Below, one piece after another: positions 1-53,959 of a stretch of DNA of 53,959 nt. The DNA is from Candidatus Saccharimonadota bacterium (GTDB taxonomy: Bacteria; Patescibacteriota; Saccharimonadia; Saccharimonadales; Saccharimonadaceae), in NCBI GenBank assembly GCA_017645955.1, contig JAGCNM010000023.1, positions 1-53,959 on the forward strand, given 5' to 3'. A program made the position numbers and the translations under genes. Within the stretch, counting starts at the first letter, position 1; each line of letters starts with the position of its first letter. The notes beneath the pieces are model-generated. The model saw only the letters and a list, made by a program, of their open reading frames with translations, did not search any database and was not told where the DNA came from.

Positions 1-129
1 CCGGAAACGAAGTTTGAGAATGGGATTGTAAAGACAATTAGATGGTATCTTGATCATAAGGATTGGTGGGAAGAGATTATCTCGGGTGATTATAAGAACT
101 ATTATGAAAAGATGTATGGAGGAAAGTAA
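1..129 (+). CDS. rmlB: dTDP-glucose 4,6-dehydratase, C-terminal end (partial)
   Basis: The frame is open from the first base and ends in TAA directly before the rmlD start codon. The 42 visible residues include IRWYLDHKDWWEEI, which matches the usual C-terminus of RmlB, the second enzyme of dTDP-L-rhamnose synthesis (dTDP-glucose to the 4-keto-6-deoxy sugar). The catalytic domain lies outside the window. The following gene is rmlD with zero spacing, which supports the assignment. A related SDR epimerase with a similar tail is a less likely alternative. Confidence 0.8.
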   Translation, partial: PETKFENGIVKTIRWYLDHKDWWEEIISGDYKNYYEKMYGGK

Positions 130-1008
130 ATGAAAGTTCTTGTAACTGGTACGAGCGGGCAACTCGGTTATGACGTGATGATGGAGTTAACTAGACGTGG
201 TTATGAAGGGATTGGAGCAGATCGTTCAGACACTAATGCGAATTTCGAACACGTTCAGCTAGATATTACGGATAGAGAGAAGGTTTTTGGAACTGTGAAG
301 GGGTTGAAGCCGGACGTAATTGTGCATTGTGCGGCGTGGACTAATGTTGATGGAGCAGAAGAGCCTGAGAATTTAGATAAAGTGCGAGCCGTGAATGTTG
401 AGGGCACAAAAAACTTAGCAGAAGCTTGCAAGGAAGTTGATGCTAAATTTGTTTATATCTCAACGGATTACGTGTTTAACGGAAACGGCGAAGAGCCTTG
501 GAAGCCGGATGATAAGAATTACGCTCCGATAAATGTTTACGGCCAATCTAAGTTGGATGGTGAATTAGAAGTAGCTAAAGCGTTAGACAAATATTTTATT
601 GTGCGAATCGCTTGGGTTTTTGGGAAGAATGGAAAGAACTTTATTAAAACAATGATTGAAGTTGGGAAAACACACCCCGTTGTAAGAGTAGTTGATGACC
701 AGATTGGTACACCGACTTATACGGTTGATTTGGCAAGGTTGCTTGTTGATATGATTGAAACAGAAAAATATGGTTATTATCACGCAACGAATGAGGGCGG
801 CTTTATTTCTTGGGCTGATTTTGCTGAAGAGATATATAAGCAAGCAGGGATGTCTACAAAAGTTGAACGAGTGACGACGGAAGAGTATGGGTTGTCGAAG
901 GCTAAGAGGCCATTTAACTCTAGATTAGACAAATCAAAGTTAGCTGAAAACGGATTTAAACCTTTACCAGACTGGAAGGATGCTTTAAAGAGATTCTTAG
1001 AGCAATAA
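130..1008 (+). CDS. rmlD: dTDP-4-dehydrorhamnose reductase
   Basis: RmlD performs the last step of dTDP-L-rhamnose synthesis, NAD(P)H reduction of the 4-keto sugar in the cytoplasm. The 292-residue length is typical. The Rossmann motif GTSGQLG is at residues 7-13, the STDYVF strand at 111-116, and the catalytic Tyr-x-x-x-Lys of the SDR family at Y137/K141. The start codon directly follows the rmlB stop, so translation is probably coupled. The product would feed a rhamnose-containing surface glycan, which fits the polysaccharide export operon facing it. It converges with the DUF2304 gene with no intervening base. Confidence 0.93.
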   Translation: MKVLVTGTSGQLGYDVMMELTRRGYEGIGADRSDTNANFEHVQLDITDREKVFGTVKGLKPDVIVHCAAWTNVDGAEEPENLDKVRAVNVEGTKNLAEACKEVDAKFVYISTDYVFNGNGEEPWKPDDKNYAPINVYGQSKLDGELEVAKALDKYFIVRIAWVFGKNGKNFIKTMIEVGKTHPVVRVVDDQIGTPTYTVDLARLLVDMIETEKYGYYHATNEGGFISWADFAEEIYKQAGMSTKVERVTTEEYGLSKAKRPFNSRLDKSKLAENGFKPLPDWKDALKRFLEQ

Positions 1009-1344
1009 TTATTTCTTATTCTTTTGTTTAAGGAGAGATAGTTCTTGATTTAATTTGGTGATTTGATTTTGTTGTTTACTGTTTGAGATTGACAGGAAGA
1101 AACAGATGAGGATTAGTAAAGCAATAATGACAAGAAAGATAAAGTTGGCTAGAGTTTCGAAGCCGAGCCAATGAGCAAAAGCGGTAAGCGGTTCAGGAAA
1201 GATTGCGATAATAATAAATACAATAGGGAGGAGCAGCCAGGCTACAGAATTTTTAATGGAAAGTGAGTTTTTCTTTAAGCAAATAACAATAAATAATAAT
1301 AGGACAAAGGCGGCGGCGGCCATTTCAATTTGTAAATTAGTCAT
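1009..1344 (-). CDS. DUF2304 family membrane protein
   Basis: This is a small protein of 111 residues with three predicted hydrophobic segments (about 8-25, 33-52 and 65-90) and a charged coiled-coil-like tail rich in Lys and Gln (about 92-111). Size, segment arrangement and position directly after a family 2 glycosyltransferase match the DUF2304 family, whose role is not established but which recurs beside lipid-linked sugar transferases. It overlaps the glycosyltransferase by four bases (ATGA), so it is the last gene of the GtrA-Wzm-Wzt-glycosyltransferase operon. The family assignment rests on recognition of the pattern, not on a search. Confidence 0.7.
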   Translation of the reverse strand: MTNLQIEMAAAAFVLLLFIVICLKKNSLSIKNSVAWLLLPIVFIIIAIFPEPLTAFAHWLGFETLANFIFLVIIALLILICFFLSISNSKQQNQITKLNQELSLLKQKNKK

Positions 1345-2057
1345 TTTTTGTTTCTCCTAAAGTTTAAGATTAGAATCGATAAAAAGACGTTAATTGCAGC
1401 ATAAATGGTTCTCCATGAGTGGATGCTTGAGTGGCCAGCTTTGCGCCTGTTCATTTTGACTGGGACTTCTTTAATTGTATATTTTGAGTATTTTAGTAGT
1501 TCGAAATTTGAGATAGGTTCGGGGTATTCTAGAGAGTAATTATCGGCAAATTTTTTGATAATAGATTTATCTGCAGCGCGAAAACCGGACGTCGGGTCAT
1601 AGATGCGTTTGCCTGAAAAGAGTTTAATAATGCCGGAAAGAAAGTGGATACCGAGACGTCGGATGGTTGACGAGCGTTTGTTTTTTAGGGTTTTATCGAT
1701 AAAACAGGAGCCAATAGTGAGATTAGCTTTGTGCTCGAGGATTGGCTTAATGAGGTTTTCGATATAGTTTATATCGTGTTGGCCATCGGCATCGAACTGT
1801 ATAGCGATATCGTAATTATTCTCAGAAGCATATTTATAGCCAGTTTGAACGGCGCCGCCTATGCCGAGATTAAAACAAAGATCAATATGATTAGCATTTG
1901 ATTCGTCTAGAATGTCTGGAGTTTTGTCGGTTGAGCCATCGTTAATGATGATGTAATCGTATGGTGAGGAAGAGACTGTTTTGATTGTTGATAAGATGGA
2001 CTCCTCTTCGTTATAGGCCGGAATAATGAGTAAGATTTTAGTCCCAGAGTTTTTCAT
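1341..2057 (-). CDS. family 2 glycosyltransferase (DPM1/polyprenyl-phosphate type)
   Basis: The 238-residue protein has a GT-A fold start IPAYNEEES (12-20), NDGSTDKT (39-46) and a metal and nucleotide-sugar binding motif FDADGQHD (88-95). These are standard for family 2 enzymes that load a sugar onto polyprenyl phosphate or a lipid-linked acceptor. There are no clear C-terminal transmembrane helices beyond a weak hydrophobic stretch near 222-232, so it should act at the inner membrane face. It overlaps the upstream ATPase gene by 20 bases and the downstream DUF2304 gene by four. GtrA in the same operon suggests the pair could handle a lipid-linked sugar intermediate; this is inference. Confidence 0.88.
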   Translation of the reverse strand: MKNSGTKILLIIPAYNEEESILSTIKTVSSSPYDYIIINDGSTDKTPDILDESNANHIDLCFNLGIGGAVQTGYKYASENNYDIAIQFDADGQHDINYIENLIKPILEHKANLTIGSCFIDKTLKNKRSSTIRRLGIHFLSGIIKLFSGKRIYDPTSGFRAADKSIIKKFADNYSLEYPEPISNFELLKYSKYTIKEVPVKMNRRKAGHSSIHSWRTIYAAINVFLSILILNFRRNKK

Positions 2058-2775
2058 AAGCGTCAGCTACCTTTTTCGGATCTCCATCCATTTTTACTTT
2101 GCCATTGTCAATAAGGATAGCGCGGCTACAGAATTTTCTAACAGAAGGCATACTATGAGTAACAAGAATGACGGTTTGGTTGCCGCGTAAGGAAGCAAAG
2201 TATTCGTTGCATTTTTGTTGGAAGGCAGCATCACCAACTGCAAGGACTTCGTCTAGGAGGAGAATATCGCCTCTTGCACGAATGGCAATGGAAAAAGCAA
2301 GGCGAACTTGCATACCGGAAGAAAAGTTTTTGAGTTTTTGGTCCATAAATTCACCGAGTTCGGCAAAGTTAACAATCTCATCATACATTTCATCGACTTC
2401 TTTATTACTGAAACCAAGTAATGCGCCGTTTAAATAAACATTTTCGCGGCCTGAAAGTTCAGGATTAAAGCCGACGCCAAGTTCAATAAATGGAATGAGG
2501 TTACCGTTTATTTCAACAGAACCTTTTTCGGGGAAGTAGATTTTTGCGAGGGTCTTAAGAAGGGTTGATTTACCAGAGCCGTTACGCCCAACAATACCAA
2601 CGAATTCCCCGCGATGGATGTCGAAATCGATACCATTTAAGACCTTTTGCTCTTTATATCCTTTAATGCCTTTAAGGCGATTGAAGAAAGCTTGTTTTAA
2701 CCCCCAGGAGCGTTCGGTTGGAAGTCTAAAGCTTTTGTGGAGATTTTTGACTGAAATTGCGATGTCGTTTTCCAT
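2038..2775 (-). CDS. polysaccharide ABC exporter, ATP-binding subunit (Wzt/TagH type)
   Basis: The 245-residue ATPase powers export of an undecaprenyl-linked polysaccharide or teichoic-type polymer. Walker A GRNGSGKST is at 63-71, the signature FSSGMQ at 151-156, Walker B ILLLDE at 171-176 and the switch histidine in VTHSM near 215. The characteristic LKQAFFNRLKG insertion before the core is typical of the RfbE/TagH subfamily. It lacks the extra C-terminal carbohydrate-binding domain of long Wzt proteins, so chain-end recognition by that route is not expected. It overlaps the permease gene by one base, and the two subunits form one transporter. Confidence 0.92.
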   Translation of the reverse strand: MENDIAISVKNLHKSFRLPTERSWGLKQAFFNRLKGIKGYKEQKVLNGIDFDIHRGEFVGIVGRNGSGKSTLLKTLAKIYFPEKGSVEINGNLIPFIELGVGFNPELSGRENVYLNGALLGFSNKEVDEMYDEIVNFAELGEFMDQKLKNFSSGMQVRLAFSIAIRARGDILLLDEVLAVGDAAFQQKCNEYFASLRGNQTVILVTHSMPSVRKFCSRAILIDNGKVKMDGDPKKVADAYEKLWD

Positions 2776-3587
2776 TAGATTTCCTCCGCGAATTTTTTAG
2801 ATTTTTTACGGAAATACCAAGAACCCCAAACAAGGATAATAATAACAAGGATGATGGGTATGATTTTAAGGAAAGGATTAGTTATAAAACTCCAGCTAGT
2901 GACGGTTTCGTTAGTGATAAGTAAGTAACGAGCGTCTTGGATGCACTGCGCGATAGGGTTTAAGAGGATGATTTTTGCTGCCAGGGTGCTAGATGCAGCA
3001 ACCATGGTTATGGGATAGATAATAGGGATGGCATAAAATAGCGCTTGAATACAAACATCCCAAATCGAGGTAATGTCGCGGTATTTGACATTAATTGCGC
3101 CTAAAAGGAATGAAATACCTAAAGATAGTGTGTAGAGCTCGAAGATAACAATTGGGACGGCAAGCCAAGACCAGCTAGGAGTGACACCGTTAATCAAGGC
3201 AAAAATGATGATAACGACAAGATTAATTAAAAGATTAATGACGGCGGTAAGAGTGGCTGAGACAACTACGATATATTTCGGGAAGCAGATTTTGCGGATT
3301 AGTTCGCCACGTGAGACGATAGCTTGAATGCCTTGTCCGGTACATTCAGTAAAGAAGCTCCAAAGAGTAGTACCGGTTAATAGATAGACAGGATAATGCG
3401 GAATGTCGCTACCGAATCTTAGAAGCTTAGCAAAGACTACATAAAGAATGGCAAACATCATTAATGGACGAAGCAGAGCCCATAAATAACCGAGGACGGA
3501 ACCTTGGTAACGTAATTTAAAATCCGTTTTTGTGAGTTCTTTAAGAAGGACGCGATTGCCCTTATAAAGAAAATTTGGGATAGCCAT
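2775..3587 (-). CDS. polysaccharide ABC exporter, permease subunit (Wzm/TagG type)
   Basis: This is an ABC-2 type membrane protein of 270 residues with about six hydrophobic segments. The N-terminal motif LTKTDFKLRYQGSVLGYLW (residues 18-36) is the hallmark of the Wzm/TagG/KpsM group. It forms the channel partner of the ATPase encoded by the next gene, with a one-base overlap. Only five bases separate it from GtrA upstream. Together with rhamnose synthesis across the convergent junction, this indicates export of a rhamnose-containing cell-surface glycan, although the polymer itself cannot be read from the sequence. Confidence 0.92.
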   Translation of the reverse strand: MAIPNFLYKGNRVLLKELTKTDFKLRYQGSVLGYLWALLRPLMMFAILYVVFAKLLRFGSDIPHYPVYLLTGTTLWSFFTECTGQGIQAIVSRGELIRKICFPKYIVVVSATLTAVINLLINLVVIIIFALINGVTPSWSWLAVPIVIFELYTLSLGISFLLGAINVKYRDITSIWDVCIQALFYAIPIIYPITMVAASSTLAAKIILLNPIAQCIQDARYLLITNETVTSWSFITNPFLKIIPIILVIIILVWGSWYFRKKSKKFAEEI

Positions 3588-3592
3588 ATATA

Positions 3593-4093
3593 TTATTTTA
3601 CCATATTTTTGGTTTTCCCGAAAACGAAGCGGTCGTAAAAGAGGAAATTTAAGATAGTGGTGATGATTGCGGTAAGGACGAAGGCGCCGGTGGATTGGAT
3701 AAATTCATAGGAGAATGGGAGGTGCATGGCTTGGGAGATGTTGTAGCCGAATTGATATAGTGAAGTAAAGATGCTGAAAAATTGGGTAAGACCAGGGTTA
3801 ATGGCGATTGTGAGTAAAATATTCCAGATGAAAAATCGGTAAATTCCTTGTTTGGTGGGTTTACGTTCTTTCCAAGTTATTTTAGAGTGAAGGATGTAAG
3901 CGAGAATAGTGGTAAGAGCGCTAGCGATGAAGCTAGAGAGCCAAAGGAGATTACTATTTTTAATGATGAGATTTGCAATAATGGCGTACGTAACGTAGTT
4001 AAAAATCGCAAGGCCAATGCCAATAATTAGATAACGACCAGCATGGGTTGAGGTTTTAACATCGTTTTTGTCGGTGTCTTTAGCGGATTCCAT
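3593..4093 (-). CDS. GtrA family membrane protein
   Basis: The 166-residue protein has four hydrophobic segments (about 22-43, 49-70, 88-108 and 132-155), and the RYLIIGIGLAIFNYVTYAI start is typical of GtrA proteins. These are proposed flippases of polyprenyl-phosphate sugars. It is the first gene of the five-gene surface-glycan operon. A -10 hexamer TATAAT lies at 4100-4105 on this strand with exactly six bases before the ATG and no Shine-Dalgarno site, so the mRNA is probably leaderless. The promoter region is shared back-to-back with uvrA. Confidence 0.86.
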   Translation of the reverse strand: MESAKDTDKNDVKTSTHAGRYLIIGIGLAIFNYVTYAIIANLIIKNSNLLWLSSFIASALTTILAYILHSKITWKERKPTKQGIYRFFIWNILLTIAINPGLTQFFSIFTSLYQFGYNISQAMHLPFSYEFIQSTGAFVLTAIITTILNFLFYDRFVFGKTKNMVK

Positions 4094-4099
4094 GTGTCT

Positions 4100-4105
4100 A
4101 TTATA
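4100..4105 (-). promoter_or_regulatory. -10 element for the GtrA-Wzm-Wzt operon (leaderless start)
   Basis: TATAAT on the minus strand, preceded by TGG (extended -10 form), is followed by six bases and then the ATG at 4093. No good -35 is visible. Transcription would begin at or near the start codon. Confidence 0.65.
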
Positions 4106-4108
4106 CCA

Positions 4109-4137
4109 TGGACAAAGCTTGACTTTTTTGGTATAAT
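4109..4137 (+). promoter_or_regulatory. uvrA promoter
   Basis: TGGACA at 4109-4114, a 17-base spacer, then TATAAT at 4132-4137 in a TGGTATAAT extended context. It is divergent from the GtrA operon promoter. It leaves a short leader of about 18 bases before the uvrA start. Confidence 0.65.
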
Positions 4138-4161
4138 ATATGCGTTTATTTTTAAGCGGAA

Positions 4162-7101
4162 ATGGGGAAGATGGGTTTAAAAGAAGAAAAAAATGAGGAA
4201 GTAAGTGGGGAGATTTTTGGTTCCGAGAATGTAATTCGTGTAAGAGGAGCGAGACAGAATAATTTACAGAGCCTTAATGTTGATATACCGAGAGATAAGT
4301 TAGTGATTATTACAGGGTTGTCGGGTTCGGGAAAATCGTCATTAGCTTTTGACACGATTTACGCTGAAGGACAGAGACGTTATGTTGAATCTTTGTCTTC
4401 TTACGCGAGGATGTTTTTAGGAGTAATGGATAAGCCAGAGGTGGATTCGATTACGGGCCTTTCTCCGGCTATTTCAATTGACCAGAAATCAACGTCGAGG
4501 AATCCGCGTTCGACGGTGGCAACGGTAACTGAGGTCTATGATTATTTAAGGCTTTTATTCGCAAGGGTTGGTGTACCGCATTGTCCGATTTGTCATAAAG
4601 AGGTAAGCCGAAGGACGGTTGAGGATATTGTAAATGAGGTAATGAAACTACCGCTAGGTTCGAAATTGATGTTACTTGCGCCGATTGTCTCACAGAAGAA
4701 AGGCGAGTTTTTACATATTTCAGAACAGTATCTCGCAAAGGGTTATTCAAGAGTAAGAGTAGATGGAATTATTTATGCACTGGATGAGTTCCCAGAATTA
4801 AATAAGAACGAGAGACATGATATTGAGGTAATTGTAGACAGATTTGTTTTAAGTCCAGAGCTTAGAACGAGAATTGCGGGTTCAATTGAGCAGGCTTTAG
4901 AACTTGGGCAGGGAATTATTGAGCTTTTAAAAATTAAAGATACTTCTACAGCGGTAGGCGAAAATCGGATTTCGGCAGATAATACAGAAGTATTAACTTA
5001 TTCGCAAAGATATGCTTGCCCGGATCATCCGGATGAATTAATCCCAGAGTTGACGCCGAGACTATTCTCGTTTAATGCGCCAGAAGGAGCTTGTCCGGTT
5101 TGTACTGGGTTGGGATCAAGAATGGAAATTGATCCTGGACTAGTGTTTAATAATAACTTAACAATTGCGGAAGGTGGGATTCGGCCGTTTAACCGGGTTG
5201 GTCAGGATTCGTGGTGGCTTAAAAGATTGATGCAGGTTGGAGTGAAGCACGGGTTCGATGTTTATACGCCGATTGGTGAGTTGTCGGAAGAGATTAGACA
5301 GTTAATTATGTATGGGACGGGTGATGAGAAATACGAAATGAAGATTACGGGTTCGGGGAGATTTGCAGATGGAACGGTGTATGAAACAAAATATGAAGGA
5401 GTAATTCCGACTTTAGAACGACGATATAATGATCCGAAGATTTCGGAATTTATGAAGAATGACATTGAGCGATTTATGCGAGTCAGGAAGTGCCAAGAAT
5501 GTAATGGTGCAAGATTAAAACCGGCAGTACTCGCTGTAACAATTCATGGCTTAAATATTGTTGATATGTGTAATTTAGATGTTGATGCGACGCTTGAAGT
5601 TTTGAACCAGGATTTAGGTTTTACGGAATCGGAAGAATTAATTGCAAAACCAATTTTGAAGGAAATTCGAGAACGAGTTCAGTTTATGAAAGATGTGGGA
5701 CTTGGATATTTGGAGCTTGGGCGAGCGGCGAATACTTTGTCTGGTGGAGAAGCGCAAAGGATTCGACTTGCAACGCAAATTGGTTCGGGACTTCAAGGGG
5801 TTTTGTATGTTCTAGATGAGCCATCAATTGGTCTTCATCAGAGGGACAATGATAAATTGATTGCAACTTTAAAACACTTAAGAGATTTAAAGAATACGGT
5901 GTTGGTGGTTGAGCATGATGAAGATACAATGAGGTCGTCGGATTATATTATTGATATTGGACCGGGCGCAGGATTATCGGGTGGACGATTAGTGGCGGCA
6001 GGTACGCCAGAAGAAATAATGAAGAACCCGGAGTCGATTACTGGAAAATACTTATCAGGAGAAATGTCAATTCCTATCCCAAAGAAAAGACGAAAGATCC
6101 GCAAGGGATATGAATTAGTTATTAGGGGAGCAAGAGAGAATAATTTAAAAAATATTGATGTAACTTTCCCGCTTGGAGTGATGACGGTTGTTTCTGGAGT
6201 TTCGGGGTCTGGAAAATCGACTTTAGTAAATAGTATTCTTGCGAATGAGCTTTTGGCGCGGCTAAATCGTGCGCAGACGGTTTCGGGAACACATGAGAAA
6301 ATTGAGGGAATCGAGAATTTAAATAAGATAATCGTAATCGATCAATCGCCAATTGGAAGAACGCCGAGGTCAAATGTGGCGACTTACACTGGAGTGTTTA
6401 CGCAAATCAGGGAACTTTATGCAGCGCAGCCAGAGGCAGAGGTTAGAGGGTACAAGGCAGGAAGATTTTCGTTTAATGTTAAAGGCGGAAGATGCGAACA
6501 TTGTCAGGGCGATGGTGTGAATAAAATCGAGATGCATTTTTTGCCAGATGTTTATGTAACTTGTCCAGAATGTAAGGGTAGGAGATATAACCACGAAGCT
6601 TTGGAGATAAAATACAAAGGAAAAGATATTTCACAAGTTCTTGATATGACGATTGACGAGGCGGTGGAGTTCTTTAAGAATATACAGTCAATAGTGGGAA
6701 GATTAAAGACGATAAAAGAAGTTGGATTAGGGTATATAAAACTAGGGCAATCGGCGACGACTTTTTCGGGAGGTGAGGCGCAGAGAATAAAGTTAGCGAC
6801 TGAGTTAGCACGTCGCTCAACTGGGCGAACTTTATATATCTTAGATGAGCCGACAACTGGATTACATACGGATGATGTGAAACGATTATTGACTATTCTA
6901 GGTCGTTTGGTTGATGGTGGCAATTCGATGATTATTATTGAGCATAATTTACATGTAATTAAGTCAGCAGATTGGGTAATTGATATGGGGCCAGAAGGCG
7001 GTTTGAAAGGTGGCAAGGTAATTGCAGAGGGGACACCAGAGGATTTAGCGCGGAGTGCAAAAACGCCAACAGGAAAATACCTGAAGGAATACCTTAAATG
7101 A
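4162..7101 (+). CDS. uvrA: excinuclease ABC subunit A
   Basis: UvrA is the damage-recognition ATPase of nucleotide excision repair. The 979 residues fit the family, slightly above the usual 940-960. There are two ABC modules: Walker A at about 52-60 (GLSGSGKSS) and 680-688 (GVSGSGKST), and signatures LSGGEAQR near 526 and FSGGEAQR near 868. The C-terminal zinc module CEHC...CPEC is at about 778-804, and the first-module zinc cysteines include CPIC near 141. The ATG at 4162 follows a weak AAGCGGA site; an ATG nine bases later is also possible. The stop is TGA, overlapping the next gene by four bases. UvrB and UvrC are not in the window. Confidence 0.97.
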
Positions 7102-7649
7102 GTTGGAAGAATGATCAGGTAACAAAAGAAGAGACGGATAGGATAATAGATTTAGCAAAGGTTTGCTTAGAAGTGCCAGGAGATTATGTAGAGTTAGGGT
7201 GCTATAGGGGAGATACGTCGCTGCTCCTCGCGGAAGTTCTAAAGGACTCTAATAAAAAGCTATGGATTTACGATTCGTTTGAAGGGTTGCCAGAAAAGGG
7301 TTTGATGGACGAGTCGGTTTTAGGCATAGATTTTAAAGGTGGTGAACTTTTTGTGACGAAAAGAGAAGTGAAGGAAAGATTTTTAAGGGCTGGGTTACCG
7401 GTTCCGGTAATAAAAAAAGGGTGGTTTTCGGAATTAACTGATAGTGATTTACCGGGAGAGATTGCTTTTGCGTTTTTAGATGGAGATTTTTATGAGTCTA
7501 TAAAGGATTCTTTAAAATTAGTAGCGCCGAAGATGGTTGAAGGTGGAATTATTATTGTACATGATTATACAAATCAAGCTTTGCCGGGAGTAAAAAAAGC
7601 AGTGGATGAGTTTAGGGCGACGAATCAGATAAAAATGATACTTATGTAG
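7098..7649 (+). CDS. TylF/MycF-like class I methyltransferase
   Basis: This is a 183-residue SAM-dependent methyltransferase. The SAM-binding turn VELGCYRGDTSLLLAE is at about 31-46, IYDSFEGLPE at 59-68, and FLDGDFYESIKDSL followed by GGIIIVHDY at about 127-156. The acidic pair and His-Asp are the metal site of the TylF (macrocin O-methyltransferase) family, members of which methylate sugars or other small hydroxyl compounds. It is shorter than the 230-250 residues usual for antibiotic enzymes, in keeping with a core-only version. It overlaps uvrA by four bases (ATGA), so the two are co-translated, but no functional link is evident. The substrate is unknown. Confidence 0.78.
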   Translation: MSWKNDQVTKEETDRIIDLAKVCLEVPGDYVELGCYRGDTSLLLAEVLKDSNKKLWIYDSFEGLPEKGLMDESVLGIDFKGGELFVTKREVKERFLRAGLPVPVIKKGWFSELTDSDLPGEIAFAFLDGDFYESIKDSLKLVAPKMVEGGIIIVHDYTNQALPGVKKAVDEFRATNQIKMILM

Positions 7650-7668
7650 TATAATAAGAGAAAAGGAG
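7650..7668 (+). promoter_or_regulatory. ackA promoter -10 and ribosome site
   Basis: TATAAT at 7650-7655 directly follows the preceding stop codon. AAAGGAG at 7662-7668 sits five bases before the ATG, so ackA has its own leadered start. Confidence 0.6.
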
Positions 7669-7672
7669 TTAT

Positions 7673-8872
7673 ATGACAAATATTACAAAGATTTTTCTAG
7701 TTTTAAATTCTGGGTCTTCTTCGGAAAAGTTTTCGCTTTATGAAGGTGAGGATGAAGTTTGTTCTTTATATTTTGAGGGTATAGAAGAAGATGGAAAGAA
7801 GAAATTTATTTGCACTATTACGAGGGCGGATGGTTCGGAAGAAGTGGTGAATAAAAAATGGGATTCTTTGGATGTAGCGTTTAAAGAAGCAAAGGCCATT
7901 TTTGAAAAGGAAGGATTCATTAATGATGCGCATCCGCTTGATGGTATTTTAGTAAGGGTAGTTGCGGCAGGAAAATATTTCTCGAAGCACCATATTGTCG
8001 ACGAGACAACAATGAAAGAGCTTGCTAAAGTTCAGGTGACAAATCCGTTACATGTGCCAGGAACTGAACGTGGAATTAAAAATGCAAAAGAAACCTTTAA
8101 GGGTGTACCAGTTTTAATTATGTCAGATTCGGAAGCATTAACGAAGGAATCTCGAAAAGATACAGAATATGCTTTGCCAAAGGGGATAATTGATGAGTTT
8201 GATTTAGGTAGATGGGGTGCGCATGGAGCGTCATATGGGTATATGATGGGGAGAATTCCGGAACTTGGGCTACTTGAAAAAAGAATGGTAGTTTGCCATT
8301 TGGGTTCTGGTTGTTCGATTACGGCATTAGTAGATGGTGAGCCGGCTTATACTTCGATGGGCGAAACGCCACTTGAAGGGTTAATGTCTTCGACGCGAAC
8401 TGGTTCAATTGATCCAACGATTGGAGCTTTGCTTGGTGAGAAGCTTGGCGCAGCTGAGGCAATTAAACTTATGAATAAGGAATCTGGACTTCAGGCAATG
8501 GCAGGATCAAACGATATGCGTGAGATTATTGCGGGTGCTGAAGAAGGTGTTGATGGAGCGGTGAGAGCATTTAATTTGTTTATAGATGGGGTTGCCGGGA
8601 AGATTGGTGAGTTTGCAGCTAAGATGGGAGGACTTGATGCGATTGTCTTTACGGCAACGATTGGCGAGCGATCAATCCCGGTGCGGGGAGCGATTATTTC
8701 AAAGTTAGAATTTATGGGTTTCAAGATCAAGAACGATGTTGCTTTAGATAAATCGAAAGGATTTGCCAATGCGGCGGCAGATGGTTCGAAGCCAATTTAT
8801 ATTATTCCAACAAACGAAGCAGCTTATATGATTAAGAGAGCCGGAGAACTAATCGACGAAATCCAAAAGTAA
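7673..8872 (+). CDS. ackA: acetate kinase (divergent)
   Basis: Acetate kinase converts acetyl phosphate and ADP to acetate and ATP. The 399 residues match the family. Conserved elements are VLNSGSSSEKF (N12 of the phosphate loop), LVRVVAAG with the substrate arginine, NPLHVPGT, GRWGAHGAS with the catalytic histidine, MGETPLEGLM, SSTRTGSIDP with the second arginine, and a C-terminal TNEAAY glutamate. Several family blocks are altered: the usual GHRVVHGG lacks its histidine, and FDTAFH reads SDSEAL. The core phosphoryl-transfer residues nevertheless remain. No phosphotransacetylase gene is adjacent. A propionate or other short-chain acyl kinase activity is possible. Confidence 0.9.
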   Translation: MTNITKIFLVLNSGSSSEKFSLYEGEDEVCSLYFEGIEEDGKKKFICTITRADGSEEVVNKKWDSLDVAFKEAKAIFEKEGFINDAHPLDGILVRVVAAGKYFSKHHIVDETTMKELAKVQVTNPLHVPGTERGIKNAKETFKGVPVLIMSDSEALTKESRKDTEYALPKGIIDEFDLGRWGAHGASYGYMMGRIPELGLLEKRMVVCHLGSGCSITALVDGEPAYTSMGETPLEGLMSSTRTGSIDPTIGALLGEKLGAAEAIKLMNKESGLQAMAGSNDMREIIAGAEEGVDGAVRAFNLFIDGVAGKIGEFAAKMGGLDAIVFTATIGERSIPVRGAIISKLEFMGFKIKNDVALDKSKGFANAAADGSKPIYIIPTNEAAYMIKRAGELIDEIQK

Positions 8873-8888
8873 TTAAAAAGATTTTCTT

Positions 8889-9452
8889 ATGGTTAAGAGT
8901 GGGTTAACCGAAAAGAGGATGAAAGATAAACGTTTCCGGCGGACGGAGGAAGCGATTCTGACTGCGGTTATCCCAATTAAAGGAGAGTTGAGCGTCTCAA
9001 GGATTGTAAAAGATGCCTCGATTTCGCGATCAACTTTTTATCATCATCATAAAACCGTACAGAGTATTATATATGATTATGAGACATATATTATAAAACA
9101 ATTTCTTAAGTTAATTAATAGATGGAATCAGAATCAACGCTTGAAAGTTTATTATGAACAAACACTGTTATTTATTAATGCTAATAAGGTGGTAGTAGAT
9201 TATTTACTTGAACGTGGAAAAAGTACAATAATCGAGGATATGGTAAAAATAATCGAGCCAATGATTATAAGAACTTATAAGATACCTAAAAACCGGGAAT
9301 TAATGTTAGCTGTCTACCGAAAAGAGGTATTGGGGATAATAGAAGAGTGGAGGAAGATCGGTTTTAAGAACGAAGAAATGAAAAAAGTATTAGGGAACAT
9401 AATGTATCTTACAGAAAGTTTAAGGGGTAGATTGATTCAGTTAGAAAATTAG
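8889..9452 (+). CDS. TetR-like transcriptional regulator
   Basis: The 187-residue, mostly helical protein has an N-terminal helix-turn-helix (about 35-54, ...VSRIVKDASISRSTFYHHH) in the TetR arrangement. This is followed by a ligand or dimer domain without recognisable features. No strong ribosome site precedes the ATG at 8889; the internal ATG at 8919 is an alternative start. It lies 16 bases after ackA and just ahead of the CIRCE-controlled groS-groL operon. It is not HrcA, which has a different fold and length. Control of ackA or of itself is plausible but not shown. Confidence 0.72.
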   Translation: MVKSGLTEKRMKDKRFRRTEEAILTAVIPIKGELSVSRIVKDASISRSTFYHHHKTVQSIIYDYETYIIKQFLKLINRWNQNQRLKVYYEQTLLFINANKVVVDYLLERGKSTIIEDMVKIIEPMIIRTYKIPKNRELMLAVYRKEVLGIIEEWRKIGFKNEEMKKVLGNIMYLTESLRGRLIQLEN

Positions 9453-9475
9453 CACTCAGGGGTTGTAAGTGCTAG
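9449..9475 (+). promoter_or_regulatory. CIRCE operator of groS-groL
   Basis: TTAGCACTC at 9449-9457, a nine-base spacer, then AAGTGCTAG at 9467-9475. This is the HrcA-binding inverted repeat with two differences in the right arm. It begins before the TetR-like gene's stop codon and overlaps the likely -35 (TTGTAA at 9463-9468). Confidence 0.9.
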
Positions 9476-9484
9476 AAAGTGTGC

Positions 9485-9505
9485 TATAATGAGGAAACAA
9501 AGGAG
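9485..9505 (+). promoter_or_regulatory. groS-groL promoter -10 and ribosome site
   Basis: TATAAT at 9485-9490 in a TGCTATAAT extended context lies 16 bases after TTGTAA inside the CIRCE element. AAAGGAG at 9499-9505 precedes the groS ATG. Confidence 0.75.
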
Positions 9506-9510
9506 ATAAT

Positions 9511-9765
9511 ATGGCACTAAAACCTTTAAAAGATAGAGTGGTTGCGGTTGTTGAAAAGCCGCTTGAAAAAACTAAATCAGGAATTCTACTAGGCGAAGCA
9601 AAGGAAAAACCGGCTTATGCAGTAGTTGAGTCGGTTGGTCCGGATGTCAAATCGGTAAAAAAGGGAGATAAGATTGTCTATAAGGAATATTCTACTACTG
9701 AGATAAAGGTCGATGAGATAGATTACATTATTTTGAAGGAAGAGGATATCCTCGCGACAATGTAA
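9511..9765 (+). CDS. groS: co-chaperonin GroES
   Basis: GroES caps the GroEL cage during folding. The protein has 84 residues, about ten fewer than usual. It begins MALKPLKDRVVAVVEKPLEKTKSG with the mobile loop KTKSGILLG (about 20-28), and ends YIILKEEDILATM as the family does. The roof region is shortened. It is preceded by CIRCE, a good -10 and AAAGGAG. GroL follows after ten bases that include its own AAAGGAG site. HrcA-controlled heat induction is expected. Confidence 0.95.
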   Translation: MALKPLKDRVVAVVEKPLEKTKSGILLGEAKEKPAYAVVESVGPDVKSVKKGDKIVYKEYSTTEIKVDEIDYIILKEEDILATM

Positions 9766-9775
9766 AGGAGTAAAT

Positions 9776-11392
9776 ATGGCAAAGAAGATTTATTATGAGG
9801 CTGAAGCTAGAGAAAAAGTTTTAGCGGGTGCAAAAAAACTATATGATGCGGTAAAAGTAACATTTGGGCCAAAGGGCAAAAATGTGATTATTGAAAAAGA
9901 ATATGGAGCACCAGTAATAACGCATGATGGCGTAACGGTTGCAGAGGCAGTTGAACTTCCGAATAAGGATGAAAATTTGGGCGAAGCTGTTGGCGCAAAA
10001 TTAATTAAGACTGCGGCGCAAAAACTAAATAAGGTTGCTGGGGATGGAACAACGACCGTGACGGTTTTAACTTACAATATTTTAAATGAAGCAAATAAAC
10101 TAATTGCGGCTGGTATTAATCCAATGGAACTAAGACGTGGGATTGAGAAGGCTGGTGCTGAAATTGTTGAGGGGATTGAGAAGGTAACTGAGAAGATTGA
10201 AGGGGATTCAAAGAAGGTTGCGGAGGTTGCGACGATTTCGGCTGGTGACGCTGAGATAGGAAAATTGATTGCGGAGGTAATTTCAAAAATTGGTAAGGAT
10301 GGCGTAGTTACGGTAGAAGCTGGACAAGGGTTGGAAATGGAAGAAGAAATTGTAGAGGGCTTTTCGTATGATAAAGGGTATTCTTCGCCGTTTTTCGTAA
10401 CAGACGTGAATCGTCAGGAAGCAGTTTTTGAAAAACCTTTAGTTTTAATTACGGATAAGAAGATATCGGCGGCTTCTGATATATTACCACTTTTAGAAAA
10501 GTGCGCACAGGCTGGCAAGAAAGATTTAGTGATAATTGCAGAGGAAGTAGAAGGTGAGGCTTTATCTTTGCTGGTGCTCAATAAACTAAAAGGAGTATTT
10601 AATACATTAGTTTTGAAGGCACCTTCGTTTGGCGATAGACGAAAAGAGATTATGGAGGACATTGCGATTTTGACGGATGCAACGGTGGTTTCTGCGGATA
10701 AGGGCTTGAAACTTGAAGAGGTTGGTCTAGAAGTGTTAGGTTCGGCGGCGAAGATTATCGCAACAAAAGATGAAACGACGATTATTAAAGGCTCTGGTGA
10801 CACTAAGGCTGTAAAGACGAGGATTGAGCTAATTGGTAAGCAGGCCGAGTTGGCAAAATCTGATTATGAGAGAGAAGAGTTCGAGAAGCGGGCGGCGGCG
10901 TTGTCTGGTAAGGTGGCAGTAATTAAGGTTGGTGGCGTGACGGAGACTGAGATTGAGGAGAAGAAGTACCGAGTTGATGATGCAGTGGCAGCAACGAAAG
11001 CGGCTTTAGCGGAAGGAATTGTAGCTGGTGGCGGTGTAACGTTAGTAAACCTTGCTAGTAAACTCTCTTCGGATGATGCGGGCGCGAAGATTGTTAAAAA
11101 TGCGCTCGTAACGCCATTTATCCATATTGTTGAGAATGCTGGACTTAATGCTCAAGCGCTATTGATGGAAGTTGAAAAGTCAAATAAGGTTGGTTTTGGT
11201 ATAAATGTGATGACTCCAGAGAAGGGGTTAGTCGATTTGAAGAAATCGGGCGTGATTGATCCAGCAAAGGTAACGAAGGAAGCGGTAAAAAATGCAACTT
11301 CGATTGCTGCAACAGCGATTACTATGGGAGCACTGATTTGTGAGATTCCAGAAGAGAAGCCAGCGGCGCCTGATATGGGGATGGGATACTAA
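9776..11392 (+). CDS. groL: chaperonin GroEL
   Basis: GroEL is the 60-kDa folding chamber ATPase. The 538 residues are normal length. The ATP-site blocks are VKVTFGPKGKNV (about 27-38), DGTTTVTVL (about 86-94) and GIVAGGGVTLVNL (about 408-420). The family's usual Gly-Gly-Met tail is replaced by a short PDMGMGY end, so the flexible C-terminal repeats inside the cavity are nearly absent. It is second in the groS-groL operon and is closed by a strong hairpin terminator two bases after the stop region. Confidence 0.97.
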   Translation: MAKKIYYEAEAREKVLAGAKKLYDAVKVTFGPKGKNVIIEKEYGAPVITHDGVTVAEAVELPNKDENLGEAVGAKLIKTAAQKLNKVAGDGTTTVTVLTYNILNEANKLIAAGINPMELRRGIEKAGAEIVEGIEKVTEKIEGDSKKVAEVATISAGDAEIGKLIAEVISKIGKDGVVTVEAGQGLEMEEEIVEGFSYDKGYSSPFFVTDVNRQEAVFEKPLVLITDKKISAASDILPLLEKCAQAGKKDLVIIAEEVEGEALSLLVLNKLKGVFNTLVLKAPSFGDRRKEIMEDIAILTDATVVSADKGLKLEEVGLEVLGSAAKIIATKDETTIIKGSGDTKAVKTRIELIGKQAELAKSDYEREEFEKRAAALSGKVAVIKVGGVTETEIEEKKYRVDDAVAATKAALAEGIVAGGGVTLVNLASKLSSDDAGAKIVKNALVTPFIHIVENAGLNAQALLMEVEKSNKVGFGINVMTPEKGLVDLKKSGVIDPAKVTKEAVKNATSIAATAITMGALICEIPEEKPAAPDMGMGY

Positions 11393-11421
11393 AAAATAAG
11401 CCCTTCGGGGCTTATTTTTTT
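11391..11421. terminator. bidirectional rho-independent terminator after groL
   Basis: A-rich arm and AATAAGCCC, loop TTCG, GGGCTTATT then a T run. Because of the flanking A and T tracts it can also terminate the convergent hypothetical gene that ends at 11423. Confidence 0.93.
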
Positions 11422-11422
11422 A

Positions 11423-11959
11423 TTACATTTTGTTGATTGACTCGACGAGGTAGAGAAGAGCTTTTGCGCGTTCAGTTTCGTCAGGTATTTCACGAGCAGC
11501 TTTGTAGGCCGGTTCGAGTACTGTGTAATCTTTTAGGTCTTCAAATATACTTCGGTAAATGTCGAACTTTTGAGGAGGGGTCATATCTATATGATCAAGA
11601 AGTGGTACCAAATCGCGGAGGGCGGCATTTTTAATTTGTTGAGTATTCAACTTTTCGTTTGGAGCAAAATCTGGGAGTGGCATCTCGGAAGGCCCGATGG
11701 AGGGGGCTTTTAATTCCGGGATATTGATGGACTCAAGCGGAGCAATTGGCTCAGGTGCGGGGGCGACCATTTTAACTTTTGGTTCTGGTTCTGGAGCCGG
11801 GAATGGTCCGACTGGTTCACTTAGTTCGCCAGTATCGCCTTCAGGAACTGAAGACGGAGCAGCAACAGGATCGGAAAAAACCGGATCAGTGCTAGTTGTG
11901 TTAGTGATGTCGTCGATTGCTTTTTGTAGATCGTTGTCTACGGATTGATTTTGGTCCAT
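11423..11959 (-). CDS. hypothetical protein with proline-rich acidic N-terminal half
   Basis: I do not recognise a family. Residues 1-110 of 178 are low-complexity, rich in Pro, Glu, Ala and Ser (repeated PEP, APEPEP and PSEMP motifs), and likely disordered. Residues about 110-178 look helical: LRDLVPLLDHIDMTPPQKFDI and AREIPDETERAKALLYLVESIN. A helical C-terminal domain joined to a disordered linker suggests a scaffold or adaptor, which is inference. There is no signal peptide. The ribosome site AAGGTGG precedes the ATG, with TATAAT further upstream. It shares the groL terminator. Confidence 0.7.
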   Translation of the reverse strand: MDQNQSVDNDLQKAIDDITNTTSTDPVFSDPVAAPSSVPEGDTGELSEPVGPFPAPEPEPKVKMVAPAPEPIAPLESINIPELKAPSIGPSEMPLPDFAPNEKLNTQQIKNAALRDLVPLLDHIDMTPPQKFDIYRSIFEDLKDYTVLEPAYKAAREIPDETERAKALLYLVESINKM

Positions 11960-12009
11960 TTTAGCCCACCTTATTTTATTATACTTATGTTAATAATAGC
12001 ACAGAAAAA

Positions 12010-12477
12010 TTAAATGCGCAAGAAATTTACGAGTTTATCGAGGAGGTCAAGTTTTACTTCTTCCATTGGGAGACGAGCGCCTAGTGCGTCAACGATGGCT
12101 TCGCCGCTTCCTTCAGGAAAATAGACTTTTACGGAAAGCCCAAAACGTTTTTTCGGAATTAATATGGCAGAGAAATGCGATTCTTCTTTTAAGATACCAA
12201 AAGCTCTAAACTCTTCATATTTATGGAGCCTACCTCCTTCGGATAAACCTTCTTTGTCGAGAGAATATTTAATCTTTCGAGGAGGGCGGAAAGTTGAGAT
12301 AAGGATGGTAATGATGCTGAGGATAATGATTGCGAGAAAGGTCCAGGCTTCAAGGAAGACGGCAAGGACACCAAGCGCTGCGCCGACAATAAATAAACCA
12401 ATATACCACCAGGTATTATGATCGCGGACGATGTACTCTTCCGCTTCCCAAGTAATGTTTTTCAATGATTTAACCAT
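12010..12477 (-). CDS. two-helix membrane protein of unknown function
   Basis: The protein has 155 residues. Two adjacent hydrophobic segments (about 22-41 and 43-62) form a hairpin in the membrane, followed by a soluble domain with alternating beta-like strands (KYSLDKEGLSEGGRLHKYEEF, FSAILIPKKRFGLSVKVYF). The fold resembles small PH-like membrane proteins of the DUF304 kind, but I cannot confirm a family. A minus-strand TATAAT at 12484-12489 stands exactly six bases before the ATG, with no Shine-Dalgarno site, indicating leaderless expression. Confidence 0.7.
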   Translation of the reverse strand: MVKSLKNITWEAEEYIVRDHNTWWYIGLFIVGAALGVLAVFLEAWTFLAIIILSIITILISTFRPPRKIKYSLDKEGLSEGGRLHKYEEFRAFGILKEESHFSAILIPKKRFGLSVKVYFPEGSGEAIVDALGARLPMEEVKLDLLDKLVNFLRI

Positions 12478-12483
12478 AAGCTA

Positions 12484-12489
12484 ATTATA
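12484..12489 (-). promoter_or_regulatory. -10 element, leaderless promoter of the 155-residue membrane protein
   Basis: TGATATAAT on the minus strand (extended -10 form), six bases, then ATG at 12477. Confidence 0.65.
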
Positions 12490-12497
12490 TCACAGTT

Positions 12498-12519
12498 ACA
12501 AAAGAATGAATTCTTTTGT
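12498..12519. other. perfect 9-bp inverted repeat downstream of tRNA-Ser
   Basis: ACAAAAGAA, loop TGAA, TTCTTTTGT. It lies just past the tRNA 3' end in the direction of transcription and could help termination or processing, but no long T tract follows. Confidence 0.5.
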
Positions 12520-12527
12520 TCTTGTTC

Positions 12528-12620
12528 TGGCGGAGGGTGGGAGATTTGAACTCCCGCTCCAGATTGCTCCGGACTAACTCGTTAGCAATGAGTCCCCTTC
12601 AACCACTTGGGTAACCCTCC
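12528..12620 (-). tRNA. tRNA-Ser (GCT anticodon)
   Basis: On the minus strand the acceptor arm GGAGGGT pairs with ACCCTCC. The discriminator G is followed by an encoded CCA. The anticodon loop TTGCTAA carries GCT (serine codons AGC/AGT), and a long variable arm of the class II type is present. The T arm is GGGAG-TTCAAAT-CTCCC. The bottom pair of the anticodon stem appears to be an A-C mismatch. A TGATACAAT sequence upstream is a likely -10. Confidence 0.95.
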
Positions 12621-12667
12621 GCATAGTTAACATTGTATCATATATTCCAATTTTTGGGGAAATGTGT

Positions 12668-12673
12668 TATAAT
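12668..12673 (+). promoter_or_regulatory. -10 element, leaderless promoter of the first pilin gene
   Basis: TGTTATAAT (extended -10 form), six bases, then ATG at 12680. Confidence 0.65.
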
Positions 12674-12679
12674 GACAGT

Positions 12680-13102
12680 ATGAAAAAGAATGTTTTTAAA
12701 CTGGTTTTAGCGATTTTAATTAGCGGGTTCGTGATGCTGTCTGGTTTTTCGACGGTTTCAGCGCTTACTTTACAAGAAGGCGCGGAGGCTGCGCGATGCG
12801 ATGGTTGCCCGAGGGATTTGTTCGGAAATAAGGGTGTCTTTAGGGAAGTCACAAATACAATTCTCTATATCGTAGGTATTATTGCGGTGATTATGTTAAT
12901 TATTGGCGGTATTAAGTATGTAATTTCTGGTGGTGATTCGAAGAAGGTGACCGATGCGAAAAATACAGTTTTATACGCGATTATTGGTCTTGTGATTTCA
13001 TTCTTGGCGTTTGCGATTGTTAACTTTGTGATTTCGGCGTTGCCGTCTTCGGAAAAGCAGGCTGAAGAAGCTGCAAGCTTAATTCAATCGATTTACGGCT
13101 AA
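12680..13102 (+). CDS. type IV secretion pilin (VirB2/TrbC-like)
   Basis: The 140-residue secreted or membrane protein has an N-terminal signal-like segment (about 8-28, ending STVSA), a short Cys pair region CDGCP and then two hydrophobic helices. These are joined by the family loop GGIKYVISGGDSKKVTDAKN. The same loop recurs in three other genes of the window, which ties it to the T4SS_pilin family seen in Patescibacteria. The ATG at 12680 was chosen because TATAAT ends six bases before it and the signal peptide then begins correctly; a frame-open ATG lies 18 bases upstream. It converges on comF with a 24-base overlap. Confidence 0.82.
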   Translation: MKKNVFKLVLAILISGFVMLSGFSTVSALTLQEGAEAARCDGCPRDLFGNKGVFREVTNTILYIVGIIAVIMLIIGGIKYVISGGDSKKVTDAKNTVLYAIIGLVISFLAFAIVNFVISALPSSEKQAEEAASLIQSIYG

Positions 13103-13774
13103 GATTAGGATGATGACTTTAAGAGCTCCGGCTTCTCGGAGCTTTTTTAATGCTGCTTTCATGGAGGCGCCAGTAGTCCAAACGTCGTCTAATAAAATGT
13201 AGGTTTTGTCTTTGTCTATCGAGAGTTTTTCATTAATTTTGTAAGCGTTTTTGGCCTGTTTTTGGCGCGTTTTGGCATCGGTGCCGACTTGGACCGTGTT
13301 TTCTTTACGAATGATTAGTTTTTCGACTTGGTAATTTTTACCTCGAATTCTAGCGAGTTTTTTAGCTATGAGAAGTGTATGGTCGAGCGCGCGGGCTCGG
13401 ATGTGTTTTCCTATGGTGGGGAGGGGAATGATGGACACCTTGCCAGGAATATTAGGTAAGATTTGATCGAGTATTTCCGCTAGCGGAAGAGCAAGTGCTC
13501 GGACGGAGTTGAACTTATAATCGTGGATGAGTTTTCCGACTAGGCCTGAACGTTCTTCAATGATAAATGTTCTAGGAAGGGATTTACATTTTTGGCAATT
13601 ACCAGTCGGGTTTTTTGATTTACAATTTGGGCAATAATTCAAATGATTTTCTAGAATGTTTTTTTTACAACAGTCACAAAGTGGCTTTCCGATACGTCCA
13701 CAACCCCTACAAGGGTGCGGCGCAAGTAAGTCAAAAGCATTAAGGATTGTTGTTTTTTTTACAATATTTGGCAT
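13079..13774 (-). CDS. comF: ComF family phosphoribosyltransferase-like protein
   Basis: The 231-residue protein has an N-terminal double zinc knuckle (CRGC, CDCC, CPNC and CQKC between about 22 and 64). A PRTase-type domain follows with the PRPP-binding motif ILLDDVWTTGAS near 195-206. ComF proteins accompany DNA uptake by natural transformation in Gram-positive bacteria. The start was set at the ATG beginning MPNIVKK, just before the zinc region; the longer open frame upstream runs antisense through hsp20 and is not credible. The 3' end overlaps the convergent pilin gene by 24 bases. No other competence gene is in the window. Confidence 0.9.
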   Translation of the reverse strand: MPNIVKKTTILNAFDLLAPHPCRGCGRIGKPLCDCCKKNILENHLNYCPNCKSKNPTGNCQKCKSLPRTFIIEERSGLVGKLIHDYKFNSVRALALPLAEILDQILPNIPGKVSIIPLPTIGKHIRARALDHTLLIAKKLARIRGKNYQVEKLIIRKENTVQVGTDAKTRQKQAKNAYKINEKLSIDKDKTYILLDDVWTTGASMKAALKKLREAGALKVIILILAVNRLN

Positions 13775-13838
13775 ATTTCTCTTGATTTTACTATAGCGAT
13801 GGTTTATAATAAAGCATAACAATATAAGTGGAGGAAAT

Positions 13839-14345
13839 ATGGCTCGTACAAACAGTGACGATTTGCTGATGGAGGATGATCTCGCTGCTGCGTTTCTTGG
13901 TGGAGATGAGGAGTTAACGGCTCCGACTGCGCCGCAAGAAGTAGCTGAAGAACCAGCCCAAGAGTCAAGCGAATCTGTCGAAGATGGTGGGTGGGATGAC
14001 ACAACCGACGATTTTCCTGGACAACTCGCTGTAGATGTCTTCGAGACCGCCGATAAATTAGTAGTTAAAGCGCGCACCGCTGGGATTTCGAAATCCGATT
14101 TGGATGTCAGTATTTCCGATAATATTTTGACGATTTCGGGTGTTTTATCTGGTGGCGAAGATGAACAAACTACAAGATGGCATATTCAAGAGTGCTATTG
14201 GGGTGAGTTTTCAAGAACGATTGCTCTTCCGGTTCAGGTAAAGGAAGATGAAAATAGCGTAAAAGCTGAGCTCAAAGATGGCGTTCTAACGATTACTTTC
14301 GAAAAAGAGAAGACTGAAGCGCCGAAGAAGATCGAAATTCAATAA
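13839..14345 (+). CDS. Hsp20 family small heat-shock protein
   Basis: This is an ATP-independent holdase. The 168 residues comprise an acidic, Ala/Pro/Glu-rich N-terminal arm (about 1-62) and an alpha-crystallin domain (about 65-158). The domain contains LAVDVFETADKLVVKA and the signature AELKDGVLTITF. A C-terminal IEI provides the I-x-I anchor used for oligomer assembly. A TATAAT upstream and GGAGG before the ATG give an ordinary leadered start. No CIRCE element is present, unlike groS-groL and the dnaJ-like gene. A hairpin terminator follows. Confidence 0.93.
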   Translation: MARTNSDDLLMEDDLAAAFLGGDEELTAPTAPQEVAEEPAQESSESVEDGGWDDTTDDFPGQLAVDVFETADKLVVKARTAGISKSDLDVSISDNILTISGVLSGGEDEQTTRWHIQECYWGEFSRTIALPVQVKEDENSVKAELKDGVLTITFEKEKTEAPKKIEIQ

Positions 14346-14358
14346 AAAGATTTGCTAT

Positions 14359-14390
14359 AAAAAAATACTCCCTTTCGGGAGTATTTTTAT
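14359..14390. terminator. rho-independent terminator after hsp20
   Basis: AAAAATACTCCC (14361-14372), loop TTTC, GGGAGTATTTTT (14377-14388). It is symmetric enough to serve the convergent pilin operon ending at 14402. Confidence 0.92.
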
Positions 14391-14401
14391 AAATGTGATT
14401 T

Positions 14402-14737
14402 TTAGGCGCCAGTGAACATGTTGGAAATAACAAAGTTAACAATTGCGAAAGCTAGAATACAAACGACTAAGCCAATAAGGCCATAAAGAATAGTGTCTTT
14501 TGCTTTCTTTACTTTACCTGCATCACCTGCGGAAGTCATGTAGTTAACGCCGCCGATAATGACGACGACTACGGCGACGAGGCCTAATACACCAATGACA
14601 CCATTAATGACTGCAATGACGGTATCTGTAAGGTTGCCAGCGTTGTTTTCATTAACTTTATCCGGTAGCTTACTCGGAGTGCCTGAACCTGAACCTGCGC
14701 CTGCTGTAGTGGCAAATTTGATAAGTAAATCTTTCAT
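14402..14737 (-). CDS. type IV secretion pilin-like protein without obvious signal peptide
   Basis: The 111-residue protein has two hydrophobic helices (about 38-63 and 83-105) joined by GGVNYMTSAGDAGKVKKAKD, the same loop as in the neighbouring pilins. The N-terminal 35 residues are Gly/Ser/Asn-rich rather than hydrophobic, so the first helix may itself act as the membrane signal. The start at 14737 was chosen for its AAAGGA site and because it removes a 21-residue extension with no family resemblance. It is the last of three tandem pilin genes on this strand. Confidence 0.78.
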   Translation of the reverse strand: MKDLLIKFATTAGAGSGSGTPSKLPDKVNENNAGNLTDTVIAVINGVIGVLGLVAVVVVIIGGVNYMTSAGDAGKVKKAKDTILYGLIGLVVCILAFAIVNFVISNMFTGA

Positions 14738-14812
14738 ATTGTTTCCTTTATTATTATTTGATTTTATTCTATAACGATTTTTTAAAAAATGCAATATCAA
14801 TTATGGTTGTGG

Positions 14813-15283
14813 TTATCGGTCGGCTGGTAAGGCGCGCGGTTCGGAATCGGAGTCTGTTTCAGAATCGGCTGGAGCTTCTTCGGTTGTTGGGGTGCCTGAG
14901 CCGCCAATTGCGCCGATTGCCCAGTTAACGATTGCAAACGAAAGAACACAGACGACAAGTCCGATTAAAGCATAAAGAATAGTGTTTTTGGCTTTTTGGG
15001 TTTTTCCAGTGTCTCCAGCTGATGTCATGTAGTTAATGCCACCAACTATAATAAAGACTACAGCAACGAGGCTTGAGATGCCGATTACGGCGTTTAAAAT
15101 CCCAACGACTAGACCAGGGAGTTTGTTGCCACTACCGCCGCAGCCGGCGGCTTCCCATGCGGCGGAGCCACTTTCTAAAACAGAGCAGGCGTCAGCGGCA
15201 AATGCCGATGTGCTCGAAAGAACGCTGATTCCTAGTATGCCGACTAGTAGACAAATTGCTAGTTTAGTGAGTTTTGATTTCAT
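14813..15283 (-). CDS. type IV secretion pilin-like protein
   Basis: The 156-residue protein has a clear signal peptide (about 1-29, ending SAFA) and a mature N-terminus with two cysteines (CSVLESGSAAWEAAGC). Two helices flank GGINYMTSAGDTGKTQKAKN, and there is an acidic Ser/Asp/Glu-rich tail (about 132-150). The start follows TAAAGGAGG. It overlaps the upstream double-pilin gene by four bases. It is the closest relative in the window of the pilin at 14402, sharing the loop and second helix almost unchanged, which suggests local duplication. Confidence 0.82.
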   Translation of the reverse strand: MKSKLTKLAICLLVGILGISVLSSTSAFAADACSVLESGSAAWEAAGCGGSGNKLPGLVVGILNAVIGISSLVAVVFIIVGGINYMTSAGDTGKTQKAKNTILYALIGLVVCVLSFAIVNWAIGAIGGSGTPTTEEAPADSETDSDSEPRALPADR

Positions 15284-15999
15284 TTTCCTCCTTTAAGGAT
15301 AATTGTTTGATTTATTAAATATGCAGTGTTGTTTGCGTTTCGGATTGTGCTAGAGACAAAGGCGGTAATAACGACGGCTAGAGCAACGATAGCTAGACCG
15401 ATGAGTGAATAGAGAATCATCTGCTTCGCTTTTTGGACTTTGCCCGGGTCACCAGCGGAGGTCATGTAAGAAATGCCACCATAGACTAAGAAGATGGCTG
15501 AGGCTACGCCGGCAATTGCAGTGAACCAGTTGACTAAGTTGTTGACTAGATCGGTTGTCGTGACGCAGGCGTCTACTCCGGTTGCACAATTCCCTATATT
15601 TCCAGAGCCGCCAACTAGAGCAATGCGAATTGAGCCCATGATGAGATTCGCTGACATGACAATGGCGAGGCCAATGAAAGCTTGAGCTAAGGTTTTTTTA
15701 CCGCTTGCGACTTTACCGGGATCGCCACCAGAGAAAGTATAGAGATAACCGCCATAAATTACGTAGCCGAGGACAAGGTAGGCGGCGATGATAGCGATAT
15801 CTGTTGCAACGTTTGAGGCGATGACCCAGATGCCTTTTTTTAGAGTCTCTTCGCTATTAATATCGCCTACACCACAGTTCCAGGGGCTGAGACCAAGAAA
15901 TGAATGGTCGCAGTCGGCAAAGGCGTATGAGGTAGTAGTAATTGACATTATTCCAACGATACTGAAGATTAAGAGTATCTTTTTAAATAAGTTTTTCAT
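15280..15999 (-). CDS. tandem double pilin-like membrane protein
   Basis: The 239-residue protein has a signal peptide (about 1-28) followed by two copies of the pilin module in one chain. The first copy has the loop YTFSGGDPGKVASGKKTLAQ (about 88-107), and the second has YMTSAGDPGKVQKAKQMILY (about 179-198). Each loop lies between two hydrophobic helices, giving four membrane helices after signal cleavage. The other pilin genes of the window carry one module each. It is first in the minus-strand three-gene operon and is divergent from virB6. A covalent pilin dimer or a specialised base or tip subunit is possible; this is inference. Confidence 0.78.
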   Translation of the reverse strand: MKNLFKKILLIFSIVGIMSITTTSYAFADCDHSFLGLSPWNCGVGDINSEETLKKGIWVIASNVATDIAIIAAYLVLGYVIYGGYLYTFSGGDPGKVASGKKTLAQAFIGLAIVMSANLIMGSIRIALVGGSGNIGNCATGVDACVTTTDLVNNLVNWFTAIAGVASAIFLVYGGISYMTSAGDPGKVQKAKQMILYSLIGLAIVALAVVITAFVSSTIRNANNTAYLINQTIILKGGK

Positions 16000-16123
16000 T
16001 GTAATATCCGTTTATTTCTTTCATAGTAGCATAAAAATAAAAAAATATAAAGGTATTTGAGGCAAGCATAAAGGGTGTTTTTAAACATAATCTTGACCAG
16101 AGAAGAAAAAGGGTTAATTACTA

Positions 16124-16152
16124 TTGACAAAAACGCTTATGCGTGCTATAAT
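16124..16152 (+). promoter_or_regulatory. consensus promoter of the virB6-like gene
   Basis: TTGACA at 16124-16129, a 17-base spacer and TATAAT at 16147-16152, preceded by TGC. This is close to a perfect sigma-70 promoter. The ribosome site GGGAGG lies at 16170-16175. Confidence 0.88.
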
Positions 16153-16186
16153 AGTCATACGCCTTAAAAGGGAGGCGGGTCTTATT

Positions 16187-19100
16187 ATGATTATGAAAAA
16201 ACGACTAAGATTTAAGCTTAAAAAAGCCTTGATTGGTAGTCTTTTTGTACTCATAAGCTTATTCGGTTTGACCTCTTTTAATATTATTAATTCGGAAACG
16301 GTTTATGCAGTTCCTGAGAATACGGAGACGCAACAAGAGGAAACAAGGCCGGTAACAGAGAGCGATATCGAGGCGGCTGGCGAAGCGGATAATGGGAATA
16401 GTGAGAATGCGGAGAATACTGGTAATACTGGAAGTACTGGTAATAGTGACGGTGATAGCTGTAAGGATAGTTTAGGAGCTTTGGGATGGCTAGTTTGTCC
16501 GACAACAGGGAAAATTGCAGAGGCAGTGGACTGGCTGTATGAGAAAATTGAGGATATTTTAGTAATTAATCCAATATCAACAGCTAATGGGTCGCCGATT
16601 TATGCGATTTGGAAGTATCTAAAGGGGGTCACAAATATTGTATTTATTATATTCCTCTTGGTTGTGATTTATTCACAGGTAACAGGTCTTGGAATTAGCA
16701 ATTATGGTATTAAGAAGGCTTTACCGAAGTTGATTATTGCGGCAGTTTTAGTAAACCTGTCGTTTTTGATTTGTCAGATTGCGGTGGATGCGTCGAATAT
16801 TATTGGTGATAGTTTGCGAGGAGTATTTACTTCGATTTCGGAATCGGCGCTTTCGGGCGGTGGGACTGCAGCATCGCACGTTTCGTATGCAAAGATGTAT
16901 ACGGCAATAGGTAGCGGGGCGGCTGTGGCGATTGGCGCAGGGGTGATTGCGTTTGAGACTGGCGCAATTTGGATGTTAATTCCGGTAGTACTCGGGGCGT
17001 TAGTGGCCGTAGTTTCTGGTTTAATTACAATTGCTTTGAGACAAGCAGTAGTAGCGCTTCTTATTATGATCTCGCCGCTTGCGATGGTGGCGTATATGTT
17101 ACCAAATACGGAAAAGTGGTTTACGAAGTGGAAAGATTTACTGTTTAAGATGTTGGTATTTTACCCAATGTTTTCGTTATTATTCGGGGCATCGCAGCTA
17201 GCTGGGTTTGCAATTATTGCGAGTGCGAATGATGGATTTGGATTATTACTCGGTACGGCTGTACAAATTTTCCCATTGTTCTTTGCTTGGACACTCATGA
17301 AGATGTCGGGAACATTCCTCGGTGCAATCAATGCGAAACTCAATTCGCTTGCGGCTGGGCCGTTGGCGACAAACCGTGCTTGGGCGGGATCGCATAGACA
17401 GCTTACAAGAGCGAATAGGCTTGGAGTGGATCGTCCGATTACTCCATCGCTCAGATTGATGCAGTTTGTGAATAAGCGTAAAGTAGCGCGAGAAGCCGAG
17501 ATTAGCGAGAAGGAAGCATTAGTAAAGGAGCGCGGATTAGCTTACAGAGCGAGACGAAACTATAGAGGCGGTAACCTTGATAGTACGCTTTCGAAGAGGG
17601 GCGAAGAAGCATATGCGACGCAAGCTCAGTTGATGGAGTATAAGAGGATTACGACGAGAGATAAAAATAACTTCAATAAGGGATTTGCGTATCGTGCAAA
17701 GCCGGGTACGGCGACTTATAAGCGATTAAATGCTTTAGATATGGCGAACGTAAATGCTTCCGATATGCTTAAAGTTGAGCAATTTAGAGGCGAGAAGATT
17801 GAATATGAGAATGCGACTGGATTCCATGAAAGAATGGAGAAGGCAATTAATGCGCATATGGATCTAGAGAATGGATTTGAGATTAAAGATGGTGTAAAGA
17901 CTTTGCGCAGTAATTATAAGTTTCATTTCGATCCGGACAATATCGAGAAGACAGAAGAAATGGCGCGATATAATGCGGCAAAGCAGATTATGGAAGGAAA
18001 TGTCCAGGATGTTCAGTTTGCGGCAGCTTCGGCAGCACAGGCTTATGATACGCAGAAGAAGATTGTTGAAACGAAGATGCAGAAGTACTTCGAATTGGCA
18101 CCGCCAACGAAGGATGTTGTTTATAGGTTAAACGAATTGACGGTATTAAGCGCGGATGCTCTTGCTAGAGGTGAAAAGGCAGATGCAAGCATAGATGCAA
18201 TTATCCCGGGCTTAAGGATTCTCAATCAACGTGGTGATACTGACCTAGTGAAAGAGCAGCTAGATAACCTTTTGAATAAGGATATTGGTGGCGGCATTAC
18301 ACTTGGTACACATGCAAGCCAGGCTCTAGCAAGCTTCTTAATGTTCGAAGTTAAAGACAATGATCCGTGGTTACGTCGATTTGGAAAGTATATTAATCTC
18401 GAAACGGCGAACGTGTTCAACGAGAATGATCGTCAGGTGATGGATGTAACATATGATGAATATATTAGGGGATATCATGATGGCGAGCCAGTTACTGCGA
18501 AATCGCCGAATGGTAGGATGTATGCTAAGAAAGGCATGAAGACGCTTGTTGAGGGTACTTCACTAGATAATATAGAGCGAACGGCGTTAGCCAACTTAGA
18601 TGATAGTTTGAAACAGGCATATGGCTTTAAAAAGGAACATCCTGATCAAGACTGGGACGTAGAAGGTTATCTCAGAAAACGCGAAGAAGTGCAGACGGCG
18701 TTTGAACCTGCGTTCTTGTCAGCTAGCTTAAAATGGCTATCTGGTAGCGAACAGATTAACAGTGCAGTAAAGTTCTGGACTGGTTATGAGCTAAAGGCGA
18801 AGAAAAATGATAGGGGCGAAGTAATTGTTGATGAATATGGTGATCCAGAGTACGAGTTAATTAAGACTTGGGAGGATAAAAAGAACGGCTTTGCTGGTCA
18901 CAAAGACATAATGGAAGCTTATTTCCGTAGAAAAACTAAGGATTACTTTAAGGATCAGACAACTGGTCAGATTCTTGGCATGCGTACGGATTATCGAGAT
19001 GCGACAATGGAGCATTTGTTGGCTGAGTATTTAAATAACAATCCGGAAGAAAAGGAAGTATACGACAGCGAGAAAGAAGAACACGATAGGAAAGTTGCCG

Positions 19101-19708
19101 AGGTCCAAACTATGTATGGTGATTTGCCGCCAGAAGAAGCTAAGAAGAAGAGAGCAGCAGACATAAAGAAGCTAGATTCGGCCTTTAAGAAGACTAAGAT
19201 GGAATTGGCTGGACGACAACTCAGACAGATTCTTGGTGAGACTGGTAAGCTGGAACAAATTTATAGAACTAGACGTTCTGGTGCGGCGAACAACGCAAAA
19301 GACTGGTTGCGTGGTTGGGTTGGGCTTGATAATGAGAATATGATGAGTAAAGAGGTGGAATATTATGCGAAGAAAAGAGAAGAGCTTCGGGATGAGGAAA
19401 GACCTAGCGATGTAAACGAGGAGGATGATGCCCCGGCACGTATCTATGGCGCTGATGATCAAATGAGATTTGAAAATGAATTGGAAGCACTATATCATGA
19501 CCATCAGGATGTCGGAGTAGAAGCATTCTACGAAATGTTACGAGAAAAGATTAGCGAGTGGTTTGGTGGGAATCTTTCTGGCGTTGAGATAAAATTTAGG
19601 AAGTACTACGAAGACGCAATAAGGACTGGTCAACCGATTGAAACATATGATTTGAAGACTAAGTTGGATGACCTATTGCACGACCTAAATGAGTATCCGG
19701 ATGCATAA
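16187..19708 (+). CDS. VirB6/TrbL-like polytopic protein with long cytoplasmic tail
   Basis: The 1173-residue protein has a signal-like N-terminus (about 10-42) and an Asn/Gly/Thr/Glu low-complexity linker (about 45-90). About seven membrane helices lie between residues 140 and 390; three of them are packed around the segment WMLIPVVLGALVAVVSGL. A charged, helical, probably cytoplasmic region of nearly 770 residues follows. VirB6 proteins form the inner-membrane channel of type IV secretion systems; the long tail is common in Patescibacteria versions but has no assigned role. The start at 16187 follows GGGAGG with 11-base spacing. Upstream in-frame codons overlap the promoter and are excluded. 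Confidence 0.8.
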   Translation: MIMKKRLRFKLKKALIGSLFVLISLFGLTSFNIINSETVYAVPENTETQQEETRPVTESDIEAAGEADNGNSENAENTGNTGSTGNSDGDSCKDSLGALGWLVCPTTGKIAEAVDWLYEKIEDILVINPISTANGSPIYAIWKYLKGVTNIVFIIFLLVVIYSQVTGLGISNYGIKKALPKLIIAAVLVNLSFLICQIAVDASNIIGDSLRGVFTSISESALSGGGTAASHVSYAKMYTAIGSGAAVAIGAGVIAFETGAIWMLIPVVLGALVAVVSGLITIALRQAVVALLIMISPLAMVAYMLPNTEKWFTKWKDLLFKMLVFYPMFSLLFGASQLAGFAIIASANDGFGLLLGTAVQIFPLFFAWTLMKMSGTFLGAINAKLNSLAAGPLATNRAWAGSHRQLTRANRLGVDRPITPSLRLMQFVNKRKVAREAEISEKEALVKERGLAYRARRNYRGGNLDSTLSKRGEEAYATQAQLMEYKRITTRDKNNFNKGFAYRAKPGTATYKRLNALDMANVNASDMLKVEQFRGEKIEYENATGFHERMEKAINAHMDLENGFEIKDGVKTLRSNYKFHFDPDNIEKTEEMARYNAAKQIMEGNVQDVQFAAASAAQAYDTQKKIVETKMQKYFELAPPTKDVVYRLNELTVLSADALARGEKADASIDAIIPGLRILNQRGDTDLVKEQLDNLLNKDIGGGITLGTHASQALASFLMFEVKDNDPWLRRFGKYINLETANVFNENDRQVMDVTYDEYIRGYHDGEPVTAKSPNGRMYAKKGMKTLVEGTSLDNIERTALANLDDSLKQAYGFKKEHPDQDWDVEGYLRKREEVQTAFEPAFLSASLKWLSGSEQINSAVKFWTGYELKAKKNDRGEVIVDEYGDPEYELIKTWEDKKNGFAGHKDIMEAYFRRKTKDYFKDQTTGQILGMRTDYRDATMEHLLAEYLNNNPEEKEVYDSEKEEHDRKVAEVQTMYGDLPPEEAKKKRAADIKKLDSAFKKTKMELAGRQLRQILGETGKLEQIYRTRRSGAANNAKDWLRGWVGLDNENMMSKEVEYYAKKREELRDEERPSDVNEEDDAPARIYGADDQMRFENELEALYHDHQDVGVEAFYEMLREKISEWFGGNLSGVEIKFRKYYEDAIRTGQPIETYDLKTKLDDLLHDLNEYPDA

Positions 19709-19719
19709 TAGACTAGAAT

Positions 19720-19750
19720 AAAAAACCGCTGAGAGAGTCAGCGGTTTTTT
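19720..19750 (+). terminator. rho-independent terminator after the virB6-like gene
   Basis: AAAAAACCGCTGA (19720-19732), loop GAGAG, TCAGCGGTTTTTT (19738-19750). Confidence 0.92.
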
Positions 19751-19782
19751 AAATATGTTTATGTCTAGATGAAAAAATATGT

Positions 19783-19788
19783 TACAAT
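19783..19788 (+). promoter_or_regulatory. -10 element of the prgI-virB4 genes
   Basis: TGTTACAAT with nine bases to the ATG at 19798. The 18 bases around it nearly match the start region of the small alarmone hydrolase gene at 48746-48763. Confidence 0.5.
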
Positions 19789-19797
19789 ATATAGTAT

Positions 19798-20754
19798 ATG
19801 GCGCAATATAAAGTGCCTCAGGATGTTGAGGCGGATGATAAGCTTTTAGGGCCGTTTAGTTTTCGGCAGTTTGTTTATCTTATGATTACTGGTGGATTGA
19901 TTGCACTTGCAGTAGGGCTTTTTCAGCTTTTCCCGTTTCTTGCTTTAATTCCAGTGCCGGGAGTTTTGTTTTTTGGCGCTTTGGCGTTGCCGTTAAGAAA
20001 AGACCAACCTATGGAAACTTATTTTGCAGCAATAGTGTCATATTACATTAAGCCGCACAAACGATTTTGGACTCCAGGTCAGAGGGAATCTACAATTCAA
20101 ATTACAGCTCCGAAGATTGTTGAGGAATCACGAATTAGAAGCATTACTGGTGAAGAGGCGACGCACAGGTTGTCGTTCCTTGCGGATGTTGTTGATACGA
20201 AAGGCTATTCGATTAAGGGCGCAAGTACGAGTTTAATGAGAGAAGATTTGGTGGCTGAGGCGAATGCAACGAGCGATATGTTTGAGAACGCTCGATTTAA
20301 CAGCCTTGAGACAGCAATCGCGAAGGAGGAAACTGAAAGACATAATGAGGTAGTGAGTGGAATGAGGGCGGCGATTGAGCGAAATGACGGGATAATGGGG
20401 AGTAGTTTCGGAGCGCCCACAATTCAGAATCAGGCGAATACTTCAGAATTGAATGCATTTCCTGAGATGGACGAAAAACCGAACTTTAATTCGCCAGTGG
20501 TGGTGGTGCCGGGAATGCCGGTCGAAGAAGCAGTGAAGAAGAAAGCGGAAGAAAAAGAAGAAGAAAAGAAGGTTGAGGAAAAAACGGAAGAAAAACCGGA
20601 GGAAAAAAAGGAAGAGAAAGTCCCGCCAGCAGAACCAAATCATAGTATAATAGAATTAGCAAATAATCCTGATTATTCTGTTGCGACGATCGCGAAAGAA
20701 GCTAAACGTATAAAAGAAAGGGACGAGGGCGAAGTTTTTATATCGTTACACTAA
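19798..20754 (+). CDS. PrgI family protein with charged C-terminal region
   Basis: The N-terminal about 110 residues match PrgI, the VirB3-like inner-membrane partner of VirB4: MAQYKVPQDVEADDKLLGPF, two close hydrophobic helices (about 27-62) and YFAAIVSYYIKPHKRFW. The remaining 200 residues are soluble. The end is extremely rich in Glu and Lys (about 243-280, repeats of EEK and KKVEEK) and probably forms a charged flexible helix. At 318 residues it is well over twice the length of a minimal PrgI. It is followed after three bases by the TraC-like gene, so it is co-transcribed with virB4. Confidence 0.85.
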   Translation: MAQYKVPQDVEADDKLLGPFSFRQFVYLMITGGLIALAVGLFQLFPFLALIPVPGVLFFGALALPLRKDQPMETYFAAIVSYYIKPHKRFWTPGQRESTIQITAPKIVEESRIRSITGEEATHRLSFLADVVDTKGYSIKGASTSLMREDLVAEANATSDMFENARFNSLETAIAKEETERHNEVVSGMRAAIERNDGIMGSSFGAPTIQNQANTSELNAFPEMDEKPNFNSPVVVVPGMPVEEAVKKKAEEKEEEKKVEEKTEEKPEEKKEEKVPPAEPNHSIIELANNPDYSVATIAKEAKRIKERDEGEVFISLH

Positions 20755-20757
20755 ATT

Positions 20758-21714
20758 ATGAATCCACAACAAGTTCAACCTAATCAAAACATGCAGATGG
20801 CACAGCCAATGCCGGGTCAGCCAATGCCGGCTCAGCAGGCACAAGTGCAACAGATGCAGGCGCAACAGATGCAGCCGCAGCCAATGCAGACTCAGCCGCA
20901 AATGGTTTTGCCTGGGCAACAACCGGTTAACCCGAACGCAACGGCGAATCTGGGTTCAGCAGCAATTGCGGCGACGCAGGCAGTGCCGATTTCGCCAAAC
21001 AAGGAAAGTCCTACTTCAACTCAGGCTACCTTACTGATTTCTGAGTTAAGAGATAATGTTGTGATTATGAAGGACGGTTCTTTTAGAGCGGTAGTTGCTT
21101 GTAAGTCAATTAACTTCGATTTAATGAGCGACATGGAGCGGGAAGGTATTGAATATTCGTATCAAAATTTCTTAAACTCGCTTCGATTTACAACGCAAAT
21201 ATTGGTGCGTTCGCAAAGGGTTGATATTGGGCCGTATATTGAAAGATTGTCTGAGATTCGAAGAAATAACGATAATATGTTGCTTGGTGTTTTGATGGAC
21301 GACTACATCAACTTTATTGATATTTTGTCACAAGAAGCAAATATTATGGATAAGTCGTTCTTTATTATCATTCCATATTATTCTTCGGCGGATGCAGAGA
21401 AGATACTGCAACAGACAAAGAGTATATTTAAGTCGTTCTCGAAGAATAAGGGTCAGGAAGTTACAAAGATAGATAAAACAACTTACGATAAGGCAATGAG
21501 TGAGTTAAACAACCGAGTTGATTCGGTGATGTCAGGTCTTTTCCAAATCGGGATTCAGTCGGTAAGATTAAATACGAGAGAGCTCGCGGAGCTTTACTAC
21601 AACTTTAATAACCCGGATACGGCAGTTAGAGAGCCGCTAGTCGATTTTTCGAAGCTTGCGACGATGTATGTAAAGAAAGGTGAGAATATGAGTAAGGGAG
21701 GAACTAATGGGTAA
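20758..21714 (+). CDS. TraC-like/VirB4 N-domain-related type IV secretion protein
   Basis: Of 318 residues, the first about 75 are an unusual Gln/Met/Pro-rich stretch (repeats of QMQ and QPMP). A folded region follows that starts TQATLLISELRDNVVIMKDGSFRAVV and continues with beta-alpha segments resembling the N-terminal non-ATPase part of VirB4/TraC. No Walker motif is present. The gene overlaps virB4 by eight bases. It may be a partner that binds the VirB4 hexamer at the membrane; this is inference from similarity and context. Confidence 0.72.
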   Translation: MNPQQVQPNQNMQMAQPMPGQPMPAQQAQVQQMQAQQMQPQPMQTQPQMVLPGQQPVNPNATANLGSAAIAATQAVPISPNKESPTSTQATLLISELRDNVVIMKDGSFRAVVACKSINFDLMSDMEREGIEYSYQNFLNSLRFTTQILVRSQRVDIGPYIERLSEIRRNNDNMLLGVLMDDYINFIDILSQEANIMDKSFFIIIPYYSSADAEKILQQTKSIFKSFSKNKGQEVTKIDKTTYDKAMSELNNRVDSVMSGLFQIGIQSVRLNTRELAELYYNFNNPDTAVREPLVDFSKLATMYVKKGENMSKGGTNG

Positions 21715-23533
21715 AAAGAAAAGGAAGATGACCGCGGCGGAAATTGCGGCGCAAAATGAAGCAATTGAAGCGGCGGAAATACAACATGCGTTTGAGCAAG
21801 GTACGAATACTTTACGTGATTTAATTTCGCCTTCTTCAATTGAGATTCATTCAGATTATTTTAGGTTAGGAAATAAATACGGACGAACGCTGTATGTGTA
21901 TGGCTATCCAAGGACCTTATATACTGGTTGGATTTCGCCAATTATTAATATCGATGAAGTGATTGACGTATCAATGTATATTTATCCGGTTGAGTCGGCG
22001 GTGGTAATGAAGAACTTAAGAACGAAGGTTACTCAGCTTGAGGCTTCGATGAACTTGAATGCAGAAAAAGGCAAGGTAAGGGATCCAGAGCTTGAGGCAG
22101 CGATTAACGATGCAGAGGAACTTCGAGATCAGTTGCAGGTTGGTGCTGAAAGATTTTTCCGTTTTGGATTATATGTAACAATTTGGGCGGATTCGTTAGA
22201 CGAAATGAAGTTTGTGCAGCAAAAGATTGAAACGATTTTTGGGCAACAAATGATTTTCTCAAAGGTAGCGAATTCTCAACAAGAGCAAGGTATGAATTCG
22301 ATTATGCCGCAATGTATGGACCAGTTGCAGATTCGACGTAATATGAATACTGGTGCAATTTCGACATCATTCCCATTCACTTCGGCGGACTTAACACAGG
22401 ATAAGGGTATATTATATGGCATTAATATGCATAATAATGGACTTGTGATTTTTGACCGGTTTAGTCTTGAGAATGCGAATATGGTGGTATTTGCGAAATC
22501 TGGTGCTGGTAAATCTTTTACGGTAAAATTAGAGGCGCTTCGTTCGATGATGGTCGGAGCGGAAATATTGATTATTGATCCTGAGAATGAGTATCAAAAG
22601 TTGTGTGATGCGGTGGGCGGTTCCTATATTAGATTATCTTTGAATTCGGATGTACGAATTAATCCGTTTGATTTGCCAAAGGTGGTGGATGCGGAGGACG
22701 CGAATGATGCTTTGAGGGCGAATCTAGTGACTTTACATGGCTTATTTAGATTAATGCTAGGCGGGAATCAGGTTTCGGCTTCAGGTCAGGTTGTGCCAGC
22801 TTTGACAGCAAATGAGGAGGCGGACCTCGATCAGGCTTTAATTGATACATATGCAAGAGCGGGGATTACTTCAGACCCATTGACACATCAATCAATGCCG
22901 CCAACAATTGCGAATCTCTATGATACGCTTCTACATATGGAAGGTTCTGGACCACAGCTTGCACAGCGATTAAGAAAGTATACGACAGGCACGTTTGCGG
23001 GTATTTTCTCGCAACAGTCAAATATTGATATTAATAACCAAATGGTGGTATTTAATATTCGTGATCTTGAGGATGAGTTAAGGCCAGTTGCAATGTATAT
23101 TGTTCTTTCGCATATTTGGAATACTGTACGTGCTGAACAGAAGAAACGATTGCTAATCGTAGATGAGGCGTGGCAATTAATGAAGTATGAAGATTCGTCC
23201 AACTTCTTGTTCTCGTTAGCAAAGCGAGCTAGAAAGTATTATCTTGGTCTTACGACAATTACGCAGGATGTAGAAGATTTCATGGGCTCGAAAATGGGTA
23301 GGGCGATTGTTGCAAACTCATCAATGCAGCTACTTTTGAAGCAATCGACTTCGGCAGTCGATGTTTTGTCGGATGTGTTTAAATTGACGGAAGAGGAAAA
23401 ACGAAGATTATCGAACTTCCCGGTTGGACAAGGATTATTCTTTGCTGGACAAAATCACGTCCATATTCAGATTATTGCGTCAGAAACAGAAGAGAATTTG
23501 ATTACAACGAATCCTACGGCGAACACAAAATAG
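21707..23533 (+). CDS. virB4: VirB4 ATPase of the type IV secretion-like system
   Basis: The 608-residue energising ATPase has an N-terminal VirB4 domain (about 35-230) and then a RecA-like motor. Walker A AKSGAGKS is at about 263-270, the IDPENEY strand at about 288-294 and Walker B LLIVDEAW near 481-489. The late motif TTITQDVEDF is at about 515-524. VirB4 drives pilus assembly or substrate transfer at the inner membrane. The start overlaps the previous gene by eight bases. No VirD4 coupling protein or VirB11 ATPase is encoded in the window, so VirB4 is the only transport ATPase visible here. Confidence 0.93.
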   Translation: MGKKKRKMTAAEIAAQNEAIEAAEIQHAFEQGTNTLRDLISPSSIEIHSDYFRLGNKYGRTLYVYGYPRTLYTGWISPIINIDEVIDVSMYIYPVESAVVMKNLRTKVTQLEASMNLNAEKGKVRDPELEAAINDAEELRDQLQVGAERFFRFGLYVTIWADSLDEMKFVQQKIETIFGQQMIFSKVANSQQEQGMNSIMPQCMDQLQIRRNMNTGAISTSFPFTSADLTQDKGILYGINMHNNGLVIFDRFSLENANMVVFAKSGAGKSFTVKLEALRSMMVGAEILIIDPENEYQKLCDAVGGSYIRLSLNSDVRINPFDLPKVVDAEDANDALRANLVTLHGLFRLMLGGNQVSASGQVVPALTANEEADLDQALIDTYARAGITSDPLTHQSMPPTIANLYDTLLHMEGSGPQLAQRLRKYTTGTFAGIFSQQSNIDINNQMVVFNIRDLEDELRPVAMYIVLSHIWNTVRAEQKKRLLIVDEAWQLMKYEDSSNFLFSLAKRARKYYLGLTTITQDVEDFMGSKMGRAIVANSSMQLLLKQSTSAVDVLSDVFKLTEEEKRRLSNFPVGQGLFFAGQNHVHIQIIASETEENLITTNPTANTK

Positions 23534-23540
23534 GGTGTGA

Positions 23541-23546
23541 TATAAT
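23541..23546 (+). promoter_or_regulatory. -10 element, leaderless promoter of the wall hydrolase gene
   Basis: TGATATAAT (extended -10 form), six bases, ATG at 23553. Confidence 0.65.
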
Positions 23547-23552
23547 TAGAGT

Positions 23553-24767
23553 ATGAAAAGAGAAGGATTTTTTGAAAAAATCTTTAGTTTAATTTTGATT
23601 CTTGTTTTGATAATTGTTTCGCCAGTTTCGGTGTCCGCGATAGATAGTACGAGACTGAATGTATTTTCACAAAATAATATTTTGTTTTATGATCCGAATA
23701 ATAGCAATAGTTCTTGCGGTAGTGTTGCGGTAGGTTCTTTTGATGGTAATACTACGGCAGGTTTGTCTGAACTTCAAGCTGCTTTTGTTGATACTTATCA
23801 TGATATTGCGCAAAATCTTTCAGTTGAATATGGTATACCTTGGGAAACTGTTGTAGCGCAGGGGATTCTAGAATCAGCGGCAGGAACTAGTAATTTTGCG
23901 AGGAATAGGAACAACTTTTTTGGGATTGGCGCTTTTGATTCTAACCCGGATAATGCATTTTCTTACGATACTCCTGAGGAAGGATGGAGAGGATATTATG
24001 AAAATATTAGGAAAACGGCGACGTATCGTAACCACGGTGTATTTTCGGGAGAGACTGTAACTAATCCGTATGCTTATGCTCAAGCAATCAAGAATGCAGG
24101 GTATGCTTCGGACCCGACTTATGTTGAGAAGTTAAGTAAGTTGATTGGTGCGATTGAGAATCGTGCTAAGGAAAAGGGTTGGCAATCATCGGCAGAACTA
24201 GCGAAGACTTATCCAGAGATGACTCAGAATGCGGGGATAAATGCCGGGGGCGGTGATGAGTCTGCGAGTGTGGCTACGACATCGGGTTGTATAGCTGCAG
24301 GGTCGGGGAATGGTGATATTAATGCGACAGCGATTGCTTTATCGTGGCCAGATAGGTCGCATCGGCCGACCGACCCAAAACCGGAATACGCTACGGCCCT
24401 TGCCGAAAGTGGAGTTAATAAACTTGGTGATACTTGTTCGATGGGTGGATATAGCTGCGATGCTTTTCTTGCAACGGTGATGCGATATTCTGGGGCCGAT
24501 CCGAGTTTCCCGTGTTGTGGGGCGGCGATGCAAAGAAACTATTTATTATCCCATCCAGAACTTTATGAAGTTATACCGAATATTGGGAATACATCAAATT
24601 TGCAACCAGGGGATATTCGTGCGAATGGTGGCCATGTTGAAATAGTGGTTCAATTGCAAGATGGTTCTTTTAAAATTGCATCAGCATCTCACTGCGATCG
24701 TACGGCGGATCATTATGCAAATTATTATGCGGATTCGTCCTACCAAATATTTAGAAGGAGGCAATAA
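23553..24767 (+). CDS. two-domain peptidoglycan hydrolase (glucosaminidase plus NlpC/P60 or CHAP-like)
   Basis: The 404-residue exported protein has an N-terminal signal or anchor (about 12-30). A glucosaminidase-type domain (about 70-215) follows, with WETVVAQGILESAAGTS and NNFFGIGAFDS, including the catalytic glutamate. A C-terminal cysteine/histidine domain (about 270-404) has CDAFLATVM and GGHVEIVVQ, as in NlpC/P60 or CHAP amidases. Such proteins open the wall for a secretion channel, the VirB1 role. They could also act on a host envelope in an epibiotic lifestyle, which is inference. It lies directly behind virB4, with its own leaderless promoter, and overlaps the PEGA gene by one base. 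Confidence 0.85.
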   Translation: MKREGFFEKIFSLILILVLIIVSPVSVSAIDSTRLNVFSQNNILFYDPNNSNSSCGSVAVGSFDGNTTAGLSELQAAFVDTYHDIAQNLSVEYGIPWETVVAQGILESAAGTSNFARNRNNFFGIGAFDSNPDNAFSYDTPEEGWRGYYENIRKTATYRNHGVFSGETVTNPYAYAQAIKNAGYASDPTYVEKLSKLIGAIENRAKEKGWQSSAELAKTYPEMTQNAGINAGGGDESASVATTSGCIAAGSGNGDINATAIALSWPDRSHRPTDPKPEYATALAESGVNKLGDTCSMGGYSCDAFLATVMRYSGADPSFPCCGAAMQRNYLLSHPELYEVIPNIGNTSNLQPGDIRANGGHVEIVVQLQDGSFKIASASHCDRTADHYANYYADSSYQIFRRRQ

Positions 24768-25417
24768 TGGGTAAGGCGCAAAAAACGAGTAAGGGGTTTT
24801 ATATTGGTGGGATGATAATAATCATTCTTTTACTTGTTTTAGTGTTGTTTCTAATGATTGATTTAAGACGGAGTGCAACGTTAGAATTGTTAGTGACGCC
24901 GGTTTCTGCGGAGGTAATAATTGATGGAAAAAAATATGAAAATGGAACGTATAAGTTTGAGCCTGGAGAGCTGGATGTAATAATAAAAAAAGAAGGTTTT
25001 AAGGAACAGGAAAAAATAGTTACACTAGCTGAAAATACAATTACAAAACTATATGTATATTTAATGCCGCTTGATGGTTCGTTTGATTGGTATTTGACTC
25101 ACGAAGAGGATATGATGATATTAAATGCGATTGGTGATTCGGCGGCAAATGAAAATAGTAGAACTTATTTAGAAAGATACCCAATTATTGATGTGTTGCC
25201 AATTATTTACGCAAACTATGATGAGTCATGGGACTATACGGAGTTTAGAGTTGATGGTGGAACGTTCGAAAACTGCAAACAAGAGTTTTGTTTAAAAGTG
25301 AAGGACACTACTGGCGGGAATCTTGAAAAAGCACTATCTTTAATCCGAGAAAATGGTTTTACGCCGGAAGATTATGAAATCATTTACGAATATGATCCGA
25401 TTGAACCACTAGACTAA
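24767..25417 (+). CDS. membrane-anchored PEGA-domain protein
   Basis: The 216-residue protein has a single N-terminal membrane helix (about 12-32). A PEGA-like beta domain follows (about 42-102): LLVTPVSAEVIIDGKKYENG and the Gly-x-Leu-Asp-Val repeat of the family, which is associated with surface-layer or wall-proximal proteins. A second soluble region (about 105-216) contains two cysteines about five residues apart (CKQEFC). The ATG overlaps the hydrolase stop codon by one base after AGGAGG, so it is translated with it. Its role may be to hold part of the secretion apparatus outside the membrane; this is unproven. Confidence 0.78.
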   Translation: MGKAQKTSKGFYIGGMIIIILLLVLVLFLMIDLRRSATLELLVTPVSAEVIIDGKKYENGTYKFEPGELDVIIKKEGFKEQEKIVTLAENTITKLYVYLMPLDGSFDWYLTHEEDMMILNAIGDSAANENSRTYLERYPIIDVLPIIYANYDESWDYTEFRVDGGTFENCKQEFCLKVKDTTGGNLEKALSLIRENGFTPEDYEIIYEYDPIEPLD

Positions 25418-25424
25418 TGAGTGA

Positions 25425-25451
25425 TTAGCACTCTTGTAATTTGAGTGCTAG
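25425..25451 (+). promoter_or_regulatory. CIRCE operator of the dnaJ-like gene
   Basis: TTAGCACTC (25425-25433), nine bases, GAGTGCTAG (25443-25451), with one difference from consensus. TTGTAA at 25434-25439 in the spacer is the likely -35, so HrcA bound here would block RNA polymerase. Confidence 0.93.
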
Positions 25452-25456
25452 TGGGG

Positions 25457-25462
25457 TATAAT
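25457..25462 (+). promoter_or_regulatory. -10 element, leaderless promoter of the dnaJ-like gene
   Basis: TATAAT lies 17 bases after TTGTAA and six bases before the ATG at 25469. Confidence 0.75.
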
Positions 25463-25468
25463 GTTTTT

Positions 25469-26377
25469 ATGGCAAAACGAGATTATTATGAAGTTTTAGG
25501 CGTTTCAAAAGACGCATCTGATGATGAAATTAAGAAGGCTTATCGTAAACTTGCGATTAAGTATCATCCGGATAAAAATCCAGGTGACAAGGAAGCAGAA
25601 GCGAAGTTTAAGGAAGTGAATGAGGCGCACGATGTTTTATCTGATAAGCAGAAGCGCGCGCGTTATGATCAGTTTGGACATGCTGGGGTTGGTGGAGCTT
25701 CAGGTAATCCGTTTGCGGGCGGGAATCCGTTTGGACAGGGTGGCAACTTTAACTTTAACGGACAGACATTCAATTTTGATTTTGGTGGAGCTGGCGGTTT
25801 TGAGGATATTTTAGGTAGTTTATTTGGATTCGGTGGGGCGAGAAGACCGCGACGGGGAGCGGATTATCAGACTTCAGTAACTCTTACTTTTGAAGAGGCA
25901 ATTTTCGGAACGACGAAAGAAGTATCGGCGAATGGCGAGGATATAAAGGTAAAAATTCCGGCGGGAATTGATGATGGAATGTCGATTAGGCTGCGCGGTA
26001 AAGGTGGTGAGGCGCCGGAAGGTGGAACAGAAAAAGGTGATCTTTATGTACGAATTCGGGTTAAACCACATAAGAATTTGACTCGTGAGGGAGCCATAAT
26101 CCTTTCGGAAGAAACGATTAGTATGGTAGATGCGGCGCTCGGATGCGAAATTGAAGTTGAGACGGTAGATGGACCAATACGTATGAAGGTGCCGGCGGGA
26201 ACGCAGTCAGGAACGCCATTTAAGTTGTCTGGACACGGGGTACCGTTTAGGGCGGACGGAGATAGAGGGCCGCATATTGTGACGGTAATTGTTGAGACGC
26301 CGAAAAATCTTTCGCGAAGACAAAAAGAATTACTAGAAGAATTTAGAAAAAGTAAGAAACGTGGATTTTGGGGTTAA
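25469..26377 (+). CDS. dnaJ: J-domain co-chaperone lacking the zinc-finger domain
   Basis: The 302-residue protein has a J domain (1-70) with the HPD triad at 33-35, a Gly/Phe-rich linker (about 75-130) and two C-terminal beta domains (about 138-290). The four CxxCxGxG zinc motifs of classical DnaJ are absent; only one cysteine occurs in the whole protein. This is the CbpA-type layout. It stimulates DnaK and binds unfolded clients. The start [11 protein letters not shown] was chosen because it begins the J domain and lies six bases after TATAAT; an upstream ATG falls inside the operator. DnaK and GrpE are not in the window. Confidence 0.92.
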
Positions 26378-26381
26378 TTAA

Positions 26382-26600
26382 TTAAATACGAACTCTAGTT
26401 TCTACTAAGCCGGTTTTGACGTTTCGGATAACGAGGTCGACGCCGTTGCTCGCCCTTTCAATGCGGTGCGTAACCCAACCGGAAGAGTCGCGCACAACTA
26501 ATGTATTTGAAACAAGACTCCCCTCAATATAAGAACTGGAGCCATCTGGCGAACGGTAGATGACTCCATTTCTCACTAACATGTCTTCTAAGTATCCCAT
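26382..26600 (-). CDS. small hypothetical protein
   Basis: This 72-residue protein has no recognised family. It appears to be mostly beta strand (RNGVIYRSPDGSSSYIEGSL, TLVVRDSSGWVTHRIE), ending RNVKTGLVETRVRI. A strong AGGAGG site precedes the ATG. It converges on the dnaJ-like gene with only four bases between the stops. It is small, soluble and without cysteine. Confidence 0.65.
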   Translation of the reverse strand: MGYLEDMLVRNGVIYRSPDGSSSYIEGSLVSNTLVVRDSSGWVTHRIERASNGVDLVIRNVKTGLVETRVRI

Positions 26601-26687
26601 CGGGATTTACCTCCTTTTTAAATTATTCAATCAATTTCAGTGTAGCTTTATAGAAAGAAAAATGCAAGCATATGGATAATTATGTGG

Positions 26688-26693
26688 TATAAT
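26688..26693 (+). promoter_or_regulatory. rny promoter -10
   Basis: TGGTATAAT (extended -10 form) lies about 85 bases before the rny start, predicting a leader of roughly 80 bases. Confidence 0.6.
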
Positions 26694-26734
26694 AAGAGAG
26701 GAAATTTATTAATTTGATTTTAATTTGTTAAATC

Positions 26735-26757
26735 GTTGGTATAAGGAAAATACCGAC
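26735..26757 (+). other. hairpin in the rny 5' leader
   Basis: GTTGGTAT, loop AAGGAAA, ATACCGAC: eight pairs with one G-U. The loop carries a GGAAA that mimics a ribosome site. It lies 21 bases before the start codon and could influence translation or serve as a processing site. Confidence 0.5.
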
Positions 26758-26778
26758 AAAACAATTAGAAAGGGCAAT

Positions 26779-28296
26779 ATGGAAGTAGTAATCCCGATTA
26801 TTGCCGCCGTGGTAGGTGTAGCTGCTGGGGCCGGCGGGATTTTTGCGTATAATAAAAAGAAAGAGAATGGTGGGAAAGATAAGGCTGATGATTTAGTTCG
26901 TAAAGCAAAAAGAGAAGCTTCGGACATTGTTTTAAATGCGAAGAAGGAGGCTTCGGAAATTGCGGAAAAGAATCAAGCGGAAGAAAATGAACGTAGAAAA
27001 GAGTGGAAGAAGACGGAGAACCGTTTAGCGGAACGTGAGACGACTCTTGATTCGAAACTTGATCAGCTTGAAAAGAAGTCAGAAAAACTAAATCGTGAAG
27101 AAAAAGAACTTGAGGAATTAAAGAACGAGATTCGCGATATTCGTAATCGTCAACATGAGAAGCTTGAAAAAATCGCGGGCTTATCGAAAGCGGATGCGCG
27201 CGAAAAGTTGATGAAGATGACTGAGAATGACATTAAACAGGATTTAGTCGGTTTAATTACGAAAGAACAAAAAGAAATTAAACACGATATTGATGAAACT
27301 GCGCAAGCGATGCTTTTAACCGCGATGGAAAGAATGTCGTCGGAGGTAACGGCGGATCGTACGATTACCGCGTTAAAACTTCCTGATGACGACATGAAGG
27401 GGCGCATTATTGGTAAGGAAGGACGTAATATTCAAGCATTACAGCGTGCAACTGGTGTAGATATTATGGTTGATGATACGCCGGGGATGGTAGTTCTTTC
27501 ATCGTTTGATCCGATTCGTCGTCAGGTTGCGAGATATGCGTTAGAGCGCTTAATGAAGGATGGACGTATTAACCCAGCTTCGATCGAAGAGTCGGTTGAA
27601 AAAGCGGAAAAGGAAATTGAAAAGGAAGTGGTTAGAGCTGGTGAAGATGCAGCGAGAGAAGTTGGCGTAGTTGGAATTCCACGTGAGATTTTACACTTAC
27701 TTGGTGAGTTAAAGTTTAGAACTTCTTATGGGCAAAACGTTCTTTTGCATTCAATTGAGATGGCGCATGTTGCGGGGATGATTGCAGAAGAAATTGGTGC
27801 GGATAAAAGAATTGCGAAAACCGCAGCTTTACTTCATGATATGGGTAAAGCGGTTACACACAAGATTGAGGGGAAGCATGCAGATATCGGCGCAGAGCTC
27901 GCAAAGAAATATGGTATGAGCGATCCGATAGTACATGCGATTGCGGCGCACCATGATGATATTGAACCAACAACGCCGGAAGCAATTATCGTAAAGATTT
28001 GTGATGCGATGAGTGCGGCGCGACCAGGCGCGAGAAATATTTCGGCAGAGAACTTTGCGGAAAGAATGAAGGATCTTGAGAATATTGCGACTTCGTTCCC
28101 GGGCATCGACAAGGCTTACGCAATTTCAGCGGGTCGTGAAATTCGGGTAATTGTGGAACCGAAACAAATTGATGATTTGTCGGCTTTGAAGTTAGCGCGT
28201 GATATTGCGAACAAGATTGAAGCGACGATGAGTTATCCGGGCGTGATTAAAGTGAATGTAATTCGTGAGACACGCGCGGTTGAGTATGCAAAATAA
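26779..28296 (+). CDS. rny: ribonuclease Y
   Basis: RNase Y is a membrane-tethered endonuclease that starts mRNA decay. The 505 residues are normal. It has an N-terminal membrane helix (about 4-22), a long coiled coil (about 30-170), a KH domain with IIGKEGRNIQAL near 209, and an HD domain with the metal pair in LLHDMGKAV near 353. The start MEVVIPI was chosen because it follows AAAGGG and puts the membrane helix at the very N-terminus; an in-frame ATG 54 bases upstream lies within the leader hairpin region. The stop codon is embedded in the start of the next gene. Confidence 0.95.
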   Translation: MEVVIPIIAAVVGVAAGAGGIFAYNKKKENGGKDKADDLVRKAKREASDIVLNAKKEASEIAEKNQAEENERRKEWKKTENRLAERETTLDSKLDQLEKKSEKLNREEKELEELKNEIRDIRNRQHEKLEKIAGLSKADAREKLMKMTENDIKQDLVGLITKEQKEIKHDIDETAQAMLLTAMERMSSEVTADRTITALKLPDDDMKGRIIGKEGRNIQALQRATGVDIMVDDTPGMVVLSSFDPIRRQVARYALERLMKDGRINPASIEESVEKAEKEIEKEVVRAGEDAAREVGVVGIPREILHLLGELKFRTSYGQNVLLHSIEMAHVAGMIAEEIGADKRIAKTAALLHDMGKAVTHKIEGKHADIGAELAKKYGMSDPIVHAIAAHHDDIEPTTPEAIIVKICDAMSAARPGARNISAENFAERMKDLENIATSFPGIDKAYAISAGREIRVIVEPKQIDDLSALKLARDIANKIEATMSYPGVIKVNVIRETRAVEYAK

Positions 28297-28486
28297 GTAT
28301 CGGGAATTTGAACCGAAAAAATGCTGGGTGGGTGAGACGCAGAAGATTTGTTATGATACGCGCGAAGAAGCGGAACTCGCGGCGAGAGTGGCAGAATACG
28401 ATCATGGAATAAATGGTCTCGGAGTTTATAAATGTGAATATGGTGATCACTGGCATTTAACAAAGGGAGACACGGATGCAAAATAA
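28286..28486 (+). CDS. small Cys/His-containing hypothetical protein
   Basis: The 66-residue protein starts at an ATG that overlaps the rny stop by 11 bases (ATGCAAAATAA). Visible features are [13 protein letters not shown] in the N-terminal half, the [15 protein letters not shown] helix, and [15 protein letters not shown], reminiscent of small zinc-binding proteins that end in a C-x-x-x-x-H-W-H-L motif. An upstream ATG at 28265 in the same frame would overlap rny further and is less likely. It is translationally coupled to rny and to the DUF1653 gene. The function is unknown. Confidence 0.72.
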
Positions 28487-28727
28487 AGTTGTTGTTCATG
28501 GAGTTTATAAGCATTATAAAGGTGATTTGTATATCGTTGAAGATTTAGCGGAACACTCGGAAACGGGAGAGACGTTAGTTCTCTACCGAGCGCTTTATGG
28601 CGACGGAATATTATACGCGAGACCTCTCGAAATGTTTTTAAGTAAAGTAGACAAGAAAAAATATCCGAAAGTGAAACAAAAGTTTCGTTTTGAATTACAA
28701 GAAATTAATAGTAAGAACAAGAAATGA
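28476..28727 (+). CDS. DUF1653 family protein
   Basis: This small soluble protein of 83 residues carries the DUF1653 pattern: [20 protein letters not shown], then [11 protein letters not shown] and a WARPL-like block read here as [10 protein letters not shown] disordered, lysine-rich tail follows (about 62-83). The biochemical role of the family is not established. The start overlaps the previous stop by 11 bases with the identical sequence found at the rny junction, and AAAGGGAG lies before it. It overlaps the AlkD-like gene by four bases. Confidence 0.82.
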
Positions 28728-29401
28728 ATGATTTGCGAGAACGACTGGAAGAATTAGCGGAAGATAATTATCGGGAGTTTTCGAAAAAGTTAACGCCGAC
28801 GAAATATCTGATTTTAGGAGTTAGAACTCCAAAAGTGAGGGAGTTTGCAAAATCGGTTCCGGTTGGTGAGATCGAAAATTATTTAAGGCTGAAACCGAAG
28901 ACGTTTGAGGATGTTTTACTACGCGGGTTTTTAATCGGAAGATTACCATACAAAGAAATGTTAGAATGGTTTGATTCGCAAGTTGAATACATTGATAACT
29001 GGGCGACGTGCGATATGTTTTGTTCGGCGTTAAGACCGGCAATCAAAAAACAGCTTCCGAAGTTTTTAGATTTGAAAATAAAGAAATTACTTGAGGATGA
29101 ACATGAATTTACGATAAGAGTTGGATTAGTACTTTTAAAAGCTTATTATGTCGAGACAAATAATTTGGCGTGGATTTTTGAGGAAGTGGAGAAATTAGCT
29201 TCGCGTGAAGAATACTATATTAGAATGGCGATTGCGTGGTTAATTTCGGAATGCTTTATTAAATATCCGGCTGCAACAACGGGATATTTAGTTTCGTCTA
29301 GTTTACCTAAATGGACGTTTAATAAAACGATATCGAAAATATGCGATTCGTATCGGGTTGATGCGGAAGAAAAGAAACTATTAAGAAAGATGAGAAAATG
29401 A
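28724..29401 (+). CDS. AlkD-like DNA alkylation repair protein
   Basis: The 225-residue all-helical protein has HEAT-like repeats typical of the DNA alkylation repair (AlkC/AlkD) family. [17 protein letters not shown] is near 26-42, followed by [11 protein letters not shown], then [11 protein letters not shown] with the Trp-Ala-x-x-Asp segment that contains the catalytic aspartate, and [15 protein letters not shown]. AlkD enzymes excise 3-methyladenine and 7-methylguanine without flipping the base. It is fourth in the rny-led overlapping operon and overlaps the GrpB gene by four bases. Confidence 0.88.
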
Positions 29402-29928
29402 GTGTAAGTATAAAAGAATATCACGAAGAATTGAAAGAACGATTTGAAATGGAAGCGGAGAGATTGCGTGGAGCATTAGGTGAAGATGTAATGATTGAAC
29501 ATGTGGGGAGTTCGGCGGTAGGAATCGGTGGGAAGAATATTGTAGATATTTTAGTTGGGGTAAAAGATGTGAACGAAATGAAGATGGTGCGAGATAAAAT
29601 AATACCATTAGATTATCGTGAAGGGCACGACACACATCCAGATAGAATATTTATGGCGTGGCGAAATAACGACGATGGTTCGGACAGGGAAACGGGCGAA
29701 GGGGATTATCATGTGCATATTGTGGTGAAAGGATCGGAGGAATGTATGAATATGATAAGGTTACGTGATTATTTACGCGCGAATCCGGATGAAGCAAAAA
29801 AGTATTTCGAGATGAAATCGGTTTTTGCTAAGGATGCTGGGTATGACAGAAAAAAGTATAAAGCACTAAAAAGTTCTTATGTAGGAAAGTTAATTGAAAA
29901 AGCTAAAGCAGAGGACATTGGTCGATAA
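29398..29928 (+). CDS. GrpB/UPF0157 family nucleotidyltransferase-like protein
   Basis: The 176-residue protein has the GrpB fold: HVGSSAVGIGGKNIVDILVGV (about 33-53) contains the nucleotidyltransferase-type Gly-Ser-Ser and acidic strand. HDTHPDRIFMAW and YHVHIVVKGSEE follow. A helical C-terminal region contains RDYLRANPDEAKKY, a block strongly conserved in the family, and KYKALKSSYVGKLI. The biological role of the family is not settled. It is the last gene of the rny operon by overlap. Its end overlaps the convergent Ham1-like gene by 26 bases. Confidence 0.87.
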   Translation: MSVSIKEYHEELKERFEMEAERLRGALGEDVMIEHVGSSAVGIGGKNIVDILVGVKDVNEMKMVRDKIIPLDYREGHDTHPDRIFMAWRNNDDGSDRETGEGDYHVHIVVKGSEECMNMIRLRDYLRANPDEAKKYFEMKSVFAKDAGYDRKKYKALKSSYVGKLIEKAKAEDIGR

Positions 29929-30547
29929 GGCCTTTGATGGCGTCTTTTTGGAGATTCCAGTAGGCTTTCCAGCTGTCTTCTTCGGAGAGTTCGGAGTCAT
30001 ATTTCCATTCTCCATCTACAAAAACTTTTAGGACTGGCGCGAAGCAAAAACCAGGAACTTTTTTGGGGGATATTTTTTCTACGATTTTAGTATCTTTTGG
30101 ATCAGTTGCAGCAAGAGCAGAGACGACTTTGATTTCACCGTTTTCATGCCAGGCGAGAGCATAGCCCCAGTCAAAGCGAGTAGGAACTTCTCCGCCATAT
30201 TTGTGGGCAATTTCGGAAAGAACTTTTTCGCCGTTTTCGTCAGAATATTCTCCCATTCTTCTGGCGATAAATTCTTTGTTATGGTTCTTTAGATCATCTT
30301 CTTCATCAACGCCAATTAAAGTATTTGTATCATCGCGAGCGAGGACTGGTAAGTCTTTATATTGTTTAGCGTAGCCGAGAGCTTTTTCAGCTGCGATTGC
30401 TTTGGCGGTCAGTTCGGTTTCGTCGGGCTCGTTTAAGGTCAGATTTAGGTCGGAAAAGGATAGGCCTTCGTATCCTAACTTTGATAGGATTTTTTTAAAG
30501 GTCATGATTTTTCCGGGATTGGTGGTTGCGATAAGAATTTGTTTCAT
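29903..30547 (-). CDS. Ham1/RdgB-like nucleoside triphosphate pyrophosphatase (divergent)
   Basis: The 214-residue protein begins MKQILIATTNPGKIMTFKKI, the ATxNPGK nucleotide-binding start of the Ham1 (ITP/XTP pyrophosphatase) family. VLARDDTNTL near 68-77 replaces the usual A-D-D-S-G-L block. PGFCFAPVL and a late K-D-x-I segment fit the remaining pattern. Such enzymes remove deaminated purine nucleotides before they enter DNA or RNA. The divergence at the Asp-Ser-Gly site makes the exact substrate uncertain. TGCTACAAT on this strand lies six bases before the ATG, so the mRNA is probably leaderless. Confidence 0.78.
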   Translation of the reverse strand: MKQILIATTNPGKIMTFKKILSKLGYEGLSFSDLNLTLNEPDETELTAKAIAAEKALGYAKQYKDLPVLARDDTNTLIGVDEEDDLKNHNKEFIARRMGEYSDENGEKVLSEIAHKYGGEVPTRFDWGYALAWHENGEIKVVSALAATDPKDTKIVEKISPKKVPGFCFAPVLKVFVDGEWKYDSELSEEDSWKAYWNLQKDAIKGLIDQCPLL

Positions 30548-30553
30548 AGTTTT

Positions 30554-30559
30554 ATTGTA
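30554..30559 (-). promoter_or_regulatory. -10 element, leaderless promoter of the Ham1-like gene
   Basis: TGCTACAAT (extended -10 form) on the minus strand, six bases, ATG at 30547. Confidence 0.6.
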
Positions 30560-30569
30560 GCATGCAGTG

Positions 30570-30594
30570 TATAATAATGTATAAAGAGAAAGGA
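30570..30594 (+). promoter_or_regulatory. promoter -10 and ribosome site of the zinc-ribbon gene
   Basis: TATAAT at 30570-30575 and AAAGGA at 30589-30594 precede the ATG at 30600. It is divergent from the Ham1-like gene. Confidence 0.6.
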
Positions 30595-30599
30595 TTAAT

Positions 30600-30860
30600 A
30601 TGGAAGAGAAAATTTGTCAAAGTTGTGCGATGCCATTAACGTCGGATGAGATGTTTGGAACTAATGCAGACGGAAGTGTGAACGAAGATTATTGTAAATG
30701 GTGTTATAACGAAGGTAAGTTTTTGGATGAATGTACGATGGAAGAATATATTGAAAAATGCTCGCAGTTTGGTGAGCAGGCAGGGATGACGAATGAGCAG
30801 ATGAAAGAATATTGTACAAAGGTCTTCCCAACTTTAAAAAGATGGAAGAAGGCGGAATAG
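30600..30860 (+). CDS. putative zinc-ribbon protein
   Basis: The 86-residue protein has an N-terminal CQSC (6-9), PLTSDEMFGTNADGS and CKWC (about 33-36), forming the four-cysteine site of the small putative zinc-ribbon family. A helical C-terminal half has further cysteines and ends KVFPTLKRWKK. The family is widespread in anaerobes and has no proven role. It is followed after four bases by the metallo-hydrolase gene, so the two are co-transcribed from the promoter at 30570. Confidence 0.82.
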   Translation: MEEKICQSCAMPLTSDEMFGTNADGSVNEDYCKWCYNEGKFLDECTMEEYIEKCSQFGEQAGMTNEQMKEYCTKVFPTLKRWKKAE

Positions 30861-30864
30861 TTTA

Positions 30865-31419
30865 ATGAAAATTGAATATCTAGGACACGCGTGTTTTAGG
30901 TTAGACGATGAATTGGTGATTGATCCGTATAAAGACGGTTCGGTGCCGGGTCTTCCGCCTTTGCGAGCGACGGCGATGAAAGTGATATGTTCGCATGGGC
31001 ATGCGGACCATAGTGGGGTGGAGTGCGTGGAATTGGTGCCTGGTGAATGTGGGTTTGAAATTTTAGAAGTACCGAGTTTTCATGATGATGCTAATGGGGC
31101 GCTACGTGGGCCGAATACGATTTTTGTGATTTCTAAAAATGGTGAGAAGTTGGTACATCTAGGAGATTTGGGACATTTTCCGAATGAGGAACAATTAGAA
31201 GCGATTTCGAACGCGGATTATTTGTTAATTCCGGTTGGTGGTTATTATACGATTGATGCAGAAATGGCGGTTAAAATTTGTGAGGTCGCGAAGCCGAAAT
31301 GTATTATTCCGATGCATTATCGGACGGCTAGTTCCGGGTATCCGGAGTTTGCGATGGTGGATGAGTTCTTGAAACTGGCTGAAGAAAAAGGGATTGTTGA
31401 CAAAGTAAAGGTTTATTAA
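30865..31419 (+). CDS. metallo-beta-lactamase fold hydrolase
   Basis: The 184-residue protein begins MKIEYLGHACFRL, as in the L-ascorbate-6-phosphate lactonase-like (UPF0173-related) branch of the superfamily. The metal site includes CSHGHADHSG (about 46-55), a His in VPSFHDDANG, LVHLGDLGHFP (about 93-103) and IPMHYR (about 151-156). The superfamily hydrolyses esters, thioesters or phosphodiesters; the substrate here is unknown. It follows the zinc-ribbon gene closely. Confidence 0.88.
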   Translation: MKIEYLGHACFRLDDELVIDPYKDGSVPGLPPLRATAMKVICSHGHADHSGVECVELVPGECGFEILEVPSFHDDANGALRGPNTIFVISKNGEKLVHLGDLGHFPNEEQLEAISNADYLLIPVGGYYTIDAEMAVKICEVAKPKCIIPMHYRTASSGYPEFAMVDEFLKLAEEKGIVDKVKVY

Positions 31420-31472
31420 AGCGTAGGGGTTTTGGACGAAACTTTTATGTTTTCTTTTTGATGCGTTGGTAG

Positions 31473-31502
31473 TTGAAATTGTTTTTAGAGTATGTATATA
31501 AT
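31473..31502 (+). promoter_or_regulatory. promoter in the 31420-31824 gap
   Basis: TTGAAA (31473-31478), an 18-base spacer and TATAAT (31497-31502). Predicted transcription start is near 31509, with no conventional gene downstream on this strand. Confidence 0.65.
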
Positions 31503-31667
31503 GCTGGCGGGTTGGAGAAGTTTTGTTTACGAGTAATATAGATTCCCCGCGATGCGAGCGAACCATCCTTTGGTTCGCTCCGAGAAGGGGGGATTTATAC
31601 GTTGGTATTCTAGAAAGCCTTGGTTGCCGTCCTCCCGACGAACACAAAAACGAAAGGAGGTGCGCTT

Positions 31668-31739
31668 ATGGAAGTGGAATGTTTATTTTATTTCAAACTT
31701 AGGCGCAAGCCAAAAACAAAAAAGTTACTGTTGTCGTAG
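31668..31739 (+). CDS. possible 23-residue basic peptide
   Basis: ATG follows a very strong AAAGGAGG (31653-31660) with seven-base spacing. The peptide is basic (about seven Lys/Arg), starts MEVECLFYFKLRRKP and ends in LLLS. Its stop codon TAG lies inside the hairpin at 31724-31754. The ribosome site can be masked by upstream CCTCC. A leader peptide for attenuation, a small toxin or a chance frame are all possible; nothing downstream on the same strand would be controlled by an attenuator, since the next gene is convergent. Confidence 0.4.
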   Translation: MEVECLFYFKLRRKPKTKKLLLS

Positions 31740-31754
31740 TAGACGAACAGTAAC
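31724..31754 (+). other. hairpin overlapping the short peptide stop codon
   Basis: GTTACTGTT (31724-31732) pairs with AACAGTAAC (31746-31754). GTC/GAC inside extends the stem with one bulged base. A weak TTCTTT follows, so termination here is possible but poor. Confidence 0.6.
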
Positions 31755-31768
31755 AGTTCTTTAACCTA

Positions 31769-31792
31769 GGCAGGATTCTAGATCCTCCTGCC
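31769..31792. other. hairpin at the end of the 31.5-31.8 kb gap
   Basis: GGCAGGA (31769-31775) pairs with TCCTGCC (31786-31792). It lies between the candidate RNA and the convergent LiaF-like gene, and may be a terminator lacking a strong T run. Confidence 0.5.
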
Positions 31793-31824
31793 ACCATTAT
31801 ATTAATGCTAGCAAAAATCGTCAA

Positions 31825-32535
31825 CTATTTTTCGTCTTTGTTGGTGATGGTGATGCCGCCGAAACCGCCGGCTGCGTCAATATAGATAGTGTGTTTACCT
31901 TTTTCGGAAGGGTTTTTGCGATCGTCGGAGAAGCCGCCGAAAATGAAACCGGATTTTAGTTTAACTTTGACGTCGTCGGGGACGATGATGTCGATGCCGC
32001 CGAAGAGAGTGAAAGCTTTGATGACGGTGTCTTTTTCGAATTTGGCGTTTTTGAGATTTAATTTAGTACCACCGAAAATCGCGACGAGATTGGAGCCTTG
32101 GAAGGTTTCGTCTTTGTAGACGCGATCGCTACCAGAAAAGATGGCCATTTGGGAATCCATGGTTTTGCCGTCTTTTTCGGCTTCTTTTACTTTTTTCTCG
32201 ACCTCTTGGTCGTTTTTGTTGTGGAAGGTTGATCTAATAATGATGGTAAGGCCGGCGACAACTAAGAAGATGGCGAGTATGACTTTCCAGGCGACGTCAT
32301 AAGAAAAGACATCTTGGGCGGCAAGCAGAAGGATGACGCCAGCGGCGATGAAGCCGAGACTGGCTAATTTGTCTTTTTCGGTGATGAGGCTAATGACGCT
32401 TGGAACGATGATGAACAGGGTCCACCAGCCGTCGAAGAAGATGTTAAAGTTGAAAAGCCCGAATGCGTTGAGACCGAATACTAAACCTAGCGCAATAATG
32501 GCTACACCCCAGATAATTGGTTTGATTTGTTTCAT
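31825..32535 (-). CDS. LiaF-like membrane protein
   Basis: The 236-residue protein has four hydrophobic segments in the N-terminal half (about 8-25, 38-52, 58-75 and 83-102), as in the LiaI-LiaF transmembrane domain. A beta-repeat C-terminal domain (about 140-232) carries the repeating FGG pattern (VAIFGGTKLNLKNA, FTLFGGIDIIVPDDV, FIFGGFSDDR) typical of LiaF/DUF2154 proteins. LiaF restrains the LiaRS envelope-stress system in Firmicutes, but no LiaS or LiaR gene is nearby, so the role here is open. AAAGGAG precedes the ATG. Confidence 0.82.
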   Translation of the reverse strand: MKQIKPIIWGVAIIALGLVFGLNAFGLFNFNIFFDGWWTLFIIVPSVISLITEKDKLASLGFIAAGVILLLAAQDVFSYDVAWKVILAIFLVVAGLTIIIRSTFHNKNDQEVEKKVKEAEKDGKTMDSQMAIFSGSDRVYKDETFQGSNLVAIFGGTKLNLKNAKFEKDTVIKAFTLFGGIDIIVPDDVKVKLKSGFIFGGFSDDRKNPSEKGKHTIYIDAAGGFGGITITNKDEK

Positions 32536-32579
32536 TTGATAGCTCCTTTATGGGGTAATTATAACATAGAGTAGAGCGA

Positions 32580-32585
32580 TATAAT
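32580..32585 (+). promoter_or_regulatory. possible -10 element ahead of an orphan short frame
   Basis: TATAAT overlaps the first ATG (32584) of the short frame and lies ten bases before the second (32596). Confidence 0.35.
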
Positions 32586-32727
32586 GCCTAAAAGTATGCT
32601 TGCGGATGTAACGCTGGAGGAATTTATCGCTGGTGGGAGTTTGTCGTGGAATGGGTTTCGGTTTGGGAGTGATTCGATTATTATGCTCAGTTTGAGTATG
32701 AATAAAAAGCTATCAAGTACTTGTTGA
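32584..32727 (+). pseudogene. short open frame, possibly the 5' remnant of an interrupted gene
   Basis: The 47-codon frame begins MPKSMLADVTLEEFIAGGSL and has amino-acid composition like a real protein start. It ends in TGA inside the -35 region of the fic promoter. A -10 element is placed at its start. It may be what remains of a gene cut when the fic unit arrived, or an unrelated chance frame. No family was recognised. Confidence 0.3.
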
Positions 32728-32760
32728 CAACTTGATAGTTTTTTGATAAAATTATCAAGT
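32710..32760 (+). promoter_or_regulatory. three operator-like repeats over the fic promoter
   Basis: CTATCAAGT (32710-32718), its inverse ACTTGATAG (32730-32738) and TTATCAAGT (32752-32760) have centres about 20-22 bases apart. They overlap the consensus promoter TTGACA (32724-32729), N17, TAAAAT (32747-32752). The last copy abuts the start codon. This is a plausible autoregulatory operator for the C-terminal helix-turn-helix region of the Fic protein. Confidence 0.75.
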
Positions 32761-33873
32761 ATGAATAAAGTGTTTAATCCAGAATTACCAAATAATAACT
32801 TGGCTGTATTGCCTCCAGATGTCGATTTTAGAGATTCTGATATTTTGATTGCTTCGATGAAGGCGAGTCGCTCTGTGTCTCAACTTAGAACTAGGCTTAC
32901 TCTTAGTAAACGCACCATAGCTAACGCAATTGATCTTTTTTCTCCTTTGTTTGTTCCGGAGGCTGTGGCTAGTTCTGGAGTTGAAAATATAATAACAACG
33001 AATGATAGCGTTTATATTGCAAAAATCGAAAAGATAAGGAATTTAGAGCCCGTCGAAAAAGAAACATTACGATATACTGATGCTCTAGAACATGGTGCAC
33101 ATATCGTTAATAATCGTGGATTTTTGGCGACTAATGATTATATTAAGCTACAGAAAATGCTCGAACCTGCTCAAAACGGAATCAGAAATTATCCTGGAAC
33201 TACTCTGAAAAACCCAGTTACCAAAAAAGTGTATTATACGCCGCCGGTTGGAGAAAAGAAAATTAGGGATTTATTATCGAATTACGAGAAGTATTATAAT
33301 GAAAAGGCACCCACACATGAAGTGTATGCTAGAATGGCTATTTTACATTATCAGTTTGAAGCGATACATCCATTTGGAGATGGAAATGGTCGAACTGGTA
33401 GGATTTTGATGCCGCTTTATTTAATGGTGCAACAAGAATTGCCGGTACCAGTTTTATTTATAAGCCAGTATATACTTAATAACCGAGATAGTTATTATGA
33501 GCTACTTAGAGGTGTCACTAATAATGGTGATTGGAAGAGTTGGATACTGTTTATTATTGAAGCGACGGAAAAACAGGCAGATTACACTACTAGCGTCTTG
33601 CAAAAAATTCAAGATAACTTGAGCAAAACAAAAGCTTTGATTAAAGAAAAGTATCCAAGCATTTATTCTTCGGAGTTGGTAGATTTTCTCTTTTCCAGAG
33701 CGTACTTTACGGAAAAGGATTTTGAAAAAGAAATTGGGGTTAGCCAGGTGACTGCGAGAAAATACTTGGTGGCATTAGAAGCAGAGCATATTCTGGACAA
33801 AAAGAGACAGCCAAAGAGAAATCGTTACTTATATGTCAATAAAAAGTATACGGACGTGATACTTAATATATAA
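32761..33873 (+). CDS. fic: class II Fic-domain adenylyltransferase with C-terminal DNA-binding region
   Basis: The 370-residue protein transfers AMP from ATP to a hydroxyl side chain of a target protein. The complete Fic motif HPFGDGNGRTGR is at 203-214. A match to the class II inhibitory motif (Ser/Thr-x-x-x-Glu-Asn), SSGVEN, lies at 71-76, so autoinhibition by an N-terminal helix is expected. The C-terminal 60 residues resemble a winged helix-turn-helix (EKEIGVSQVTARKYLVALEA). The start MNKVFNPE was chosen because the promoter and repeat lie directly before it; the upstream in-frame ATG is inside the promoter. No antitoxin gene is adjacent. It is convergent to brxL, sharing a terminator. 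Confidence 0.93.
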   Translation: MNKVFNPELPNNNLAVLPPDVDFRDSDILIASMKASRSVSQLRTRLTLSKRTIANAIDLFSPLFVPEAVASSGVENIITTNDSVYIAKIEKIRNLEPVEKETLRYTDALEHGAHIVNNRGFLATNDYIKLQKMLEPAQNGIRNYPGTTLKNPVTKKVYYTPPVGEKKIRDLLSNYEKYYNEKAPTHEVYARMAILHYQFEAIHPFGDGNGRTGRILMPLYLMVQQELPVPVLFISQYILNNRDSYYELLRGVTNNGDWKSWILFIIEATEKQADYTTSVLQKIQDNLSKTKALIKEKYPSIYSSELVDFLFSRAYFTEKDFEKEIGVSQVTARKYLVALEAEHILDKKRQPKRNRYLYVNKKYTDVILNI

Positions 33874-33909
33874 AAACTATCATGTTCCTTGTAGGACTTG
33901 ATAGTTTTT
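33872..33909. terminator. bidirectional terminator between fic and brxL, built from the fic repeat
   Basis: AAAAACTATCA (33872-33882) pairs with TGATAGTTTTT (33899-33909), with A and T tracts on both sides. The arms include CTATCATGT (33877-33885) and ACTTGATAG (33896-33904), almost the same repeat as in the fic promoter. Confidence 0.85.
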
Positions 33910-33928
33910 ATACGATATTAGTGAGTTC

Positions 33929-35401
33929 TTAGTTGACCAATTCGGGAATGGTGACGGGTTTTTCTTCGTTGGTCTCCTTATTTATATAGGTGAAGTTGCG
34001 GTCGGCGAATTCGGCGCCTTCGATGCGGAAGAGTTGTTCCTTGACGCGGCGGCGACCTTCGAGAGCATACTCAAGAATTTCGGCAATATCTTCTTTAGTG
34101 TAATCTCCACCTGGATATAATAGTTTCACTAAGCCAGAAACGGTTTTGCGGACGGCGATGACGTCGCGTTGGTTTAGGTCGTGGCCGAGTTTGAAATACT
34201 GATCAAACGCATCTGAGAAATTGCGTTTCCTGAGCTCGCGGAAGAATTCCGATAAATAATCGGTGATAAACCCATAATCATCGGTAATTAGTTCTGGACG
34301 CATTTTGGGAACTTCCCAGCCTGGTAAATAATAATGCATGCGATCAAAGAAAGCTGAGTCATCACGCATGGCGGATGGGAATGGGGCAAATAGATGTGAA
34401 TTGGCAGCCAAAATATCCTGAACCGATTGGTTGATGTTGCCAACGAATACCATAGAAGCTTTGGCGCTTTTTTCTTCTTTTCCGCGAGCGAAAGAGCCGG
34501 AGGCCATGTAATCTTTCATGATTTGAACACCGTCTTTATCCTTAAAAGTGATGCCAGCAACTTCATCAAAAGCAACACAATCCCAAAGCCCAACTAGACC
34601 AACAGTGCGAGAAGCCATATTGTAAAAGAGATTAGCAACGGTGGTTTGTCCGCCGGACACAAGAATTGAGTTTGGTGAGATTTCCTTGTAGATATGTGAT
34701 TTGCCAGTACCGCGTGGGCCGAGCTCGCACATGTTATAGTTATTCTCGACGAGCGGAACGGCACGTTCTAGCATGTGCCATTTTTGACGATATTCCAGAT
34801 GACTTGGTTCCATACCCATAGAGCGAATTAAAATGTCAATCCATTCATCTTTTGTAAACGATTTGCGGCCATTCACGAGTTCTTCAAAATCCATGCTGGG
34901 GAGTTGGATTGGTTTGACTTCGCTAACCACAAAAGGTAAAGATGGAGTATTGTCATCATTGTCACCATGATAATAACTGACTCTAGAAATACACCAAATA
35001 CCACCAACGAGAAGTTTTTCAAATTGCTTAACGATTTCTGGGGAGATATAAGCACGCTTGATGCCAAGGTTGGAGAATTCTGCTTCGTAACGATCCTCGC
35101 GTTCGTTAAGTCGAACGGTGATTTTGTCGATTACGGTATATTGGGTGCGTTCGCGAATAAGGCTTTTAACTTTTTCGGCTTCGTCGGGACGGACGAAATT
35201 GTCGGCGAGAATTTTCTTTACCATAACGACGCCGTCTTCTATAGCGGATTCGTCGTCGGTGGCGCAATACATGCCGAGAAGATACTCCAAGACATATACT
35301 GGAACATTGGCACCTTCTTTGATTTTTTTAGTTAAGTCTTTCCGGACGACTTTGCCGGGGAAGACTTGGTTTAGTTTATTACTAATCATGACTTTGTCCA
35401 T
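33929..35401 (-). CDS. brxL: BREX protein BrxL, ATPase part only (C-terminal Lon-like domain missing)
   Basis: BrxL is the ring-forming AAA+ protein that ends type 1 BREX operons. Seen here: an N-terminal DNA-binding-like region (about 1-170), Walker A GPRGTGKS at 228-235, Walker B WDCVAFDE at 273-280, and the AAA lid segments to about 460. The chain ends at residue 490 with a VTIPELVN stretch. In full-length BrxL (about 680 residues, by family knowledge) this position is the linker into the Lon-like domain. No continuation exists downstream; the terminator and fic gene follow within 60 bases. Either a short functional form or a truncation is possible. It is 12 bases after pglZ, with GAAAGGA as ribosome site. 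Confidence 0.88.
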   Translation of the reverse strand: MDKVMISNKLNQVFPGKVVRKDLTKKIKEGANVPVYVLEYLLGMYCATDDESAIEDGVVMVKKILADNFVRPDEAEKVKSLIRERTQYTVIDKITVRLNEREDRYEAEFSNLGIKRAYISPEIVKQFEKLLVGGIWCISRVSYYHGDNDDNTPSLPFVVSEVKPIQLPSMDFEELVNGRKSFTKDEWIDILIRSMGMEPSHLEYRQKWHMLERAVPLVENNYNMCELGPRGTGKSHIYKEISPNSILVSGGQTTVANLFYNMASRTVGLVGLWDCVAFDEVAGITFKDKDGVQIMKDYMASGSFARGKEEKSAKASMVFVGNINQSVQDILAANSHLFAPFPSAMRDDSAFFDRMHYYLPGWEVPKMRPELITDDYGFITDYLSEFFRELRKRNFSDAFDQYFKLGHDLNQRDVIAVRKTVSGLVKLLYPGGDYTKEDIAEILEYALEGRRRVKEQLFRIEGAEFADRNFTYINKETNEEKPVTIPELVN

Positions 35402-35413
35402 GTTGATTCCTTT

Positions 35414-37921
35414 CTATAATAGTGACATGATGATGTCAATCTTAAAGTTGATGCGATCTTCGTAGCTGGCTCCGTCTGAGATTATTAGAGAGTAATCGGA
35501 GTTTTTGTCATAACTACGGGTTTGAGAGAATACAAACTTTTCTTTAAATTCGCGTTTTGTGGGGTCTTGGTCGGCGATATCGGCAATAATGGTTACTTCA
35601 TTGCTAATTCTGTTCCCGTCTTTATCTTCAAAATAAATATGGTAAGTGGCTGGGACTTTTTCTTCGGAAACCGGTTCATCTTGGACGAATTTGAGGAAGG
35701 TGATAGCGTTGGTGATTTTGGTGCTGATGCCATTATAAAGAATTTTAACTTGCGGTAGGTTGGTGGTCTGACGTGATGATTTGAAGGAGAGCCTTGGAAC
35801 GATGACTTCTTGAGGCATAGCACCACCATGAGTGTAGTTACTGGTGGCGCCACGTTTGCGATAAACAGTGTTGCCACGCGGAATGTTGACGTATCTGGTA
35901 TCATCTGGGTTTAGGTAATTCATCTCAAAGCTTAAAGTATCTGCTGAATCACCTTTGGTGGCAGAAAGGGAATAACGTTTTTTGATTTTTGTAGCGTCGG
36001 TACTTTCATCAATGCGATCTAGATTGATATTGCGGTAGAAGAAGCCGTGGTCGGAAGTTAAAATGACATTAACGCCGCTAAAGGTAGTATGCAACTCTAG
36101 CACTAATTGGCTTAGCTCTTTGATAGTACGTTCACAGGCATCGAATACCTTTTTATCGTCACTTTCACCAACCTTGTCGATTACGTCGTGATAGATGTAG
36201 ACGTATTTTTTGCCGGAGAATAATTTTTTCCAGTCAGTTTTTCTGGGAGGTAAATCGTCGTATTGAATTGCCATATTGTCCGGATTGGTTGAAGTGAGGA
36301 TTTTGTTGCGGTTGTCGGTGCCAGCAGTGGAGACGCCATCCGATGTAACGCTTTCGTCGCTACTTGCAACTAGCTTGCCATGAGGCAGGAGAGCGGCCAT
36401 GCCGAGCTGAGTGTAGGAGGGAACGACGCCAATCATGGGGTCAATGGAAACGGTAGCGCCGGATTTGCGAAGCTCGTTTGCTAATTCAGCAGAAACTTCG
36501 TAGCGCATGGCGTCAGAAATAATCACAAAGACACGGTCTTTCTTGCCATCGAGAGGCTGGAGAGAAGACTGATAAAAATCCTGTTGAAGTGCAATATCGC
36601 CTTCGTCCCATTTGATATCGGTGATGGAGTTGCACCATTTCTCAGCGAGACGATCACAATATTCCATAGTGTAGATGTTTTCGATGTGCTCGACTAAGTT
36701 GATGTAGTTGTCGTTTTTGGTTGATTCGGAGTAGGCTTGATTGAATTTGCGATAAAATGTGTCAATTTGATAGAGTTTTTCAGCATAGAGTTTGGTGAGT
36801 TTATCGCGATTAGATTCGACGATGCTCATGAGATTTTGTTTGACGGAATCGAAGAACTTGTCGGCATAATCTAGCATGTCGTAATCGGTGCGATATTTTT
36901 CGCAGAGATTTTTGGTGCGACGAGTACGCAATTCGGTAGTAATGGAATCGTTGTTGTCTAGTTTGATGAGTAATTTCTGAATAATAGCAACATCGATGGC
37001 CTCGAAAGTATCGGCATTGATGAACGAATCTAGGTCGAGTTGTTCTAGTATTTCGGCGAAGTTATATTTATCTGCGACTATTTCGGCATATTCAAGATAT
37101 AAATCCGCAGTGGTCCTATCGTTAACGAGGTCGTGGACTAGCATATTGATATTAGCGGAAGCTTCTTTTGGCAAAATGAAATCTCTGAGGCGTGGGATGA
37201 TGTTTACTTGGTCTAGGTTGTAGAAGAAATAGGAAACGATGATTCTTTCAAGAGTTGCATTTAAATCGTCAAGATTTACGCTTTTGTCGCCGAATTCATT
37301 GATAATAAGGGATGAGATATATTCGTCGTCAATGAATTTGAGATCTTTGACGAATTCGGTGGGGTTTTGCATGTAGCTACGGAAGATGGCGATAAAAATG
37401 CGGTCTTGACGAATGGAGTCGGCATTGAAGTTGGTCGCAACAAAAGTACGACTTAAATCGTCTTCGCTTGGATTTGGCGGTAGATATTCTTTGATTTTGT
37501 TAACTCGGGCTTTGTTCTTGAAAAATCGCTTGTTTTTTTCTACGACTGGACGGCAATGCTGGGGGAGACCGAGAGTGTTAAGGTCCAGGGTGATTTCGTC
37601 TGGCACAAATACACTGCCCTTATTCCTCATTTCTAGGGCGATGAGTGGATTTGAGGCGCTGCTGGAGTATGGCTGTTCTAGGTAAATTAGGACATTGACA
37701 CCTGGGGCTAGATTGGCGATGTGGTTTTCAATAAACATCGGGTTGTCATCGTAGACGATGACTTCGAGATTGTCGGAAACTAGGTCACTTAAGTATTCAG
37801 CATTTTGGCCATCTTCGTCGTACCAGACGAGGATACGACGAGGTTCGCCTAGGCGAAGTGGCTCAGCGAAATAATCAGTGAGGTATTTTAGGATTTCGTC
37901 GTTAATGTTATCGCTTTGCAT
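35414..37921 (-). CDS. pglZ: BREX alkaline-phosphatase-fold protein PglZ (BrxZ)
   Basis: The 835-residue protein belongs to the PglZ family essential in BREX. The core domain has the metal-binding strand VFVIISDAMRYEV (about 464-476) and VPSYTQLGMAALLP with the conserved threonine. YVYIYHDVIDKVGE and NVILTSDHGFFYR follow with the distal metal ligands near 575-650. The N-terminal half is helical. The precise reaction of PglZ in defence is not known. It overlaps pglX by one base and belongs to the six-gene operon. Length is ordinary for type 1 BREX, and no key motif appears lost. Confidence 0.95.
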   Translation of the reverse strand: MQSDNINDEILKYLTDYFAEPLRLGEPRRILVWYDEDGQNAEYLSDLVSDNLEVIVYDDNPMFIENHIANLAPGVNVLIYLEQPYSSSASNPLIALEMRNKGSVFVPDEITLDLNTLGLPQHCRPVVEKNKRFFKNKARVNKIKEYLPPNPSEDDLSRTFVATNFNADSIRQDRIFIAIFRSYMQNPTEFVKDLKFIDDEYISSLIINEFGDKSVNLDDLNATLERIIVSYFFYNLDQVNIIPRLRDFILPKEASANINMLVHDLVNDRTTADLYLEYAEIVADKYNFAEILEQLDLDSFINADTFEAIDVAIIQKLLIKLDNNDSITTELRTRRTKNLCEKYRTDYDMLDYADKFFDSVKQNLMSIVESNRDKLTKLYAEKLYQIDTFYRKFNQAYSESTKNDNYINLVEHIENIYTMEYCDRLAEKWCNSITDIKWDEGDIALQQDFYQSSLQPLDGKKDRVFVIISDAMRYEVSAELANELRKSGATVSIDPMIGVVPSYTQLGMAALLPHGKLVASSDESVTSDGVSTAGTDNRNKILTSTNPDNMAIQYDDLPPRKTDWKKLFSGKKYVYIYHDVIDKVGESDDKKVFDACERTIKELSQLVLELHTTFSGVNVILTSDHGFFYRNINLDRIDESTDATKIKKRYSLSATKGDSADTLSFEMNYLNPDDTRYVNIPRGNTVYRKRGATSNYTHGGAMPQEVIVPRLSFKSSRQTTNLPQVKILYNGISTKITNAITFLKFVQDEPVSEEKVPATYHIYFEDKDGNRISNEVTIIADIADQDPTKREFKEKFVFSQTRSYDKNSDYSLIISDGASYEDRINFKIDIIMSLL

Positions 37922-40900
37922 TAGAAATCTCCGTATTCTGACTTGATGGCGTCTTTTAGGGGTTTATCTTTAAGGACATCGTTGAGGATATGGGCACCTT
38001 TTTTGACGTCGGTGGCGGCGTAGGATAGTTTGATGTAATTACGTTTGATGCCATCGTCTAGGTCTAATTCGATGCGTTTGTCGGCGATGTTTTTGAGAAG
38101 TTTATCAAATTCCTTGATTTCGTCGAGCTTGTCGGCGAGATCGGATTGTTCGGTTAGCAATTCGCCACGTTTCATACCACTGGCGGACTGGAGCTCGGTT
38201 TTGATTTCGGCGAGACGATGATCATAGTAGTTCATAATGGGAGTGACATAGTCAACGCGAACTTTGGCCATGAGGCTCGGAGTATAACGGTGGATATAGA
38301 AGAGAGCTTTAAAGGCATTGTGTTTGCCGGAAGAGATTTGCCAGTAGATGGGACGACCGTCGCTTTTCTTGGTGGGATCAGCGTAGATTTCGTGGGCGTG
38401 GTTGTTGAAGAATTCGTTGACGAAATAGTTACGAATGACATCTTCGCTGTTTTCGGTATTTTTGCGGCCAAGGCCCTCAGCGAGCCAGTCCAAATTAGTG
38501 GAGAGGGTGCTGGAGCCGAAATCAGATTCTAGGAAGTGGCGAAGTTTATTCATAATGTCGTCACGACCGATGGAGTCGTGGTCCATGATGGTGATAATGC
38601 CATCGCTATCAACCGTGTCGTTCTCGGGAAGCTCGGTACCTGGACCGGCATATTGGATGCCTGGCTTGTCTGTGGAATAACGCCCCATGACACAACCTAC
38701 GAAGTAAGAAAGGAAAGAGCGGGCTTCACGAGCATGGTCGGCTTTACGAACGGTAATGCGGTCGTCGGGGACATCTGGAGTGAGCTCATCTTGTAATCCG
38801 TAGAGTTCGATGGCGATTTCGTTGAGTTTTTCTTCGTTGGACTTAAGGTTATTGAAACGTTCTTCGCAGTGTTTCTCGTAAGCGGAGAAAGCGTCGGAGA
38901 GCTTGTTACTTTCGGTTTTGTATTTGAAGAGGGGATGAGCAGTAAAGTCCCAAGATGTTTCGTAGTCGTCCCAGTCGTCTTTAGATAATAGTCTGTTTTC
39001 TTTAACTAGAGCAACTGTAGTGTTCCTGTGGTCGGTTGACTCAACGATGGGATATGTAGATATTTGTCCAACTTCAAAGCTAATAGTTGGCGAAATGTAA
39101 CTAGCAATTTTACTTAAAACATTAGTGTTTAGGATTCCTTGAAGATATGCTAGATCATCTGGCTCTTTACAGAAAATGCTTGCGCCGGCACTGTCAAAAA
39201 TGTGCCCAGCTGGTTTGAATCTAAAGGCAAGATTGAATGAAATTTTAGACCAGGTAATCGAGGGATTAAAATAATAATCTGATCCTCTAACATATGACGA
39301 TATCTTTCCATTTTTGGTGATATGTTTTACTTCGTAGCCGTCATTTTGCCAATTTATTACATAATCATTATTACCATACCATTTGCGATATTGTCCACCT
39401 TTATTATGCGGAAACCATTTTGCAGTAGACAATTTACTTTCTTCTTGGCTGGTGCTGGTTAGCTTTTCTTTACTATAATCCACTTCCCACCATTCCCTCA
39501 GGAATCTATTATTGTCACTACTATCAAGGCCTTTTTTTATAATCGCAAGATTATTTAGTTGTTTAGATGTTGACATAATTGTATTTATTTTAACGGGAGA
39601 CCAATATGCGATAATGTAGCCTGGAAGGGAGCTATAGCTTTCGCTTTTATTCCAAAAACCTTTGTTCTCCTTATCCTCATTTAATATGTCTTTTGCAATT
39701 TTATTTTTGTCGCTCGGTTTTTCATCAATTAGACGAACATAAAAGCCATAATTACCTCTTCTTTTTTCGATAATAAAGGCAGTAGGTATAACGACAAGTC
39801 CTATTCCTTCAAAGATTCCTGCACCTAGATGTAGCATACCGGTGATTGAATAGTTTTCAACTATTTCTTTCCTAAATTTTTCGTAACTGGTTAGAAACAT
39901 CCAAGCGTCTGGTGTAATCATTGCAATTAGTCCATTATTGGTTGTCAAATATATGCATTGGCTCATGAAGACAGACGACATATTGGCGTTTTCATCTGGG
40001 TAGTAATCATTGATATAGTGTTTCAATTTAGTATTGTATTTATTCATGTACGGTGGGTTGGTGACAGCGATGGTGAATTTTTTACTGAGGATTTCCGCTT
40101 GGGCGATGAGCGGTTCCAGTTCTCTGTTAACGCCAAATGTTGTGGCAATAGAATCACTTTTTATGGCATCACGTAAGGCGTCGTAATTAAGGCTACGGAT
40201 TTTGAGGATGGAGCCGTATTCTTTGGCATCGCGGAACGTAGTCATAAGATAATCTAGAATATCTTTGGCTTCTCCAGAAGGAGAGAAAGTTGAAAGGTTG
40301 ACTTTGTTGCTTTCGTGGATACTTAAGATATGTTGTTTGATGGATTTTGCAAAAATCCTGTCATCGTATTTGCGGGCGATTAACATGCAAGAGAGGATGG
40401 ATAATTGATTGGCACGGTCGTCAATGTCTAACCCGTAAAGGTTATTGTTGAGGATGAGCTCAGGAATTTCGCTTTTTGGATAACCTTCGGATTCGTAGAT
40501 TTGATAGAAAACTTCGAAAGCATAGATAAGGATGTGGCCAGAGCCGGAGCAGGGGTCAATAAAAGTGATATCTTCTATCTTTCGATTATCGTGGATTGTT
40601 TCTGATTCTTCCTTTTTCTTGACGAGGTATTCCCATTTTGATTCTAGGGTTTTGTTAGGATGACGATCTAGCCAATAGCGACCAAGAGAATTCTCGACAA
40701 GATATTTAACAACCCAGTCGGGCGTGAAAATTTGAGTGACATATGGGATATCTTCCTTGGTGGTTGGAGTTTTAAGCTTCATTGCACGGTCTTTTTCGGC
40801 TTGATTGTAATACTGATAGAGCCAGCCGATGATTTCGGTGTGCTTGAACTGCTCTTCGCCGAGCCTTAAAATACGATCGTTTAGACCGTCGGGAGTTAAT

Positions 40901-41463
40901 AGGTTGTTTGGAATAAGCCCGTCGATATTCTCGGTGTCGCCATCAAAGACATCAGGGATAGCTTCACCGAGTTTCTTGACTACTGCTAGAATAATGGTCT
41001 TGTATTTTTCTTGATCATTCATTTCGGTGAGCTTGGCGTAGTCGATATCGAGAGAGGTTTCACGGAGTTTGGACATAGTCATGATTTCGGGGTTGCGGAA
41101 ATCTTTGCCGGATTTGTCGCAGAGAACTTTGATGTCTAGAGATTCGAAATTGGGACCGAGAGGGAGGAAATTATTTACTTCCATGTAACGGATGGCGACA
41201 ATACGGTTAAACCAAGTGTATGCGGATTTTTCAATGATGGCTTTGATGCCGTCACGAGAAACGGCGGATTTAAGTTTGTTGTAGCGTTCGTAGTCAGAGG
41301 CTGACATGGCGCGAAGAACGTGCTCGGTGTTTTCGTATAAATCACCGTGTTGCGTAAAATGTAGGTCTTCTTCGATATGGAGATCTTGCAGTTTGACCTT
41401 CATGAGGTTGGTGAGTTTTTCGCGAGCATCCATCGCGAAAGATTTGAGTGCGTTTTTGTCCAT
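37921..41463 (-). CDS. pglX: BREX adenine-specific DNA methyltransferase PglX (BrxX)
   Basis: The 1180-residue protein is predicted to methylate N6-adenine at a short asymmetric site to mark self DNA, and is needed for phage exclusion. Motif I DPCSGSGH is at 303-310 and the catalytic NPPY at 469-472, in the order typical of these enzymes. The large C-terminal part should hold the target-recognition region (about 640-870), which by eye is more AT-rich and less regular in codon use than the flanking segments, as expected for a fast-evolving specificity domain. It overlaps brxC and pglZ by one base on each side. The recognised sequence cannot be read from the gene. Confidence 0.96.
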   Translation of the reverse strand: MDKNALKSFAMDAREKLTNLMKVKLQDLHIEEDLHFTQHGDLYENTEHVLRAMSASDYERYNKLKSAVSRDGIKAIIEKSAYTWFNRIVAIRYMEVNNFLPLGPNFESLDIKVLCDKSGKDFRNPEIMTMSKLRETSLDIDYAKLTEMNDQEKYKTIILAVVKKLGEAIPDVFDGDTENIDGLIPNNLLTPDGLNDRILRLGEEQFKHTEIIGWLYQYYNQAEKDRAMKLKTPTTKEDIPYVTQIFTPDWVVKYLVENSLGRYWLDRHPNKTLESKWEYLVKKKEESETIHDNRKIEDITFIDPCSGSGHILIYAFEVFYQIYESEGYPKSEIPELILNNNLYGLDIDDRANQLSILSCMLIARKYDDRIFAKSIKQHILSIHESNKVNLSTFSPSGEAKDILDYLMTTFRDAKEYGSILKIRSLNYDALRDAIKSDSIATTFGVNRELEPLIAQAEILSKKFTIAVTNPPYMNKYNTKLKHYINDYYPDENANMSSVFMSQCIYLTTNNGLIAMITPDAWMFLTSYEKFRKEIVENYSITGMLHLGAGIFEGIGLVVIPTAFIIEKRRGNYGFYVRLIDEKPSDKNKIAKDILNEDKENKGFWNKSESYSSLPGYIIAYWSPVKINTIMSTSKQLNNLAIIKKGLDSSDNNRFLREWWEVDYSKEKLTSTSQEESKLSTAKWFPHNKGGQYRKWYGNNDYVINWQNDGYEVKHITKNGKISSYVRGSDYYFNPSITWSKISFNLAFRFKPAGHIFDSAGASIFCKEPDDLAYLQGILNTNVLSKIASYISPTISFEVGQISTYPIVESTDHRNTTVALVKENRLLSKDDWDDYETSWDFTAHPLFKYKTESNKLSDAFSAYEKHCEERFNNLKSNEEKLNEIAIELYGLQDELTPDVPDDRITVRKADHAREARSFLSYFVGCVMGRYSTDKPGIQYAGPGTELPENDTVDSDGIITIMDHDSIGRDDIMNKLRHFLESDFGSSTLSTNLDWLAEGLGRKNTENSEDVIRNYFVNEFFNNHAHEIYADPTKKSDGRPIYWQISSGKHNAFKALFYIHRYTPSLMAKVRVDYVTPIMNYYDHRLAEIKTELQSASGMKRGELLTEQSDLADKLDEIKEFDKLLKNIADKRIELDLDDGIKRNYIKLSYAATDVKKGAHILNDVLKDKPLKDAIKSEYGDF

Positions 41464-44400
41464 TAGAAGACCTCCAATTCATCATTATTATTTAATTGTT
41501 CCATGAGATAAGTTTTTAGTTCGGACAGAAGGGCGTCTACATCTTGTTCGGATTTGATGGTGTGAGTCTTGATTGGTGCGGTTAAATCGCCTGGACGGAT
41601 GGTGCGTTTCTTTGGTAAGTTGGTTGGCGTGTCGGTACCGCTGGCGGCGGCTTTCTTGCGAGCTTCTTCCTCTTCTCTACGTTTCTTTTCTTGTTCTTCA
41701 AGAGCTTTGCGACGGCGTTCAGTAATTTCATCCAGTTTGCGCTTGAGTGAGGTGGTGAGGCTTGGCAGGTTGGAGATACTACGATACGGCTCGGGGTTTG
41801 TGAGGATTTCGTTGATTTGGTCTGGTTCATCGCCGTCGATAGTATAAGTTAGGGATTGAGTCTTGTACTCATTCATGACGTTTACAGCATCGTCGAAAAT
41901 TCTGGCCTGAGTGCTTTCAAAGAATTCTTTGACTGGGGCGAGATCCTGCATTGCCGAAATGATTGCGGAACTGCGATCATTTATTGTGTTGAACAATTCA
42001 GTATTGTCTTTGATTTGAATTAGCTCGCGCAAGATTTCATCAGCTGAATTTACGGCGTCTTCGCCTGGGTATTTGTAGGTGCTATGGGTAGCGTAGCGAC
42101 CAAGGAGGCTGCTGATGACTTGCTTTTCATCGCCGATGGCGTCTTTCAACTCGGAAATGATTTCGTCCTCGTTGGTCGTGATGGTATTTCGCGAGAAAGC
42201 ATTCTTTAGGATGTCTTTAGCGGTAGAGAGTAGGTCGCTTGCGATTTTTTCGCGGATTTTGATGAGGATGCGGTCGTATTCGCGAGTTTGAGATAAGGCT
42301 GAGGAAAACTCGCCGAGACTCAAGGTAGAATTTGACTTAGAGACGGAGAGTTTGCCATCTCGAGTAAGAGATGCAACTAGATACACCACATCATCGGTGT
42401 CAAATCCAAAGGGTCGTTTGTCAAAATGACTGATCAGATCTGATAGCTGGGTTTGAGGATAATGGTTGAGAGTGCGTTCATTGATGAATTCGAAAACCTC
42501 TTCTTGGGCCTGAGGATTGACTGGAGTGACCATCTCGTTCTGAGGCTTATTCAAAAGAGCGCGAGCGTCAGAAGTGGATTTTTTGGAGACGATATAGTCT
42601 AGTTTGGTGTAAGTGGTTTTAACTAGTTCACTTTGAATGAGTTTGAGGCGAGCTTTGGCTTCGGCGGAAGGGATGGTTACTTCACCTCCACCAATGAATA
42701 CCGGTGCGGATTCAAGACATTCTGCGATTTTTTCGCGAACTTTGTCGTTCATAGAGTTCATTTCGTTTTTTCGAATCTCGATGATGTGTTGACGTTCTGC
42801 GGAGCTGGTGGTGCTAGCGTTTTTGCGTTGGAATTTTTCAATCCTGATGGCGCGACGTAGTAAATCTTCGGTCTCGTCATCTAATTCGATGGCGATATAG
42901 GCACGGTCGGTGTTGATGATAGATTTGCTCTTGGCAGACTCTTTGGATGTGGTGAAAATTAGACAGATGTCGTTGCCAGTGCCAGCGGTGAGCTTGTGGT
43001 CGTTTAAGTAATAATCTACCGAGAAAATGCGACGGTCTTGATAATTGAATTTGTTACCATCACAAACACCACGGACGATATTGCCGATGCGCTCGTTAAC
43101 CTCATCTGGATTGACGTTTTCATCCTGGATGGCGCGGTTGACTTCTTGTTCTTCGTCGGTTAGGAAGTTGTAATTATCGCCACTTTTCTGGATAAAGACT
43201 TCGTCTTCTAGGCGCTTGAGGCTGGCTTTGATGCGTTTTTCGAGTTCAAGTTTGTCTTCGCCAAGCTGAGTTAATTCGAGAGTCGTGATGTTTTCAATGG
43301 TTGGAGGAAGAGTGTTGGAGCCACGGAGCATGAAAAGTGTTTTGAGAACGGGAATATCGGCGTTGTTGAGCTTGCCTTCGGTGACGAGCCCTTCGGCACG
43401 GGTGATGATTTGTTCTACGGAAGAATCTACTGCCGTGCTGATGGTGTCATAGAAGGCAGAGAAGGGAATGAGAGCGCCGATTTCGGCATTTTCGTTTTTG
43501 ATAGCAGTTTCTTGGACGGCGCTAAGAAGGGAACGGGCACCGGAGGAAAGATGAGCGCCGGCGAATCCTTTGGTTCTGATGTAGGTATAGGTATTTTGAA
43601 CGAGGGCAAATTGGAAGGGAATATAAGGGTAGGTAGCAACGAAATCATCGGTGTCTTTGTAGAGCTTTTGAGTTTGGGTGCCAGCAGAGAAGGAGAAAGC
43701 GTTACGAATATCGGCGCCGTCTTGCTCATAGCGAGCACGTAAGGTGTCGGTGGCGGTGTCGGTTTTTTCGAGGAGACGAGCTTTGATGACTTCTTCGATG
43801 TCAGTAGAAGCGAGTTTGATTTTGGTGTCAAAACGACCAAGAATTTTGGAAAAGTCGTTACGTTTGAAACGTCCGCTCTTGACGACTTCGTCGATGGCTT
43901 CTTGGCTGGTGCAGACTACCCAGGCTTTGCCATTGGTATGGATGCCGAGTTCTTCGACGATGGATTGGAGATTAAGCATAAGGTCGCCTTGGTCGCCAAT
44001 GTATTGCCCGATTTCATCAATTAAGAAGACGACGTGGTGATCACCTCCCTTTTCTTCGATGTATTTTTGGATACGCTTGGCGAAGATTTCGGGGGAAATA
44101 TCATGATGGTCACGGCGAGACTCGAACGTGCGATTGGCTTCGTCTACTGATACGCCCATGACTTCGGAATAGACTTCCGCGATATGCTCCTGTTCGAAGT
44201 CGAAATCGTTGCGGATGTTTTCCCAGCCTTCGCTGAATTTGGATTTGAACTCTTCGTATTTGCCATTTTCGTCAAGATAACGCTCAATATCGGCAACGTA
44301 ATTGATATGGGAATAACCGAGTTTTTCATTGAAGACGTTTTCCATGACTTTGAGGATGCGGTCTTTCTGGGTGGTGTTTTCGAGACCGGCTTTGGTGTCG

Positions 44401-44792
44401 ATGTTGAAGAGAATGACATCAGTAGGCACATTACCGGCACGTTTGATATTACCGAATAGCATAGCGTCTTTGATTTTGGATTCGAAATAATCAACGGCTT
44501 TTTTGCCATCAATTTCGCGGTTTTCTAGTAAATAGGCAATCATTTTGAGAAAATGAGATTTACCTGAACCGAAGAAGCCACTAATCCAGACGGCCATGTT
44601 CTCTGTGAGACCAGTTGAACCTAGGCTGGTAGTGTAGGCATCGAAGAATTCATTAAAGTGGCGTTCGATTTCGCCGGTTACTACGTATTCTTCCAGCTCT
44701 TGTTTAATGACCGTAGTGTCATCGTTGTCAACTTTGATGACGCCTTGGATGTTACGGTTAATGTCTTTCTTGTAGATTTCTTTAAGTATCAT
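41463..44792 (-). CDS. brxC: BREX ATPase BrxC
   Basis: The 1109-residue P-loop ATPase is the large motor-like component of type 1 BREX (related to PglY). Walker A GFFGSGKS is at 72-79 and Walker B VVFLIDE at 254-260, followed by a helical body. A highly charged region near 1040-1070 (EEQEKKRREEEEARKKAAAS) leads to a final short domain. The start has AAGGAG before it, 13 bases after brxB. It overlaps pglX by one base. No frameshift or missing core motif was noticed. Confidence 0.95.
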   Translation of the reverse strand: MILKEIYKKDINRNIQGVIKVDNDDTTVIKQELEEYVVTGEIERHFNEFFDAYTTSLGSTGLTENMAVWISGFFGSGKSHFLKMIAYLLENREIDGKKAVDYFESKIKDAMLFGNIKRAGNVPTDVILFNIDTKAGLENTTQKDRILKVMENVFNEKLGYSHINYVADIERYLDENGKYEEFKSKFSEGWENIRNDFDFEQEHIAEVYSEVMGVSVDEANRTFESRRDHHDISPEIFAKRIQKYIEEKGGDHHVVFLIDEIGQYIGDQGDLMLNLQSIVEELGIHTNGKAWVVCTSQEAIDEVVKSGRFKRNDFSKILGRFDTKIKLASTDIEEVIKARLLEKTDTATDTLRARYEQDGADIRNAFSFSAGTQTQKLYKDTDDFVATYPYIPFQFALVQNTYTYIRTKGFAGAHLSSGARSLLSAVQETAIKNENAEIGALIPFSAFYDTISTAVDSSVEQIITRAEGLVTEGKLNNADIPVLKTLFMLRGSNTLPPTIENITTLELTQLGEDKLELEKRIKASLKRLEDEVFIQKSGDNYNFLTDEEQEVNRAIQDENVNPDEVNERIGNIVRGVCDGNKFNYQDRRIFSVDYYLNDHKLTAGTGNDICLIFTTSKESAKSKSIINTDRAYIAIELDDETEDLLRRAIRIEKFQRKNASTTSSAERQHIIEIRKNEMNSMNDKVREKIAECLESAPVFIGGGEVTIPSAEAKARLKLIQSELVKTTYTKLDYIVSKKSTSDARALLNKPQNEMVTPVNPQAQEEVFEFINERTLNHYPQTQLSDLISHFDKRPFGFDTDDVVYLVASLTRDGKLSVSKSNSTLSLGEFSSALSQTREYDRILIKIREKIASDLLSTAKDILKNAFSRNTITTNEDEIISELKDAIGDEKQVISSLLGRYATHSTYKYPGEDAVNSADEILRELIQIKDNTELFNTINDRSSAIISAMQDLAPVKEFFESTQARIFDDAVNVMNEYKTQSLTYTIDGDEPDQINEILTNPEPYRSISNLPSLTTSLKRKLDEITERRRKALEEQEKKRREEEEARKKAAASGTDTPTNLPKKRTIRPGDLTAPIKTHTIKSEQDVDALLSELKTYLMEQLNNNDELEVF

Positions 44793-44805
44793 TTGTACTC
44801 CTTCC

Positions 44806-45369
44806 TTATCTTTCGACTAATTTGTCGGCTCTATAATAATTAGTGGCAGGGAATTTGCCAAAGAGTTTGAGGCTTTGGCCATCATACTTGCCTGGGTAAA
44901 ATAAAACAACTGGATTCTTAGTGACTGAAACTTGCATATTGGCGAGAAGTGTGTGAGCGCGGATAATGCGATAGCTTTCGCCGATGCCGGTAATGAAAAT
45001 GATTTTATCTTCTGGGATACGTTTAATAATCTCTTGCATTAGGGTGCCGTTTTTGTTTTCTACGCCTAATGCGCGCATAATAGCGGTGGCGGCGTGTTGG
45101 GTGTCCTTTTTGCTTTCTAGTTCGAACACTTTGTCGTAATAGTTTTTGGATTTGAGGATGTCGATAATGATGTCATGGATGTTAATAATAACAATTTGAT
45201 CGTTGTCGGTTGCGAATTTATTGATGTAATCCATGACTTCGTATTCGTCTTCTGGGTCGTAGTCAAAAATGTAATAATTGACTTCACCACCAAGGCCGTG
45301 ACCTTTTTTGAGGTCTTCGGACTGAACTCTGCGACGAAGTTCTTTGAGTCTTTCATTAATGCTTAACAT
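44806..45369 (-). CDS. brxB: BREX protein BrxB (DUF1788)
   Basis: The 187-residue protein begins MLSINERLKELRRRVQSEDL and contains NYYIFDYDPEDEYEVMDYI, both characteristic of BrxB. IIFITGIGESYRIIRAHTLL and VVLFYPGKYDGQSLKLFG near the end complete the family pattern. BrxB is a small essential BREX component of unknown activity that interacts within the complex. It overlaps brxA by seven bases and is followed by brxC after 13. Confidence 0.93.
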   Translation of the reverse strand: MLSINERLKELRRRVQSEDLKKGHGLGGEVNYYIFDYDPEDEYEVMDYINKFATDNDQIVIINIHDIIIDILKSKNYYDKVFELESKKDTQHAATAIMRALGVENKNGTLMQEIIKRIPEDKIIFITGIGESYRIIRAHTLLANMQVSVTKNPVVLFYPGKYDGQSLKLFGKFPATNYYRADKLVER

Positions 45370-45977
45370 GTTCCTCCTAGAGCTTTAATGTAATAGTCGC
45401 CACCATCTGCTAGGATGGTACTGCGAGTTCGCTCGGAAATAATCGGTGTGGTAATTGGGAAGTCGCTACCTTGTTTGGTAACAAGACCTGCATCGGCGAG
45501 AATTTTCATAAGGGTTTGCTTGAGCTTGGCTTTGGTTTGGTCGCTGCAATTTAGAAGTTTATCGGACTCGGAATAGACGGATTCGAAATACTGTTCAATG
45601 TCGGCTTTGACGATTTTGTCGGATCGGATGAGGACTTTGTCGCCGTAGATACTAGTAATAAAATCGCGGACTAGGCGGTCCGTGTTGCATATAATATATA
45701 GTAGGATGATTTTGGCGTTGTAGTCGTCGGATTCAAGAAAGGCTTGCAAGATATCATCTGACATGGCTTTAAGACGACGGATGATGGGCGTGGTTACGCG
45801 TTTTAAGCTACCGGTACGCTTATGCATGATGAGATTTTCTTGCAGGTTACGTTGCTTGATTGATTCTAGTGGCTCACCTTGCAGCAAAAGCTCCGCTAGA
45901 GTCTTAGTTTCACTATATAATAGTGGCTCTGCGGTGAGGGAAGCTGAATATTCTTGTTGTGTAATTTTTGCCTTCAT
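45363..45977 (-). CDS. brxA: BREX protein BrxA (DUF1819)
   Basis: The 204-residue helical protein of the DUF1819/BrxA family carries the blocks SASLTAEPLLYSETKTLAEL, NLQENLIMHKRTGSLKR, LLYIICNTDRLVRDFI and the final TRSTILADGGDYYIKALGG. BrxA binds DNA in other systems and is the usual first gene of type 1 BREX. The start MKAKITQQEYS is preferred because a consensus promoter ends seven bases before it. A longer in-frame start at 46013 would lie inside the -35. No Shine-Dalgarno site is present, so the operon mRNA is near-leaderless. Confidence 0.93.
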   Translation of the reverse strand: MKAKITQQEYSASLTAEPLLYSETKTLAELLLQGEPLESIKQRNLQENLIMHKRTGSLKRVTTPIIRRLKAMSDDILQAFLESDDYNAKIILLYIICNTDRLVRDFITSIYGDKVLIRSDKIVKADIEQYFESVYSESDKLLNCSDQTKAKLKQTLMKILADAGLVTKQGSDFPITTPIISERTRSTILADGGDYYIKALGGTC

Positions 45978-45984
45978 GTATCTG

Positions 45985-46013
45985 ATTTTAGCACGTTTGG
46001 CAACAAAAGTCAA
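45985..46013 (-). promoter_or_regulatory. promoter of the BREX operon
   Basis: On the minus strand TTGACT (46008-46013), a 17-base spacer and TAAAAT (45985-45990), preceded by TGC (extended -10 form), lie seven bases before the brxA ATG. Confidence 0.85.
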
Positions 46014-46033
46014 TAGTTTTGTGTGATTTTATT

Positions 46034-46050
46034 AAATCTTCGCAAGATTT
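46034..46050. other. inverted repeat between the nuclease gene and the BREX operon
   Basis: AAATCTT, loop CGC, AAGATTT, followed by a short T run on the plus strand. It stands about 20 bases upstream of the BREX promoter -35. It could be a weak terminator or a protein-binding site. The remaining bases to 46215 hold no other recognisable feature. Confidence 0.45.
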
Positions 46051-46215
46051 TTGGGTTGTTTTGGGGTTTGTTCGCAGGAATGTGCTTGGAGGCATTCTGA
46101 AGGTCGTTCGAGTGATTGTGTTTACTTGAGGTTTTTTGAATTATTATTATAGACTCTAGGATGTAATAATTTTTATTGTTTAATGAAATTGTATATTCTG
46201 AAGTTATACTTTGCT

Positions 46216-48003
46216 TTAGGAGAATGATAATGGATCCGTGAATGCATTTGAACCTTCGTGTATATTCTCGACTGCTTTTGGCAAATCAAGTAGCTCTCTA
46301 AGTTTTGATTCAAGCAGGTTTCGTCTTTCTTTATAGAAGTTTAGGAAGTCTTTTGTTTCGAATGAGACATTAGTAGGGAGGCATAGAATTGAATCTTTTT
46401 GGGTGTAATTGTTGTACCAACTAATGAACGATTCGTTATACTTGCGTCCATTCTTGCGACCTTCGAGAATCTGAAGATTTGGTAAGCGATCGCGTAGGTC
46501 TTCGCATCTTTCCGCATCTTCTTTAGATAGTCCTAAGTTTGTTAAACTTTCAACCGCCAAGAGGGAACGTGGATGACAGTGATCTTGGTGAAACGCTTTT
46601 TCTCCGAATAAAAAATTCTGATCAAGGATAGTGAGAATTGTGAAAGTAATGTCGCTCTTCTTGCGGTCAAGAACGTCTTGGAGATCGTCTTCGGTGAACA
46701 ATAAGTAATCGTGATCAGCTGAAATCATATATTCTACTTTGAAGTCTCGGTGCTTTAGCTCACGAATTGTTTGATTGTTCTGCTCATAAGAATTAGTCAA
46801 TAAACTACGTAAGTGATTTAGAACTTGGTCAGAACTAGCATGGAAGATGCTTTTGGCTTGTGCGATTAAGAGATACTTGCGCATTTCCGAATAATCTGAA
46901 CTATAATCTTGTTTTTTTGACTTAAAGACGTAATATGTTAATGGCAAAATGGCATTTTTAGAAGTTAAGTTGTCCTTGCAATAGCCAAAATCGGACAAAA
47001 GTTTTACGGTGAGAATTAGGGAGTTTTGAATATCTTCCCATGAGTTTTTGATTTTATCTATGTTTTCGGAATTAAGATTCGCTACTTTTAGAGTAGTCTG
47101 TAGATCCATTAGGTAGAGACAGGTGGTAATAATTTCTTCAGTGCCAAAGTTGAATCCTTGCCCCATATCATTGAGTTCTTTAATGAGTTCATCGAATTTT
47201 TTCCGTGCATTATCCCATTGGCTCACTATTGTAGAGAAGAGCAGGTCGCCTTTTGACAACTCTTTGCCACCACTATTAACACGAATGAAGATATCTAGGA
47301 CTTCATCCATAGTTTTACTGGAGATTTCAAAGTAATTTATTATATTGTCATCGGCTAGCAACTTGGTAGCAAGAAGACTGATGTTTTCTTCTACTATTGG
47401 ATTAGTGTATCCTTTTTTGCGTAACCACGAATTGGTTTTTGAGAATGATTCGATAGAATAAATATCTGAAACTTTAACCCATAAGGTCTGTCCATTTGAT
47501 TCTTCGGCTTCTTTTTCAGTGAGAAATTTGAATTCATATTGTATATCCTTACCTTCGTTTGGCGTTTGACCGCTAAGGGCATTGAAGTATAGTTCGGTTT
47601 TTTCGTAGGCGTTGGTGCTGTCTTGGCGAACATATTTTTGCTTGCGCGTAATGGAGCCTTTAATGCCAATATATAGTGCACTCATGCGTTGTTGACCATC
47701 CAGGACCCCGAGTATTTCTTTTTCATTAAATGATTTACAAACTTCATTGTATGGCTGGCGATCATCGTAGTTTTTAATGAAGTCATAGAAGGAATACTTT
47801 TCAAAAATGTTTTCAGTGTTGATTCTCCAATACAAAAATGTTCCTATTGGATAATCTCGCATGATAGAGTCGAAGAGACGCGTGATTTGATCATTGCTCC
47901 AGACTAGTTTTCGTTGAATTGCTGGTAGAAACATGGTGGTGTTGATGGTAGAAAGCGTTTCATAAATAGTGCTTTTGCCGATTTTTAGATTCTTTTTTTC
48001 CAT
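46216..48003 (-). CDS. DUF262/HNH (GmrSD-like, BrxU-like) nuclease
   Basis: The 595-residue protein is of the GmrSD type IV restriction family. An N-terminal DUF262 domain has FLPAIQRKLVWSNDQI (about 25-40) and the NTP-binding DGQQR at 102-106. A C-terminal DUF1524/HNH-like domain has HQDHCHPRSLL starting near 472, followed by RLPNLQILEGRKNGRKYN. Such enzymes cut modified DNA using NTP hydrolysis. One homologue, BrxU, accompanies a BREX locus elsewhere. The start MEKKNLKIG at 48003 is chosen because AAGGAT lies six bases before it and the only good -10 lies within the longer frame that could start at 48093. Confidence 0.87.
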   Translation of the reverse strand: MEKKNLKIGKSTIYETLSTINTTMFLPAIQRKLVWSNDQITRLFDSIMRDYPIGTFLYWRINTENIFEKYSFYDFIKNYDDRQPYNEVCKSFNEKEILGVLDGQQRMSALYIGIKGSITRKQKYVRQDSTNAYEKTELYFNALSGQTPNEGKDIQYEFKFLTEKEAEESNGQTLWVKVSDIYSIESFSKTNSWLRKKGYTNPIVEENISLLATKLLADDNIINYFEISSKTMDEVLDIFIRVNSGGKELSKGDLLFSTIVSQWDNARKKFDELIKELNDMGQGFNFGTEEIITTCLYLMDLQTTLKVANLNSENIDKIKNSWEDIQNSLILTVKLLSDFGYCKDNLTSKNAILPLTYYVFKSKKQDYSSDYSEMRKYLLIAQAKSIFHASSDQVLNHLRSLLTNSYEQNNQTIRELKHRDFKVEYMISADHDYLLFTEDDLQDVLDRKKSDITFTILTILDQNFLFGEKAFHQDHCHPRSLLAVESLTNLGLSKEDAERCEDLRDRLPNLQILEGRKNGRKYNESFISWYNNYTQKDSILCLPTNVSFETKDFLNFYKERRNLLESKLRELLDLPKAVENIHEGSNAFTDPLSFS

Positions 48004-48045
48004 TGCATTATCCTTAATTACGTTATCGTTGTCTATAGCATATGC

Positions 48046-48072
48046 CATGATTATATCATGTAGAAACATGAT
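48046..48072 (-). promoter_or_regulatory. operator-like repeats over the nuclease gene promoter
   Basis: CATGAT (48046-48051), ATCATG (48055-48060) and CATGAT (48067-48072) form two adjacent palindromes with spacers of three and six bases. The -10 TATAAT on the minus strand (48050-48055) lies inside the first palindrome. A repressor here would block the promoter; none is recognised next to it. Confidence 0.6.
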
Positions 48073-48097
48073 ATATGTATGCGTAGCCCTCATTGTA

Positions 48098-48703
48098 TTA
48101 TTTTAGTGCGAAGCGGTCGGTCCAGTCAGGCTTTTGTTTTCTGGCTCTTCTGAGCTCTCCCTTTAGACTTCGTGCGATTTCATCGTTCCATTCTTTGCTT
48201 TTGGCGCGGCCGTGGCCGAATTCGACTTGTCGTGATTCGTATTCTGCTGCTGGATTGTCGTAGTCTAGAGAATGGACGAGTGGTTTGGTGGACTTCTTGC
48301 TGATGGTGCGCTTTTTCTTGAGTTTGATTACTTTGGGCTTTTCCGGAGTAGATTGCTTGGATAGTTTATCGAGTGAAGCTTTTATTTTCTTGGCTTTTAG
48401 TTCCTCGGAAAGTCTTTTCGCTTTTTCGGCAGAATAATGATAGGTGTTTTTGTTTTCAGCAAATGCCTTTTTCATTTCTTGGATGGCTAGCTGGATTTTT
48501 TCGTCTTGTGTTAATTCTTTTTTTGGTGATTGTTGGAGGTTTGGGGTTTTATCAATAGGGCGAGGTTGTTTAGTTTTGATTTGGGGTTGTTTTGATTTAG
48601 AATGCTCTACATCAAAATGATTAAAGGCGTTGAGATATTTCTGACTGATTTTGGATTTGGAGAGTTTGTTTAGGGTCTTTTCGGAAATGTATAGCTTACT
48701 CAT
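48098..48703 (-). CDS. lysine-rich hypothetical protein
   Basis: I recognise no family for this 201-residue, very basic protein. The N-terminus looks helical (ISEKTLNKLSKSKISQKYL). The middle is low-complexity Lys/Pro/Gln followed by a likely coiled coil (about 75-120). The end is mixed (AEYESRQVEFGHGRAKSKEW, WTDRFALK). There are no cysteines or membrane segments. It lies upstream of the nuclease gene on the same strand and may be co-expressed. TGATATAAT six bases before its ATG predicts a leaderless mRNA. A nucleic-acid-binding role is possible from its charge. Confidence 0.68.
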   Translation of the reverse strand: MSKLYISEKTLNKLSKSKISQKYLNAFNHFDVEHSKSKQPQIKTKQPRPIDKTPNLQQSPKKELTQDEKIQLAIQEMKKAFAENKNTYHYSAEKAKRLSEELKAKKIKASLDKLSKQSTPEKPKVIKLKKKRTISKKSTKPLVHSLDYDNPAAEYESRQVEFGHGRAKSKEWNDEIARSLKGELRRARKQKPDWTDRFALK

Positions 48704-48709
48704 AGGGTA

Positions 48710-48715
48710 ATTATA
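48710..48715 (-). promoter_or_regulatory. -10 element, leaderless promoter of the lysine-rich protein
   Basis: TATAAT on the minus strand, in a TGA-TATAAT context, six bases before the ATG at 48703. Confidence 0.65.
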
Positions 48716-48760
48716 TCATAGTTATAGAGGTAGAACTTAGCATGCTACAATATATATTAT

Positions 48761-49174
48761 ATGAACTCAGTTTTCGAAACAGCGTTAGAAATTGCCGTGA
48801 AGGCACATAAAGGGCAGGTGGATAAGAATGGGGTGGCGTATATTTTGCATCCGCTGGCGGTGGCGGGGCTTCTGGATTCGTTGGAGCTCAAAACCATTGC
48901 GGTTCTACATGATACGATTGAGGATACGGATGTGACGGCGGAGTATTTGCTGGAAAAGGGAATTCCGAAACACATCGTGGAGGTGGTGCAGCTTTTGACG
49001 AAGCCGGAGGATGAGGAATACGAATCATATCTTCGGCGGGTGAAGGAGAACCCTTTGGCGAAGCAGGTGAAGCTGGCGGATCTTGCGAACAACACCGATC
49101 CGAAGAGGGCGAGTGGGTTGAATGAGGTGCGGAGGAAGAAGTATGAGCTCGCGAAGAGGGTGCTAGGGGAATAG
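48761..49174 (+). CDS. HD-domain small alarmone hydrolase candidate (Mesh1/SpoT-HD type)
   Basis: The 137-residue protein has the signature set of (p)ppGpp hydrolases: AHKGQVDKNGVAYILHPLAVA (about 15-35), HDTIEDT at 50-56 and KLADLANNTD near 103-112. These provide the metal-binding histidines and aspartates and the Glu-Asp hydrolase pair. It consists of the HD domain alone, with no synthetase, TGS or ACT domains, shorter than the about 180 residues of Mesh1. The expected role is to lower alarmone levels in the cytoplasm. TGCTACAAT lies nine bases before the ATG, so the leader is at most a few bases. Confidence 0.8.
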   Translation: MNSVFETALEIAVKAHKGQVDKNGVAYILHPLAVAGLLDSLELKTIAVLHDTIEDTDVTAEYLLEKGIPKHIVEVVQLLTKPEDEEYESYLRRVKENPLAKQVKLADLANNTDPKRASGLNEVRRKKYELAKRVLGE

Positions 49175-49199
49175 TTGAATAGAGTGTTTTGTTGGATGA

Positions 49200-49205
49200 T
49201 ATAAT
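49200..49205 (+). promoter_or_regulatory. -10 element, leaderless promoter
   Basis: TGATATAAT (extended -10 form), six bases, ATG at 49212. Confidence 0.65.
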
Positions 49206-49211
49206 AAAAAT

Positions 49212-49643
49212 ATGGATAAGACCATTAAACAAAGTATTGATGCGCGGAAGGCAGCGTATGCGAGTAGTTTTGAGATTGATGCGGAGACGCAGAAAAAGAT
49301 TGATGCGCTATTTGTAGAAATTGAAAAGTTGGGAGAGAAGTGTAAGAATGCTGGTGAATTTGAGGCGGAGTTTAGCAAAAGTCCGCTCAATCAAAAATAC
49401 ATGGATCTATTTACGGAAATTGCGACGAAAAGTGCGACTAAAAATGCCGTAAAAGGTGCAGCGGTGGGTGCGGTGCAAAGTGCGGCGGAGCAAGCTTTGA
49501 GAAACGTCGTACCGACGCGCGCGGCGGTGCATCAAAGAGCTTACGACGAAGCGCGAAGGATTCCTGGCGTAGGAGATGCGATTGATATTGGTGAAAAAGC
49601 GGGCTATGCGTCGCATTTGGTGAAATTGTTCAAGAAGAAATAG
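49212..49643 (+). CDS. hypothetical helical protein with Ala/Gly-rich segment
   Basis: I recognise no family. Of 143 residues, the N-terminal 60 are predicted helical and charged (RKAAYASSFEIDAETQKKID). An Ala/Gly/Val-rich stretch (about 73-98, KNAVKGAAVGAVQSAAEQAL) resembles a glycine-zipper or amphipathic membrane-contact helix. The C-terminus is RRIPGVGDAIDIGEKAGYAS followed by a basic end. There is no signal peptide. The gene has its own leaderless promoter and stands alone between two other solitary genes. Confidence 0.62.
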   Translation: MDKTIKQSIDARKAAYASSFEIDAETQKKIDALFVEIEKLGEKCKNAGEFEAEFSKSPLNQKYMDLFTEIATKSATKNAVKGAAVGAVQSAAEQALRNVVPTRAAVHQRAYDEARRIPGVGDAIDIGEKAGYASHLVKLFKKK

Positions 49644-49664
49644 TAGTTCGCTAAAGTTAGGTGA

Positions 49665-49670
49665 TATCAT
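49665..49670 (+). promoter_or_regulatory. -10 element, leaderless promoter
   Basis: TGATATCAT, six bases, ATG at 49677. One mismatch from the TATAAT consensus. Confidence 0.5.
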
Positions 49671-49676
49671 AAAAGT

Positions 49677-50144
49677 ATGGTTATTTTTGAGTATAAAGTA
49701 TCGCCGACTTGGGGGCATATTGTTAATGAAAATGAAATATTTTTAGTGCGGATTACTGATGATATCAAAAACAACGTCGTGACAAGTTTTTATGGAAAGA
49801 AGTATTGCCATACGATTTCGGAAAAAGATTTAAAAAGAATCATAAAAATCATTAACGATACTCCGGAGATTTTTGATATTCCAAAAGATTTAGAACCAAA
49901 TGATGTACTGGATGGAGATGAGTATTCATTTAAGTTTTCAAATGGAGTGAAGAGTAATGCTTTTTCGGGATTTAATATTTTAGAATACGGCAGAAAGCCA
50001 CGCAAGAATGCAACTTTGGCTCTACGGGTAGCAAGAAGAATTAAAGAAGAGGTACTTTCGGATTACAAAATCCGGACGATGATTCCGAGTCGTTTACAAA
50101 ATTGGCCGAGATATAGGAAAGTTTCGAGCGTGATTAAGATATAG
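49677..50144 (+). CDS. hypothetical protein
   Basis: I recognise no family. The 155-residue protein is soluble and of mixed alpha/beta appearance: EYKVSPTWGHIVNENEIFLV, then SFYGKKYCHTISEKDLKRI, DEYSFKFSNGVKSNAFSGFN, and a basic helical C-terminus ending WPRYRKVSSVIKI. A single cysteine is present. There is no operon partner. Confidence 0.6.
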   Translation: MVIFEYKVSPTWGHIVNENEIFLVRITDDIKNNVVTSFYGKKYCHTISEKDLKRIIKIINDTPEIFDIPKDLEPNDVLDGDEYSFKFSNGVKSNAFSGFNILEYGRKPRKNATLALRVARRIKEEVLSDYKIRTMIPSRLQNWPRYRKVSSVIKI

Positions 50145-50165
50145 CTATAAGTTAATACTTTAGTC

Positions 50166-51368
50166 TTAAGAATTGTAATTAATAAGGTTTTTGGCGAGGT
50201 TCTCGCGCTCGTGCGCTAAATTCGTGACGTAGGTCTTGGCGTGTTTAATGGCGCGGCGAATCATTTTAATAGCATCTTCAAAGTCATCTTCGGATTGCTC
50301 GGCTAACGGAATAAGCCAATCATCGGCGAGCTCTTGGAGTTGCGACGTAGTCTTGTCGTCATAAACAAAATCGGCAAGCATGAAGAACGTCTTCATCGCT
50401 TCGTCCAGAGAAATTTTGCCGGCTTCAAATTTGTTTAGAAGCTCTCTTCTATGGAAAGCAAAGCCAGCTTCGTTGACGTCGTGTTCGTAGGTTGTGTAGT
50501 TACCGCCAAGCTCCGGAAGGCGTTTATTTAAATCATCTAAGACTTGGAGCCAACCGATGGAGTCTCGCAAGATTCTAGAGTCTTCATCGCGCTCAAAATC
50601 AATTTTGTCTTCATTTAGGAGTGGCCAGACGCTACCAACACGAGGCCAGAAGATATCAAAGATTTCGTCACGGAACCATTTTTGCGATTTTTTATCTGAT
50701 GGTACGGCTTTCCAGATAATAGAAAGAACATCGCCGGCGGTCCAGAAAACGTGGGAATCGTGCGTGGTTTTCAAAATATGTTTTGCGACTTTAAACCACT
50801 GGTCGTAATGCGCAATGTCGTCACTAGCGCCGAGGAAGTAATCAATTTGCTCGTCGGAAAGCTTGTTCTGCAAAATTTTGTCGAAAATGAGTTGGTTGGC
50901 TTCATCGGTAAATTCAAGCCAGCATGGGTAAGCGAAAAGCTGGTCGAGATTATTTGTCATCTCTTTAGTAACGGTGAGTTTTTCTTGAGTAAAGAGTAGG
51001 GAATCGAGCGGGGCGTGGAATTTTTGCTCAAATAGGCTAAAAATGTTTTCGTGCTTTTTAGGAGTTTGTGCGAAAAAACGATTGAGTATTTTCAGAATTT
51101 CAGGTTTCTTGAGATGTTCGATAGTATAAATAACTTTGTAAATTAGAATTGCGTATTTAGCATTCTTGATTTGCTCCTCACTTAGAGACCAAACGTCGCG
51201 CTGCCTAAATCTGATATAAATGACAGCGTCTTGCCAGAGAGCTGGTGTGGCAATTGGTTTCTCGTCGAAAAGGATGTACCTTGTAAGATACTCCGCAAAT
51301 AGTTTTTCGGCCACTATATCGAAAAGATAATCATATGAGGCCGGAATAATTGGATTAATTGTTTGCAT
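50166..51368 (-). CDS. large helical hypothetical protein
   Basis: I recognise no family. The 400 residues are almost entirely predicted helical, with aromatic and acidic patches (DIVAEKLFAEYLTRYILF, KYAILIYKVIYTIEHLKK, LDEAMKTFFMLADFVYDD). There are no Walker, HNH, HD or protease motifs, no membrane helices and one cysteine. AAAGGAGG precedes the ATG. The promoter -10 is enclosed in an inverted repeat, which indicates specific regulation. It lies about 1.5 kb beyond the defence island; a role there cannot be inferred. Confidence 0.65.
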   Translation of the reverse strand: MQTINPIIPASYDYLFDIVAEKLFAEYLTRYILFDEKPIATPALWQDAVIYIRFRQRDVWSLSEEQIKNAKYAILIYKVIYTIEHLKKPEILKILNRFFAQTPKKHENIFSLFEQKFHAPLDSLLFTQEKLTVTKEMTNNLDQLFAYPCWLEFTDEANQLIFDKILQNKLSDEQIDYFLGASDDIAHYDQWFKVAKHILKTTHDSHVFWTAGDVLSIIWKAVPSDKKSQKWFRDEIFDIFWPRVGSVWPLLNEDKIDFERDEDSRILRDSIGWLQVLDDLNKRLPELGGNYTTYEHDVNEAGFAFHRRELLNKFEAGKISLDEAMKTFFMLADFVYDDKTTSQLQELADDWLIPLAEQSEDDFEDAIKMIRRAIKHAKTYVTNLAHERENLAKNLINYNS

Positions 51369-51394
51369 ATGCCTCCTTTATTTAAGATTAGTTG

Positions 51395-51415
51395 CTATGC
51401 ATTATAAAAGCATAG
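51395..51415 (-). promoter_or_regulatory. inverted repeat enclosing the -10 of the 400-residue hypothetical gene
   Basis: CTATGC (51395-51400) and GCATAG (51410-51415) flank nine bases that contain TATAAT on the minus strand (51401-51406). A bound repressor would cover the -10. Confidence 0.6.
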
Positions 51416-51479
51416 TGTGGTCATATATATTATAGTATATTTTTGTGATTTTGCAAGTGTGGGTTAATAAATGTAAAAA

Positions 51480-51818
51480 CTATTTATCGTCATTTAAGTC
51501 GTAGTCTTCAGCACCGATGCCATAGCCGAGTTCGTAAGCTTCGCGCTGATCCTCGTCGAGCTCATCTAAATTAACAGAAGAACCAAAGCCGGAGTGAGGA
51601 AGCATGTGATGTTCTCGGTCAAAGCGGCCGTCGTCTATGCCAAGAGCTTCATAATAAGAAGCGTCGTGGTAGCCGTCATCGTCGCTACTTTCTTCGCCGT
51701 CTAAATCGTCATCAAAGTTATCGTCATAATCATCTTCGTTATCGTAATCGTCATATAATTCATCGTCTTCTTTATCGAGACCGTAGTCTTCGTCGTCGTA
51801 TTCATCATAGTCGTCCAT
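51480..51818 (-). CDS. highly acidic small protein
   Basis: Of 112 residues, the first about 55 are mostly Asp, Glu and Tyr (many DDYDNEDDYDD-like repeats) and probably disordered. The end has more normal composition (HDASYYEALGIDDGRF, DELDEDQREAYELGYGIGAE). No family was recognised. The start MDDYDEYDDEDYG was chosen because TATAAT lies exactly six bases upstream; the longer frame runs through the divergent gpx promoter. It could bind cations or mimic nucleic acid charge; this is speculation from composition alone. Confidence 0.65.
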   Translation of the reverse strand: MDDYDEYDDEDYGLDKEDDELYDDYDNEDDYDDNFDDDLDGEESSDDDGYHDASYYEALGIDDGRFDREHHMLPHSGFGSSVNLDELDEDQREAYELGYGIGAEDYDLNDDK

Positions 51819-51824
51819 GCGCTC

Positions 51825-51830
51825 ATTATA
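51825..51830 (-). promoter_or_regulatory. -10 element, leaderless promoter of the acidic protein
   Basis: TGTTATAAT (extended -10 form) on the minus strand, six bases, ATG at 51818. It is divergent from the gpx promoter. Confidence 0.65.
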
Positions 51831-51841
51831 ACACTGCATGT

Positions 51842-51859
51842 TATAATTTAAAAAAGGAG
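51842..51859 (+). promoter_or_regulatory. glutathione peroxidase gene promoter -10 and ribosome site
   Basis: TGTTATAAT with the hexamer at 51842-51847, and AAGGAG at 51854-51859, precede the ATG at 51865. Confidence 0.65.
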
Positions 51860-51864
51860 TTTTT

Positions 51865-52410
51865 ATGGCGGGAATATATGAATATAAGGTTAAAACGCGG
51901 GACGGCAAAGAAGTTTCGCTCAAAGATTTTGAGGGCAAGGTTTTATTAATTGTAAATACGGCGACGGGGTGCGGATTTACGCCACAATATGAAGGCTTAG
52001 AAAACTTATATAAAAAGTATCATGACAAAGGTTTGGAGATTTTAGATTTTCCGTGTGACCAATTTGGGCATCAGGCGCCGGGGACGGATGATGAGATTCA
52101 TAATTTCTGCGTTCTTAAATACAATACTTCGTTTGACCAGTTTGCGAAAATTGAAGTAAATGGTGACAAAGCGGAACCATTATATAAATATCTGAAAAAA
52201 GAAATGCCAGAAGACTCGGAACCGAAGGGAATGAAAAATAAATTAGCCATGAAGGCGATTGCAAAAATTCCGGGCGTATCAAAAGAGCCAGGTTTTATTA
52301 AATGGAATTTTACGAAATTTATCGTTTCGCGTGACGGGAAAGTAGCGTATCGTTTTGGTCCGACGGATAAACCGGAAGAGATGGAAGAGAAAATCAAAGA
52401 GTTGTTATAG
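51865..52410 (+). CDS. glutathione peroxidase family (thioredoxin-dependent type)
   Basis: The 181-residue protein reduces peroxides in the cytoplasm. The peroxidatic cysteine C36 is in NTATGCGFT, C64 and Q66 are in FPCDQFGHQ, and a further cysteine C82 in NFCVLKY sits where the resolving cysteine of thioredoxin-linked members lies. The Trp-Asn pair is in IKWNFTKF. No selenocysteine is used. The length is typical. It is followed after 11 bases by the CYTH gene and may be co-transcribed with it. Confidence 0.93.
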   Translation: MAGIYEYKVKTRDGKEVSLKDFEGKVLLIVNTATGCGFTPQYEGLENLYKKYHDKGLEILDFPCDQFGHQAPGTDDEIHNFCVLKYNTSFDQFAKIEVNGDKAEPLYKYLKKEMPEDSEPKGMKNKLAMKAIAKIPGVSKEPGFIKWNFTKFIVSRDGKVAYRFGPTDKPEEMEEKIKELL

Positions 52411-52421
52411 GAAAAGTAAGT

Positions 52422-53006
52422 ATGAATAACGAAATCGAGGCGCAATTTTTAGACATAGACAAAAACGAAATAAGGAGAAAGTTGGAAGAAATTGGGGCGA
52501 AGTGCACGAAGCCGGAAGTTTTGATGAAGCGGATGGTTTTTGATACTGGAATCCATTCTTTTGCGCGGGTGCGCGATGAAGGCGGCGGAAGAATTGTGAT
52601 GACGTATAAAGACGTGTCGGACGAAAAATCAATTTTCGGAACGAAAGAAGTGAATGTCGTGATCGATAATTACGAAAATGGGATTTTGTTTATGAAAGGT
52701 TGCGGGCTTGAACCGAAGGCGGAGCAGGAGACTTTGCGGGAAACTTGGGAATATGGGGATGTGGAGATTTGTATCGATACTTGGCCGTGGCTACCGACGT
52801 TTGTTGAAGTTGAGGGGCCGAGCGAAAAGGTGGTTTGGGATACAGCTGAGAAGATGGGGTTAAAGAAGGAGAAGGCAAAGTTCGGGTCGGTTGATTCGAC
52901 CTATCAATATTACTATGGGGTTGAGGAAGATATCGTGAATTTGCACACGCCAAAAATTACGTTTGAAATGGAACCGCCGGAATGGGCGAGGAAGAGATTG
53001 CACTAG
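52422..53006 (+). CDS. CYTH-domain protein (class IV adenylate cyclase/thiamine triphosphatase fold)
   Basis: The 194-residue protein has the N-terminal EIEAQFLDID version of the ExExK signature (third charged residue replaced by Gln). Strands ARVRDEGGGRIVMTYK, TKEVNVVIDN and a KGCGLEP helix follow, then CIDTWPWLPTFVEVEGPSE with the metal-binding acids. CYTH enzymes act on triphosphate substrates such as thiamine triphosphate, tripolyphosphate or ATP. The Gln in place of the motif Lys makes the substrate uncertain. It is likely in one transcript with gpx, ended by the hairpin at 53016. Confidence 0.85.
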   Translation: MNNEIEAQFLDIDKNEIRRKLEEIGAKCTKPEVLMKRMVFDTGIHSFARVRDEGGGRIVMTYKDVSDEKSIFGTKEVNVVIDNYENGILFMKGCGLEPKAEQETLRETWEYGDVEICIDTWPWLPTFVEVEGPSEKVVWDTAEKMGLKKEKAKFGSVDSTYQYYYGVEEDIVNLHTPKITFEMEPPEWARKRLH

Positions 53007-53015
53007 AAAAAATTT

Positions 53016-53039
53016 AAGCCCCGAGGTTCGGGGCTTTTT
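53016..53039. terminator. rho-independent terminator
   Basis: AAGCCCCGA (53016-53024), loop GGT, TCGGGGCTT (53028-53036), then T. It serves the CYTH gene and lies just past the end of the convergent zinc-ribbon gene. Confidence 0.93.
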
Positions 53040-53043
53040 GGGG

Positions 53044-53253
53044 TTAACGTGGTTCTTGGTTCCAGAGTTCAATGACTCTGTTTTTTAATGATTCGTTGGA
53101 TTCGCCGCCTTTTGGTTTGATGGTAGGGGTTTTATAGTTGCAGGTTAAACACTGCACCATGGCAAATCTTTCTTTGGAATTTCCTAAATTCGGAAGGCCG
53201 CGTCTTAACTTTGCTTTGCCGCCACATTTAGGGCAAGGTTCGAGAATAATCAC
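53044..53253 (-). CDS. Lar-like small zinc-ribbon protein (GTG start)
   Basis: The 69-residue protein has two CxxC knuckles, CPKC at 7-10 and CLTC at 35-38, and a C-terminal RVIELWNQ segment. This is the layout of the restriction alleviation (Lar) family, whose phage or prophage members reduce type I restriction; many chromosomal members have no known role. The start is GTG, supported by GGAGGTG upstream and a perfect consensus promoter. Alternatives are a general small zinc-ribbon protein. The gene is solitary. Confidence 0.78.
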   Translation of the reverse strand: MIILEPCPKCGGKAKLRRGLPNLGNSKERFAMVQCLTCNYKTPTIKPKGGESNESLKNRVIELWNQEPR

Positions 53254-53277
53254 GTAAAAAACACCTCCAATCTGTCT

Positions 53278-53306
53278 ATTATACCATAGTTTTTATGTAT
53301 TGTCAA
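53278..53306 (-). promoter_or_regulatory. perfect consensus promoter of the Lar-like gene
   Basis: On the minus strand TTGACA (53301-53306), a 17-base spacer and TATAAT (53278-53283) with TGG before it. The ribosome site GGAGGTG is at 53262-53268. Confidence 0.9.
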
Positions 53307-53322
53307 TAATGGAGGCTAGGTT

Positions 53323-53959
53323 TTAGGGGGCGTCAACGACCCATGGGTCGGTTGCGGTGCCGGTACCGCTAGACGCGGCGGTGCCATGCTGTAAGGAAAT
53401 AACGGGCCTGACGCCGGCTGATTCGTTTGGAGTTGTGCCGGTGATTGCACCATTTGCACCTACGCTATATTGTCTTAAGCTACCATCGGATCGTCGGTAA
53501 CGTGGAGAGAAGGTCCAGAAATTTGAACCAGTTCGTAAGAAGGAATTGGCGTTATAACTGTAAGTATTAGTATTCCCGTAGCCATTTCCAGAAAGTGCAG
53601 CTTCGTCGGTTGTGATTAAAGCGACAGGTTTACTTAATTGTTTGTTGCCATCCGAAGCGGAAGATGTAGAATAAATATCCACTGTGCCGCGCGTGCAAGA
53701 AAGGGTGAGAGTAGCGTTAGCTACTTTATGGCGAGTATAGGCGCCGAAGTATGCTACAGCTGAAGCGTAAGGAGCGAGGTTGGTGATTGCGGTCGAGCCG
53801 GATTCGTTGTAGAAAACCGATCTATCGTTACAGTATCCTGCACTTGGTTCAAGAATACTTTCATAGGCGCTGACGCCGTTTGTGCTGGTAAACCAGGTGT
53901 TTTCTAGATAGGTTTTTATCGATGAAGCAGTAGCGTTAGTGGTTGAGTAATTTGAGTTA
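53323..53959 (-). CDS. secreted surface protein, C-terminal part (partial)
   Basis: The frame is open to the window edge with no convincing start, so at least 211 residues are the C-terminus of a larger protein. It is rich in Ser, Thr, Asn, Gly and Tyr, with blocks SIKTYLENTWFTS, CNDRSVFYNESGS, YFGAYTRHKVANATL and FLRTGSNFWTFSPRYRR. It ends in GVRPVISLQHGTAAS and a TATDPWVVDAP tail. This style matches exported, beta-rich adhesin-like or pilin-associated proteins of Saccharibacteria; I infer extracellular location. The internal GTG at 53682 is not a likely start because the fold pattern continues upstream. Confidence 0.7.
   Translation of the reverse strand, partial: NSNYSTTNATASSIKTYLENTWFTSTNGVSAYESILEPSAGYCNDRSVFYNESGSTAITNLAPYASAVAYFGAYTRHKVANATLTLSCTRGTVDIYSTSSASDGNKQLSKPVALITTDEAALSGNGYGNTNTYSYNANSFLRTGSNFWTFSPRYRRSDGSLRQYSVGANGAITGTTPNESAGVRPVISLQHGTAASSGTGTATDPWVVDAP

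Follow-up and report, generated by a model that had tools for sequence, protein, structure and literature searches.

The association of BrxU with BREX is already published (PMC8565348), and the parts of that account drawn on here describe, for pEFER of E. fergusonii, a BREX system that acts on unmodified phage DNA and a BrxU enzyme that cuts cytosine-modified DNA with nucleotides. In the same parts, BrxU is defined by two nucleotide motifs, RLFDS and DGQQR, together with DHxxP as its HNH motif, and the crystallised enzyme is an interlocked dimer. On the phage side, T4 internal proteins Ip1-Ip3 target GmrSD and BrxU enzymes, as stated in the excerpts used here of two further papers (PMC12373910; PMC12409352). 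A literature search on Saccharibacteria, BREX, and restriction-modification listed no report of BrxU in the Saccharibacteria phylum.

Here, we analysed a 53,959-nucleotide stretch of DNA (hereafter, the window) from a Saccharimonadota genome of 0.91 Mb (60 contigs, 99.8% complete), in which genes for a nuclease and for a lysine-rich protein lie next to a BREX operon (Table 1). We consider it probable that a BrxU-type enzyme complements type I BREX at this locus and that the lysine-rich gene is mobile and accessory and does not encode a nuclease subunit.

The nuclease gene and the adjoining BREX operon

Both open reading frames given in the preliminary description were recovered on the minus strand, the strand of BREX, with the nuclease frame (46216-48093, 625 aa) ending 239 bases before the brxA ATG (45977). 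The frame is intact and full-length compared to BrxU. Judged from the sequence, the in-frame ATG at 48003 (595 aa) is a likelier start than 48093, because AAGGA lies just 5' of it and homologues begin at about the same place. Pfam GmrSD_N was matched above its cut-off (2.3e-28), GmrSD_C fell 0.7 bit short (1.3e-4, 22.3 bits; cut-off 23), and the DUF262 and HNH (DUF1524-type) domains are fused in one chain. PADLOC assigned the protein to HEC-05 (540 bits), which we take to be a GmrSD-like candidate group, and NCBIfam gave no match. With E allowed up to 1, phmmer returned a single PDB sequence, E. fergusonii BrxU (7p9k/7p9m; E 4.4e-81, residues 23-579). The DGQQR and HQDHCHP motifs that had been noticed at the outset are present, and TRLFDS, DGQQR, and DHCHP correspond to the two nucleotide motifs and the HNH motif of BrxU; across 41 aligned BrxU-like proteins, LDGQQR, D474, H475, N509, and N518 never vary. 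For the AlphaFold model (mean pLDDT 86.9), BrxU was again the best fold match (Foldseek 3.8e-34; VIA Z 31.4 and rmsd 21.6 A, with 545 residues aligned). The large rmsd implies that the domains are placed differently in the model and in crystal BrxU, for which the interlocked dimer may be the cause. By sequence, predicted fold, and motifs, the nuclease is a BrxU-type single-chain GmrSD enzyme, and its early identification as such was borne out by the phmmer, PADLOC, and fold matches.

Table 1 Features of the brxU-BREX locus (positions in the window)
Feature	Position	Strand	Remark
Fic-family gene, flanks BREX here and in G037	32743..33873	+	
brxL, short form, 490 aa	33929..35401	-	TIGR02653 847 bits and TIGR02688 627 bits, both above cut-off
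pglZ type A	35414..37921	-	TIGR02687 461 bits, cut-off 270
pglX, BREX-1 adenine methyltransferase	37921..41463	-	NF033452 1139 bits, cut-off 500
brxC	41463..44792	-	PADLOC BrxC 1060 bits
brxB	44806..45369	-	Pfam BrxB 4e-35
brxA	45363..45977	-	Pfam BrxA 8e-46
Block of brxU and lysine-rich gene, missing from G037 BREX locus	46098..48701		DNA homology break
brxU, DUF262 + HNH (GmrSD-type) type IV restriction enzyme, 595 aa	46216..48003	-	Frame open to 48093
Perfect 10-bp inverted repeat, 4-base spacer, over extended -10 before brxU; possible operator	48052..48075		Function putative
Lysine-rich accessory gene, 201 aa, pI 10	48098..48703	-	
HD-domain gene flanking block	48761..49174	+	Pfam HD_4 4e-7; 98.5% aa identity to G037 copy
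Hotspot anchor gene	49212..49643	+	In 60/170 genus genomes

Separate promoters for the two genes, as initially proposed, are plausible. The two genes are 95 bases apart, from the stop of the lysine-rich gene to the brxU ATG, and this gap holds an extended -10 on the minus strand (TGATATAAT, found by eye) with no recognisable -35; a consensus promoter scan did not list it. The perfect inverted repeat that overlaps this element suggests regulation. When the whole window was shuffled, 25 of 100 shuffles gave at least one inverted repeat with up to three mismatches; the repeat at 48052-48075 is perfect and sits in the 95-base gap. Other inverted repeats were present before other restriction genes, none of them like this palindrome. 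An Rfam scan of 30000-53959 gave no match, and a partial ORF (53323-53958) runs off the contig end, a similar-looking short ORF opening locus L042.

The adjoining BREX operon is complete: six core genes in the type I order A-B-C-X-Z-L, all on the minus strand and each with a frame free of internal stops. Of the 174 genus genomes, 2 had BrxL, and the window copy aligns to TIGR02653, a model of 675 positions, over positions 4-481 only. A sister genome, G037, has this BREX operon too, flanked by the same Fic and HD genes, without brxU and without the lysine-rich gene. DNA homology between the two loci stops at 46097 and resumes at 48702, in the start codon of the lysine-rich gene, and the distance from brxA to the HD-domain gene is about 230 bases in G037 compared to 2784 here; this break shows the two genes to be present or absent together, as a single block. 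A TATAAT-like stretch is kept in G037 where the lysine-rich gene would begin (by eye).

Protein identities between the two operons were 90% for brxA, 83% for brxB, 81% for brxC, 69% for pglX, 76% for pglZ, and 98% for brxL. The low value for pglX beside those of brxL and brxA (window 37921-41463 and 33929-35401; L047 10013-17526) looks as if the specificity gene had been exchanged or evolved faster. The Fic-family gene beside brxL in both BREX loci (L047 17582-18712) is 95% identical. The HD-domain gene (L047 4864-5277; L042 539-976), whose G053 copy is 95% identical to that of the window, shows identities far above those of its neighbours and looks recently mobile.

Relatives of the nuclease

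A scan of genome contigs yielded at least 556 BrxU relatives among at least 594 pattern matches, and the best 80 of these relatives were kept together with five plasmid loci chosen from 406 plasmid records with a match, giving 85 loci. BREX genes were present in the flanks of four of the 80 genome loci (best 80 of at least 556; L085, L093, L099, and L131) and two of the five plasmid loci, counts that are lower bounds because many of the contigs are short. HsdM- or HsdR-like genes were found near BrxU in nine of the 85. The small number of BREX flanks implies that BrxU lives mostly outside BREX and joins it occasionally, and that a position inside the operon is a trait of the pEFER locus, not of the family; in the window, brxU lies before brxA and not between brxC and pglX. 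In three loci (L083, L091, and L095), the BrxU homologue stands gapless between an HsdM-matching gene and a same-strand gene of about 490 aa, and looks as if built into type I restriction-modification operons.

In the tree, the window BrxU forms a long branch (1.42) at the base of a mainly Clostridia set with two Saccharibacteria (SH-aLRT 96), away from pEFER BrxU, which falls in the other half. BREX-linked members occur in at least four places. Given the long branch, the substrate range of the window enzyme may have drifted. A search of 149 genomes gave a full-length BrxU in that of the window alone. Two candidate carriers in the genus, G059 and G042, were rejected, as their partial matches (25-41% identity) belong to other DUF262 proteins (L009, L010).

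The lysine-rich gene and its neighbourhoods

The lysine-rich protein is very basic (40 K, 10 R; computed pI 10.0) and, consistent with its first description as of unknown family, had no model above threshold in Pfam, NCBIfam, PADLOC, or PHROGs. Weak rows were limited to DUF6468 (Pfam, E 0.03) and a homing-endonuclease model (PADLOC, E 0.003), with nothing in PHROGs. Its structural model has a pLDDT of 63.6 and a pTM of 0.22, with no confident globular domain. Full-length copies occur in two of 174 genus genomes (the window's own and G079), and the gene was accordingly rejected as a core chromosomal gene. A family-level search (394 genomes) added two copies, both in G427, and a class-level search (392 genomes) added a partial, decayed match in G201 that was detected with a 4-row profile only. 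Weak partial profile matches in six genomes (G073, G035, G075, G170, G224, and G215) were left out of the family, and no further members were found in viral contigs, phages, or plasmids. Members resemble each other at both ends, with an MSKIYxS-like N terminus and a final DRxAxK at the C terminus, and share a stretch like EYxSRxVEFGHGRxKSxEWN that is lost in G079.

Five contexts were found. In the window, the gene precedes brxU; in G079, where the hotspot is the same and BREX is missing, it is followed by a 116-aa gene and a ResIII-Eco57I restriction-methylase. A frame-broken copy in G201 stands just before three genes read as hsdR-hsdM-hsdS, of which HsdM alone is backed, by weak blast similarity to other methylases. 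In G427:C17, the gene is divergent from a non-BrxU DUF262 gene; this contig (L059 1-13870) carries a defence-like island of a related genus, with DUF262, GHKL ATPase, N6-methylase, and GIY-YIG/DUF4357 genes. The fifth copy, in G427:C11, follows terminase, portal, and minor head protein genes (PHROGs E 2.5e-141, 1.1e-110, and 2.1e-81).

Compared to a related phage locus (L169), homology of the G427 phage contig stops shortly before the lysine-rich gene and resumes at the ATG of the next gene, showing the gene to be a neat insert behind a promoter-like stretch. No homologue was found in 25 related phage loci (L145-L169), and in L169 the next gene directly follows the promoter; a conserved phage structural gene was thus rejected as an identity. 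A cargo slot after the minor head gene, with contents that differ by contig, is visible in L145, L146/L167, L147/L168, and L169, and is a place where new accessory genes may be sought. These phage loci also hold homologues of four G037 hotspot genes (E 1e-7 to 1e-58), which implies that phage cargo and the chromosomal hotspot exchange or share genes.

Our preferred view of the lysine-rich gene is that of a mobile accessory gene which travels with restriction cassettes. The main competitor, to which we give somewhat less than an even chance, is that the gene is unrelated to restriction and simply occupies a busy insertion hotspot, so that closeness reflects a shared location. In its favour, three of the four chromosomal copies are close to one and the same anchor gene, the fourth is close to genes of that neighbourhood, and the gene is rare. 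Against this, each of the four has a restriction gene as its direct neighbour or one gene further on. Using the anchor gene at 49212 as a hotspot marker, we read 62 distinct anchor sites for restriction markers; 12 were marked, and all three lysine-rich copies at anchor sites were among those 12 (0.006, a value to be read with the facts that some marker queries came from these very loci, that anchor sites are mutually related, and that the G201 copy is decayed). The other nine marked sites (L041, L047, L206, L211, L214, L220, L225, L249, and L254) have no lysine-rich gene.

The preferred reading, a rider on restriction cassettes, can be taken further. That the protein would modulate or counter restriction is our leading inference, by analogy, since small phage proteins that target GmrSD enzymes and BrxU are known in the internal proteins of T4. 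In its broadest version, which we hold to be improbable, the family is an anti-restriction or restriction-taming protein of Saccharibacteria phages that was captured into restriction cassettes and damps the enzyme during cassette establishment; if so, the brxU cassette would carry its own phage-derived brake.

The preliminary description had proposed the lysine-rich protein as a partner or DNA-binding subunit, and this did not hold for a conserved role: none of the 85 BrxU loci carries a homologue (hmmsearch), the pair has no conserved neighbourhood, and homologues stand beside three non-BrxU restriction enzymes and in a phage cluster. Its model has no confident globular domain. On the 85 empty loci, a conserved BrxU subunit was rejected. 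That the protein serves this particular BrxU as a dedicated partner, as a subunit tethering it to DNA, or as a regulator is a distinctly doubtful alternative. Such a role would fit the adjacency to brxU on the same strand, the joint absence of the two genes from the G037 BREX locus (which favours some link between them), the palindrome over the brxU -10, which could be an operator of the lysine-rich protein, and the family member beside a different DUF262 gene in G427:C17; the neighbours in G079 (ResIII-Eco57I enzyme) and G201 (type I hsdR) and the copy in the phage cluster speak against it, as does the solved BrxU, which works alone according to the parts of its account cited here (PMC8565348). 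Finally, assignment of the nuclease to another DUF262 branch, such as phosphorothioate-sensing SspE or DndI, is very improbable, as the next structural matches (DndI 9jfl; SspE 7dri, 7drr, and 6jiv; Z 9-11.7, followed below Z 9 by ParB-like and other proteins) are far weaker than BrxU at Z 31, BrxU is the sole PDB sequence match, and the annotated stretch showed no recognisable dnd or ssp genes.

Proposed roles and comparison with known systems

BREX would stop phage DNA that lacks BREX adenine methylation, a mark that type I systems place on a 6-bp asymmetric motif of their host. By analogy with pEFER, from which its likely activity and substrate are predicted, BrxU would bind NTP through its DUF262 domain, recognise modified cytosines in incoming phage DNA that escapes BREX, and cut through its HNH domain, and it would need no second subunit. 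Its predicted substrates are those of the BrxU type, DNA with 5mC, 5hmC, or glc-5hmC, with cleavage depending on NTP. The lysine-rich gene would have entered or left the site together with brxU, coming from a gene pool exchanged between phage cargo slots and the chromosomal defence hotspot of this lineage. Counting against this account are the BREX genes in so few BrxU flanks, the place of brxU outside the operon, the long branch of the window enzyme in the tree, the GmrSD_C score slightly below its Pfam threshold, and the shared present/absent block, which a partner would also show.

With this locus, the combination of BREX and BrxU extends to a very small genome that probably belongs to the candidate phyla. 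The locus also presents brxU as a plug-in, given that one and the same BREX occurs at this site both with the gene and without it. Phage cargo slots and restriction cassettes are connected by the lysine-rich family, which allows a simple test of whether phage accessory proteins tame restriction enzymes in this lineage.

Among known systems, the lysine-rich protein is likened in its working to T4 Ip1-Ip3, small phage accessory proteins that are variable except for a conserved end. The likeness drawn is one of putative role; unlike the T4 case, neighbours of the lysine-rich family include non-GmrSD enzymes and most of its members are chromosomal. T4-type internal proteins are packaged in the capsid and injected, inhibit a restriction enzyme, and share an N-terminal leader for capsid targeting. 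What the lysine-rich family shows in this respect is the head-cluster location of one member, and its conserved N and C termini are its own.

The BrxU homologue on plasmid pNP174 of Methanosphaera sp. ISO3-F5 is 41% identical to the window enzyme and directly follows brxL, in a BREX annotated as type 4 with a PAPS-reductase-like gene and without a lysine-rich homologue. pEFER BrxU (PDB 7P9K, 7P9M) is a full-length homologue (about 32% identity) with the same two domains and motifs, and it, too, stands by type I BREX, whose six core genes the window shares in the order A-B-C-X-Z-L. The two loci differ in that brxU lies between brxC and pglX in pEFER and outside the operon, before brxA, in the window, where no WYL regulator gene precedes brxA, and in the length of BrxL, a short form of 490 aa here compared to a brxL gene of 2076 bases in pEFER.
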